Shown here one piece after another: positions 1 to 64,000 of a DNA stretch of 64,000 nucleotides; position 1 is the first letter of the stretch; the number at the start of each line of letters is the position of its first letter. Origin of the DNA: Arenicola marina (taxonomy: Eukaryota; Annelida; Polychaeta; Arenicolidae); assembly GCA_964019135.1 (NCBI GenBank), contig OZ025257.1, positions 15,775,971-15,839,970 on the forward strand, read 5' to 3'. The translations under genes and the position numbers were made by a program. Under the pieces are notes generated by a model, which saw only the letters and a program-made list of their open reading frames with translations, did no database searches and had not been told where the DNA came from.

Positions 1-1614
1 CCCATGGCACTGACGGAAGACCCTGATGGCCACTCCCCTATTAATTGTGATATATATTTGGAGCTAAACTGCTAGGAGCCGCACGTAACGTACGGCCTGG
101 CAACAACAACCGGGTTTTCGTGTAAGTGTTGACGGCCACTCTTGGGGCTGAAACGGACACGGCCATTGGGATGGTTACGTAAGAGTTATATTATACATTA
201 TACACTGAAGCTATGAAGGTGACGTACTTTAAAGTACGTGCGCAAACCGCCTGGCAGCGAGTTCACACGCTAAGTTTGTTGACTTCCGGCGACGGAAGGA
301 GGGGACAATAATCGCAGAGATTACAAGAAAACACACTATCGACCAAAGAAATGACTTTCCGACGAAAGTCATAAAAGCTTCAGGAACCTAGTAGAGCACA
401 TTAACGGGTAGCCACTGCATATTTCTTCTGTTAGGGCCTGCAACTTGAGTCACCGGTCCGCGATATCTAATTTTAGGTCTGGTGAACGGCATGACTCTCT
501 CCCATGCTCCGTTTACGGGCGTGGTCAGAGAGGCTTGTACCAGGCCTAACACTGACCAACTCGACAAAGTTCGCCAAACAAACGGAACGAGACCAGTTAA
601 CAACCGGGACAGCGGATTCGACTGGGCTTTCATATCCGCCATGTTGGAGCTGGAGTTGCCCGCAAGAAGTGGGGATCCATGAGGTCGGGTTATTTTGGGC
701 GTGACCTCGCCTTTCGACAGTACCAAGCATCGCGTTTTACATTTATTTATTAATAGAGAATAAATTAATTTAGTTAAAAAACTGACCGCAAACAATACAA
801 ATATAAAGAAAATGCCACTTTCGCTGTCGCACGGCGGCATAGTGGCAAGGATGTTACTTCACCATATCGTCGTTTTACAAACAGATACAATCATTTCCCC
901 CAGCATAAAAAGTCTAACTAACAAAATGCACTATGGTCCAGCTTATTTAAAGTTGCATGTGGAGTTCTTTCCCGCCAAAACTAAGCCCAGGCGAAATTTA
1001 TATCAAAATTTGCAGAAAACTCGATTGTTTCATTCTATAAATTCAGAAACCTGATAAGCATCGCCGTTTCGGCTGTGGTGTGGCAAACGTGTCTATCCCG
1101 GGACACCACAGAACTCGGTCGCGGCACTGGTACTTATACCAAAGCATCGCGAAGCGCACAAACTGATGACGTTTACCACTAAAATGAAAACTTGTGGTAA
1201 ATTGATATCACGGACAAGGCTAAGGGACACTATTTGGCAGTCTGGTATGGGTGGAGTATAGATAAAAGAAATCTTGAATGATTCAAGGACTGATTCTTAT
1301 ATGTAGTTTGACCTCATTAGTTTTGGCGGGAAAGAGCTCGACATGCAACTTTAGCCAGATCAAATGAGATCATTGTCAATTCAAGAGTTCGCAATTAAAC
1401 GCCATCTTGGAAAAAGAATGAGTGGCGAGTTCTGGGAAATATTATTATTGTTATTATTATGTTATCTTGAATTTTGCTACGAAAATAAATACTATACTTT
1501 AACGTTATTGGCGAGGCATTATAAAGTTAACGAGTTTGTGATGACGCCATGTTGACATCTCGCATAGACCAACATCATACCATGAATCCGTTGCACATGC
1601 AGTGGCGCCTCATA
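1..1614. other. Non-coding, left edge (SVEP1-like intron)
   Basis: I see no exon, RNA gene or clear repeat. The next SVEP1-like exon would be expected in or beyond this stretch on the minus strand, but no Cys-rich frame with splice sites was found. Confidence 0.5.
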
Positions 1615-1668
1615 GTGGAATAATCTGAACTATGATTTGAATTCATATGATAGTTCAGATTATTCCAC
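1615..1668 (+). repeat. Perfect 19-bp-arm inverted repeat
   Basis: GTGGAATAATCTGAACTAT at 1615-1633 and its exact complement at 1650-1668, with a 16-nt loop centred on GAATTC. It lies 104 bp past the donor of SVEP1-like exon 2, inside the intron. Confidence 0.85.
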
Positions 1669-1771
1669 GGAATGTAAGTGCAGTTTGCGGAACGCCACCA
1701 CGCGGGACAATTACTGCAAGTTCCCAGACGGCGTTTGTCTTATACGTAACACCGAATTTGGGGAGACTCAC

Positions 1772-1924
1772 CTTCGCAGTGCAGTCCAAGCATCTCGTAA
1801 CCAGGCCCGCAGACGCATGCGTACTGCCCTACTCTCGTTCCACACATGCACTGGGATTGCGGCCCATCGCAGTGGCTGTCACACATGTCCTGTTCCGCCG
1901 GGATCCAATTCTCAGGTTGTAAAT
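1772..1924 (-). CDS. SVEP1-like: SVEP1-like gene, exon 2: Cys-rich/EGF-like segment
   Basis: The exon is 153 nt, with acceptor TTTCAG at 1925 and donor GTGAGT from 1771, phase 1 to phase 1. Together with exon 1 it reads LHGDLQPENWIPAEQDMC, then DSHCDGPQSQCMCGTRVG and QYACVCGPGYEMLGLHCEG. The Cys spacing (CMCG...CVCGPGY...HC) matches the short Cys-rich unit that follows the VWA domain in SVEP1 (CKCGT...CICDKGYYGKGL, from memory). The next exon would lie below 1770 or off the left edge; I found no convincing candidate between 1 and 1770. The plus-strand open frames over this exon are shadows. Confidence 0.75.
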
Positions 1925-2084
1925 CTGAAAATAAATATATAAAGATAACATTTGATTTAAGAGAAAGTTACGCGTACACCATTGTTCTCTCTGTGTTATG
2001 AATTTCGGATTGTTTCGTAGAAATGATCTGAATGCATTGTTCAATCTGTTTCGGTGCCCATTCTTATAAGACATACATTCACAT

Positions 2085-2345
2085 ATAGGGGCAAGGGGGG
2101 GGGGGGTAGTGTTCCCAAGTCACGAAGAAAACAATTCTATATTCCCAGGTCACGATCAATTAAATGGATATCCCAATTCACGGTTGTTGAGTATTCAAAT
2201 TCTCAGTTCACGATTATTAAAAATCATTGATCCCGACGGTCGGCTAATATCCAATTCTCAGGTCACAAAGAATTATTTTCCTCATTTCCAGTTCACGGTG
2301 AAATGAAAAGCCCAATCCCGTGAAACATAAATACCCCCCCCCCCC
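2085..2345 (+). repeat. G-tract-bounded dispersed repeat, copy 1
   Basis: Left oligo-G (2095-2106), right oligo-C (2333-2344). Inside are repeated short motifs of the type CCCAGTTCACG, with GATCCCGACGGTCGGCTAAT in the middle and CATTTCCAGTTCACGGTGAA near the right end. Homologous copies are at 6115-6455 (opposite strand) and 7028-7310. Confidence 0.75.
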
Positions 2346-4212
2346 TCACACACAAACAAACACAAACACACACACATATCTATCTTTAAGTGGCCAAAAG
2401 TGTCAACAATATTTCACCGGTCTGACAGGCAATATCTCTAAAAGCCTATTACTTATAGCTCTTGTACATATAACATCTAATTGTCAAAGAGGACCTCAAT
2501 AAATGACATGTAAAAGATTTCAAATGTTTCGCATTGGAAAAAGTGTTGTGTTAGCAGTTTGAAAAATGTAATATTACATATAGCGAATAAGTAGCGATAA
2601 TATAACCATAAATATAAGGTATTTCGAACGCAACAAAAGTGTTTCAAGCAGTACAACGTTTCACTTCTAGAACAGGCCGGTTCCTCCAAGGCCGATACTG
2701 CTGACTGGAGTCCCAGTGTTATATGCCACTACATCGTTGTCTATGTATGCTTTTGAACTATCTATATGATTTATCGAACTTTTATAAGACTTAATCTCAA
2801 CTCCACCACCACCAGCTTGTTACATGTCGAGGTGGCCGTTGATATGTGCATTCCTTATCGGTGACCTCGTTAAATAGATAAATCTTGTACACAAAAAGGC
2901 CTATAAGAAATGTTGCAAGAAAAAGATTGTTTGTCATATTTTCGGAGAAAGAATCTTGAAGAATGAATGCAAATATATCGTAAACAATAAGAAATACTTC
3001 TGAATAATTACATTCGTTACCTTCAGTGACACTTGTACCAGCCAAAGAAGCTGTCCATTTCACTCGTCATATCTAGTGTACTATTATTTGCTTGTAGAAT
3101 GGGAATGAATTATACCTATTTGTCCATTTTGATAATTGCTTTTCTTCTCACGGGTGTGTTGGTTACGAACCCCCCATTTTACGGTTAGAAATAAAGGTAT
3201 AAAGGTTGGTTGTAAAAAGGCGGGCTTGGGGGGGGGGGGCGTGCAAAAAACGTGCCAATTCGTATTCAGGTTGGAGGCACCTTAAGCTTACAGCTTACAG
3301 ACGCACCCTTCTAGTCTTGTTCATGATCGTAAACGTTTCTCAAATGATGATAAAACGTTCTTGGGTGTACTGATGGCGTCAGTGTGGCGATGGTTGTAAC
3401 CCCTTTGTCCCTTCCCGAGCGGTATATACGTGGGTATAGCTGGTTGACCTACTTAATTAGGCAACATTTCTAAACTAATCGCGTGCCCTTAACTAACCAT
3501 CTCTGATAACCAGAGATAACTATGTCCTATCGGTCGTCTGTACATGTATAGCCGCTTGTAGCCGCTCGCAGCAAAGCAGGTCACCGAGCAAGATTATCGT
3601 GAAAGCGAGGCTGTTGACAGCGGCCTTTTTGCCATTACTTTTCGCGGTAGGATCATTAATACATTTGGGTGTCGCATGACACAAATGCCGTAACGTTATC
3701 TCACTGTCATACAGGATGAAGTAACCGAAGATAACAGCAGCCAACCGTATCTAATAGGCAGCTACACGGATCCAACGACAATGCGGTGTCATTTTAGGCG
3801 TTATTTTTTTTTACGTAGAAGGTCATAAGCATGGTCGGTCCTGTCAATTACTTGGCTTATCTTCCCCCATTATCGCCCACTCATCCCCACTGGTAAATAT
3901 AACGGTTGTTTTGTGGAATTATTCGGTGAATTGTTGCCAATCTTGTGAGACAATAAATGTAGCGGCGCATATGTTATGCGATTATTTTCTCCTGCTCGCA
4001 TCACGACTCACCGCGGAGGAATTCCGCTGCACAAAAACAAGTTCCTAACCATACGACTGAGAAACGGGAACGCATTACACAGTAATTTAAGTAATACCCC
4101 ACGGTTTTGCCTTATATAATTTGACACATGTTATTAAATATGCATAATGCATGATAGAAGTGGCCTATTGTTCCTGAATATGAATGTTACTCATGTGTTA
4201 TTGTACATCAGA

Positions 4213-4300
4213 ATTGATGCTTCTCTCACTATGTGGGTATGTATTACGCACTGGTGAATTGATGCTTCTCTCACTATGTGGGTATGTATTACGCACTGGT
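4213..4300 (+). repeat. Tandem duplication, 44 bp x 2
   Basis: TTGATGCTTCTCTCACTATG followed by TGGGTATGTATTACGCACTG occurs twice in a row with no or almost no change, a recent event. Confidence 0.85.
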
Positions 4301-4627
4301 GAGTTCGGTACAGACATATTCATTACCGAGGTCCTTTATTCCAATATTAGTTACGATATAATTTGATACAAAACTAAATCCCAGTTTTATGGTCATGGAA
4401 ACTGTGGAGTGAGCAACTCAGTTGCGACTAGATCAAGGATAAGCGTAGGATATACGGCAAAGGATTACTGTTCATTGTTACAGATTTTATAAAATATATG
4501 ACATATATTGTCCTGCACACATATCTAGTGGATAATGCTGGGCGCCAACACCTGGTTCATGACCGACGTTCGCCTAACGTCGTACGTTTGCCGCCATATG
4601 TATTCATCTTCAAATTCAATCTCAAAT

Positions 4628-4875
4628 TCAGGGCCGCCGGATAGCTGAGTTGGTTAGATCGCTCGCATTGAGCGCTCTGGCCACATGAGAGCCTAACACC
4701 ACGTGGATCGGTGGTTCGAGCCCCGCTGTGGTCATGTCTGTGTTGTTGCAGAAGGAAGATCCCATGTTTTTCATTGCGAAGGGTAGGGGGTTACCCCGGG
4801 GACATGGCTCCGCTCTTTCCTTCCTTCTCCCATTGTCGCGATATGAGCAGAACTTGTTAAATTAAAATTAAAAAA
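4628..4875 (+). mobile_element. tRNA-derived SINE, copy 1
   Basis: A Pol III A box (ATAGCTGAGTTGGTTAGA) and B box (GGTTCGAGCCCC) lie about 60 bp apart. A non-tRNA body follows (GATCCCATGTTTTTCATTGC, GGGGACATGGCTCCGCTC), and the copy ends in an A-rich tail near 4860-4875. A second copy of the whole unit is at 52265-52500. Confidence 0.8.
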
Positions 4876-5796
4876 CAAACAGACTAAGCTAATGTCGAGT
4901 GTAGCCTGCCCAGGCCAGCTCAAGCGGACGGTGCGTGGATTTTCAAGGATAAAGATGCCAGGTCTTTCTTTGCAAATAATAAGAGTTACTCTTGGAGAGT
5001 TGACAAATATTAAGCGTGATGTGAATGGTACATTTTATGTTACAGATAAACCTCGTACACATTTTTAGGATTCATAGGTGGTTGTTTCTAACTAACATAA
5101 AATAAACACAATCTGTCCTATGGTTGGCTAGCCACAGAGTTACGGTTTTAAAGCACGGGAATTAACTCCGCACGTGGCCTTTGCGGAGCTCGTTCTGAGC
5201 TTCACGCGGCGTCACAGGCACCAGGCTGTTGAATTCTACATAATTATCTCGACCACGTTTTACCACGGTAGATACCATATCTAGCAGAGCTTAACCACGC
5301 CCAACGTGAACCTCACCCTTTCAAATAATGGTTCCGCCGTGCTTTTTGATCTGCACGTATCATCACTTCTTTGACTGATAGTTGCTCGAATCATATCTTT
5401 ACTTACTAGATATAATGAATATTCATGCCGAAATACACCTGTAGTCGATGTTTTCAGCCACCAAGCATATGTCTTTGACGTTGTTATGGTGAGATACGTT
5501 TGTTCGGTTTTACACTGATATTAAGCATGTCTGGAATAGATTTGTCCCCACATAGCCAACTTATAGAGCACTTGACTTTAATTGTCAAAAATATGTATAT
5601 TACTACACGTGGTCATTTACGGTTCCAACTTTTCAAGCTGTGAAACATTATATATCACGCATTACTATAGGCTTCAAAAGAGTGCGGTAGGAAGGAAACT
5701 GAATATTAATTAGTACAGATTTGTTTTATAAGAAATGGAAACCACTATCAGACCAGTTTCTCCATGGAATATTAAGCGAATAATGTCATGTATCAG

Positions 5797-6068
5797 GGGC
5801 ATGTGCAGGAATCCTTATAAGGGGAGGGGGGGGGCAAAAATAATTGACGACCGGGGGGGTGGGGGTGCGGGCACACTGATGAAATCTTGCGACCGGGGAG
5901 GGGGGGGGGGGGCGGCTAAATTAAATTGTGACCAAGGGGTCCATTAGTTTTAGTCTGACGACTGGGGGGGTGGGGGGATTTTAAAAGGGACAGGGGCACA
6001 GATATAATTTAGGGTCTGAAAGGGGGGGCACGTGCCCCCTGTGCCCCCCCCCCCCTGGATACGCCCAT
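5797..6068 (+). repeat. G-rich element with CAGGGGC...ATCCAGG-like ends
   Basis: It starts TCAGGGGCATGTGCAGGAAT and ends CCCCTGGATACGCCCATG, whose complement is CATGGGCGTATCCAGGGG, giving imperfect inverted ends. Internal units of GACGACCGGGGGGG type. Possibly a hAT-like miniature element. Confidence 0.4.
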
Positions 6069-6114
6069 GTGTATAAAGGGGGCGCTGGGGAGTCGAAGCG
6101 ATTCTGATCGTTTC

Positions 6115-6455
6115 ACCCAATCCAGGGGGGGGGGGGGAGGGGGGGGGTGGGCAAGGGGTATTTGCGTTCCTCGGGATTGGGCTTGTCATTTCACCGTGAA
6201 CTGAGAATGAGGAAAATAATTCATCGTAAACTGGGAATGGGGTATTAGCCGACCGCCGTGATGAAGGATTTTCATAATCGTGAACTGGGAATTTTAATAT
6301 GAAATAACCGTGAATCGGGAAATCGTCAATTTAGTATCGTGTATCCGCCCTTCCATTGCATGCAGAGAGTTCTGCTTTTAATTTATCGTGACATGGGAAT
6401 AAAGAAAGTTATTCTTCGTGATCTGGGACAACGACCCCCCCCCCCCCCCCCTTCC
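6115..6455 (-). repeat. G-tract-bounded dispersed repeat, copy 2
   Basis: The same element as at 2085-2345, inverted: CATTTCACCGTGAACTGAGA, ATTAGCCGACCGCCGTGATG and repeated CGTGAACTGGGAAT, between an oligo-G run at 6125 and an oligo-C run at 6435. Confidence 0.75.
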
Positions 6456-7027
6456 CAGTCCAATGCACAATGCATACAGATGTTGGAGTTTCTCCTTCAC
6501 GTGTACAAAAACACCAATATTTTATTTATTTTTGACCTGATATAAGTCTTAGGTCTAGACTTGCTGTATCTTGGCATTGTATATCACATGTCGACTGTTT
6601 TACCCTTAGCATGAAACCTAGACGGATTGTATTAACTGTAACAATGTAATCAGCCATACGAAGCAGCGCAGTTTGTGTGAAGGCGTCATTCATTAGATGC
6701 TCGACTTTACCCTCTACGCGACCATAGATTTGACCCGACAAGTTAACCGGTGAAAAGCTGGGTCTTTAATCTCTAAGTATTGTTTCGGCAGTGACTTCCT
6801 GTTGCTTTCCGCCGTCAAAGAGTAAGTAATAAATCACAGACTAGGGCCTTTTTTTTTCGTTTGAGTGACGCATGCGCACTTTGCTCCCGGTTCGCCCGAC
6901 TTACTTACTGACGCAAACCAGCGCCTGAAGTGACTGCCGCGTCGGTTACACACTTTGGTCTGTCATTGAATCTTGAAAACGAAAGAATCAATCTGGCTGT
7001 TCTGAGTGGGAAGAGGAACGAATGATA

Positions 7028-7310
7028 GTGGGGGGGGGGGGGGGGGGGGCGTGTTCCCATACCACGACGAATAAATTTCTTTACTCCAGATCACGATGAA
7101 TTAAAAGGAGAGTTCCTCGCATACATGATAGAAATTGGCAATTTCACCGTGTAATATTAAAATTCCCAGTCACGATCAATGAGAGTCTTTGATCACGACG
7201 ATCGGCTAATTCCCCATTCGCAGTTCACGAAGAATTATTTCCTCATTCCCAGTTCACGGTAAAATGAGAAGCCCATTCCCCAAGAACGGCAACTACCCCA
7301 CCCCCACACC
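7028..7310 (+). repeat. G-tract-bounded dispersed repeat, copy 3
   Basis: An oligo-G run at 7030-7049, then GTGTTCCCATACCACGACG, TTTGATCACGACGATCGGCT and CATTCCCAGTTCACGGTAAA, then a C-rich end. Confidence 0.75.
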
Positions 7311-9035
7311 CCACCTTTCTTCCGCCATGATATTGCTGGTGAAATAAGTGGGAGGAGAGGTGGGGGGGGGGGGGGGGGTAGCATATGGGGAGAAGTTGAA
7401 TGATCGGGCATAATAAGTGAGGCACCAGGTGAGGGGTGTCAAGGGGGGGGGGGCGGGGGGGGGGGGGGGGAGGTTAAAGTGCTTTGCTCCTGCGGGATCG
7501 TCTTTAGTTTCTTGGAACTGGACGACATTTAATGCATGCGGCTGCTTTGCATTCCTGGGGATGGACTGTTCTCCGTCTGACACGTGCCCCCCCCCCCCCC
7601 CGCTCAACACACACCTTCCTCATTCGCCCTCTACCCCAGCTCCCCACCCGCATCACCCGATCTCCCATCCGCATCACCCCTCCCCCATAACCCGATCTCT
7701 CTGAGCTACCACTATTATCACAGGTCTAAAGAAGCACTATTTAAAACGACCACATGTTGCGTCCCGCGTCCATAGCTGCCCGTGCTTCTTCCTCCACCCC
7801 TGCCCCTACTCCCCCCACCCCCCCCCCCCGCCACTTACACACACACCCATACATCCGTCCGCACGAGGCCAAATTAATAGCTGTTTTTGCCATCCTATAA
7901 CAACAGTAGACGGAACACCCTGTTGCCCCCCCCCCCCCAACCCGCACCCCCCTGTTGCGCATGACCGGATGTCAGAGTTACTTACACAAATATTCCCTCC
8001 AATAAAAGAACTTCGGCATTAACAGCTGCGTGTACTACGTCACATATTTGTGTGCACTTCAGTGATTTATTCCACCCCCTTTGGAGATGCTGAGCAGGCC
8101 TCCTCCACACAATTTCAACGCAAATATATTTAATTCTTGCACCTTAATTGGCATAAATTGTAACAATTTAAAATCCTGATATCTGCTAATCTTTTATCAA
8201 TACACTCAATCAAGACAGTCGAGGTGTTGCAACAATGAATGAAATGATGGGCAGGGGTGAGTAGGTAGGGCGGTTGGGGCAGCGGGGGGGGGGGGGGTAC
8301 GGAGGGACGCCCCCCCTCCGCCCCTCCCTCCTCCTGCGGCCCGCGGGATCGGCTCGCCACGCGTTTTATCTGCTCTTTTTCTTTTTTTTGTACTTTTTTT
8401 TGGGTGGGGGGGGGGGGGCACTTTCCGTCCCATTGCCCTGGATTTGTCACTGTGTTAGAATGTAGGCGTTCGGACCATGACAGGCGGTTAGAGCAAGGTG
8501 ACCCCCCCCCCCCCCACCCCCCACCGGCTTGTCACTCAGTCAGTGGTCTCCAATTCCAGGATGTTTTATCGGGTCACAGCCAGAGAGCCAAGTACATAGA
8601 CAGCGTCGTCATACATAAGCTATCTGTCAAACAGTGTTAACACGCCACATCGCCACCGAGACAAAGATAAGGTTAATTTATTATTACGCACACCTCCCCA
8701 GCGACAGCGATCAACGTTGCGCCCTGCCCACCGCCGGCTGTTACGTCGTGTCCCCCAATAGGCAGATATTAAAAACATCTTGTCATTGATAAGAGGTGGT
8801 GTAAGTGTGTTGTAGGGTCGTGCATGCAGCCCGCCATACGCCGTCAACATCCACTGACTAAATACCGAAACACCGCATGGGCAGGGAGCGAGCAAGCCCC
8901 GTGAAACACCATCCAGCTGTCATATCGAGGCACTCAGAGCGGTGAGCTCGACATACGCTCATGTACAGTGACCTTGAACTCACTATTATTAACATCCACG
9001 GGCTCCTGCTCAGTTTAATGCGAGCACGACACGGC
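7310..9035. other. SVEP1-like intron rich in oligo-G and oligo-C runs
   Basis: Many G or C runs of 9 to 20 bases (for example 7361-7378, 7444-7471, 7588-7602, 8284-8297, 8404-8418, 8502-8515) in both orientations. The Pro/Gly-rich frames here come from these runs. No gene recognised. Confidence 0.6.
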
Positions 9036-9262
9036 GACACGGCGATTTTTAAAATCGAAAACGCGACATTGGGGTTGTCTTAGAATCGACATGCGACATA
9101 AGAATTAGCGACACGCGACATGGAACTTTTTTTTAAATCGACACGCGATATGGAACTTTTCTTAAAATAGACACGCGACATGGTCCTTTTCTTAAAATCG
9201 ACACACGACATGGACCTTTTCTTAAAATCGACAACGCGACATGGCTGCCCCCCCTCAGGGGC
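9036..9262 (+). repeat. Dispersed element with internal ~30-bp tandem units, copy 2
   Basis: Near-identical to 32690-32920: CGACACGGCGACACGGCGAT, CGACATTGGGGTTGTCTTAG, then the CGACACGCGACATGG units, ending CTCAGGGGCCCTA. The left inverted end is absent. More decayed relatives of the CGACA units continue at 9485-9690. Confidence 0.7.
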
Positions 9263-10539
9263 CCTACTGTTGGGGTATTATATAGCATAAAGATTAATAC
9301 TAAAATCGGTTTTCCACTGTTCACTGTTCACTGCTCCACAATATTAGTTCAAACGATTTAGTTCTGATGCATGCACCAGATGGTATCTTCTGTTGCGTTG
9401 TTGCAACATATGGAATCACAATTGATCAGTTAATTTCGAAATGGTTCGCTGGGGATCCGCAATAAGGAGTCTGGAAACGGGGTAAATTGCGACTCGCGAC
9501 ACAGGGATATTTGAAAAATTGACGGTCGACATTGACCCGCAAATTCCGACACCGAGGATCTGAAAAAACACACAGACGGCGGCATTTTAGCAAATAAAAC
9601 GCCACTGAACTAAGCCCAAAAGCGACGCGGAACGTCGTGAAAAATCGACATTCGACACTGAAAATTTGGAAAAATCGACACTGGACACTGGACCCCCCCC
9701 CCCCCCCCCCCTCTCAGACCACCAATATAATGATGTCCTGGTTCTGCTGGGTGCTGTCGAATCTCAGCAACGACCCGCTAATGTCAGCAAGCGACGGGCG
9801 GTGATAACAGAACATGCTAGATAACTGTTAATGAATGTAGTTTTACTCTCTTGTAAGAAAAACTGTGGTTCGTCTCTCTAAAAGGCGGCGGGATAAGATA
9901 CAGTAAGCGACTCAAATGAAAACTCCTTCGCAAATTGGCCTCACGGCAGGAACCCTTCGCCTTACTACAAACAAGCAAACTTGAATGCTGTACTGTAGCC
10001 ATGGCAACGCGCGATTGAAAAGAAGGGCGATACAGCTGTATATATACATAATATATATAACTTGTACATGAATATAAATTGCGTCCCTCCCTACATCCTC
10101 AGTACGATGCGGGTGGATTGATGATTCAAACAAGTCGCAAAATTATTAATTCAGGATTAATTCATAACAACTTGTTACGTGTGCCAGTACCTTCACAATT
10201 AATTACACATTGTGATCACTTGTAACGACTGTAACCATGGTAACCCGTAAATGGCTAGACCGTTCCCGTTCATCTATCACACAGTTACTTAATTATATAT
10301 TTTTTTGTTCTTGTCGCTTTGTCTTGAATCAATACAAGCTATAAATTTCGACAAATAAAAAACATGCCGCAGATGCATAAGCCGGGTGCGAATCGATCAG
10401 CTGGTGATACTGCTTGCCAATGCAATCGTCGCTCGTGGTGGGGCTGTTGGCATGACTGCTGGTGGGTCAACGTGTCCAACCATTGGGACGTTTGGGTTAC
10501 CAAGGGCACAACGTAAACGTCAAAACAATTTGTGTCGCC

Positions 10540-10715
10540 AAGCCTACTTACGTCCATGCCAACGGCGTGCGAAAATGACGTTGAGTTGCCATGGTTACTT
10601 ACCTCCGTGCAGACTGCGGGCGAACTGCTCGAACTTGGAGAATGTTAGGTTGCCATGGCTACTTACCTCCATGCAGACTGCGGGCGAACTGCTCGAACAT
10701 GGAGAAAGTCGGGAT
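10540..10715 (-). repeat. Tandem duplication of the SVEP1-like exon 1 donor region
   Basis: The last 45 or so bases of exon 1 with its GTAAGT donor (10661-10666) are repeated 64 bp downstream (GTAAGT at 10597-10602) with few changes. A more decayed third copy has GTAAGT at 10546-10551. All three contain a match to CGCAGTCTGCATGGAG or a relic of it before the donor. Confidence 0.8.
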
Positions 10716-11498
10716 CATGAAGACATGATTTGGGAGCACTGAGGCGATGGAGCGTAGCTCGGGCACGTAGGCGTTCTCCACCCCAAACGCATAGATCTCC
10801 ACCTGCGGTCCCAGCACCTCTCGGTTCCAAGTCTCGTTCCAGCGAAGTGCCAGGATGTCGAACGCGACCTTGACCGGTGGCGGTCCGATGTTGGACTTCC
10901 CGTCCGTCAAAACCAAGATGGCTTTTTTGGCGTTGGGTCTCGTGTTAAGTAGTACGTCGTGCGCCCGCTGGAGGGCGTTGTACGTCGCCGTGTACCCGTA
11001 TGTATTTTTACGCTCTACGTCGGACCATATCCGGCGCATCAACGTGCATTTGTTTTCGGCGTCTGTCTGAGGTCCAGGTTCAAGGTCGTTGATATCCACG
11101 CTCCCCGTCGTGCTGTACGTTACTATGGCAACGCGCGTGTTGTCCTTATCAACGGTAAAATGCTCGAGGACGTCTTCCACGAAATTGAGCATGGACGACC
11201 AACCTTTTTTGGGGACGCTGGCCGAGCGGTCAAGAACGAAGACAAGGTCAACTTCTTTTGTGGCGTTGTAGCGGTGGTAAAACTCGTGCAAGAGGTCTCT
11301 CCCGGCGTCTAACACCCTGGGGTAAGTCTCCTCACCCCCCACTACGGCCGCCCAGGTGTTGGTGAAAACCGCGCCCCGTCTGGAACGACCTGGGTCCGCC
11401 GCCATATGGTCAGTCCGCTCACCGCCGTGGGGCGCCACCACGTCCACCACACTACACAAGACCAACACCCAACACACATGTAGGCCATCCATGGCCAT
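10667..11498 (-). CDS. SVEP1-like: SVEP1-like gene, exon 1: signal peptide and VWA domain
   Basis: The exon encodes 277 codons plus 1 nt, with donor GTAAGT from 10666. The start MAMDGLHVCW is followed by a hydrophobic stretch (VLVLCSVVDVV) typical of a signal peptide. Residues about 82-277 are a von Willebrand A domain. The metal site is intact: DRSAS (D90, S92, S94), the Thr in TYGYT at 170, and LVLTDGKSN with D199. The order of the VWA domain right after the signal peptide, the wording FVLDRSAS, and the LHGD join to the next exon match SVEP1 (sushi, VWA, EGF and pentraxin protein), a large secreted adhesion/matrix protein. A 200-base gap lies 360 bp upstream. The donor region is present in two extra tandem copies downstream. 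Confidence 0.85.
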
Positions 11499-11854
11499 GA
11501 CAAGATTTCCCCGGCGCTTAGCTAACGATAGATCTTCGAGCTTTTGTTAACGCGGTTTGAAGGGACGCATAACTGTTTACTTCCTTAAAGACGCCAGCCG
11601 AGTGACTGACCAGCGCGCCCCGTGCGGTTCCATGCCACACTACGATTAGGCTGGTGCCACTGCCTGGTGGTGCTAACACGTCATGGGCGGGCTGAGGCTG
11701 TGGTAAAAAGACCTAACAAACAATGGCTTCTGTATCGAGCTACAACTACTCGCGCACGTTCGTTAAACTTTACATAAACCGAACGAAAAGTGCGATCGAA
11801 TTAATCCCATGGACTGAAGTCGTATCCGTCGTGAAGAAAAGCTCCGGTGTTTAC

Positions 11855-12054
11855 NNNNNNNNNNNNNNNNNNNNNNNNNNNNNNNNNNNNNNNNNNNNNN
11901 NNNNNNNNNNNNNNNNNNNNNNNNNNNNNNNNNNNNNNNNNNNNNNNNNNNNNNNNNNNNNNNNNNNNNNNNNNNNNNNNNNNNNNNNNNNNNNNNNNNN
12001 NNNNNNNNNNNNNNNNNNNNNNNNNNNNNNNNNNNNNNNNNNNNNNNNNNNNNN
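11855..12054. other. Assembly gap (200 N)
   Basis: A run of exactly 200 N, a scaffold gap placeholder. It lies upstream of SVEP1-like exon 1, so promoter or 5' UTR sequence may be missing. Confidence 0.99.
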
Positions 12055-14212
12055 GGGAGTAACGCTGAGGGGGGCAGCAGGGGAGACGGGGAGAAGAGTG
12101 GAAGGGGGGAAAGGGACTGTTGTGGGCGGCAGAGGAGGAAGGCGGGCGGCGGGGGGTGGAGGTAAATAAGGGAAGCGGGTGAGGGACGGGTGGGGGGGGG
12201 CAGAGGAGGGGGCGGGCGGTGGGGGGGGGGGTTAAATAGGGGAAGGGAGTGAGGGAGGGGGTGTTGGACTCTGTAGGCTCCGGGGGACTCAAGCCTGGCC
12301 GGTTAGCCTACCCGTGACGGCCATTAATCCGTGATAACACCCCGCACATTTCATGGCCTTCGCCTCTGCTATACAGTGCAGAGCGGGGTGCAGACACAGT
12401 ACGTGCGGAACAGGCGCCGGACTTCACGTGTGTGTTGTGACGGAAATGTCTGGATCCCCAGTACCCTAGCTCTCCCCTCCCCCCCCCCTCCCCCCTCCAT
12501 CAAAGCCATCCCACCCCCACCGCCACCCACATAACGAACGTTCCATCCCTTCTTATCTGGGACAGGAACAGAAAAGTAGCAGCAATATCCTTACGCCGTA
12601 ATCCGTACTTTACGGCGGCGCGCCTCATCGCAGTTGACGGGAGGAGGCGCTAAGGTTAAAGTCTCGAGGACATTCTCGTTTCTTCGGGCTTTTGGATCCA
12701 GATCGCGAGAGTTTGGGGGGTACTTGACGTCGGTCGGTCCGGCGATTAACTTTCCACAACGTGCACTCACTTTATCCAGAAACCGCACTTGGAGAAAAAC
12801 GAAAAAAAAATGTCATCAATCCCTCGGCTGCCCGGGGGGTGGGGGGATAGGTGCGTCAAACCCCTAGTGAGGAGAAGGGAAGGGAGGGGAGGGGAGGGGA
12901 GAGAGCGAAGGGAAGGGAGTGCAGAGGGAGAAGGGATGGGAGGGGAGGTTTAAGGAAGTAGTAGGGAGAGGTGAGGGGTGATGGAGTGGTAGGGGGGGGG
13001 GCAGAGTGGTAGGGGGGATGGAATGGTAGGTGGTGATGGAGGGGTAGGGGGGAGGGAAAGGATGGTGGAGTGGTAAGGGAGGGGAGGGGTAGAGGTGGCG
13101 CTGGGTGTCTGGGAGGCCGCCCGCTTATCACTTGAAGGGCGGCGTCTGACGGTGTCGGCCGAGCCAGGAGCCAGAGGGAGCTGGCGGCAGCCGCTAGGGG
13201 AACGGAGCCCCAGGACTGGCACCCACACAATCCAAGAAAAAGTGAGAATTGAGAGGGATGGGGGGGGGGGTGATAACGGGAGATATAAGGGGTGTGCCAA
13301 TAGCTATTGATCAGTGAAGGTGGTGGGAAAGAGGAGGTGAGGGGGGGGGGGAGTGGGAGGGCGGGAGGGGGAGGGGGGGGGGTGGCTGGTGGCGGGCCCT
13401 AGGGAGCTGGGGGTGAGCTGGCGTGCACAGGTTTGATCCGGATGATTTTATCCCGTTGTGTGTTGTTTCTTCCGGAGCGCTTGCTATCTGCATGGATTGG
13501 AACTTCCAGGGAGTCGGGTCATGAAAATACGCCATTTCCCGGGATTCCCAAGGCGGGTGATTATTTTGCATTGCCCGCGGGGTGTGGTAGGTAGGGTAAG
13601 GAATGAGGGGGGATGGGCTTTAAGAGCAGCTGTCAGTACCTAGTCACCCCTAATGACCCCAAAACCGGGCCTAGATACATTATAACCTCTCCCTTCTCAA
13701 CCCCTCACCTACCGCCCCCCCCCCCCTCCTGTCTACGTGGATTTCCAGGTAAAGCGCCTGTCCTACCACACACACAGACCCCCCCCCCTCTCACCCCTAC
13801 CTGGCACCCAAAATTCCCGGCAGCGGGGATTACTTATGGACGTGTTTATGATCTCTGGATCTGTCCGGATCGTCTGGATCGAAGCCGACAGCAGCCGCCG
13901 CCCTCGGTCTTCTCACGGACAAGACCGGATCCAGGTCCGCTAGACTGATGGAGTCCTGTTTTGAGCTGCTCACAGACAGCCTCGCTCCGGCATAACTACT
14001 TACCCCAGGTTACTCCCCTTCTGGTATCGCGCACATACCAACCAGGGTCAATGAGCAGAAAATCAAGTTGATCTACATGCAGATAAGCATGGAATCTCCA
14101 ACATTAATTATTAGTTGGTCTACGATATCTAATTATACATTCGTGCTTTCTAATTAACACAGAAATCCGCAACACACACACAGAAATTTCGACAGTATTC
14201 ACATCAAGCTCC
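12055..14212. other. G-rich and polypurine region upstream of the SVEP1-like gene
   Basis: 12055-12280 and 12860-13100 are GGGA/GGGAG-type low-complexity tracts, and 13310-13400 is oligo-G. Between them (12300-12830, 13400-14200) I see unique sequence with no exon I can support. Confidence 0.5.
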
Positions 14213-14285
14213 CCGCACGGTGGCGCTACGCAAGCTAGCTATATAATGGAGCCCTAGCGGAGTGAGTCGAAGGCAGAGAGTGTAG
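14213..14285 (+). repeat. Dispersed repeat with GGAGTGAGTCGAAGGCAGAG core
   Basis: The same core with the flanking AGCCCTAG occurs at 52549-52582 (plus) and 57175-57209 (minus). The associated GCGCCACCGTG motif recurs at 56957 and 58080. Likely fragments of one transposon family. Confidence 0.6.
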
Positions 14286-17200
14286 TCACACGCGTAATTT
14301 CATACAGAACCTTTTTGTTTCTGCTGAATACCAAAACCAAGCTAATAATTCAATTTCTGATTCGAACATTCTTTCAGAACAACACATTTTTCACACGGCA
14401 ACATTAAAACGAACCTCATGTTCCGCACAATTAATAGTCTTTAGGTTTACCTATGTTGCAAGCCGCCCCCCCCCCTCCACCCAGACACACACACAGACGC
14501 GCTATTGGGCGATGTTAATAGGGTTTTGAGTCCACGATTCCTGTGGCGTTGGTGATGTGGGGCTGACATAATGCGGCAAAATGCTCATCCCCACGCGCTG
14601 GTGAGTCGGGACCGCTTTGAGCTGTTTCCATGGAAATTTGGACGATTTTACGATTGCGTGACACGCGTCACGTAATAACAGTGTGACGGGGTCACCTTGG
14701 GCTGAGACACGCATGGACGCGGCGTTCGTTGTAACTGTAATGGCGGCCACTAAGTGCACACACACTCAGTCATGGCACTACTCGGTAGGTACACACAGGG
14801 GGCTCGAACCCAGGCGGTTGGTGATCTAAGCAGATTGGTTACGGTCAGGGGTGGGAATAGGTTTAGCAATTCTAGGAAAACCCGCATGCATCTGGTGGCT
14901 ACATATTTGGATGGCTATTATGAATACATACTCTGCTCTGCCAATGAGTGTCGGCAAACATTACCATAAGTGTAGATGTCGCCACTCGACGGGATACCGA
15001 AAGTAAGTTTACCGGAAGTTGTCGTTACACCGCCATTGTGGTGACGTCACTACTTTCCCACACTCGGCACAACCCGGACACATCAGCGTGGGAGGAGACG
15101 GGAGGAGGGGGGGGGGGTGGACGGGGTCGTGATAGGGGGTGGCGTGAAGGGGTCAGAGCGTGTAGGAGGGGGGGGGGGCAAGGGCACAGAGAGCCGCGCT
15201 AGTGACACTCAAGCCTGTAATAAAACAACGTGTGAAACAGTAGATCTATACTTGGATCGATTTAAGTATACGATATGCTCTAACATCCCATGACTGACAA
15301 CCTTGTAGGAAGGCCAAATGTGGGCATCACGCTGGCCGCCTACACTAAACACATCTAACGGAATCACAATCAGAATCGTTTTATTTGGTCAAGCATTCAC
15401 AACAGAACAAACACGAAAGAAACAAACAAAAAAGAAAGAAAACAAAGAGAGGCACAGTTGTAATTTTTAAACACGGAAAAAGTTGACAGGTTGCTTGACC
15501 GAGGAGACTCACATTAAGACTGCTATCAGCATCGATGATTTGGCGCTTTAAGCCATATTTGTGCGCAGATGGTCTTCTCTGGGTAAATCACGTGATGATA
15601 CTAATAACACCGATTACCTAAATGCCGCTGGCCTAAAGCTCAAGAGCAGGGGGTGAGGGGATGGGGGCGTGGTGTAAATGATGCCCCTGCCTATTGCTAA
15701 TAAGAGGTGCCATTTTTACGTCTAGCATACATTTCTTTTTCAAATTTGTTGTTGTGACCCACTAAAGTATACCACCGCGTAATAGTATACGGATGATGGT
15801 GGAAGGGGGTTGGGGTGATACGGGGTGAAACCGTTGCGTGGGGGGTTTGATCTGGAGAAGAGTAGGGGGGAGGGCGGGCGATTAAGAGGGGTAGGATGGG
15901 TTGGCTGGGGCGGGAGTGGACGTACGGCGAGCTTGGACGTAGCGAAGGGAAAATATGTCAGGAGCGCGTCGGAATGAAGAGAGCGGGTGTGTGGTAGGCG
16001 GGGGGGGGGGGGGTGGCTGATAGGAAAGGCGCGGGAGGGGAAGGGGGGCACAGAGCTGCGGCCAAAGGGACTCGTCACCCCGTGAGTCAGTCACCTACAT
16101 ACATAGCTAATTACTTCCACGTGAACATGCTGCGGGCGGTGATGGTTGAAAGTACCCAACAATTTGCCGTCCTACCCTCCACCCCCCACCACTCAAGGTC
16201 GTTTAGTGTGGAATCCAGATCATATCAAATATTTAACCACATCAGGAAATCACCAAAGTAAACTTAGAACAAACACGACATCGAGGTTATACATACAGTT
16301 TGTTTTCATACAGTCTTCATAATTACATGTACATACAAGCCATACATAAAATATATATAATTACACAAAAACATTCCTTTTCATACAACACTTTTGTATC
16401 CGCTCAAACAGGTTCAAGAACATATGTTCATGTACATATGCAATATTGAGTATGTAAAATAAGTAAAATAAGTGACAAATGTGTGTTATATACAATATGC
16501 ATGGACCATATTATATGTCAAGAATTGTATACTGATAAAACATATGTTCGGGTTATATGTTATTGGCTTAACCACTAATATGACTTTGTTCTACGCGTCT
16601 ATGTCTTCTGCAACACCGTAATTTATCATATGATACTTCGTGCATAGTGCGAAATAAATTAAGATATTTTTCGTCTGACGGGCTGTTTGTTGTTAGCTTG
16701 AGTGTCAATGCTAAAAAATAACAGGATGACAAAAATAAATGAAAACTAAGTACCGTTGGGTTTCACGTGACCTAACGAGATTATCGTAAGCCATGACGGA
16801 CAGACTGCAGTTCGGCCAACCACCGCCTCGTAGGAGTGGCGCTGTCATCTGGTTAACAATAGATGCACTGTGTTTACCGTAAGTGATCCTGGCTCGTGAT
16901 GAATGTTAACAGGTTAACAGTGATATTTCTTGTGTCAGCCCATAGATCTGTGCACGGCGTCTGGCGTGGGTTAGCTGTATGGAGGGTCTTACACGGTGGG
17001 GTGTAGATCTATGGTGCGCAATATGTTTGTTCACACCCTGAAAGTGTACAAAAAAGTGAACAGAAATACCATAATCATACATCAATCAAACGCCCATTAA
17101 AGAGTCAGATTACAAAATAACATCACGAAAAATTGGTGGTTCGTCGGATATTATATCAATGCGGGTTCTGGAGCCTCAATGTGGATCACAAAGCGGCAGG

Positions 17201-17298
17201 ATGGTTTTGTGAGGCCTAATGTAAATATCAGGCACATTGTTTTATATGTAACAACACTATTAGCTGCCAACTATCAAATACTTACACAGCCCCTCAAA
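14286..17298. other. Unique and low-complexity sequence, no gene seen
   Basis: It holds G-rich tracts at 15100-15180 and 15790-16030, the LINE end at 15360, and an AT-rich stretch at 16310-16560. Nothing coding recognised. Confidence 0.5.
15360..15520 (-). repeat. Probable LINE 3' end fragment
   Basis: Read on the minus strand it contains CTTGACCAAATAAAACGATT then CTGATTGTGATTCC, the kind of AATAAAACGATTCTGATT end common to CR1/L2-type LINEs. No coding part remains. Confidence 0.4.
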
Positions 17299-20200
17299 TA
17301 CGGTTGACCTGAGCGGTGAGGAATGGGAGAGTGGTGGTCGACGGGAGCGGTGAGGAATGGGAAAGTGGCGGTCGACGGGAGCGGTGAGGAATGGGAAAGT
17401 GGCGGTCGACGGGAGCGGCGAGGAATGGGAAAGTGGCGGTCAACGTAAGCGGTGAGGAATGGGAAAGTGGCGGTGGACGGGAGCGGTGAGGAAAGGGAAA
17501 GTGGTATTGGACGGGAGCGGTGAGGAATGGGAAAGTGGCGGTCGACGGGAACGGTGAGGAATGAGAAAGTGGCGGTCGACAGGAACGGTGAGGAATGGGA
17601 AAATGGTGGTCGATGGGAGCGGCGAGGAATGGGAAAGTAGCGGTCGACGGGAGCGGTGAGGAATGGGCAAGTGGCGGTCGACGGGAGCGGTGAGGAATGG
17701 GAAAGTGGCGGTCGACGGGAGCGGTGAGGAATGGGAAAGAGGCGGTCGACGGGAGCGGTGAGAAATGGGAAAGTGGCGGTCGACGGGAGCGGTGAGGAAT
17801 GGGAAAGTGGCAATCGACGAGAGCGGTGAGGAATGGGAATGTGGCGGTCGACGGGAGCGGCGAGGAATGGGAAAGTGGCGGTCGACCGGAGCGGTGAGGA
17901 ATGGGAAAGTGGCGGTCGACGGGAGCGGTGAGGAATGGGCAAGTGGCGGTCGACGGGAGTGGTGAGGAATGGAAAAGTGGCGATTGACGGGAGCGGTGAG
18001 GAATGGGAAAGTGGCGGTCGACGGGAGCGGTGAGGAATGGGAAAGTGGTGGTGGACGGGAACTGTGAGGAATGGGAAAGTGGCGGTCGACGGGAGCGGTG
18101 AAGAATGGGAAAGTGGCGGTCGACGGGAACGGTGAGGAATGGGAAAGTGGTGGTGGACGGGAACTGTGAGGAATGGGAAAGTGGTGGTGGACGGGAACTG
18201 TGAGGAATGGGAAAGTGGTGGTGGGCGGGAGCGGTGAGGAATGGGAAAGTGGCGGTCGACGGGAGCGGCGAGGAATGGAAAAGTGGCGGTCGATGGGAGC
18301 GGCGAGGAATGGGAGAGTGGTGGTCGACGGGAGCGGTGAGGAATGGGAAAGTGGCGGTCGACGGGAGCGGTGAGGAATGGGAAAGTGGCGGTCGACGGGA
18401 GCGGTGAGGAATGGGCAAGTGGCGGTCGACGGGAGCGGTGAGGAATGGGAAAGTGGCGGTCGATGGGAGCGGTGAGGAATGGGAAAGTGGCGGTCGACGG
18501 GAGCGGTGAGGAATGGGAAAGTGGCGGTCGACGGGAGCGGTGAGGAATGGGAAAGTGGCGGTCGATGGGAGCGGCGAGGAATGGGAAAGTGGTGGTGGAT
18601 GGGAGCTGCGAGGAATGGAAAAGTGGCGGTCGACGGGAGCGGCGAGGAATGGGAAAGTGGCGGTCGACGGGAGCGGTGAGGAATGGGAAAGTGGTGGTCA
18701 ACGTAAGCGGTGAGGAATGGGAAAGTGGCGGTGGACGGGAGCGGTGAGGAAAGGGAAAGTGGTATTGGACGGGAGCGGTGAGGAATGGGAAAGTGGCGGT
18801 CGACGGGAGCGGTGAGGAATGGGAAAGTGGCGGTCGACGGGAGCGGCGAGGAATGGGAAAGTGGCGGTCGACCGGAGCGGTGAGGAATGGGAAAGTGGCG
18901 GTCGACGGGAGCGGTGAGGAATGGGCAAGTGGCGGTCGACGGGAGTGGTGAGGAATGGAAAAGTGGCGATTGACGGGAGCGGTGAGGAATGGGAAAGTGG
19001 CGGTCGACGGGAGCGGTGAGGAATGGGAAAGTGGTGGTGGACGGGAACTGTGAGGAATGGGAAAGTGGCGGTCGACGGGAGCGGTGAGGAATGGGAAAGT
19101 GGCGGTCGACGGGAACGGAGAGGAATGGGAAAGTGGTGGTGGACGGGAACTGTGAGGAATGGGAAAGTGGTGGTGGACGGGAACTGTGAGGAATGGGAAA
19201 GTGGTGGTGGGCGGGAGCGGTGAGGAATGGGAAAGTGGCGGTCGACGGGAGCGGTGAGGAATGGGAAAGTGGCGGTCGACGGGAGCGGCGAGGAATGGAA
19301 AAGTGGCGGTCGACGGGAGCGGTGAGGAATGGGAAAGTGGCGGTCGACGGGAACGGTGAGGAATGGGAAAGTGGTGGTGGATGGGAGCGGCGAGGAATGG
19401 AAAAGTGGCGGTCGATGGGAGCGGCGAGGAATGGGAAAGTGGTGGTGGGCGGGAACTGTGAGGAATGGGAAAGTGGCGGTCGACGGGAGCGGTGAGGAAT
19501 GGGAAAGTGGCGGTCGACGGGAACGGTGAGGAATGGGAAAGTGGTGGTGGACGGGAACTGTGAGGAATGGGAAAGTGGTGGTGGACGGGAACTGTGAGGA
19601 ATGGGAAAGTGGTGGTGGGCGGGAGCGGTGAGGAATGGGAAAGTGGCGGTCGACGGGAGCGGTGGGGAATGGGCAAGTGGCGGTCGACGGGAGTGGTGAG
19701 GAATGGAAAAGTGGCGATTGACGGGAGCGGTGAGGAATGGGAAAGTGGCGGTCGACGGGAGCGGTGAGGAATGGGAAAGTGGTGGTGGACGGGAACTGTG
19801 AGGAATGGGAAAGTGGCGGTCGACGGGAGCGGTGAGGAATGGGAAAGTGGCGGTCGACGGGAACGGTGAGGAATGGGAAAGTGGTGGTGGACGGGAACTG
19901 TGAGGAATGGGAAAGTGGTGGTGGACGGGAACTGTGAGGAATGGGAAAGTGGTGGTGGGCGGGAGCGGTGAGGAATGGGAAAGTGGCGGTCGACGGGAGC
20001 GGTGAGGAATGGGAAAGTGGCGGTCGACGGGAGCGGCGAGGAATGGAAAAGTGGCGGTCGACGGGAGCGGTGAGGAATGGGAAAGTGGCGGTCGACGGGA
20101 ACGGTGAGGAATGGGAAAGTGGTGGTGGATGGGAGCGGCAAGGAATGGGAAAGTGGCGGTCGATGGGAGCGGCGAGGAATGGGAAAGTGGTGGTGGATGG

Positions 20201-21893
20201 GAGCTGCGAGGAATGGGAAAGTGGCGGTCGATGGGAGCGGCGAGGAATGGGAAAGTGGTGGTGGGCGGGAGCTGCGAGGAATGGAAAAGTGGCGGTCGAC
20301 GGGAGCGGCGAGGAATGGGAAAGTGGCGGTCGATGGGAGCGGCGAGGAATGGGAAAGTGGTGGTGGATGGGAGCTGCGAGGAATGGAAAAGTGGCGGTCG
20401 ACGGGAACGGCGAGGAATGGGAAAGTGGTGGTGGGCGGGAGCTGCGAGGAATGGAAAAGTGGCGGTCGACGGGAGCGGCGAGGAATGGGAAAGTGGCGGT
20501 CGATGGGAGCGGTGAGGAATGGGAAAGTGGCGGTCGACGGGAGCTGCGAGGAATGGAAAAGTGGCGGTCAACGGGAGCGGCGAGAAATGGGAAAGTGGCG
20601 GTCGACGGGAGCGGTGAGGAATGGGAAAGTGGCGGTCGACGGGAGCGGCGAGAAATGGGAAAGTGGCGGTCGACGGGAGCGGTGAGGAATGGGAAAGTGG
20701 CGGTCGACGGGAGCGGCGAGGAATGGGAAAGTGGTGGTCGACAGGAGCAGTGAGGAATGGGAAAGTGGCGGTGGACGGGAGCGGTGAGGAAAGGGAAAAT
20801 GGTACTGGACGGGAGCGGTGAGGAATGGGAAAGTGGCGGTCGACGGGAGCGGTGAGGAATGGGAAAGTGGCGGTCGACAGGAACGGTGAGGAATGGGAAA
20901 GTGGTAGTGGACGGGAGCGGTGAGGAATGGGAAAGTGGTAGTGGACGGGAGCGGTGAGGAATGGGAAAGTGGCGGTCGACGGGAGCCGCGAGGAATAGGA
21001 AAGTGGCGGTCGACGGGAACGGTGAGGAATGGGAAAGTGGCAATTGACGGGAGCGGTGAGGAATGGTAAAGTGGCGGTCGACGGGAGCGGCGAGAAATGG
21101 GAAAGTGGCGGTCGACGGGAGCGGCGAGAAATGGGAAAGTGGCGGTCGACGGGAGCGGCGAAAAATGGGAAAGTGGCGGTCGACGGGAGCCGCGAGAAAT
21201 GGGAAAGTGGCGGTCGACGGGAGCGGCGAGGAATGGGAAAGTGGTGGTCGACAGGAGCGGTGAGGAATGGGAAAGTGGCGGTGGACGGGAGCGGTGAGGA
21301 AAGGGAAAATGGTATTGGACGGGAGCGGTGAGGAATGGAAAAGTGGCGGTCGACGGGAACGGTGAGGAATGGGAAAGTGGCGGTCGACAGGAACGGTGAG
21401 GAATGGGAAAGTGGTACTGGACGGGAGCGGTGAGGAATAGGAAAGAGGTAGTGGACGGGAGCGGTGAGGAATGGGAAAGTGGCGGTCGACGGGAGCCGCG
21501 AGGAATAGGAAAGTGGCGGTCGACGGGAACGGTGAGGAATGGAAAAGTGGCAATTGACGGGAGCGGCGAGGAATGAGAAAGTGGCGATTGACGGAAGCGG
21601 GGAAGAATGGGAAAGTCGCGGTCGACGGTAGCGGGGAAGAATGGGAAAGTCGCGGTCGACGGGAGCGGTGAGGAATGGGCAAGTGGCGGTCGACGCGAGC
21701 GGTGAGGAATGGGAAAGTGGTGGGGGACCGGGAGCGGCGAGAAATGAGAAAGTGGCGGTCGACGCGAGCGGTGAGGAATGGGAAAGTGGCGGTCGACGCG
21801 AGCGGTGAGGAATGGGAAAGTGGCGGTCGACGGGAGCGGTGAGGAATGGGAAAGTGGCGGGCGACGGGAGCGGCGAGGAATGGGAATATGGCG
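17299..21893 (+). repeat. 34-bp minisatellite, about 135 units, with higher-order repeats
   Basis: Contiguous 34-bp units containing GAATGGGAAAGTGGCGG followed by TCGACGGGAGCGGTGAG, with recurring variants (GGTGGACGGGAACTGTG, CAATTGACGG). A multi-unit block marked by GGGCAAGTGGCGG then GGGAGTGG starts at about 17934, 18920 and 19668, spaced 986 and 748 bp, which is 29 and 22 units exactly. Because 34 is not a multiple of 3, all three frames cycle every 102 bp. This explains the very long overlapping open frames on the minus strand, which I do not call genes. Confidence 0.95.
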
Positions 21894-22934
21894 GCCGGTT
21901 GACATCTGTTTATATATTTTGTCTGGACCAAAGTGCTTCGTATACACACTGACGCGTTGAGAAAGAACATACCGGCTCCGTTGGCTATATGAAGTATATG
22001 CACCGGCGCTAGCTACAATCACTAAATCGTATCCTTCCTAAAGGAGGTAACCAACTTCATACACCTACCCCCTCCCTCTCTAAGGCCCTCTCGATATCAA
22101 ACCCACGAAACACACCTTACCCAGGAACTGTGTATATATCACCTACCGTCCCATACCTCCCAGGATTCCACGAAATACAGTTTTTTAACTACGCGTATCA
22201 CTTTATAGGTGTGTGTGTGTCTCGCCTACCCAGACGCTGGCGCTGATCCACCTTAAACCGCACAGCAGCCAGTGTGTGTACACCACCTTCTGACCCAGAC
22301 ACCGAGAACGTTACTGGAGTCTTTCATTCTGCATTATACTCACATAATCCTTGGGATACTGCTTATCATACCACCGAGCCATGGGGAGGCCAGAAAGGTC
22401 TCCTTACCTTTGTATAAACATCACATATGTTACGGCGAGCTCAGCCAATGGGATCTGGCGTCACAAGCGGGCTGTAATGTTTCTTCTATGCATGGACGTT
22501 ATTGAGTATAGGCGGATACTGGATAGTTTACCTATGGCTTGTCATAGACCATTCAGTTATCTAATGGGTAAATGCTAATTTTAAAATGAAAATGACAAGG
22601 CTTGTCATGAAGATTTTTATATAGACTGTACCATTATATACACCACAGAGCCGCTCACAACACCAGATTCAACCCCAGATGATTTCGGTACATGGATAAT
22701 TAGCAATTATGATAATTATCAAACAGCTAAGCCGTTATCAAGCAAGGCGCGAACTTTTGTCTTCCTTTTTTTACATTTTTTTTTTTTTTGGTGGGGGGGG
22801 GCGGTTTCGGGCACCTTGGATCCGCCTGTCGACCTACAAAAGACCGACGCAGTGAGTGGAAAGTACAGTGCTGCCTCGTAGCGGCTGACTAAAGAGCCAT
22901 TCGTCCATTGGTTCACTGGCCTCACTTCGGCTTT

Positions 22935-23685
22935 CACCTCAAAATTTTAGCCAGAAACCACTACCAAACTGAGGCTGGGACAACAATCTCCCCTCAAACT
23001 ATTAGCTAGAGACCACTACCAAACTGTGGATGGGACAGCAATCTCCCCTCAAACTGAATGAATTCCCTCAAACTATCTGCTAGAAACCACTACCAAACTG
23101 TGGATGGGACAACGATCTCCCCTCAAACTATTAGCTAGAAACCACCACCAAACTGAGGATGTGACAACAATGAATTCCCTCAAACTATCTGCTAGAAACC
23201 ACTACCTAACTGAGGACGGGACAACAAACTCCCCTCAAACTATTAGCTAGAAAGCACTACCAAACTGAGGATGTGACAACAATGAATTCCCTCAAACTAT
23301 TAGCTAGAGACCACTACCAAACTGAGGACGGGACAACACACTCCCCTCAAACTATTAGCTAGAAAGCACTACCAAACTGAGGATGTGACAACAATGAATT
23401 CCCTCAAACTATCTGCTAGAAACCACTACCTAACTGAGGACGGGACAACAATCTCCCCTCAAACTATTAGCTAGAAAGCACTACCAAACTGAGGACGGGA
23501 CAACAAACTCCCCTCAAACTATTAGCTAGAAACCACTACCTAACTGAGGATGGGACAGCAATCTCCCCTGAAACTATTAGCTAGAAAGCACTACCAAACT
23601 GAGGATGGGACAACAATGAATGCCCTCAAACTATTAGCTAGAGACCACTACCAACTGAGGATCGGACAACAATCTCTTAAGTTCA
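22935..23685 (+). repeat. 55-60-bp tandem repeat, about 13 units
   Basis: Each unit carries CTCAAACTATTAGCTAGA, then ACCACTACCAAACTGAGG and GGGACAACAAT. Two unit lengths alternate because of the presence or absence of CTCCC or GAATTC. Confidence 0.88.
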
Positions 23686-23699
23686 TGTGTTTATTAGTT

Positions 23700-25499
23700 T
23701 TGTCGGCAAAATGTGAACATAATTGCCAGTATTTCCACGTATCACGCCTTTACAGGCGACTCCGAACAGCGCGCATATTGAATGTTCTGCACGTGACCCG
23801 TATTTAACCTCGACGTCACGCCAGACGTAACATAAAGACTGATATCAGTATCCTCCCATGACGTCACACGGGAGAAGATCCGTGCTCCCGACCCCTATTT
23901 GCGGAAACAACCGACAAAAGGGAAAAAAGGCCGAAGGTATTTTGTGTCATCCCATGGGAACGCGGCTTAAAGCAGCAACGCTCACCGTGACGTCACTGGG
24001 AAGCTGGGCTCGGTGTTAAATTGAAGACAGGTGTTCGGGAGCCTCCGGTCACCGGAACCGGAAGTGAGACACGCTGACGTCATAGTGACGTAAGAGTAGA
24101 CCTGGGTATTCACATTTGCTGTCATGTTTTTTTTCCTCGGTTACGTATCGCATGTAATTTTACTCGCTGTAAAAGCACTGCTGTGGCACTTGAAATATAT
24201 ATTACTATGTAGTCTATATAGACATTACTATACATATTAACTTCCATAGATTGTTTGTATCTATAAGCTATAATGCAAGACTACAAGACTACAAAATGAT
24301 ACACGAGTGAACTAAGAAGTAGCCATCAAATATACATGGAACTACTATAAGTGAGACTGGCTCTGCTGAATATTACAACATGCCTGCCAGCCATCAATAA
24401 CCCTATGAAGACAGCCGGACACCTGCCTTGTGCCAAATAACGCATCGGGAGAGACAAAACTATCCGAGGGTGTCAGACTGAGCGATAGAAATAGTTACCA
24501 GACAGCTATGAAACTGTCACGGGGGACGTGGAAGCGGGAACCGTCCACAAAGCCTGGCAGCAGACGACTTCTGTGAGGGATCGGCGGGAAAAGCTGACGG
24601 CTCCGGCCCGATAACGACGGAGCAAACATCTCTTGTTCGCATATCAAATACAGATGTTACATGGAAAAAAAGAGGATGTTAAATTTAGGGTGGCCACAGA
24701 TTTGGAATTAAAGGAGTAGGATCCGAGTGTGTTTGTTAGTGAGTAGAAGAAGGAAGGTCGGCCGGGAAGGAAGACCGGGGGGGGGCGTGGAGGGGAGAGA
24801 TGGGGGGTGGGGGGGGGGTGGAGGAGAGAGACTGAGAGAGTGGAAGTGACACGGATAGGGAGAAGGGGGGGGGGCAGGCGGGTAAGAAGGGTCAGGGAAA
24901 ACGTCCACAGGCAAACAGAACATGGTTTGTGTCTGTCTTGTTACACCGCAAAGGGGATCAGATAACTCAATGGCGACACAAACAATTTTTATTTTAAACC
25001 GAGGTCCTTGGGCTCCAGTGAAACTGGTAGAACCGGCCATTTATTTGCCAAGAATCTCAGCGCAGGCTGTGTCGGGATTAGAGAGTCAGTTTGGGGAGGG
25101 GGGTGGGGTGGTGGTGGGGGGGGGGGGGCGTCCCAGGAAAGGGGTAGTACGAATTGGCCTTGCTGCCCCCAGGTCAGTTCCCCGGCAGACAATGAGGGCG
25201 GAGGGGGGGGGGATGCCGATCGCGGAGATCGGAAAAGGTATTCCCTCCCCTCGACAATTATACCGCGGACAATCAGTTTCCCGTACTGGACATTCTTCCC
25301 CCCACTTCAAGCAAGCCCCGGGCCGTTCCCCCAATCAGATCACCCCAGAGCATTATTCTCTGGAAAATGCTACCGGAACAATACCCCGGCCCCCGGACAA
25401 TAAGCCCAGGACAATGCCCCCAGACAATCACCCCCAGGACAACGCCCCCACACCTCCCCAGGGTGTTCCAATCATCCGATTTTATTAAGGTAAAAATAT
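23700..25499. other. Unique then G/C-rich sequence, no gene seen
   Basis: 23.8-24.1 kb has the CRE cluster. 24.77-24.9 and 25.09-25.22 kb are G-rich. 25.38-25.46 kb has short GGACAATGCCCCC-type repeats. No coding exon supported. Confidence 0.5.
23859..24082 (+). promoter_or_regulatory. Cluster of three perfect CRE octamers
   Basis: TGACGTCA at 23859, 23988 and 24075, each in a different sequence context, with a half site (GTGACGTAAG) just after the last. No gene start was recognised nearby, so the role is unknown. Confidence 0.4.
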
Positions 25500-27168
25500 G
25501 TATAGGTTCAATAGGCTACGTGTTGATAATATTATATAAATTTCAATTCATCATTAATTTGAACCTTTGCATCAGGTTTGCGTATGAATGTAGAGAAGAC
25601 AAAAGCTGTACGTTTAGGAAAACCGTGGGATACCACATCTTTTACGGGCATTCCAATTGAATGGGTTAATGAATTTGTTTTGAAAAGAGAAACCTGTCAT
25701 ACAGGGGCAGAGTTACAGTTGTGAAATCTCTAGCACTACCCAAATTTGTACATGTTATGTCAGTTTTGCCTACACCAGGAAAATTTGTTTTTGATAAATT
25801 GACTAAATTGGTACGAAATTTTATCTGGAAAAGTGGAAAGGCGAAAGTCTCTATGAATAGGGTATGTCAGACTGTTAAAAATGGTGGCTTAGGTCTGACA
25901 CATATTGAATCGTTTCAGAAAGCGTTAAAAATCTCGTGGATAAACCGTATTGTAAAAACGGATGGCAAATGGCAACAACTCTTTGTGATACTATTTGCGA
26001 AGAAAGACAGTTGTGTTGGGACCTTGACCTTCAGTCACTGAAAGCATATTCTAGTGTGTCTAACCCCTTTTGGGCCGACGTGTTTAAAGCGTGGTATGAA
26101 TATAGAAAAACGGAAGAAAGCGTTAACGCAGATTTTCCCGGGTACCCTATCTGGAACTCGTACTTTGTTACAAACTATAATCTTGTGGTTAGAAAAAAAG
26201 AATTTATTCAGAAAGGTGTCATATATGTACAAGACCTGTTTGACGAAAACAGAACTTTATTGGGTTGGTCAGAATTCAGGGATCGGTACCAGATTGATGT
26301 TAACTTCGCTGACTTTTATAGCTTGATACATTCGCTTCCTCGAGAGTGGAAAGCTGTCTATGCTAAGCCTATTGATACGGAGCTTTTTATTAATACACGA
26401 ACCTGTGCATTACAGGAATTACAAAGTAAAATAAAGGTGTGCAATTTCATTTATAATAAATTAGTAATGTATCTGAAAAGGAATAATGTCAATGAAGGGA
26501 AATGGGAAAGTGAGCTAGAATGCACGTGGTCACCTGATCAATGGCAACGTCACTATGAATTGTCGTATGACGCCACGGTAAATGAAAAGCTTAGAAGTTT
26601 CCAGTTTGAGATATTGCATAGGGTGATCGCGACTAATGTCTATTTGAAAAATTGTAAGGTGAAAGACACGGATGTTTGTACATTTTGTAGTAAGGCCCCA
26701 GAATCCATCACCCATCTCTTCTGGGACTGTCCGTATGTTAAGGGTGTATGGATAGCTTTTGCTAATTGGTTAGAACCATATATACAAGTGAGTACAACAC
26801 CTTTATTGTCTATAATTAGTATAATTTTCGGGTTTTCCGACACATGGTGAAGTAGTTTACTTAATCACTTAATACCTTTTGTAAAAAGACACATTTACAT
26901 ATGTAAATGGAAAGGGAAGACACCAAACCTCCAAGTATGTCTTAGGGTTATAAAGTCCAATTATTTCACAGAGCGATGTATTGGGTACAGTAAGGGGGGA
27001 CCCAGTTTGTGTAAATTTGATAGAAAGTGGGGCCCACTCAGACCAATATTTGAATGAGCAGTTTTATGGTTTATTGTATATTTGTCAGCCTGTGCCTTGA
27101 AATATTTGTACTCGATACCTGCTGCGGATGAAATGAAATTTTAAAAAAAAAAGAAAGAAAAAAAAAAA
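25500..27168 (+). mobile_element. 5'-truncated LINE, Tx1/L1-like, with poly(A) end
   Basis: The 3' half of an ORF2. First come thumb-type RT residues (RMNVEKTKAVRLGKP), then GRVTVVKSLALPKFVHVMSV and KNGGLGLTHI. From about 25980 a different frame continues (a frameshift) through FQFEILHRVIATNVYLKNCK and the C-terminal zinc motif CTFCSKAPESITHLFWDCP. A stop at 26848 is followed by conserved-looking KWKGKTPNLQV in the same frame. The element ends in an A-rich tract at 27140-27168. It is an old, dead copy. Confidence 0.85.
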
Positions 27169-28652
27169 TTGAACCTGAAAATATATACTGACGTACATGT
27201 ATCTGAAGCCTAGATTTACTTAATATCCACCCCTCTCCCCTCTCCCCTCTCATCTCGCCCTATACACCACTGGCCTATTTTAAAACAAATGATGATGTTC
27301 GACAGAGCACTTACACACAAACACAGTGCGTTCATGAACGAAGCAAAGCAACGAATGAATCGTTTGAAAGGAATTATTGGGAGAAGGGGTGGGATATTAG
27401 GGTCTTTTGCTAACACCATGGCTACGGCTAGGCCGACATACCATATTCCGAATGTCTTGTACCATGGCCACGGACATTCTACCATACCCCCCCCCCCCCC
27501 CTCTGCAGTAGCATTACAAATCATCGTTTAGAAGACGCGCCTAAAACGCCATAGCGACACCGAATAGCATAACAAGATTAAGTAAATCTAGATTAATGAC
27601 ATATCATTAATTTGAGGATCTATGTCGTAAATCCGGGGGGGAGGGGGGGGAGGGAGGGAGGGGGTATTTAATACATTGCTGGGGTGTTTTTGGGGGGAGA
27701 GGGGGGGTCCTAGGTAAACCCCCTCCCCTTTTTCACCGCCAAATTCCGCTCGTTCGGAGCGTTGTACCGCTAAATTCTGTTCGGTTGGGGCGACTTACCG
27801 CGTCCTATCGCGGCAACCCTCTCTATGAACGGATTTTCAGAGCCCCCCCCCCCTTCCCCGGTCGCAAGTTTCAAAATATCCGCTCTATATGGGTATCCTT
27901 TGCATCACAAATATCCGCTCTCTCAGGCACCAAGGCACCCGATGACACCCCCCCCCCCCCCACACACACCATACTTGTATAGCAGTGTCCCCCAGACATG
28001 GAAATATTCAGAAGAATTGGTATTTTTGAGAAAGGAGGTCACCAGTAGGGGTTTGATGCGCTGAATTCATAAATACCGAAATAGCGTTTGAACCTGCGAT
28101 GTTTAGTATCGGGCCTTTCAACAAAATAAATAGCATATGCAGGATTGCGCGTCTCATGCGCAAGGCGCACGAGCTCTTCCAAGGCTCTTACATTTATGTC
28201 ACGAAACGCCGAATGATCGCCTCGGACTATTTCTTGGTGTTTTACCGCGACATGTGGGATCGTTAGTAATGGCCAATATTTCTAATAGTGCTCCCGAATA
28301 TAATTCACGGGTTTTCTTGATGGCGGGCATCTCGATGGCGTAATATCCCGGCGTAATATATTGAGATTAATATCTTTGGCCCTTGGAGCTGGACTAAAAC
28401 TCCCAAGTAGTGTGATCGACCGGTGGCGTCATCTTGTGAGCGATTTAATAAAGATATTGCAGTTGCTTTTACAGAAGATTTACGGGCCGTCAAAGTTTGT
28501 GTAGACTCTAGACAATCGTTGGTCTCGTTGTGCAGCCAAAAAAAACACAAGGTTACATTTGCTACGTGCTACGTGCTACGAAACAGTTGTACAGGGGAAT
28601 GTGGTGGTAGTGGTCAAGAGGGCTGGAGATGGGGTCTCCATTTTGGTACCTT
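27169..28652. other. Intergenic, no gene seen
   Basis: C-run at 27486-27501, G-rich 27635-27710, C-runs at 27843 and 27948. The remainder appears unique. Confidence 0.45.
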
Positions 28653-28938
28653 TTGAAGTTACTCATCCAGCAATATTTTTCTTGAAAAATGTAAGAACTA
28701 TTTTGATTGGAAATGACGTATTTATATTCTTAGTATAGAAGTACACCTATTGTAGGCAATAAAAACCCAGATATGAAATATGCACATTGCGGCAGTTTTA
28801 TACCTTTCATCATGCGATGACAGATCTATTTCTCATGGAGGTTACATTTATACAGTCAGACAATGTGTTCTAAACGTGTTTCTAAAATATTTCGAAAACC
28901 ATAATTTAAGTACAAAATTGCTGCATGAGCAGCTTTAA
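28653..28938 (+). mobile_element. Inverted-repeat element, family 1
   Basis: About 90% like the copy at 59841-60202 by eye over its length (TTGATTGGAAATGACGTATT, ATGCACATTGCGGCAGTTTT) and ending TTGCTGCATGAGCAGCTTTA. It lacks the extra middle segment. Confidence 0.8.
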
Positions 28939-29214
28939 CAACCCTCAGTTCCCAAAAGATGGACCCATGAATTCATTCACCTCTTTTCTCTGAATCAATG
29001 CATTTCCCCGGCGTTCGTAGGTCCTGAACATCATAACGCGCTCTATGCATGGCTCAGTGCAGGCGATTGGTCGTATTTATTTATACACCAAAAAGATCAG
29101 AAATAGAGTTGAAGTTTTCTCGCCTCGTTGCCAAAGTGTGTAAGGGTATGGAAACTCGGCAAACTTCGATAAATAACGTTCATAGCAAGTAAATTCCCCC
29201 AGGCCCTCCTCTCG

Positions 29215-29524
29215 GTGCGGCTGTTTCAGTCTGCGTTCATTTTATTTTGAGGCTGGCTACGCCATGCACTGACAGTTTTCGAGTGCTTATTCGCCGTTTT
29301 TAAGTGTTATGAAAAATACGAACTTGAATTTGACATATAATCTTCATATTTAGGCCACTGACAGTTTTCGAGTGCCTATTCGCCGTTAAGCATGACGATT
29401 ATATTAAAGTCAAATTCAAGTTCGTATTTTTCATAATACTTAAAAACGGCCAATAGGCACTCGAAAACTGTCAGTGGCGTAGCCAGCCTCAAAATAAAGT
29501 GACCGCAGACTGAAACAGCCGCAC
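29215..29524 (+). mobile_element. Fold-back element with ~120-bp arms
   Basis: The left arm (29215-29335: GTGCGGCTGTTTCAGTCTGC, GGCTGGCTACGCCA, CACTGACAGTTTTCGAGTGC) is repeated as its complement at 29403-29524. A third partial direct copy of the CACTGACAGTTTTCGAGTGC part sits in the loop at 29355. No clear target duplication. Confidence 0.75.
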
Positions 29525-31870
29525 AAAGAGCACTATTTTTGCTATATATTTATTTTAAGTCATAATGACTATCTGCAAATGCCAGTTCACTGGGTACCGA
29601 ATATATATTTACCCTTTTAAGTGCGAAAAAACACGGACTTGAATTTGATAAAACAATCTTCATACTATTCAACCTAAAATTAACCGTTCTAGGGACCCAT
29701 TTATTAGATGCCATAATGAATAGGGCTGTACAGTCACTTCGGGATCTTATCGAGACCCCACGAGACAGGGATACCTATGCTCTACGTCAATGCCTAGCAT
29801 CAACGGCTTGTACGTGCTGCCTACCGGTTGTTTGCCTTCACTCGCCTCACACACAAGATCGGCTAAAGCTGCCCTTGGAAGCACAAATACCCACTGAAGT
29901 TATGTGCATATCCGAATTATAACCATCCGAGTAGATTTATGTAATGTATGAGCGGTTAGGCAGTTGATAAACCAGAATGCGGTTGTCTCATGAGTGACTG
30001 TCAGTGTCAGGCGATCTAACGTGCTGCGCGGGGTTTTCCATGTCGTATGACGTAATAATCATCATGACGCGCGTGTCTGCGCGCGGTATCTATGGTTACG
30101 TAACAACGCTCCTTATATGGACTGAGCAGGTGAGGACAATCGTGCTCCGTTTGTCGTAGAACTGTAAACATCGATGATTTGGCTCAAAGTACAACGCTTC
30201 CAACAGTCTCATCGAACGGATCACATGCATTATGAAGAGATAAATGTCTTATCTTTAATTATATTATGATTTTATAGTTAGCCATGCCTGGACCAAAGCA
30301 AACAAAAAATAGTTTCACATCCACTCGATTCTTCACGCACAAACCGCGCAGCCGGCCGGTTCCCAACACTAAAACGTTGACTACAATGAGTGCGAGTCAC
30401 GCAGTTGCAGCAAGGCACCAGCGTGATGCGCACTCGTTCTAAAAGCACGTGTTTTTTTGTTGGTCCCCAAAAGATCTAAACCGGAAATAGAACCCGCGAG
30501 AACTGTACAGCCCTATATCTGCAAATGCTAGTTGACTCGGCCAAAAGATCTGTTGCTAGAGGTATATATGCGCGAGCCTTGTACGTACGTTGTGACTCAA
30601 ATGGGAACATGATAAACTACACTCTTCACGATGAAAGAATAACATCACTTTTTTATTAAATGGTTAAGATGATGATCGTGGCGCCAATCGTCAATCGTGA
30701 AACAAGATATCAATCTGTGACTTGTCCACTTTTGAAGAAAGACGGAGCGACCTGTGTTCCATCTCGCGGTTGAGCAACATAGCTAAAGCTCGAGAGCATT
30801 ACCATTACTATAGAGCGCGTGTATATTTATTTACATCCATATGACTGTTCTCGTAATAAAACGGGACCTTAATTCGCTCACGCATTTGGCAGATCTCTAT
30901 CGGAAGTGAACTGCTATACGCGGTTCAGCCTTTCGTGTATGTTCTTTTTTTTAAGCAGACGGACAACATAATACTAAGACGTCAGTTAAACATAACAATA
31001 ACATTGGACAGTGTGAAGCATGAGACATACACTCATTTAAGCAAACATCCAGCAATACCTGGTCAGGTTAATCTGACCTTTACATGTACAGACCTATACT
31101 TATAGGTCATGATAATTAAACAACCAATTGTGGACCTCCCGAGAAAGCAAGTGAATATTTATACGTGATGTTCAACATTAGTAGTTGTATATATGTATAA
31201 TCATATTTATAAAATATATAATTATATATATAGATATATAATCAAACAATCATACTTATATAACATATACAACTATATTTATATAATTACATTACATAGA
31301 TATATATTCTAAAAGCATGTTTACAAACAATTGTAAACAGTAAATGCGAAGTAATTGCGAAATGCAATTGGCATATCTCCGGTATGCGACAATGTACAAT
31401 GTACAATGTACAATAACATCGTGCATCGGGTTCTTCATGTGTAGCAGCAGGAAAAATGTTATTATTGAAAACGCAGACTCTCCCGACCCAAGCGAAGTAC
31501 CTGCGCACAGATCTAGGTAACTGGACCATCCCTTTGTGCCTACCGTGCCTGTCATTGAAGAAGCTTGCGTGGCATGGCGGGTGTAAGCACGCGTCCAACA
31601 GCCGTTACATGTCTGTAACTGCAAGTCTGTAACTTACACGTCTGTAATAACTGAAGAACGCAGCGCAGGCTATATATATACAGTTTGTTCAATAGTTGTA
31701 CAGATACAAACCAGGTGTAGCGCCGTAGTGTATTTACTGTAGTACGGCATATACATATATATATATAAACTAAAATGTAGACTGATTCTGTCATAGCACA
31801 ATGGGACACATAGTTAGAGGCACGACGTATGGTTTCATTGTATATAGATTTACTAACCGCCCTCCATATC
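29525..31870. other. Intergenic, AT-rich toward the right
   Basis: 29620-29670 is a decayed relative of part of the neighbouring fold-back. 31180-31320 is a TATATA-rich tract, and GTACAAT is repeated four times at about 31392. No gene seen. Confidence 0.45.
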
Positions 31871-32126
31871 TACTACTCACAATTTGCTAAGGATCACCTA
31901 TATGCAGAGATATCTGAGCGTATAACAGGTGACTGTGTATATCTGAGTGTATAACAGGTGACTGTGTAATTCTACTATAATACAAGGACGTTTGCCTTTA
32001 CCATGCATGGTGGCAGACGAGTAACAAATTGGACACAGATTGGGGAAAGTTTATCTGTATTATAGTAGAATTACAGTCAGAGATCTCTGCATAGAGGTAA
32101 TCCTTAGCAAATGGTGAGTAGTATCT
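31871..32126 (+). mobile_element. Fold-back element with ~80-bp arms
   Basis: The left arm has ACTACTCACAATTTGCTAAG, ATATGCAGAGATATCTGAG and TAATTCTACTATAATACA. Their complements appear in reverse order at 32055-32126. Between them is a direct duplication of GTATAACAGGTGACTGTGTA. Confidence 0.7.
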
Positions 32127-32657
32127 ATATATACGTTTATACATATATATAGACACTATAGATGTATACCTTTATACATCCTGTACTGGTGTTCAGCGTC
32201 TTCTGCCATCTTTATGTACACACTAGGTTATGCATGCATAGTGACGTCATCGAGTCACTACAGGAAGCGTCGGTAGAGTCTAAGTACAAACGCCAGTCTG
32301 TACATCATTTAGTAGCTATCACGCACATTGGACCCGATTTATTTGCAACCATCACGAAATAATCTAAAACCTATATCTACATAATTGCATGTAGCAGATC
32401 TACAACCATTACGGCTTTTCTTACATTTTGTCTCTGTCGTACTACAGGGGCGCGACATTGTAACACTGTACGTAACATTGTAACAATAATACAGGCCTTG
32501 TGACATATAACAAGAGCATTGCGTAGGACAGGTCTTTTACATATTAATCATATATCAAGTATAACACATATGTGCGTGAATGGAGGAGGTGGAGGAAGGA
32601 GGAGGACAAATGGGGCGGGGGGGGGGGGGGTGTAAATTAAGGGTGGTGGTAATCTTA

Positions 32658-32920
32658 GGGCCCCAGAGGGGCTTTTTCGACACGGCGACACGGCGATTTT
32701 TAAAATCGACAACGCGACATTGGGGTTGTCTTAGAATCGACATGCGACATAAGACTTAGCGACAAGCGACATGGAACTTTTCTTAAAATCGACACGCGAC
32801 ATGGACCTTTTCTTAAAATCGACACGCGACATGGACCTTTCCTTAAAATCGACACACGACATGGACCTTTTCTTAAAATCGACAACGCGACATGGCTACC
32901 CCCACTCAGGGGCCCTAATC
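32658..32920 (+). repeat. Dispersed element with internal ~30-bp tandem units, copy 1
   Basis: Short inverted ends TAGGGCCCC and GGGGCCCTA flanked by ATCT on both sides, a possible 4-bp target duplication. The interior is tandem CGACACGCGACATGGACC then TTTTCTTAAAAT units. Confidence 0.65.
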
Positions 32921-32987
32921 TTTGTGGTGATCAAGTTATGGGTTTATTGCATAGAGAGACTTTGCAAGTGATCAGATTACATGCCAT

Positions 32988-33100
32988 CTACATTGGGTAA
33001 GGCTAGACACGTCCTTACATGAAAATATACATTGGGTAATGCTCGACACGTCCTTACATGCCATCTACATTGGGTAAGGCTAGACACGTCCTTACATGGC
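32988..33100 (+). repeat. Three tandem copies of a 37-38-bp unit
   Basis: ACATTGGGTAAGGCTAGACA then CGTCCTTACATG occurs three times, the middle copy slightly changed. Confidence 0.75.
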
Positions 33101-33171
33101 TAATTATGACATATATAATAGAATCGAACAGTTGGTGGGTTATTTGGCATGTTAATGGTATGAAACGACAC

Positions 33172-33545
33172 AAGCAGTAGCAATTTTATTGCTAAGTTCG
33201 CATTCTATCACCAATCAGTAGCAATATCATTGCTAAGTTCGCATTCTATCACCACTCAGTAGCAATATCATTGCTAAGTTCGCATTCCATCACCACTCAG
33301 TAGCAATATCATTGCTAAGTTCGCATTCCATCACCACTCAGTAGCAATATCATTGCTAAGTTCGCATTCTATCACCACTCAGTAGCAATATCATTGCTAA
33401 GTTCGCATTCTATCACCACTCAGTAGCAATATCATTGCTAAGTTCGCATTCTATCACCAATCAGTAGCAATATCTTGCTAAGTTCGCATTCTATCACCAC
33501 TCAGTAGCAATATCATTGCTAAGTTCTTAACTTATCACCAATCAG
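33172..33545 (+). repeat. 41-bp minisatellite
   Basis: About nine near-identical units containing CAGTAGCAATATCATTGCTA followed by AGTTCGCATTCTATCACC. TTTATT at 33185-33190 reads AATAAA on the minus strand and could be a poly(A) signal for the kinase transcript, about 1.05 kb past its stop; this is weak. Confidence 0.85.
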
Positions 33546-33957
33546 TAGCCGCGCTATCGTCAGAACGGAAGGCAAGTCGCCATCAGCCATCCACGAGTAG
33601 GCTGGCCAATAAGCCAGTGACCATGTCCATGTCAAGAACCAGCAGTATCTGTGTAACGGTATTATGGCTGCGGTCACGACGAAGATGTCCCGTTAAAACA
33701 TGGGTAGTCCGCCGCCCTTTTATATGGATTCTTCTCAAGCTTGCTGCTCCATAAGCCGGTTTGTCTGCAAGCCTGGCTAGCCTCAGCAAATATGTTTCTC
33801 CTCGAGCATGTTTCTCCGCAAGCATATGTTTCTCCGCAAGCAAGTTTTTCTACAAGCCAGGTTCTCGAGTCAGCCCGCGAGTCACCATAGCCTCTTTCTC
33901 CTCGAGCATGTTTCTCCTCAAGCCTGTTTCGCATGAGACCTGCACGTCGCCAAACCC

Positions 33958-34235
33958 TGTTTATCCTCCTCAATCATGTTTCTCCTCCTCAAGCCTGTAA
34001 ATTTCTCCTCCTCAAGCCTGTTTCTCCTGCTCAAGCCTCTTTCTCCTCCTCAAGCCTCTTTCTCCTCCTCAAGCCTGTTTCTCCTCCTCAAGCCTGTTTC
34101 TCCTCCTCAAGCCTGTTTCTCCTCCTCAAGCCTGTTTCTCCTCCTCAAGCCTGTTTCTCCTCCTCAAGCCTGTTTCCCCTCCTCAAGCCTGTTTCTCCTC
34201 CTCAATCATGTTTTTCCCCCGCAAGACTGTTTTTC
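33958..34235 (+). repeat. 19-bp minisatellite in the kinase 3' UTR
   Basis: Units of CCTCCTCAAGCCTGTTTCT, roughly 13 to 15 copies, starting directly after the stop codon of exon M on the gene's strand. The final codons of exon M contain a recognisable degenerate unit (TGTTTAAGGAGAAAACAG against GGCTTGAGGAGGAGAAACAG on the minus strand), so the array appears to have grown from or into the coding end. Confidence 0.85.
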
Positions 34236-34236
34236 C

Positions 34237-34529
34237 TCAATCTTTCTGTTTTCTCCTTAAACAGGCGAAGCAGCCCATCGACGAGCTGTTCCCATTCTTC
34301 GAGTTCCCATCGCCCTCGGTAGGGGGCGCGTACTGACATTTTGTTGCATTCTCCAGGTCTTCCAGCGTCCTCCGCAGCGAGTCGAAGGTGGGACGCCGAT
34401 TCGGGTTCTCCAACCAACACTCGCAACAAATGCTGTAAATCTGGTCACTCATCTGCGAGCGAGAATCTCGCGGCTTCTCGTGGCGGTAACCTTCGGCCAG
34501 CTTCTCCATCGTGCGTTCGTTGGTCAGCG
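34237..34529 (-). CDS. Kinase gene, exon M: kinase C-lobe end, regulatory tail and C-terminal extension
   Basis: Terminal coding exon, 97 codons including the stop, with acceptor TTTCAG at 34530. It reads LTNERTMEKLAEGYRHEKP and on, with CWLENPNRRPTFDSL (the RRPTF motif near the end of kinase C-lobes). LEDLENATKCQYAPPTEGDG follows, aligning with the Src/Lck tail around the inhibitory Tyr (ATEGQYQP in Lck), so Csk-type control is likely. Unlike Src, the protein runs on for about 25 residues as GNSKNGNSSS then MGCFACLRRKQKD. This basic, two-Cys end looks like a lipid-anchor peptide. Its last codons resemble the 19-bp minisatellite that follows the stop. Confidence 0.92.
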
Positions 34530-34959
34530 CTGAAAGAAAACAGCGACTTGAGCGATTTTTCATCCCTACCACTTCTGATATAGCTTTTTTAAGAGGTGGA
34601 TCTTTGAAATTATTGGATGTGCACTGCTTCCTATAACATAAATCTTGAAGAAGAACTGGCTCAAGAAACATGGGAGGCATATCCCCTCAAGCAAATTCTA
34701 GTGTCCGCCATGTTGGTTGTTGATATGTCTAGTTCCCTTGAAACGAAGCAGACCCAGTGGCGGAGACTATCGGGTGTGTGGGTGTGTGTGTGTGTGGAGT
34801 GGGGGGGGGAGGGGGTGAAAGGATGGGGTTCACACACAACTATCGGGGGCCAAAAAATTACAAAAAGGAAGGAGGGGGCATTTGATAACTAAGAAAAAAA
34901 AGGCCGCATTGTTCCACGAAGTTGCGGACCGGGAACCGCGACCTGTCCCTGAGCCACTT

Positions 34960-35381
<422 letters not shown>

Positions 35382-35566
35382 TTATTAAATTAAAAGTGAT
35401 CAATCTATGATGGAAATACAATGCATAAATTTGGAAATACGAAGCTACGATGCAAATACAATAATTAAATTGGCATTAAGAATTTAAGGTGAAAGTACAA
35501 TGTAAATATGTTATGGAAAAACAATGATAGCTCGTTAATATATAAATATAGTATAGGAAATGATTA

Positions 35567-35917
<351 letters not shown>

Positions 35918-36007
35918 CTAAAACAACGGGGACTGTCATTATTATTATTACCAGTATATATGCGACTTTATATTGTTCGACTGGATGTCCAAGGCTGTGC
36001 TGGATAC

Positions 36008-36245
36008 ACATGCTATGTTGTCGTGGATACAGGACATGTTGTCGTGGACACAGAGCATGTTGTAGTGGACACACGACAAGTTGTCGTGGATACAGTATAT
36101 GTTGTCGTGGATAGAGGATATGTTGTCGTGGATACAGGACATGTTGTCGTGGGTACAGGACACGTCGTCGTGGATACAGGATACGTTGTTGTTGATACAG
36201 GACATGTTGTCGTGGATACAGGACATGTTGCCGGGAATACTTCCG
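36008..36245 (+). repeat. 21-bp minisatellite
   Basis: About 11 units built on GTCGTGGATACAGGACAT plus GTT, moderately diverged. Together with the 33-bp array it fills nearly the whole intron between exons J and K. Confidence 0.85.
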
Positions 36246-36306
36246 GACGCGTTCAACGTGCCAAATAGACAGCTCCATGCCGTCCTTCTCCCTCCACAAT
36301 ATACGT

Positions 36307-39300
36307 AGCTTCCCGACTCACCTCGCTGGCCATATAAACAGCTTCCCGACTCACCTCGCTGGCCATGTAGACAGCTCCCCGACTCACCTCGCTGGCCATG
36401 TAGACAGCTTCCCGACTCACCTCGCTGGCCATATAAACAGCTTCCCGACTCACCTCGCTGGCCATGTAGACAGCTCCCCGACTCACCTGGCTGGCCATGT
36501 AGACAGCTCCCCGACTCACCTGGCTGGCCATATAGACAGTTTCCCGACTCACCTCGCTGGCCATATAAACAGCTTCCCGACTCACCTCGCTGGCCATGTA
36601 GACAGCTCCCCGACTCACCTCGCTGGCCATGTAGACAGCTCCCCGACTCACCTCGCTGGCCATATAGACAGTTTCCCGACTCACCTCGCTGGCCATGCAG
36701 ACAGCTCCGCGACTCACCTGGCTGGCCATGTAGACAGCTCCCCGACTCACCTGCCTGGCCATGTAGACAGCTTCCCGACTCACCTCGCTGGCCATGTAGA
36801 CAGCTCCCCGAATCACCTCGCTGCTGGCCATGTAGACAGCTCCCCGACTCACCTCGCTGGCCACGTGGACAGCTCCCCGACTCACCTGGCTGGCCACGTA
36901 GACAGCTCCGCGACTCACCTCGCTGGCCATGTAGACAGCTCCATGACTCACCTCGCTGGCCACGTAGACAGCTCCCCGACTCACCTCGCTGGCCATGTAG
37001 ACAGCTCCCCGACTCACCTCGCTGGCCACGTGGACAGCTTCCCGACTCACCTCGCTGGCCACGTAGACAGCTCCCCGACTCACCTCGCTGGCCACGTAGA
37101 CAGCTCCCCGACTCACCTCGCTGGCCATGTAGACAGCTCCCCGACTCACCTCGCTGGCCATGTAGACAGCTCCCCGACTCACCTCGCTGGCCATGCAGAC
37201 AGCTCCCCGACTCACCTGGCTGGCCATGTAGACAGCTTCCCGACTCACCTCGCTGGCCATGTAGACAGCTCCCCGACTCACCTGGCTGGCCATGTAGACA
37301 GCTCCCCGACTCACCTGGCTGGCCATGTAGACAGCTCCCCGACTCACCTCGCTGGCCATGTAGACAGCTCCCCGACTCACCTCGCTGGCCATGTAGACAG
37401 CTCCCCGACTCACCTGGCTGGCCATGTAGACAGCTCCCCGACTCACCTGGCTGGCCATGTAGACAGCTCCCCGACTCACCTGGCTGGCCATGTAGACAGC
37501 TCCCCGACTCACCTGGCTGGCCATGTAGACAGCTCCCCGACTCACCTCACTGGCCATGTAGACAGCTCCCCGACTCACGTCGCTGGCCACGTAGACAGCT
37601 TCCCGACTCACCTGGCTGGCCATGTAGACAGCTCCCCGACTCACCTCGCTGGCCATGTAGACAGCTCCCCGACTCACCTCGCTGGCCATGTAGACAGCTC
37701 CCCGACTCACCTGGCTGGCCATGCAGACAGCTTCCCGACTCACCTCGCTGGCCATGTGGACAGCTCTTCGACTCACCTCGCTGGCCATGCAGACAGCTCC
37801 CCGACTCACCTCGCTGGCCATGCAGACAGCTCCCCGACTCACCTCGCTGGCCATGTAGACAGCTTCCCGACTCACCTCGCTGGCCATGTAGACAGCTCCC
37901 CGACTCACCTCGCTGGCCATGTAGACAGCTCCCCGACTCACCTCGCTGGCCATGTAGACAGCTCCCCGACTCACCTCGCTGGCCATGTAGACAGCTCCCC
38001 GACTCACCTCGCTGGCCACGTAGACAGCTCCCCGACTCACCTCGCTGGCCATGTAGACAGCTTCCCGACTCACCTCACTGGCCATGTAGACAGCTTCCCG
38101 ACTCACCTGGCTGGCCATGTAGACAGCTCCCCGACTCACCTCGCTGGCCATGTAGACAGCTTCCCGACTCACCTCGCTGGCCACGTAGACAGCTCCCCGA
38201 CTCACCTGGCTGGCCATGTAGACAGCTCCCCGACTCACCTCGCTGGCCATGTAGACAGCTTCCCGACTCACCTCGCTGGCCATGTAGACAGCTCCCCGAC
38301 TCACCTCGCTGGCCATGTAGACAGCTCCCCGACTCACCTCGCTGGCCATGTAGACAGCTCCCCGACTCACCTCGCTGGCCACGTAGACAGCTCCCCGACT
38401 CACCTGGCTGGCCATGTAGACAGCTCCCCGACTCACCTCGCTGGCCATGCAGACAGCTCCCCGACTCACCTGGCTGGCCACGTAGACAGCTCCCCGACTC
38501 ACCTCGCTGGCCATGTAGACAGCTCCCCGACTCACCTGGCTGGCCATGTAGACAGCTCCCCGACTCACCTGGCTGGCCATGCAGACAGCTCCCCGACTCA
38601 CCTCGCTGGCCATGCAGACAGCTCCCCGACTCACCGCGCTGGCCATGTAGACAGCTTCCCGACTCACCTCGCTGGCCACGTAGACAGCTCCCCGACTCAC
38701 CTGGCTGGCCACGTAGACAGCTCCCCGACTCACCTCGCTGGCCATGCAGACAGCTCCCCGACTCACCTGGCTGGCCACGTAGACAGCTCCCCGACTCACC
38801 TCGCTGGCCATGTAGACAGCTCCCCGACTCACCTCACTGGCCACGTAGACAGCTCCCCGACTCACCTCGCTGGCCACGTAGACAGCTCCCCGACTCACCT
38901 CGCTGGCCACGTAGACAGCTCCCCGACTCACCTGGCTGGCCATGTAGACAGCTTCCCGACTCACCTCGCTGGCCATGCAGACAGCTTCCCGACTCACCTG
39001 GCTGGCCATGTAGACAGCTCCCCGACTCACCTGGCTGGCCATGTAGACAGCTTCCCGACTCACCTCGCTGGCCATGCAGACAGCTCCCCGACTCACCTGG
39101 CTGGCCAGGTAGACAGCTCCCCGACTCACCTGGCTGGCCATGCAGACAGCTCCCCGACTCACCTGGCTGGCCATGCAGACAGCTCCCCGACTCACCTGGC
39201 TGGCCATGTAGACAGCTCCCCGACTCACCTCGCTGGCCATGTAGACAGCTCCCCGACTCACCTGGCTGGCCATGCAGACAGCTTCCCGACTCACCTGGCT

Positions 39301-39612
39301 GGCCATGTAGACAGCTCCCCGACTCACCTGGCTGGCCATGCAGACAGCTCCCCGACTCACCTGGCTGGCCATGCAGACAGCTTCCCGACTCACCTGGCTG
39401 GCCATGTAGACAGCTCCCCGACTCACCTGGCTGGCCATGTAGACGACAGCTCCCCGACTCACCTGGCTGGCCACGTAGACAGCTCCCCGACTCACCTGGC
39501 TGGCCATGTAGACAGCTCCCCGACTCACCTCGCTGGCCATGTAGACAGCTCCCCGACTCACCTGGCTGGCCACGTAGACAGCTCCCCGACTCACCTGGCT
39601 GGCCATGTAGAC
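36307..39612 (-). repeat. 33-bp splice-donor minisatellite, about 100 units
   Basis: Tandem 33-bp units made of the last 18 bases of exon J (coding VYMASQ) plus the first 15 of the intron (GTGAGTCGGGGAGCT), so each repeat reads VSRGAVYMASQ and ends CAG or GAG before the next GTGAGT. Length/33 gives about 100 units. Variation is nearly all single-base (Met/Val, Gln/Glu, Gly/Glu, Tyr/Cys). The two length changes I saw (near 39443 and near 36825) are both +3 bases, so the frame is kept from exon J to a stop at about 36253. The opposite strand is also open across the array, which I take as a by-product of composition. Confidence 0.93.
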
Positions 39613-39854
39613 GAGATCGTCGTACTGTAGGATGCTGCCGACCACGTCCTCCCGCAGGTAGCGCAGCAGACTGCCGTGCTTCATCAGCTCGGTCACAATG
39701 AAGACCGGCTCGTCGGAACAGATGCCGTACAGCAGTACAAGGTTCTCGTGTCGCAGGGTCTTCATCACTTCTGCCTCCTGCAGGAAGGCGGCCTTCGACA
39801 TGGTGCCTTCCTTCAGAGTCTTGATGGCAACCATGATGGACTGTTTCCAGGTAC
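39595..39854 (-). CDS. Kinase gene, exon J: kinase N-lobe to helix D, with the first splice donor of the array
   Basis: The exon is 260 nt if the first donor is used, with acceptor GAATAG at 39855 and donor GTGAGT from 39594. It reads TWKQSIMVAIKTLKEGTMSK and on. It holds the ATP-binding Lys in VAIKTLK, the helix-C Glu in FLQEAEVMKTL, the Thr gatekeeper in FIVTELM, and it ends DDLVYMASQ. Src has the same boundary after LVDMAAQ in phase 0. Past the donor the frame stays open for another 3.3 kb, because the last 18 exonic bases and first 15 intronic bases are repeated about 100 times. The normal product should use the first donor and skip the array, but any downstream unit could serve in frame. 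Confidence 0.9.
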
Positions 39855-40453
39855 CTATTCGATGGTGGAACATTTCATTAACCTTCGTAAATTAGACAGG
39901 ACTGTGAATAATCCAAATTCAGTTTGGTCTTCGGGTGCGTCTTTACGCTGCGTCATGATATCGTCATGACATGACAACAAATGATTTTGGCATTTAGATT
40001 CCTGCGTATGATTATACATGTGAAGGACAGGACATATTTTTTGTGGATGTAATATAGGCAGTCATTGTATTTAAATAGTCTACGCCATCATCCTGGAAAC
40101 ATGGTGCTTATGTCTAGAAAACCTGCAGATCTTCATCTTGTTTGTTGGGAAATTCGCCTACTGATAGGGGCCTGTATTCAAAACCCTACTTTTCGTTATG
40201 CGGAACATTTATTAAGCGTTCGTCTGGCCCAAAAGAGAAAACAATATTCAACAATTATACCCAGGAGGTTAAAAGTGCAAACATTATATTAAATACCATT
40301 GTGGGCTTATTAAGAGAGAAGCTGGAGATTATGCGATTATTCTAAATACAGATCATCTCGCAGATGAGTCACGTTCCCGCAGGCATTCTCCATACCCATA
40401 TGAAAGAAGGACATGTGATCCTTATCCTGCACAAATATAGACGTTGGCTTGGT

Positions 40454-40651
40454 GGGGCGCGAACCACCGACCTGCGGCACGACGGCAGACGTGGCAGAGC
40501 TCACGCGAAAAAAGCCGAGCGCGCCAACCACAAGACAATTCCAGCGGCTCCCAGTGGGGCGCGAACCACCGACCTGCGGCACGACGGCAGACGTGGCAGA
40601 GCTCAAGCGCACAAAACCGAGCGCGCTAACCACCAGACCATTGGGGTGACC
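40454..40651 (-). repeat. Pair of tandem tRNA-like units (kinase intron I-J)
   Basis: Two copies of a unit about 105 bp long, nearly identical over GCGAACCACCGACCTGCGGC then ACGACGGCAGACGTGGCAGA on the plus strand. On the minus strand each has an A-box-like TGGTGGTTAGCGCG and a B-box-like GGTGGTTCGCGCCCC. No full cloverleaf is apparent, so this is a SINE head or tRNA relic, not a functional tRNA. Confidence 0.55.
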
Positions 40652-40761
40652 TAGTCGTGAGCTGTCGGAACAAGGGTGACTCGTCGCTGCAGCTCTGTAT
40701 CACGATTTGTGCAAAATGCTCCACAGCTATAACGAAATACATAAAAACAGCCACAGCTCAC

Positions 40762-40926
40762 CTCGCCACACTTTGCCGTAGTTTCCTGACCCCACCTCCG
40801 CCAGCAGTTCAATATCGTCCCTGGGAATCTCGAACATGTGCATGGTCTGACTAGACAGCTCCGACATGACCGGTATAGGCCGGGGACACGCCTGACTCAG
40901 CTTGCAGCAGAGACTTTCCTTGCGAG
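40762..40926 (-). CDS. Kinase gene, exon I: SH2-kinase linker and glycine loop
   Basis: The exon is 165 nt (Src 156), with acceptor CTTCAG at 40927 and donor GTGAGC from 40761. It reads RKESLCCKLSQACPRPIPV (linker), then FEIPRDDIELLAEV and GSGNYGKVWRG. The linker CCKLSQACP aligns with Src CHRLTTVCP, where it docks on SH3 in the closed form. FEIPRDDIELL corresponds to Src WEIPRESLRLE, with Phe replacing the regulatory Trp 260. The glycine loop GSGNYG is complete. Confidence 0.92.
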
Positions 40927-41572
40927 CTGAAGAGACGGAGAGACGCTCAACGCATAGCCTATACTGTGGCATATTTCACATACATAGTTTACCCGACTAG
41001 GGGCTTAGACGGCTAAAATCGTGGTAACTCTAGTCAACTGAGCCCCGTAGTCGGCTAAACTGCGTTCGTGAAATCCAATACAGGTGGTCGTAATGGAAGG
41101 TGTTAGGCTATTCATCTGATCAGTACCAAATTATCAACTTACCATTACTAAGAATGGTGCTGCGAAATAATAACAGTATCTCAATAAACAAATATTGATT
41201 CATTTAACTTGTGAAATTAGTTGGAATATTTATTCGGTATAAAATGGAAAGGCCAAACGATCGTATATTTAACCATATGCCTGCACAATTATTTAATAAC
41301 TAGTGTCACATCTATCAATAGCATATTCACGCACCGAACGATATTCTCGTGTCACATGTGTTTTTGCACAATAGCGGCCCCAGCCCCTCCACCCCTTTGC
41401 GGATGATCGCCCATTCACATATATCGCAAAACGGTAACCGTTATTAACCTGCTTCGTATAAACACGAAAGTCAATTGCAGGGAAGACCATTAATATTAAT
41501 ACTGTATTTATTTGGGTATTTGTGGATTTGCGCTTTATTTTGTACTGAAATAAGGAAGCTAAGGAGACGTAC

Positions 41573-41722
41573 ATGAATAATAGTCGACCAGCTCGGGAAC
41601 GTTGGCGAACTGTCTACTCTTGTGCAGGAAGAAGGTTCCGGTCTCACTACGGACAATGCGGTAGTTCTTGACGGTAGCTTGGCCATTGGACTCGTCCATA
41701 CGAACAGAGATGGACGTGGAAC
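41573..41722 (-). CDS. Kinase gene, exon H: second half of SH2-2
   Basis: The exon is 150 nt, the same as the Src exon, with acceptor GTCCAG at 41723 and donor GTACGT from 41572. It reads STSISVRMDESNGQATVKNY then RIVRSETGTFFL, with FANVPELVDYYS closing the domain. The strand-D position that is His in Src (VKHYKI) is Asn here (VKNYRI). Together with the Met in SH2-1, both SH2 domains have lost this His, which may alter pTyr-peptide preference. The intron between this exon and exon G contains a diverged inverted-repeat element (41882-42166). Confidence 0.92.
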
Positions 41723-41881
41723 CTGGACACAAGTAATCATTATTGTTATCAGGGTGGTCAATACGGACAGAAATGAACGTAATATCTCACCAAAATCTGA
41801 TAATTACCATAAAAAGCAACCGGTTGTTCGCCACATAAATAACACGTTATTATACATTAGAACAAGTTTTGACAGGAAACA

Positions 41882-42166
41882 CTAAAAGTACTATTCATAC
41901 AGCAATACGTTTTATTGATGAAAAATGTTTGACTGGAAAGGATGTATTTATATTCTTAGCATATAAGTACACATATATTGTATTTAGTAAAAAGCCGGAC
42001 ATGTCTTAAAGTCCCTTATTTGAGGTCTTTTACCCTTTAACATTGGATAACATATATTTCTCATTGAGTTACATTTACGCAGTCAGACAATACGTCCAGA
42101 ACATTTTTCAAAAATATGTCGAAAATTATTATGTACGTGAAAAAACTGCTATATGAGCAGCTTTAA
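41882..42166 (+). mobile_element. Inverted-repeat element, family 1, diverged copy (kinase intron G-H)
   Basis: It shares GTATTTATATTCTTAGCATA, CGCAGTCAGACAATACGTCC and the end CTATATGAGCAGCTTTAA with the other two copies but is much more diverged, hence older. Confidence 0.7.
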
Positions 42167-42287
42167 ACACGCTTTAATTCGGTTGTTTGACATCCAAACC
42201 TGACAATTAATTACTGCAGAACAAAAAGAACGGAAGCGTTTTGGTTTAGCGGGTTAAAGATGTGGCGCCTAGACAACAATAACTTAC

Positions 42288-42391
42288 CCGTAAGCGTCTC
42301 GCTACTGCGGACAAGGAATGTACCGGTACGGTTCCCTTGTCCCAGGAGTAATGTTTCCGCGGCCTTCCGATTGATATCACCGAAATACCAA
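42288..42391 (-). CDS. Kinase gene, exon G: first half of SH2-2
   Basis: The exon is 104 nt, the same as the Src exon, with acceptor TTTTAG at 42392 and donor GTAAGT from 42287. It reads DWYFGDINRKAAETLLLGQG then NRTGTFLVRSSETLT. WYFGDI followed by INRKAAE keeps the helix-A Arg, and FLVRSS carries the pTyr-binding Arg. The phosphotyrosine pocket therefore looks functional. Confidence 0.92.
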
Positions 42392-42643
42392 CTAAAAACA
42401 GGAACCACAACATCGTGTCAGATTGCTCAACCTAAGTAAAGACTGCGCCAGAAATATCCGCAAATTTAAGTTCTAATTACAATAGTTAATATTTTAAATA
42501 TATAGTTTCTTTACATTTTATTTTATATGAGTTTAATGGCACGTTTCAACGATGTTGCATTGTGCTATAGCGTCTTAATGTAGGATCCATAACGACTGGA
42601 CTGCATTGTTTAATTGATGGTTGATATGAGGAAGACAACATAC

Positions 42644-42742
42644 TCGTAGGTTTCAATACTTGTCTCATCAGCAACATAATTGCTGGGTATATTTCCCGTT
42701 TCTCCTGTCCGTAAATTCTTCGCTGACCACCACACTTCATCA
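42644..42742 (-). CDS. Kinase gene, exon F: second half of SH3-2
   Basis: The exon is 99 nt, equal to the Src exon, with acceptor TTCAAG at 42743 and donor GTATGT from 42643. It reads SDEVWWSAKNLRTGETGNIP then SNYVADETSIETY. The WW pair, the TGETG turn and the IPSNYV end of SH3 are intact, so SH3-2 looks more conserved than SH3-1. A 5'-truncated LINE in the opposite orientation begins within about 100 bp of the acceptor, leaving only a short polypyrimidine stretch between them. Confidence 0.9.
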
Positions 42743-42799
42743 CTTGAAAAAGCAAACCAAGGATTGTAAGCACCAAGGTGACAACAACACGCGATAGGC

Positions 42800-44165
42800 A
42801 CCCTGTTTGTTATCCGCGTGATAGAAAGAACAGTACGTAAGCATAGACAATGTTCAATCACAAGAAGTCCTGATCTCCCGAGGAGTACCGCAGGGGTCAA
42901 TAGTTGGCCCTCTTCTATTTATAATATATATAAACGACATATCAAGAGCGAGTTCAATATTTAGTGCAATTATTTACGCTGACGATACAACCCTTTCTAG
43001 CACACTAAGTACATTAGCGCCAAAAAGTAATGTACGCCGAAGTAGTGAAGTGTTAAACCACGAACTGTCTCTAGTAAGCAATTGGCTTAAACTTAACCAA
43101 CTATCTCGAAACATTAAAAAGACCAAATTTATGTTATTTTATATGCCACAAAAGCGGGTAACGATACCGGAACTTTATATTGAAAATACCAAGCTGGAAT
43201 GCGTTGACGACTTTGATTTTCTCGGATTGAGCCTACATAAACATCTGAAATGGTCCAGTCACTGTGGTAAAATTGCTTTTAAAATATCTAAGGTAGTTCG
43301 AGTCATGCAGCATCTAAAATATACCCTTCCTCAACATATTCTGCTAACCATTTATAACTCGCTCATTTTACCTCACTTGCACTACTGCATATTAGCCTGG
43401 GGATACAAAAGTGACCGGTTGAACAAAATCCAGAATAAAGCTATTCGCATCATCACAAAGAGTCACTATATTGCGCACACTGAGCCATTATTTAAGCATT
43501 TGAATCTTCTTAAAATAGTCGACATTGATGAGTTACAGGCATTGAAGTTTTATTATAGGCTGCTGCATGATGATCTCCCTGCATATTTTATTACCTTTTC
43601 CCATTTTTCCCGTTTTTTTGACAAACATGAGTATAACACCAGATGTAAGCACAATATAATTATACCCAGAACCAGGCACATATTTGCCGAACATTGCATC
43701 CGCTATTACTTGACTCATTTAATAAACCGAACTTCAAAAAACATTTCAACGAAGATATTTACCCATTCAATAGCGGGCTACTCTACATATATAAAAAATA
43801 GACTTATTGATAGGTACTGTGTTGACTGTTTTAAAGTTAATTGTTATGTCTGCCATTATAGAGATATTGCGTTCTATATAATCCCACAAATTATTATTTT
43901 TATATCGTATGTTCTATTGAATTCTAATGGTGTCTATCGATAATTGTTTACCCAATTTGTCCTTATTGAAGTATTGTTCTCCGTTTTTTTTTGTTTTTTT
44001 TTAGGTTTTTTGGTTTTTTGCTTTCGTTTGAGGTGGCCACCATGCCAGCGACTATGTCATAATGGTGGTCTCCCCGGCCAGGGATTGTATTTTGTTCGTT
44101 TTTGCTGTTTGATGTATTGTATTGTTGTTGTTTTCCTAGTCGAAATAAATGATGATTCTCTCAAC
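42800..44165 (+). mobile_element. 5'-truncated LINE, CR1/Jockey-like, in kinase intron E-F
   Basis: RT core with RGVPQGSIVGPLLFIIYIND, the catalytic YADDTTL, then LVSNWLKLNQLSRNIKKTKF and FLGLSLHKHLKWSSH, ending in a stop at 43943. A 3' UTR follows to about 44165, ending AAATAAATGATGATTCTCTC, the kind of short-repeat end used by CR1-type LINEs. The part from about 42830 to 43943 is one open frame, so the insertion is fairly young. It is antisense to the kinase gene. Confidence 0.85.
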
Positions 44166-44549
44166 TCTCTCTAGCTTAAATGTCTTTCATTTGAACGTAC
44201 TAAATGTATTTAAACACTTGTCGACACCCTAAAATAGCTTTAACACATAATTCTCCTGTGTTTACCCGCTTACATTCCTATGTTATAATAGCTATAATGC
44301 CCACATAGTAGGGAGAGTAATATTGTGTGAAAATTTCATAAGTTGGAAGGGGGGGGGGGCACTAATCCACGTGCTTTCAAGCTGAGGCGGACCTTGCTGA
44401 TTTGATGAATGTTGTGATTGATTATAAAAGCTGTAACTTGTCATTGAAAAATTATTATTAATTTATATTTAATAAACAAAATTAACTAAAAAAAATGACA
44501 TGGCACAAACAATTTAAGAAAGAGTCAGCTATTACAATCATATATGGAC

Positions 44550-45466
44550 TACCGTAGTTGCTTGAATAAGCGCCCGTTCGTATAAGCGCCCGGTCAAGGA
44601 GACAAAAAATAAATAAGCGCCCGGGCTTGGATAAGCGCCCGTGTAAATAACCTCCAGGGAGCCAACATTTTTACTACTGCATTACGTTATTTGCAATGCG
44701 AGGTATTATACAGTTACAGCTATATTATGTCCTCTTGGACTGGCTTCCGACAGCGACGAGTTCATATGAAGGAGACTGCTTATCGCTTGCTGGCCTGCTG
44801 TAATAGCCATCTACTGATTTGTATGGGTAGGGGTGGGCAGGGAGTGACCTTTGTAAGAGGGATTGTGTTGTGAACGAAGGTGGTAGGTGGGATGGGGTAG
44901 GGGTGGGTAGGGGTGTCGCGGCCTGACATGCTTGTTCAATTAAATGGCTTGCTCACAGGCAAGCGCGTTCAGATAAAGGACACAATCTGTTGCATCGAAG
45001 GTGTTAGGTGGGGGTAGTAGGGGGCGGGTAAAAGTGGGGCGGCTGTTGTTGCTGATAAAGTTGTTCGTTTGGATTATCTTGTAAATTGCACTGATCAAAC
45101 AGAGGACTGACCAGTTTATATAAATATCAGTGTGTCGAGGGCGTGTTATCACAATTCGATCAGTATCCGACAATGGCGGACGAGAGAAAAGGAAAGCGCG
45201 ATTTATCCCAAGAGGCGAGTGAGAACAAAAAAAAGAAATTGCATAGCTACAGACTAGAGTTTAAGCTTTATGACGATAACATTCCCCTTGCTGAGTTCCG
45301 CCTCCGATGATGTCATGCTACATTGTAAATAAACGCATTCACTAAAAAACTCTTGTCAAAATCGTCACACAAATTTTTGTAAGCGCCCGTTTGAATAAGC
45401 GCCCGGGGAATTGTATGGTGAAAAAAAAAATAACCGCCCGGGGCGCTTATTCGAGCAACTACGGTA
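44550..45466 (+). mobile_element. DNA transposon with TACCGTAGTTGC ends (kinase intron E-F)
   Basis: Inverted ends of about 27 bp: TACCGTAGTTGCTTGAATAA at left and its complement (from TACCGTAGTTGCTCGAATAA) at right, with further GCGCCCG motifs inside both ends. TA at the borders fits a TA target site. A 46-codon frame at 45173-45310 starts MADERKGKRD and contains KLHSYRLEFKL, similar to the start of pogo/Brinker-type DNA-binding domains, then stops. It looks like a non-autonomous derivative retaining the first bit of a transposase. Confidence 0.75.
45173..45310 (+). pseudogene. Transposase N-terminal remnant
   Basis: A 45-residue frame inside the element at 44550-45466. MADERKGKRDLSQEASENKK is followed by a Lys run and HSYRLEFKLYDDN. 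The S/TYxxEFKL wording is typical of helix-turn-helix DNA-binding domains of pogo-type transposases. Only the first helix is left and no catalytic domain remains. Assignment is by motif only. Confidence 0.45.
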
Positions 45467-45572
45467 TACGGAACAAAGTAGAAACGAGACTAATCAACAA
45501 TACATTCGCAAATGATCCCATAATTATATGAAACACGAATGCTAAAAGTAAAGAAAGCTGTTAATCGGATAC

Positions 45573-45666
45573 CTTTTCAATATTTCCATCAAATCTCCCT
45601 TTTGGAAACCCAAGTCCTCCTGGACGCACGGCTCGAAGTCGAACAGCGCGCGGACTCTGGTCAGGG
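45573..45666 (-). CDS. Kinase gene, exon E: first half of SH3-2
   Basis: The exon is 94 nt, with acceptor TGCCAG at 45667 and donor GTATCC from 45572. It reads ALTRVRALFDFEPCVQEDLG then FQKGDLMEILK, a canonical SH3 start with ALFDF in place of ALYDY and a clear DLGFQKGD. It sits across a 4.4-kb intron from exon D, whose donor is in the same phase. It is 3 nt different in length from exon A, as expected if both descend from one ancestral Src-type exon. The donor GTATCC is weaker than those of the other exons. Confidence 0.87.
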
Positions 45667-45699
45667 CTGGCACCACCAACAACAACAGATGCGTAATTA

Positions 45700-47570
45700 A
45701 TACAATGTAATATACACCACATCATATAAGTTTACATGTAATGGATAGGACTACTACAATCATCCGGTAAAACTTCCAGTTAAGAGGCTACTACTGTCAT
45801 CCCATATTACTTCCAGTTAAGTCCAGCAGGATCAGTGAATGATAGGGTCAAGCTATCAAAATGCCCGTTCGCATCATTTCTTTTTCCATATTTTCCGTAT
45901 TTTATTAATTCAAGAGAATGGATTTTTTTTTGGTAGAACAAGGTACATTCCCAACGCATCTGGAGACGACAGAATAAAGAAGAATTAAGAGGAAAGCGAG
46001 TTGTAATAACCAAGCTTGGTTTGATTGAGGTTTACCGTCACTCCCAGCATGTAGCTATATCGTGCCCTATATTGTCCATGCTATATATGGCATACAACTA
46101 GCGCCCAAATACAATCTCTGAAAGGGCCCATCGATAGTTTTGAGTTCTCCGAAAATCTTATGCCGGGGTTGGGGGGGAGGGGGGGGGGGTCGACACCTAG
46201 GATGCCGTACATTTTGCATTGAAAATGGCATCATCAGCCCCGCCACCTGATTCCGCCATTGCATCAGAAGGTCGGCAACGCAAAATGCGGTCATCGGATT
46301 ACCTGTTCATGACCGGTGATGTCTTTGTAGGGTTGCATGCTGAGGCACACGGTGTTTAGTCTTTGGCACAAGTAAGAGGCAGGAGTAAACACACATATAC
46401 ATTCTCATATAAAATCAGTTCAGTCATAATACAAACTGTAAAACTCATGAAGTTACACATAGAGACTCGGGGTCAAGTTCACGGTGCACACACCGACTTA
46501 GGGTCAAGGGTACGGTAGACATAGCAGTTGGTACTTTTGACATGCCCCATTAAAACGTACAGGACTCCTAGAATCAAACACTTTTCATCCTAAAGTAAGC
46601 TTCATGCAGCCCCCCCCCCCCCCCCTCCATTAAAAAAAGCAAGTGATCGGTTCCGACAACCTGAAAAATGTGCTGATTTTAGTAGAAGAGAAAAGAAAAA
46701 CAAATCTAATGTGTACGCTAATAATATCCTTCCAAGCCGCAATGAAAAACGAGATTCTGTACCAATTGAGTTTAGTAAAAAAAAAACGAGGAAAAAAAAC
46801 GAGATTCTTAATATCTCTGATAATATAGATATATTCATATTGTAATATAACCGACGTATCTAACCAAATGTTAGGGACATGTGTTAGTTTGGAGCGAAAT
46901 ATAATACAAAAAACAGAAGGCATGCAGACCGATTAACCCAATATTTGTTAATGGGGGTTGACCAATTCTTTCATTGCAGATTCATTATAATGTATAATAG
47001 AAATCTGCCATCCATTGGCAGAACCCAAAAAATTCAAGGCTTGAGGGCAAACTTAAGAACTGGTTACGCATGAGTGATTCACATACAGCATATTTTCCGT
47101 TCTTTATGATATCCTTATTATATGATTTTTTTATCACACACGGGCAACAATTCCTTAACAAAAATAAACCTGCGACGGTCGACGTAGTTTGTCTTGGCGT
47201 AGCTTTCTCCGAATCGTTGTGACAGAAGACCGTGCAATAGAAATGGGGAAAAAAAAGAAAAAAAAGAAGTGCCGAAGAAGCCATACCATGGAGCCATGCA
47301 GGTTATTTAAAATAGTCCACTTACTTTCCTGGGGGATCGGTTCTTCCAATCGATCAGTGATTAAGTACAGTTCGTCTGCCGGTGTATCAGTGTCAGTAGA
47401 AGATAGAGCAGTGGACATGAAGCGAGTTATTAATAAAGGTAACACCAAAGGCACCTCAATTAATCGATACCAGAAGGCACCGCAGAAGCTGGGAGGGGAT
47501 TGAACAACACTGAATGGAATGAAACAATGAGGCAACGACAGCAGCAGGAGAATCCACGTGAGTTAAGACA
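45700..47570. other. Kinase intron D-E, distal part
   Basis: Unique sequence with a G-rich run at 46170 and a C-run at 46611. No exon with SH2, SH3 or kinase similarity was found, so the two modules are joined directly across this intron. Confidence 0.55.
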
Positions 47571-47574
47571 GTAC

Positions 47575-48575
47575 ACGCCGCTACGGCAATATACGTCACT
47601 AAAACCCCCACTAGAAGACACCATAGCCGAATGACGTCACTTAAACCCGCGCTAACACACACCATAGCAGAATGACGTCACTTAAATCCGCGCTTGGAAA
47701 CACCCTAGCAGAATGACGTCACTTAAATCCGCGCTAGAAGACACCATGGCAGAATGACGTCAATAAAAAGAACCACAAATAGACACCATACCGGAAATGA
47801 CGTCACTTAAACAAGCTCTAGACGTCAACATAGCGAAAGTGACGTCACTTTAAACCAGAAGGCCTACGAGACGACACAATAGTGGAAATGACGCTAGATG
47901 GCGATATATCAGGATCGGAAGTCACCCTGATGGACGCGTCAAAAGACACGCGGTGGTTGAGACTGGAGACGAAATGATGCGAACAAACGAGGTAACAGAA
48001 GACAACAGAGAATAGACATGAGTTTTTTTGGAAGAAAGCAAAGACCGCAGCGAAAGTGAGGTAATCGTTATCATAAGACACTGTAGCGGCAATGACGTCA
48101 CTTAAACCAATATCAGAAGACCCAATAGTGGCAATGACGTCACTTAAACCAGTATCAGCAGACACCGTAACGGCAATGACGTCACTTAAACCAGTATCAG
48201 CAGATACCCTAGTTGCAATGACGTCACTTAAACCAGTATCAGTAGACACCCTAGTGGCAATGACATCACTTTCCAGTATCAGCAAACACCCTAACGGCAA
48301 TGACGTCACTTAAACCAATATCAGCAGACACCGTGGCGGCCATGACGTCACTTAAACCAGTATCAGGAGACATCGAAGCGGTAATGACGTCACTTAAACC
48401 AGTATCAGCAGACACCGTAGTGGCAATGACGTCACTTAAATCAGCAACAGAACACACTGTAGCGACAATGACGTCATTAAGCCATTGTTTGAGGATACTG
48501 TGGTGCAAATGACGTCACTTACGCCAGTATCAGAAGACTCCGTAGCGGCAAAAACGTCACTCAAACCAGTATCAG
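47575..48575 (+). repeat. ~41-bp minisatellite with a CRE site in nearly every unit
   Basis: Two blocks (47.57-47.87 and 48.06-48.58 kb) of about 41-bp units containing AATGACGTCACTTAAACC followed by AGTATCAGCAGACACCGTAG or similar. I count about 16 perfect TGACGTCA octamers (for example 47632, 47673, 47714, 47755, 47798, 47840 and ten more from 48092), plus one-base variants. The array lies in the intron between exons D and E of the kinase gene. Confidence 0.85.
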
Positions 48576-50038
48576 AAGGAGGAAAGGTTCCCACCTCAGC
48601 ATACTGGAAAAAGGCATTTTGCACCACACCCAACACAGCTCTTCAAATGCGACTAGACGCGACACTAAATATTGTATCATATATAACTTTCCTGTTATCA
48701 ACGTCGCCTAGGGTGTTGTACCACCGTGAAGTACATCAAATGAGTAGCCTGGTGATAGTCGGGAACGTCAAGGAGCTATGAGTAGTGTCGCCTCTGGATG
48801 TACCTTTATTTCTTACTGAGAAATGCATTTAGCTCTTCGTGACTAAATTGCCATGTGGGGCTATGGAAAGCTTGGAATGAATTCAGCGTTTTGCCATGTT
48901 GTAATCACAATCAGTATATGTCATATAGGTTAACCCTGTTAGCCTTTAGTATCAATAAGCTTTTACCAGTAACACCAGCATAAATTGTGCTTGAGATCAT
49001 GAAATAGATACAAAAAACTATGTATATTCAACCAAGCCCAAAGGGTGACATTAAACACAAGGGAAGATTTAAACCCAAAATGTTAATTATTAGCAAGGGA
49101 TTCATTGGCTAAGGAGAGTACCATGCGTGTCTAGCGTGGGGACCGCGGACCACACCATTGTGACGAGTATAATAACTTAGCATATATACCATTGGAGGGA
49201 ATTGGCGCATGGGTGTTTGACACCACCACTGGTGACGGGTGACGGCGTGCGCCCTGGTCGGCTACACCCTCTTCAATCGGCCGCCCCAGTAGCCCTAGAC
49301 GATAACGGGGATAGACATCAATCATTATAATCCTACAATCTGCTGCTATAATCCTAGGTGTCTTACTCAATGTTTGTCCCCAATGCTTGACATACCATAG
49401 CATACAGTTGAAAAATTCAACCACTTTAAAAGTGGGAATTCCCCAGGCTAAAGGGAAGTTCTCGATCCTTGACACTTTGAGTCGGTTGAGCCAGCTAGTA
49501 CACAGTGTGTCAGGGTAACTGAGAACTGCAAGAGGAATCGCTTGTCATGAAAAAACGTCGGCGTTTTTTCATATATATATATATGATGTGGACTTCTATC
49601 GGTACGCTAATATTTGCCCGGGCACTTTTAGTTGGTTTTGTTACTTCTAGGGGTTTTGTTATAGATAAGGCGGATCGTTCTGCACGGAACAGCCGTTTCT
49701 CTTCTGAGAAGACCTCTTCTGCTCTTCCAATCATGAAGGTGGAAGAGAAAGGAGGTTAAGGCTATTCCACATGTAAACACTCGCTCGGTGTGACCAAATA
49801 AATGAACGAAACCATGAACCAAATGATGTGAAACATGTCATAAGGCAATAGTGTGTCATTTGAACGGTACTGGCGGGCTACATGATGGTATATACAATCT
49901 ATATCCAGGTGTCTGTCCGCTGGTGTTAATATAATATGGCGATAATATAATATTGTGGACCAGAGAATTATCATTTGTGCGACCCGGCCGGTTGGCATGT
50001 TTTGACGTTTTTGTTGTTATAGCACCTTTAATACCTAC

Positions 50039-50299
50039 CACTCTTGGGCGGAATGTGAGGCGGGGTGGGAGGCTCGGGGCCATTAGCGGGCTTGGGGCCT
50101 TTGGCGGAAACCGGTACCGTCAGAGCGCAGCAGATCACTACATTCGGCGACTCGTAGAACTTCAACAGGGTGGGGATATCGGCGAAAATCTCATTGGCTT
50201 TGATGTAGACCATGCCCTCGTCTGAGGTAGGGATGGGGTACATCTTAATCTGGCGAGTCGAGGACGCAGGGTCGTGACCGACGCACAGGACGTTTTGCC
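50039..50299 (-). CDS. Kinase gene, exon D: second half of SH2-1 and Pro-rich inter-module linker
   Basis: The exon is 261 nt, with acceptor TCCAAG at 50300 and donor GTAGGT from 50038. It reads QNVLCVGHDPASSTRQIKMY and on, with helix B as DIPTLLKFYES, closing SH2-1. The strand-D His of most SH2 pockets (KHY in Src) is Met here (KMY). The last 30 or so residues are a linker with PEPPTPPHIPPKS, a possible SH3 ligand. The exon ends in phase 1 and exon E begins with the matching 2 nt. A separate SH2 protein ending here would be expected to have a stop, and none is present. Confidence 0.87.
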
Positions 50300-50762
50300 C
50301 TTGGAGACGAAATAAACAAAATGATGTGTTTTAGGCCACAGTTTGTAAACTTAAAGGCTAAATTGGGCCAAGATTAAAAATTGGTAATTGAGTCTCTGGA
50401 AGAATGTATCTGGATGAGTAGCTTTAATATTAGGCTTTCCATGATGGATACTTATAATGGTATGTCTATTTCGAGCCACATTGGTGCACCCATGTGGTAA
50501 ACCGCACCAAGGAATAGCACATCATAATAGCGGACAAGAGAAGCAAAAGATGTGTTGTTTCCCGGCCGTTTGTTTGTTCGCACGTGGGCCAAATCTCGCC
50601 GCAAGAGATTTGACACCGAGCGACCACGTGACGGCGATGCTACCCACGTGACTATATGACGTCTGGAAGATATATGCGCGCAACGTGTCACTATTAAACA
50701 AAAGTTGTGCGTTGATAGACGGTATCCTGTGTCAGGTAGAGCGGTTTGGGCGGAATGCTTAC

Positions 50763-50899
50763 CTTGTTGACGGTCACTTTCCCGAACCAAGTAACTTCCG
50801 GAGGGATACTGGGGGTCCATAAGAATTTTCCTGACGGCATCTTTCGGCAATTTGCCGTGGTACCAGTCGAACTGGGTAAGGTCCACTGGACTAGGTACC
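50763..50899 (-). CDS. Kinase gene, exon C: first half of SH2-1
   Basis: The exon is 137 nt, with acceptor TTATAG at 50900 and donor GTAAGC from 50762. Phases agree with both neighbours. It reads VPSPVDLTQFDWYHGKLPKD and on through SYLVRESDRQQ. The WYHGKL start and the phosphotyrosine-binding Arg of the YLVRES (FLVRES) motif are both visible. The second basic pTyr contact at the start of helix A appears to be Lys and not Arg. A 17-bp minisatellite begins immediately upstream of the acceptor on the gene's strand, and the acceptor sequence itself resembles a degenerate unit. Confidence 0.88.
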
Positions 50900-50904
50900 C
50901 TATA

Positions 50905-51190
50905 ATAGAGCATGAATAGAGCACTCGTATATAGCGAGCACTCGTTCATAGCGACCACTCTTTCATAGCGACCACTCGCTCATAGCGACCAATCGTTCAT
51001 AGCGACCAATCGTTTATAGCAAGCACTCGCACATAGCTACCACGTGTACATAGCGACCATTCGTATATAGCGACCACTCGCTCATAGCGACCAGCCGATC
51101 ATAGCGACCACTCGTTCATAGCGACCACTCGTTTATAGCGACCACTCGTACATAGCAACCACTCGCTCATAGCGACCACCCGTATATAGC
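50905..51190 (+). repeat. 17-bp minisatellite abutting the SH2-1 acceptor
   Basis: About 16 units of CATAGCGACCACTCGTT with variants (CACATAGC, TATATAGC). It starts within a few bases of the exon C acceptor at 50900. On the gene's strand the acceptor tract (GCTCTATTATAG) looks like a decayed unit. Confidence 0.8.
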
Positions 51191-51402
51191 ACTATAGTGT
51201 AAGCATGCAATTAAATACCGTCGACCGCAAAATTAATTTAATTTATAAACTTACAAATAAGCTGTCTGTACCCCAAATTATCATTGGGTATAGCGTTTAT
51301 TTCCGTCGCTCGTAGAATTACAGTCAATTGTTAAAGTATTATATGAAGCATCGAATTACAAGCTCGTAACTGTTAGTGAAACGATACCCAGAAGTAACTT
51401 AC

Positions 51403-51522
51403 GTTGGCTTTGGTATCTCGACTTCCACAAAGTTGTTGGGTATCTCGACTTCCACAAAGTTGCTGGGTATAAGGCCCTGGTTCCCTGACGTCAGACACAC
51501 CACCATCCACCAATCGGTCGAA
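51403..51522 (-). CDS. Kinase gene, exon B: second half of SH3-1 with a 9-residue internal duplication
   Basis: The exon is 120 nt, with acceptor CTCCAG at 51523 and donor GTAAGT from 51402. The codon shared with exon A gives Asp. The residues include DWWMVVCLTSGNQG then LIPSNFVEVEIPN, so the SH3 tryptophan pair and the ALIPSNYV-type end are present. A 27-nt segment coding NFVEVEIPN is repeated at once as NFVEVEIPK. Without it the exon would be 93 nt, close to the 99 nt of exon F and of Src. The duplication extends the end of SH3-1 just before the SH3-SH2 linker and stays in frame. It lies within 10 nt of the donor, one of several tandem duplications at exon edges in this gene. Confidence 0.85.
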
Positions 51523-52264
51523 CTGGAGACCACAGAGAGAACATCCGCGAATCAAAACGCACAACACCAATAGACAGTGACATCGTCTTAACCCGCATAT
51601 GTTTTATTCTCGCACAAATTACAGAAAGATTTCCTTAACATCTTGGGGAGGGGGTGGGGGGGGGGGGGAGGGGGGGCACTATCAAACTGGTGGTGGTGGG
51701 GGGAGGGGATTCTCTAGACGCCCAGTAATGCCTCATTGAGAGCGGACATTTTTATGCCAAATATATCCCTATGGAGCGGATGTTTTTCATAAGTAACGTA
51801 CCCATTCAGAAATCAAATATTCATAAAGTTACCCCCACAGAACTGACATTTCTCCAGCGAACCCAGCAATCTATCTGGGCTCAGTATATTATTGCTTTAT
51901 TCATGCCAAGCTCCCGTTCGCTAGCTGGCGTTTCGTGCCTCCACTCTGACTATCGGCCGGGAGCAAATGTCAACGTTCTTGTTAAAACGGCCAAAAGTGA
52001 ACTATTATTTCTTGCACAATTATACTCTTCAGAAATTAACATAGAAGGAACGAACCGTGCGTAATTGATACAACAACATACTAGGTGTAATATTTTGAAA
52101 AAAGGTGATAATTGAGAGCGTATTATTTCTTTTGTTAACCTGATAGTGTGTGTTATTAGGCATAGGGAGGTTCCCGTCACGGAGATTGTAGAAATGCGCG
52201 GCGTATTGGTCCTATGAATTCGCGAAGTGCCGCCCTGGCGATTGGTTGGTTGTATATTCAGAAC

Positions 52265-52500
52265 GCTTCAAACATTTTTGGTCATATCGCGTCAATGGGA
52301 GAAAGAAGGGCAGAGCGGAGCCGTGTCCCCGGGGGTAAACCCCTACTCTTTGCGAAGAAGGACATGGGATCTTTAGCCTGCGACCACACAGACAGGGCGA
52401 CAGCGGGGCTCGAACCATCGATCCACGTGCCGTTAGGCTCTCAGGTGGCGCGATCACTCAATGTGAGCGCTCTACCACCTTGCCGAGCGGGTGTGCCAGT
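52265..52500 (-). mobile_element. tRNA-derived SINE, copy 2 (kinase intron A-B)
   Basis: Same head and body as the element at 4628-4875: GGTGGTAGAGCGCTCACATTG (start), GGTTCGAGCCCCGCTGT, then GGGGACACGGCTCCGCTC on the minus strand. It is diverged from copy 1 and is oriented with the gene. Confidence 0.78.
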
Positions 52501-53007
52501 GGACTGAGGAAGTAGACGTCCATCTCGAGACGGCCCTAGATTTAACGTAGCCCCTTGCGGAGTGAGTCGAAGGCAGAGAGTGGAATCATACAAGATGGCG
52601 CGGGTGTTGGCGCATCACACGTCGCATGGCCCATAGATACAACTAAACTTGATATTCGACTGTTACAGCGTTACAGCGACTAACTTGCAAATGATATTTA
52701 TAATAAAATTGTACCCCACAGCTAGTTAGCTGGATAGCCGGAATTCATCAGTACACGGTTTCGAGGAAATGTGAGTTCCTGATAATGTGAGACGATTAAT
52801 CTCTCTCCGCCTTCGATTCATTTTTGCCGCGCATTTCTATACGTCAGTGCCGGGGACCTCCATATGCATAAAAAAAAAACGATATCAGGCGACCCCAAAA
52901 AAATAGTTCGCTCTCAGTTCTCTCTTCTTCAAATGGTACACTGAGTATATTGCTGTATTAAATACATCAAGTCCATGCGTTAGACTAATAATGAGGAAGT
53001 CACTTAC

Positions 53008-53104
53008 TCTTCGAGGACTCTAAAGCGGTCGTTCTTCTTGAAGCTGAGGTAATCTATGTTGTCGCCGCCGGTGTAATCACATTTTGCGGTAACCAGTTTG
53101 GTAC
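53008..53104 (-). CDS. Kinase gene, exon A: first half of SH3-1
   Basis: The exon is 97 nt, with acceptor TTCCAG at 53105 and donor GTAAGT from 53007. It completes a codon with 2 nt, reads 31 residues and ends on 2 nt. The residues run TKLVTAKCDYTGG then DNIDYLSFKKNDRFRVLE. This is the RT-loop half of an SH3 domain: the ALYDY position is TAKCDY, followed by the DLSFKKG-like YLSFKKND. Src has a 100-nt exon at the same place. It is the first recognised exon. The preceding exon must end in phase 1 and was not found between here and 64000. The flanking intron contains a SINE copy at 52265-52500. Confidence 0.85.
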
Positions 53105-53559
53105 CTGGAAGACACAATGACAAATCTGACGTCACAACAGGCCGTGCGAATGAACATTCATCATTCATCAATTATTTAAGCTTGATCGTAATAAGGACAG
53201 AAACACCACTCTGATCAAGATTCAATGTCGCCATGATGAATGCCACCTAAATCATATAACTGTAACTTAAACAAAGGAAACAGAACGAGAGATTTCTAGT
53301 AATATGTCACATTGCAGTGTGGGCAGTGGGGGAGCGGTCTACTTCATTATTTGGCATATTATATATTAGATAATATTACGTTATTTTACATATATAACAG
53401 TTAAAACATTCAAATCCTTATAATAATTGCTCATACTAATATCTGTAATATACTTTTAGATACTACGAGAATTCTGTCAGGCTGCGAATATTTGTTTTGT
53501 CTAAGGTTGTTGCCGGTTCGGTATTCACGATTTCAATGAAGCAATTGGGTGTATAAATC

Positions 53560-54450
53560 GGTCAGTCAATGAACCATTTGGTGATCAAATTGGTCGGTCA
53601 ATGGACCATTTGGAGTACAAATCGGTTGGTCAATGGATCATTTGGAGTACAAATCGGTTGGTCAATGGACCATTTTGTGTACAAATCGGTCGGTCAATGG
53701 ACCCTTTGGAGTACAAATCGGTCAGTCAATGGACCATTTGGTGTTCAAATCGGTTGGTCAATGGACCATTTGGAGTACAAATCGGTTGGTCAATGGACCA
53801 TTGGGAGTACAAATCGGTTGGTCAATGGACCATTTGGAGTCCAAATCGGTTGGTCAATGGACCATTTGGAGTACAAATCGGTTGGTCAATGGACCATTGG
53901 GAGTACAAATCGGTTGGTCAATGGACCATTGGGAGTACAAATCGGTTGGTCAATGGACCATTTGGAGTCCAAATCGGTTGGTCAATGGACCATTTGGAGT
54001 CCAAATCGGTTGGTCAATGGACCATTTGGAGTACAAATCGGTTGGTCAATGGACCATTGGGAGTACAAATCGGTTGGTCAATGGACCATTTGGTGTTCAA
54101 ATCGGTTGGTCAATGGACCATTTGGAGTACAAATCGGTTGGTCAATGGATCATTGGGAGTACAAATCGGTTGGTCAATGGACCATTTGGAGTCCAAATCG
54201 GTCGGTCAATGGACCATTTGGAGTACAAATCGCTGGGTCAATGGACCATTTGGAGTCCAAATCGGTCAGTCAATGGACCATTTGGTGTACAAATCGGTCG
54301 GTCAATGGACCATTTGGAGTCCAAATCGGTTGGTCAATGGACCATTTGGTGTACAAATCGGTTGGTCAATGGACCATTTGGTGTACAAATCGGTCGGTTT
54401 ATAGACCATTTGGAGTACAAATCGGTCGGTCAATAAACCATTCGGAGTAT
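53560..54450 (+). repeat. 32-bp minisatellite, about 28 units
   Basis: Units containing GGTCAATGGACCATTTGG then AGTACAAATCGGTT. The period of 32 makes all three plus frames cycle every 96 bp, so the roughly 270-307-residue open frames here are artefacts. It lies just upstream of the first recognised kinase exon. Confidence 0.92.
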
Positions 54451-54459
54451 AAATACGAC

Positions 54460-55737
54460 TTGGGTGTTTATAATGCTAGTAATCGCACATGAAACATGGA
54501 CCGTTAAACATTTTGTGACAAGAGATATAAACGATATAAAACAATTCCTTGTACGTATATATACATTACTCGAGTATGGCACGCAAGCCCGACCAGTAAC
54601 GCCAGAGCGTAGGCCAGTGCACATCACACACATTATGTGTACATACACCCGATAGCGCTTAACACCACATTCGTCCGTATAATGGGGCATGATGGGGGAA
54701 TTATAACATCGTCCGTGCTTGGCCCTAGGAGTCCTGTTGACGACTGCTACACGAGGGTCATTGCTAGGCTAAGCGTGGCGTATTATTAACCAACTACACG
54801 TCTGTCGCTCCCGGGCCGGTGAATAGGCAAATTGAGTTATCTTTATATTCATACTAGCCGCCCGGCGAGCGGATCTAGCGCTCGTAGTAATAAGCGAAAG
54901 AAATAACAGTATGACAGTATTTTGTTTTATACGTCAAATAGCAGCATGCATTAGGTAGACATTGGACAGAAATAATATCGACAATTATATTGACTTAAAT
55001 TGAGACCGGGAGCTACCGAAAAACGGGATATAAATGTTCAGGATATTTAAACGCTTTCAGTGCAATTATATTGTGCATCCAGTATAGAATACGCAAATTG
55101 CGGCTAAAGCACGCTGACATGTGTATATGGCTTATCTCAGTTGGAATAACTACAACATGTCTAGATGCAGTCTGTACCTGTCTGATTGTCCAATATAGTA
55201 CCGGACGCGTGACGTTAAAAGACCGATCTTCAAACAGAGCGCGTGATGTAATGTTTTTCTTCGTTAGAATTATGTCGACGAGAGACGAAGTTTTAATAAG
55301 TCAGGGAAGTTCAGGGAAGCTAACTGAATTGTTTTGATGTTATATTTGCCATTTAGCCCACGCACAATGAGCACACAACAACAAAATTGTACCATGTATG
55401 CACTTTGCCCGGTGGCCGTTTTCTTCCATAAACTCAATATCGTATGTTTAATTGTCTATGCAGCATATGTTGTCATGCCAGGACATTTTGCAAAGACCAA
55501 TTGAACGTCATCTATACTCAGAGCTTGATAGATGGTCATTCATTGCTTATGGGCAGGTATCGTTAACAAATGCAATAAGGATTTTCGATTTAATAGTTAG
55601 TGTTGAACTGAATTCATAACAGAGCATCGGTGTTTATCACAATTGGTGCACAATTGGTGCATCATGCTATATATAGCTATGATTGATTGATTTAAGTAGG
55701 GCGCTGGCGAAGATACGGGGTCCAGTACAGACATTGG
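54460..55737. other. Upstream of the kinase exons, no exon seen
   Basis: I looked on the minus strand for a start reading MG(C/S) with a phase-1 donor, as a Src-type first exon would have, and found none here or further right. Confidence 0.45.
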
Positions 55738-55828
55738 CATTTGCACGGGTGGGGCTCGAACCACGCACGGGGCGGTCTCGCAGAGCACACTCGACAATAG
55801 CCGAACGCGCTATACTACCACGTCACAG
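55738..55828 (-). repeat. tRNA-like SINE head
   Basis: The minus strand carries GACGTGGTAGTATAGCGCGT (A box region) and GTGGTTCGAGCCCCACCC (B box). It is related in style, though not clearly in sequence, to the pair at 40454-40651. Confidence 0.45.
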
Positions 55829-55829
55829 A

Positions 55830-56895
55830 CGATCTCCCTGCAGAGAGCGTTACGCTTACGCCATAGTCCCTCTGCCCCACGTCAAATTTAACCATCAGAA
55901 TTATCCTTCATACGCGGAAATGTTTATGAATCTAATCGAACAGAGATTAGCAGTTACTGTACTGCTGGTACCGTACGGGACGAATTAATTCGAGTTGCGT
56001 TACTTAGAAGTCATGTTACTATCGAACTATATTTTCGAGTTCGATTGAGGTCAAAGGCGTGAAGCGTTGTGAACTCTAACCCCGTGTTATTTTGAAATAT
56101 TTTTTGCTTAATTCTTCCATTTTGATCATTCGACAACGGAATGTTCATATTTTTCAAATTCTGCACAGGAAATACAATATTCGATAAAAACAACCCTCTA
56201 AAACCATTCGTGACCCCAACACCGTTGAGGTCAACCGTGACGTGGGCGGTGACATGCGGCAGAGGTGATATCAGAAACGAGCTCCCTCTGCTGGCAGAGT
56301 GCGTCACATTGCGACCCAATAGTTAAAAAATCTCCCACCAGAGGGTAGACCAACTCAAGCGATCCAAGCATGTTTCAACCGGTAGCGCCATCTAGCGCAT
56401 AGTCACATGCTGGTTTTTGGGGCCGCCATTGCAATTAGCGACGTCCAATATGGATCTCCCGGTAGAGGGCGTTCAGCTTACGCTCTGCCCCACGTAAAAC
56501 TGGGTCAAATTTAACTACCTGAATTATCTTTCATATGGCATAATTGTCACGAGAGACATATTTATAGCATATGCACTGTGCTACTGCTTCCGTAACAAAC
56601 CAGTTCTTTCTATTTCAAGCCAGCTTATGTTTCAACTATATTTCGAGTTCAATTGAGGTTAACTTTGATCCCGTGTTATAATGAAATCTGTTATCACGTA
56701 AGAACTCCTCAATTGTGATCGTACGATAATCAAACGCCTACATTTTTCACATAATGGATCAAAAATGCAAACAGAGAACCCCCGAATATCGCCCGTGACC
56801 CCAACACCGTGAAGTGTGAAGTGTGAAGCATGGCTGATACGTTGGGTGGAGGTCATATGAGGAACGAGCGACCCCTGTTGAGAGAGTGAGCGACG
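55830..56895 (+). repeat. Two diverged copies of a ~450-bp repeat in direct order
   Basis: The copies are at 55830-56310 and 56455-56895. Shared landmarks are CTCTGCCCCACGT, AATTATC-TTCATA, TATATTTTCGAGTTCGATTG, CCCGTGTTAT and GTGACCCCAACACCGT, in the same order in both. No coding sequence recognised. Confidence 0.65.
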
Positions 56896-57017
56896 GCATG
56901 CGAGGATTGGCCAGCATTATTTCATTCTCTGGCTTTGTCAGCGGAGCTTTGTGGAGCGCCACCGTGCGGTGAGATTGGTCAACTGGATCGCCGAGATTCT
57001 TCTAATGGGTAGCATCA

Positions 57018-57105
57018 GTGATAGCATCGGTCCACAATAACATTGAGTCGCCTTGTGGTAAAACATAATATGTACTTGCAGACACAAAACCAAACCAGGA
57101 AAGTC
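57018..57105 (+). repeat. Dispersed segment also present at 58524-58620
   Basis: CATTGAGTCGCCTTGTGGTA then AAACATAATATGTACTTGCA and CAGGAAAGTCAAG recurs at 58552-58620 with about 5% difference. Confidence 0.7.
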
Positions 57106-57514
57106 AAGGATTGCCGAGATTCTTCTAATGGATCGTCTGTATAAATATGACACAGGTGCACTGTTGGTCACAAGCACTCTCTGCCTTAGACTCACTCCGC
57201 TAGGGCTCCAGTATATTTCTGTTGTCGCCTACTTCCTCAATGCATTTTCACACTCGCTCGCCAAGGCCAGTGGCTGCGCAAATTGATAGGAAAAATGCGC
57301 TGCGCGTTTCTACGAATTAGTGCAGGGGACCCAGCCTGAGCCTAATAACCCACGGTATCAGGGGATGAAAAGAAATAGTTTACTTTTAATAACAATTTGT
57401 TTAAAGTGGTACAAGATGTATTTTGCTGCATGAAATAAACAGAGCTCGTAATTTTTATGTTTTATTCTTGAAAATTAGAATGTTTTAAAAAAATACTGGT
57501 GATTTGACCGTGTT

Positions 57515-58023
57515 TTAAAGTGTTCGTGTCACGCCAAAACAACTTTAGCTCATATTAATCTTCTGTGTTTCCACGCTTATATTATCAAGCTGTAACGCTC
57601 CAAATAACGGAAGGGCATAATTTTTCCACTTGTTTTCGCATCTACCAATTTAACATCCGCGAGCGAAGAAAGTGACGTCAAAGAGGAATACAAACGCATG
57701 TGCCTTTATATTGGCTTGAACTCAACGAAACGCACTCAACCATAAAAACAATACACGCCCTCGACCACAGATGTCTACGCACTGCATCAAAGCTCACCTG
57801 TCAATCTTGTGACATCATTGAGGAATTTTTAAATAACGCTCAGATGCAATGCTCCAAGAAATAAACCCGCCGGATCTCACTTTTGCTACTTAGACGAACG
57901 CGTTTATAGTGATATCGTGGAATAAAAAAATGTAAACTCCAATTAAAACAAATTGTTATTTGTTTATCTTCCATAACCCTAGTTAACTCTGAGCAAGAAA
58001 AAATCTTAGCACGAACACTTTAA
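57515..58023 (+). mobile_element. Inverted-repeat element, family 3
   Basis: The ends are TTAAAGTGTTCGTG and the complement of CACGAACACTTTAA. It is about 509 bp. Part of its left end is also found, diverged, at about 44205-44330 (CTGTGTTTACCCGCTTACAT). Confidence 0.7.
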
Positions 58024-58735
58024 GAATCTTGAAATTTGCCCCCGGCCGACAGCAGCGGTAAAAGCGGAGCTTGCGTAGCGCCACCGTGTGGGGAGCTTGG
58101 ATCACATGTCGAAATCAGAGGCACAAAACTGATGAAGCAAGCATCCACTGACGTGACCTAAATAACGGAATGTATGACAGTGGCGAATCCAGGCCGGGCT
58201 GGCGTTGGGTAGGAAGACGGCGATCTCAGACCCCCCACCCCCACTACACCCCACCCCCTCCCATCAAGGATGTATTTTTACTGCAAATTATACGCCCCAC
58301 GCCCCCCGCCCCCTTTTGGTTCAGGATCCCCACGGGGCTTTTTCACCTTTCAAAATCATGAAAGACCCATTGGAGCACGCATCTATTTACAATGGTATAT
58401 GATGAGTCAAGAGTCAAGGTCCTAATCATCCTGTTAGATGTGAGTTTTCTAATAAGTCACGTAAAGTCGTGAGAGCCTTTGGGGAGGCCCCACGTCCCAG
58501 CAAGTCAGAGACAATCATAGCATCAGTGATCCACATCAGGGGTCCACAATAGCATTGAGTCGCCTTCTGGTAAAACATAATATGTACGTGCAGACACAAA
58601 ACAAAAACAGGAAAGTCAAGTTTTTTGGTGTATTTGATGACGTGCGTAGGCCGTGTTAAAGCAACCAGTAGCCTACTGCTGTCTAGTATGTGATGAAGGG
58701 ATATAGAAACGCCGAGTTTACGTGTAAGTTAATGT

Positions 58736-58797
58736 CCGAGGAACACGACATTACCAGATACTAACGCATTAGTATCCGGTAATGTCGTTTTCCGAGG
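58736..58797 (+). repeat. Hairpin-forming inverted repeat
   Basis: CGACATTACCAGATACTAA (58746-58764) and TTAGTATCCGGTAATGTCG (58769-58787) pair with one mismatch around a 4-nt loop. Pairing extends outward through the GAGGAA and TTCCGAGG flanks. Confidence 0.8.
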
Positions 58798-59840
58798 TAC
58801 AATAGAGTGACGTCATCAGTGGATTTTACAGCCACAAAACCCTCAGCTTTCAAGGTCCTCTCACTCCGCCCCTCACCTACTCCCTCCCTCCACTTTTCGC
58901 CTCATCAGTACTCCTTCACTACTAGTATGACGGGGTATGATGCAACGACTTCTCACGTGTGAACAGTCATGAAATCACGTAGTAAATGCCAGATCTGAGT
59001 AATAAAAGAGGTAAGATTAAACAAGAGCGAGGCGCGAAATAACGACCGTACTGTGGCCGCGACGAAAGTCCCGAGAAACAATGGTGATGGCAGGGAGAGC
59101 GACCAATGTCTTGTGAGCCTGAGATCCTTTGCCATGGCCGATACCACAGCCCAATGAAAAAAATGCACAAAAATTGTTTACTGTGTCTTGACCCGTACCG
59201 AAAGAATGCGAAAAGTAACATTTTGGGTATGGGCCAGTGTATGGTGTTTTTTTGCACAAGTTGTCAATGAATTTTCTTTTACAAATTATTCATCCACATT
59301 CATCACCCTCCTGCGAATGTTAGTAAAAAACTGACCAATCCCCGGCAGAAAACTTCTAACGAAGTCGTCGCGTGAAACTGGAGAACCCAGTGTTTGCCGC
59401 ACTATGCTGATCATCTTTTTTTACGATTTCGTATCGCGGTATCTATAAAACTAAACAATATGAAGCTTAAAGCAATATATTCCGTAATGTTTTGTATTAC
59501 CAACCTCTTCTCCATGTCAAATAAGTACATTCTGTAGTACATTTAAATCCTGAAAGCCTGTGGGCTCTCCGGAGAGAAGCATTTTGGTCACCGGAGCAGA
59601 AGTTGGTGGCCGGCTTTATATCCCTACGCGCCTGTTCGCTGTTCGGTATTCTGTGTGATGTCGACCGCGGCTCGCTATCACGTCCGCGCGCGATATAAAT
59701 AAACCGGGCAATTTTATGTTGAAATCTTTGTTTGACAGACTCAAAGAGATAAAAAACATATGCATCATAATTGTTGAGATACTTTTAGTCTTGATTCTAA
59801 AATGTATAAAATCTAAGATGGCGCATGTAAGTATATTGCT

Positions 59841-60202
59841 TTAAAGTTACTCATCCAGCAATATTTTTCTTGAAATATGTAAAAACTATTTTGATTGGAA
59901 ATTATGTATTTATATTCTTAGCATAGAACTACACCTATTGTATGCAATAAACACCCAGATATGTTGTTAAGCTTCTTTTTTGGCAACATCAGTGCATCCC
60001 ATGTGGAAAAGTGTGGCTTTCTTGTGTACTACGTCATCGAAATATGCACATTGCGGTAGTTTTATAACTTTCATCATGCGATGACAGATCTATTTCTCAT
60101 GAAGGTTACATTTATACAGTCAGACAATGTGTTCTAAACGTGTTTCCAAAATATTTCGAAAACCATAATTTAAGTAAAAAATTGCTGCATGAGCAGCTTT
60201 AA
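59841..60202 (+). mobile_element. Inverted-repeat element, family 1, longest copy
   Basis: The ends are TTAAAGTTACTCATCCAGCA and the complement of TGCTGCATGAGCAGCTTTAA, with TTAA at both borders. Compared with the copy at 28653 it has about 75 extra bases in the middle (around 59965-60040). No coding sequence. Confidence 0.8.
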
Positions 60203-60233
60203 AAAGGTTACTCATTCACAATATAGTCCGTAT

Positions 60234-60523
60234 TTAAAGTTACTATTTCAACAAATTTTGCGGCGGGGGTGTTCCGTCAGATCACGTGAGGCGCCGCGTC
60301 TGTTGGAACAGCTGTAAACACTGTATAACACTCTGCCTCAAGGAGGCGCTGCCAGTCGCGAATCCTGGCCAATAGCGAAAGTTAGTCGTTGGCGCTCGCC
60401 CTGGCGGAGATTACTTCATGCGTGTTACGTCACCAGCACATCAACGTCACTGTACACACGTTTTTTCTCCGCCAGATTTGGATCACAATGAATGTTTACT
60501 TTTTGTTGTAATAGTAACTTTAA
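60234..60523 (+). mobile_element. Inverted-repeat element, family 2
   Basis: The ends are TTAAAGTTACTATTTCAACA and the complement of GTTGTAATAGTAACTTTAA. It is about 290 bp with a GC-rich middle and no coding sequence. It starts 32 bp after a family 1 copy. Confidence 0.75.
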
Positions 60524-60639
60524 CGTTTAATGAATATGTGTGGGTGGTTGTGCAATGGGCAAATCAAAGAAATAGACTTTAACATGTGACTTCATGGACG
60601 CAGCAACACAATGGGGATTTACCAGTCATTACAGCCTCG

Positions 60640-61383
60640 TCATTACACACAGACCAGTCATTACATATATACCCCTCATTACATACAGACCCCTCATTAC
60701 ATACAGACCCCTTATTACATACAGACCCGTCGGTAAATACAGACCCCTCATTACATACAGACCCGTCGGTAAATACAGACCCGTCATTACATACAGACCC
60801 GTCATTATATACAGACCCGTCATTATATACAGACCCGTCATTACATACAGACCCGTCATTATATACAGACCCGTCATTACATACAGACCCGTCATTATAT
60901 ACAGACCCGTCATTATATACAGACCCGTCATTACATACAGACCCGTCATTATATACAGACACGTCATTATATACAGACCCGTCATTACATACAGACCCGT
61001 CATTATATACAGACCCGTCATTATATACAGACCCGTCATTATATACAAACCTGTCATTACATACAGACCCGTCATTATATACAGACCCGTCATTATATAC
61101 AGACCCGTCATTATATACAGACCCGTCATTATATACAGACCCGTCATTACACAAGACCCGTCATTACACACAGACCCGTCATTACATAAGACCCGTCATT
61201 ACATAAAACCCGTCATTACACACAAACCCGTCATTACACACAGACTTGTCATTACATACAGACCCGTCATTACATAAGACCCGTCATTACACACACACCC
61301 GTCATTACACACAAACCCGTCATTACACACAGACCCGTCATTGCGTAAGACCCGTCATTACATAAGACCCGTCATTACATACA
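60640..61383 (+). repeat. 18-bp minisatellite, array 1
   Basis: About 40 units of CATTACATACAGACCCGT with CATTATATA variants. It is the same family as the array at 62465-63345. Open frames in it (SLHTDP, VITYRP repeats) are repeat translations. Confidence 0.92.
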
Positions 61384-61399
61384 CTTACCGTTGTTGATT

Positions 61400-62460
61400 T
61401 CAGGATGAATGTCCGCGGGGTGAACCACCGACCTCGCCATGGCGCAGGCCTGTAGGTGGCGCTCCTACCCCCCCCCAACACCACCAGTCTAACCCACGGT
61501 GAGTGTGAGTGGGTGAGTGGGTGGTTAGGTGGGGAGGGAGTGAGGGGGGGGGGGGGTTCAAGGGGTGGTGGGTGTATGTGGGTTTAGCAGGTCACGGAAC
61601 TTCACTGGCGAGGACACGTCAGGAGTGCTAGTGACCCGATGTGCCGCTCGTCCTCACCCAACAAACTACTCCTCCCCGTCTCACGTCTTCTCTTTCCTCA
61701 GCATCTGACCGATACTATACTCCATCTTGCCTGTTTCCCTGCCAACTACGATCTGTAGAGGCCATAGCTGGAGATCAGTAATCCTAGTGGCGGCCTCAAA
61801 ACATACCGAACTGTCTCAAATCTAAATCGATTCAGTGATTAATCATATAAATCCAGGTGTTATACTCCAACACGTTCACTGCAGCATTCAGCATATGGGG
61901 CGACTTTTTCAGAAAGCCTTCATAAGAGTCCCCCTACACAAAGTGGTCGCTATACATAGGTGGTTGTCTCAGACCGCTGTGCCGCCGTTGTCATGACAAC
62001 GGTCGGTATCCAATGGCAACGTGACGCGTAATCCACGTGGTTTGCCTCATGTCAGCTCCGGCGCAGGCTTTACTTGTTTACTTGCGGTCTTCAATTCTTT
62101 CCCCATCAGGAATTATGGCTGGGATTCTTTATGGTTTAGGATGGTTTATCCTTATCATCGTCAAGGGTTGAACCTGGTGCGAGAGATAAAGTATATGTAC
62201 ATCATATACGCTTATAAGTTATATATATCAGTGTAAGCGACAAGAGTGATGTGTATGTACATACACGTATACAGTTATACAAACTTGTAGTCCGTTTCCT
62301 TCCTCTATGAGTTATCTCTTGTTAATCGTTCACATCTTATCAAGATAACCAATATAATATATATATTTCTTTATTATAAGCGTTGTGAGCCCGTCTCATC
62401 GGTTGCCGGTCTGTTTATGTCTCTGGTGAGTACGGGCATACACATATATACATTAGATAA
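61400..62460. other. Unique spacer between the two 18-bp arrays
   Basis: It contains a G-run at 61544 and AT-rich sequence at 62350. No gene recognised. Confidence 0.45.
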
Positions 62461-62464
62461 TACC

Positions 62465-63345
62465 CGGCATTACTACAGACCCGTCATCACACACATACCC
62501 GTCATTACACACAGACCCGTCATTACACACAGACGCGTCATTACACACAGACGCGTCATTACACACAGACCCGTCATTACACACAGACGCGTCATTACAC
62601 ACAGACGCGTCATTACACACAGACGCGTCATTACACACAGACCCGTCATTACACACAGACCCGTCATTACACACAGACCCGTCATTACACACAGACCCGT
62701 CATTACACACAGACGCGTCATTACACACAGACGCGTCATTACACACAGACGCGTCATTACACACAGACCCGTCATTACACACAGACGCGTCATTACACAC
62801 AGACGCGTCATTACACACAGACCCGTCATTACACACAGACCCGTCATTACACACAGACCCGTCATTGCATACAAACCCGTCGTGACTAGACCAGTCATTA
62901 CACACAGACCATTCATTACACAGACCCGTCATGACTACAGACCCGTCATTACATACATACCCGTCATTACATAAAACCCAACATTACACACAGACCCGTC
63001 ATTACACACAGACCCGTCATTACACACAAACCCGTCATTACATACAGACCCGTCATTACACAATACCTGTCAGTACACACAAACCGGTCATCACACACCA
63101 ACCCGCCATTACACAAACACTACATCATTATATACAGACCCGTCATGACTACAGACCCGTCATTACACACATACCAATCATTACACACAAACCCGTCATG
63201 ACACGGACCCGTCATTACATACACTCCTCCTCCTCATACACTTGACATAAGACCCGTCATTACACAGACACGTCATTACGCACAAACCCGTCATCACACA
63301 CCGACCCATCAGTACATACAAACCCGTCATTACACACAAACCTAG
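62465..63345 (+). repeat. 18-bp minisatellite, array 2
   Basis: About 45 units of CATTACACACAGACCCGT, many with GACGCGT. The left two-thirds is very regular and the right third decayed. It is separated from array 1 by 1.08 kb of unique sequence. Confidence 0.92.
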
Positions 63346-63349
63346 GGCA

Positions 63350-64000
63350 TTACACATAACGATTGGTTAGTCCGATCACCTCCCGGCCATACGCCTAGCC
63401 AGGCCGAGTTCCTTCCGCCACTATTAGAAAACACACGCTATGCTATCCACAGGTTCGACCCGTTGAGATATCCTTCAACATGGCCGTACACGGATGCATA
63501 CAGCCCCGTAATACTATGTAGTTACAGCCTCTGTAGTGTGTGTATATATATCTATATGGTCCCCATCAGCCGTATTCCGGGTCACAGCCACAAAAGGGGT
63601 CGGTGACGGGCGGCTTTGCTCTCTCTGTCGAGCTGCGCTGTTCCCAGCGTGTCTACACACACACAAGGCTGACTCACGTCATGGCGTGGGGCAGGGCTCG
63701 CTGGGACCAGCTTTGCGGAAGTAAGACTTGGTGGATCGGTGAGTGGGTCACAGCACATCGTGAAGTGAGGAGGTTACCCACACAGCGTCGTCTCACAGCT
63801 GACCGTAATCCGGGCTGTCCATGTCAGTGACTGGTTCTTGTACAGTCGGTCTCTTGTCATGATTGAACTTTACGCCATTGTGGAGATCAATTATGTTGTA
63901 TGACTATATATCTGTATATATATACATATATATATGTGTCTAAAGTACGCCCTCTTCTGGGAATACCCGGTCTTTTCTGAGTCGTCTCTATGTGTCATGA
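63350..64000. other. Right edge, no gene supported
   Basis: Open frames of 62 and 96 codons on the plus strand resemble nothing I know and lack splice or coding support. Confidence 0.4.

What the first reader, a model, noticed from the sequence alone, without database searches (positions are those of the whole stretch)
36307..39612. About 100 tandem copies of a 5' splice site inside a kinase gene
Each 33-bp unit consists of the last 18 bases of the exon plus the first 15 of the intron, so nearly every unit recreates CAG or GAG followed by GTGAGT. The transcript would present about 100 near-equal U1 snRNA binding sites in a row at one exon end. I recall that amphioxus introns can carry minisatellites overlapping exon-intron junctions (called mirages), so the type may be known. 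The size here and its position in a catalytic domain look exceptional.
Basis: partly seen in the sequence, partly recalled or inferred. Interest (0 to 1): 0.92.

Follow-up and report, generated by a model that had tools for sequence, protein, structure and literature searches.

The report
Hundredfold repeated exon end in kinase
The end of one exon of a Src-like kinase gene, with the start of its intron, is repeated 100 times in a row, which looks like an unusually large case of the exon-edge repeats already known from amphioxus and makes a natural test of how cells choose among near-identical splice sites.

Summary
On the minus strand, 36307-39612 is 100 tandem copies of a 33-bp unit: the last 18 bases of a tyrosine-kinase exon plus the first 15 of its intron. 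GT stands at the donor position in 100 of 100 units, a full (C/G)AG|GTGAGT in 97. The kinase is Src-like; joining the first donor to the next exon matches Src without a gap there.

The type is known: amphioxus 'mirages', reported not to disturb splicing. A second mirage sits in a VWA-domain gene of this window. The organism could not be confirmed.

New here: all 100 donors would give an in-frame, stop-free kinase, 300 to 1391 aa, so NMD should not hide use of a wrong donor. Variants show no sign of selection on the repeated peptide or donors.

Best explanation: a neutral minisatellite, spliced at its first donor by cross-exon proximity; published minigenes with two identical donors used only the upstream one. 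No RNA evidence was available. A new member of a known kind, notable for size and as a natural experiment.

The parts
39595..39854 (-). Kinase exon J (260 nt), from the N-lobe to LVYMASQ; ends in the first donor CAG|GTGAGT
36307..39612 (-). Mirage array: 100 units of 33 bp (18 exonic + 15 intronic bases), two with 3 extra bases
39580..39612 (-). Unit 1: the exon end plus the first 15 intron bases
36307..36339 (-). Unit 100, the last copy, followed by single-copy intron
35918..39594 (-). Predicted intron (3677 nt from donor 1 to acceptor TTGTTTTAG|ATTGCC); 404 nt if donor 100 were used
35764..35917 (-). Next kinase exon K (HRD and DFG motifs)
36253..39891 (-). Uninterrupted reading frame through exon J and the whole array (1212 codons), repeat VSRGAVYMAS(Q/E)
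36015..36230 (.). Separate 21-bp x 10.3 minisatellite in the same intron
10580..10707 (-). Second mirage: 64-bp duplication across the donor of a VWA-domain exon (last exonic bases 10667 and, in the copy, 10603; GGAG|GTAAGT in both)

Best explanation
This is a minisatellite that arose by tandem duplication of an exon-intron junction (a 'mirage') in a Src-like tyrosine-kinase gene, and grew to 100 units by ordinary repeat turnover. It is tolerated because splicing uses the first donor. That donor lies closest to the exon's own acceptor, 260 nt upstream, and with long introns on both sides (907 and 3677 nt) the exon should be recognised across the exon, where the nearest of several equal donors wins. 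The other 99 donors would bind U1 at best transiently and be removed inside the intron. Shown from sequence: the anatomy, the intact donors, the intact kinase when donor 1 is used, the open frame for every donor, and no sign of selection on the repeated peptide or donors. Inferred: the use of donor 1, the neutrality, and the amphioxus origin.
For: 100 units with the exon end in register. Donor 1 joined to exon K gives a kinase that aligns with Src without a gap at the junction; Pfam PF07714 E 4e-90. The 19 distinct variants contain 6 synonymous ones against 25.8% expected (4.9), no stop (probability 0.61 by chance), and 4 in the donor 9-mer against 5.2 expected, so neither the peptide nor the donor copies look constrained. 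Three of six frames through the array are stop-free. Amphioxus mirages with repeated splice signals are reported not to disturb splicing (PMC3087553 and PMC3902484; passages read). In five minigenes with two identical strong 5' splice sites 52 nt apart and 365-nt flanking introns, the upstream site was used exclusively (PMC9225289; abstract and passages read). A separate mirage in a VWA gene of the same window fits a general habit of the genome.
Against: No transcript, read or second allele was available, so the use of donor 1 is not shown. The proximity rule was measured in human genes and cells with two donors, not 100. In the same paper about 60% of all human 5'-site events, before filtering for equal strength, preferred the downstream site, and where both possible exons exceed 250 nt, as for donors 1 and 2 here (260 and 293 nt), the upstream site was preferred in 44%, again without the strength filter. 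The globin paper itself says that the repeated signals could act as cryptic sites. Arrays cover 23.3% of the window and cross 2 of 14 checked junctions, where about 3 would be expected by chance, so junctions are not shown to be preferred sites. No genome was held, so amphioxus is an inference.
Confidence: 0.75

Rival explanations
1. Splice-site ladder: several donors are used, and the gene makes kinases with 11, 22, 33 and more extra residues in the catalytic domain. All are in frame and escape NMD, possibly as inactive or differently folded forms.
For: 100 of 100 donors give an in-frame, stop-free product of 300 to 1391 aa; both length variants in the array are 3-bp insertions; the 97 consensus donors are near-equal in U1 pairing.
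Against: No clear excess of synonymous variants (6 of 19 against 25.8% expected) and a 0.61 chance of seeing no stop anyway. A shuffled 33-mer of this composition is open in a given frame with probability 0.66, and three of six frames are open here. The insertion falls in the conserved stretch LVYMASQ|IANGMAY, likely to break the fold (inference).
Confidence: 0.1
2. U1 platform: the repeated donors recruit U1 and act on the transcript (blocking premature polyadenylation, slowing or retaining the RNA, or titrating U1) without being spliced.
For: 97 of 100 units keep a consensus donor, and they are 97 of the 100 such matches in the window. That U1 can suppress premature polyadenylation is recalled, not looked up.
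Against: Donor positions are not clearly depleted of variants compared with the rest of the unit (4 events against 5.2 expected), so homogenisation explains their conservation. One gene is unlikely to titrate U1 (inference).
Confidence: 0.08
3. Assembly artefact: a junction repeat exists, but its length was inflated or scrambled in assembly.
For: Long minisatellites are often misassembled (recalled). The globin paper says that its mirage looked aberrantly assembled in the draft genome, and PGBD5 repeat numbers differed between two assemblies.
Against: 29 unit types in mixed order and a longest exact internal repeat of 162 bp, so the 100 units are not one block copied by the assembler.
Confidence: 0.07

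Closest known systems
Amphioxus mirages (Adh3, globins BflGb6 and BflGb9; [quoted passage not shown]
   Same: Tandem units that hold an exon edge, its splice signal and the adjoining intron, in an otherwise normal gene (PMC3087553, passages read).
   Different: The unit numbers I saw are 6 and 3 for the two haplotypes of BflGb6 (acceptor side, units of 150-160 bp) and one duplicate for BflGb9; Adh3 units are 10-72 bp, copy number not seen. Here there are 100 units of 33 bp, 97 with a consensus donor and all in an open frame.
Lancelet PGBD5 repeats over splice sites
   Same: [quoted passage not shown] repeat units were annotated as an exon that the authors left out (PMC3902484, passages read).
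   Different: 2 or 7 copies of 60 bp and 3 or 6 of 108 bp, depending on the assembly, described as imperfect.
Intron gain from mirage duplication (model of PMC3087553, Fig. 7 legend)
   Same: Repeated junctions supply spare splice signals from which a new exon or intron could arise.
   Different: Only donors are repeated here; by eye the unit holds no polypyrimidine tract, and no new exon is apparent.
Competing identical 5' splice sites under exon definition (minigenes of PMC9225289, passages read)
   Same: Equal strong donors at one exon with introns over 250 nt on both sides.
   Different: Two designed sites 52 nt apart there; 100 natural sites 33 nt apart here (two steps are 36 nt).

Membership tests
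Amphioxus mirage | Tandem repeat whose unit spans an exon-intron junction | tested here: met
   18 exonic + 15 intronic bases in register, 100 units; the junction is placed by the match to Src without a gap there, not by cDNA
Amphioxus mirage | Units carry the splice signal | tested here: met
   GT in 100 of 100, consensus donor in 97 of 100
Amphioxus mirage | Occurs in a cephalochordate genome | not testable with these tools
   No genome held for the window; the viral collection holds no exact match to the unit, which says nothing about the organism
Amphioxus mirage | Does not disturb regular mRNA splicing | not testable with these tools
   No transcript data; an intact kinase is predicted when donor 1 is used
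Amphioxus mirage | Length instability between alleles or cells | not testable with these tools
   One sequence only; a 162-bp exact internal repeat at a lag of 12 units fits turnover
Coding repeat domain | Purifying selection on the repeated peptide | tested here: not met
   6 of 19 variants synonymous, 25.8% expected under no selection; the number of events is small

The most novel reading that the evidence does not exclude
The array works as a length-tunable splice-site ladder: the cell joins different donors to exon K and so makes a family of kinases differing by multiples of about 11 residues in the catalytic domain, all immune to NMD, with the mixture set by the repeat number of each allele.
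Probability: 0.07. Interest if true: 0.9.

Novelty: new member of a known kind. Interest (0 to 1): 0.5.

Why it matters
The minigene work that I read tested two competing sites. Here, if the sequence is right, nature offers 100 donors, 97 of them consensus, about 33 nt apart in one gene, and because every choice stays in frame without a stop, NMD should not erase the minor products. Long-read cDNA could therefore read donor preference directly as a function of position, and alleles with other repeat numbers would vary exon and intron length. It would also help to explain why junction mirages can persist without harming genes.

Tried and rejected
Array as a coding repeat: rejected. There is no clear synonymous excess, three of six frames are stop-free, and the kinase needs no insertion.

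Selection for keeping donors: not supported (4 variant events in the donor 9-mer against 5.2 expected). The three variants that damage the donor are each in one unit only; with so few events this is inconclusive.

RNA structure masking the extra donors: 40 nt of exon plus units 1-5 (206 nt) fold no better than shuffles (z = +1.37, 184 of 200 shuffles at least as stable).

Known RNA families: none at gathering score in the window.

Enrichment of arrays at junctions: not supported (2 of 14 junctions in arrays that cover 23.3% of the window).

A decayed acceptor-side copy near 41698-41806: suggestive only (1 of 500 shuffles reached the score, and the lead came from the third best of 40 comparisons).

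Literature: 10 searches of open-licence papers. No title or abstract start in the listings reports a mirage of this size, but two listings were partial (10 of 557 papers, 20 of 163), and of the listed papers I opened only three, in passages. The original Adh3 paper (PMC117041) is not held, so its repeat numbers are unknown to me.

Full report
Observation. The array is real in the given sequence. TRF gives 36307-39612, period 33, 100.0 copies, 94% matches. Parsed on the minus strand it is 100 units of consensus GTCTACATGGCCAGC(G/C)AG|GTGAGTCGGGGAGCT, two of them 3 bp longer, with 29 distinct types and mean pairwise identity 94.1%. Donor 9-mers are 58 GAG|GTGAGT, 39 CAG|GTGAGT and 3 others; GT is present in 100 of 100. 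The whole 64-kb window holds 100 exact matches to [ACG]AGGT[AG]AGT, all on the minus strand: 97 in this array, 2 in a second duplication and 1 elsewhere.

Gene. Exon J (39854-39595) matches tyrosine kinases (Pfam PF07714, E 6e-21). Joining five predicted exons gives a 300-residue sequence with VAIK, HRD and DFG motifs that matches PF07714 at E 4e-90. Against solved structures, 2710 distinct sequences match and 60 are shown: the first is an EGFR construct with two matched stretches, rows 2 to 39 are Src chains (one labelled only tyrosine-protein kinase), and the Src alignment printed has no gap at the Q|I junction where the array sits. Pieces of an SH3 and an SH2 domain lie upstream. By eye, exon K's donor (GTACTT) and exon L's (GTACGT) look weaker than the repeated one. 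That the junction lies in the helix called alpha-E is recalled, not tested. All exon edges are predictions; no cDNA was seen.

Reading frame. The unit length and both insertions are multiples of three, and the exon frame continues open through the array. When each of the 100 donors in turn is joined to exon K, 100 of 100 products are in frame and stop-free, from 300 to 1391 residues. It is not evidence of coding: three of six frames through the array have no stop, a shuffled 33-mer of the same composition is open in a given frame with probability 0.66, and among 19 distinct variants 6 are synonymous (25.8% expected) with a 0.61 chance of no stop. In the VWA-gene mirage the extension meets a stop at once, so an open frame is not a general feature.

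Donors. Computed pairing with the U1 5' end (recalled sequence) is -12.2 kcal/mol for CAG units and -10.8 for GAG units; the three deviants give -9.4, -6.8 and -5.8. Variant events are not clearly rarer in the donor than elsewhere in the unit (4 against 5.2 expected). CAG units are commoner near the exon (14 of the first 16 units), and the G-to-A variant at intron base +11 is common near the far end, as expected of a drifting array. The fold of the exon end with units 1-5 is not more stable than shuffles.

A second case. The donor of a VWA-domain exon (Pfam E 2.9e-25) is duplicated with a 64-bp unit, 10580-10707, 91% identical. A third, decayed copy follows: 33 of 44 bases agree with the second copy by my count of the printed alignment, without a shuffle control. 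Of 20 junctions (chosen by eye, some approximate) compared with their flanks on both sides, two donors stand out, VWA at z 39.3 and exon J at z 38.8; the next, an acceptor-side comparison, reached z 6.5 and is a weak lead, and the other 37 comparisons are at z 2.5 or less.

What is known. Tandem repeats across exon-intron boundaries are described in amphioxus as mirages (PMC3087553, abstract and passages; PMC3902484, passages). The passages say that Adh3, globin and troponin C mirages do not disturb splicing, and also that repeated signals could act as cryptic sites. The unit numbers I saw there are 2 to 7. I did not see the original Adh3 paper.

Mechanism. A published analysis finds that, for competing 5' splice sites of near-equal strength, exons flanked by introns over 250 nt favour the site nearer to the exon's own acceptor. 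Five minigenes with two identical CAG/guaagu sites and 365-nt introns used the upstream site exclusively (PMC9225289; abstract and passages). Here the flanking introns are 907 and 3677 nt, and 404 nt would remain even from donor 100. The rule therefore predicts donor 1. The array would then be neutral baggage, and its growth only lengthens the intron. This is inferred from human data with two sites. Cautions from the same paper: without the strength filter about 60% of events favoured the downstream site, and where both exon forms exceed 250 nt, as here, 44% favoured the upstream site.

Limits. The unit has no exact match in the viral collection, which is uninformative. No reads, transcripts or second alleles were available. 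The overlap of arrays with junctions is not above chance.

Verdict. It is a new member of a known kind, unusual in repeat number compared with the cases I could read, and valuable as a natural test of 5' splice-site choice in which NMD should not hide the minor products.

Noticed in passing
10580-10707 (minus): 64-bp duplication across the donor of a VWA-domain exon, with a third decayed copy further into the intron: a second mirage.
   Followed up: yes
41698-41806 (minus): Possible decayed copy, about 64 bp away, of the start of an SH2 exon in the intron upstream of it (acceptor-side mirage); 1 of 500 shuffles reached the score.
   Followed up: partly
17311-21894: 34-bp x 134.8 minisatellite of 4.6 kb with long open frames on the minus strand, up to 1489 codons; its relation to genes was not examined.
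   Followed up: no
33956-34238: 19-bp x 14.7 minisatellite that abuts the predicted stop codon of the kinase gene.
   Followed up: no
50455-53102 (minus): Another SH2 exon and a weak SH3-like stretch below Pfam's cut-off, upstream of the kinase's own SH3 and SH2; perhaps a neighbouring or duplicated gene.
   Followed up: partly
25909-26850 and 42825-43943 (plus): Reverse-transcriptase-related open frames (zf-RVT and RVT_1 by Pfam).
   Followed up: partly
40452-40642: 102-bp x 1.9 repeat in the intron before exon J; not examined.
   Followed up: no
11855-12054: Run of N in the window.
   Followed up: no
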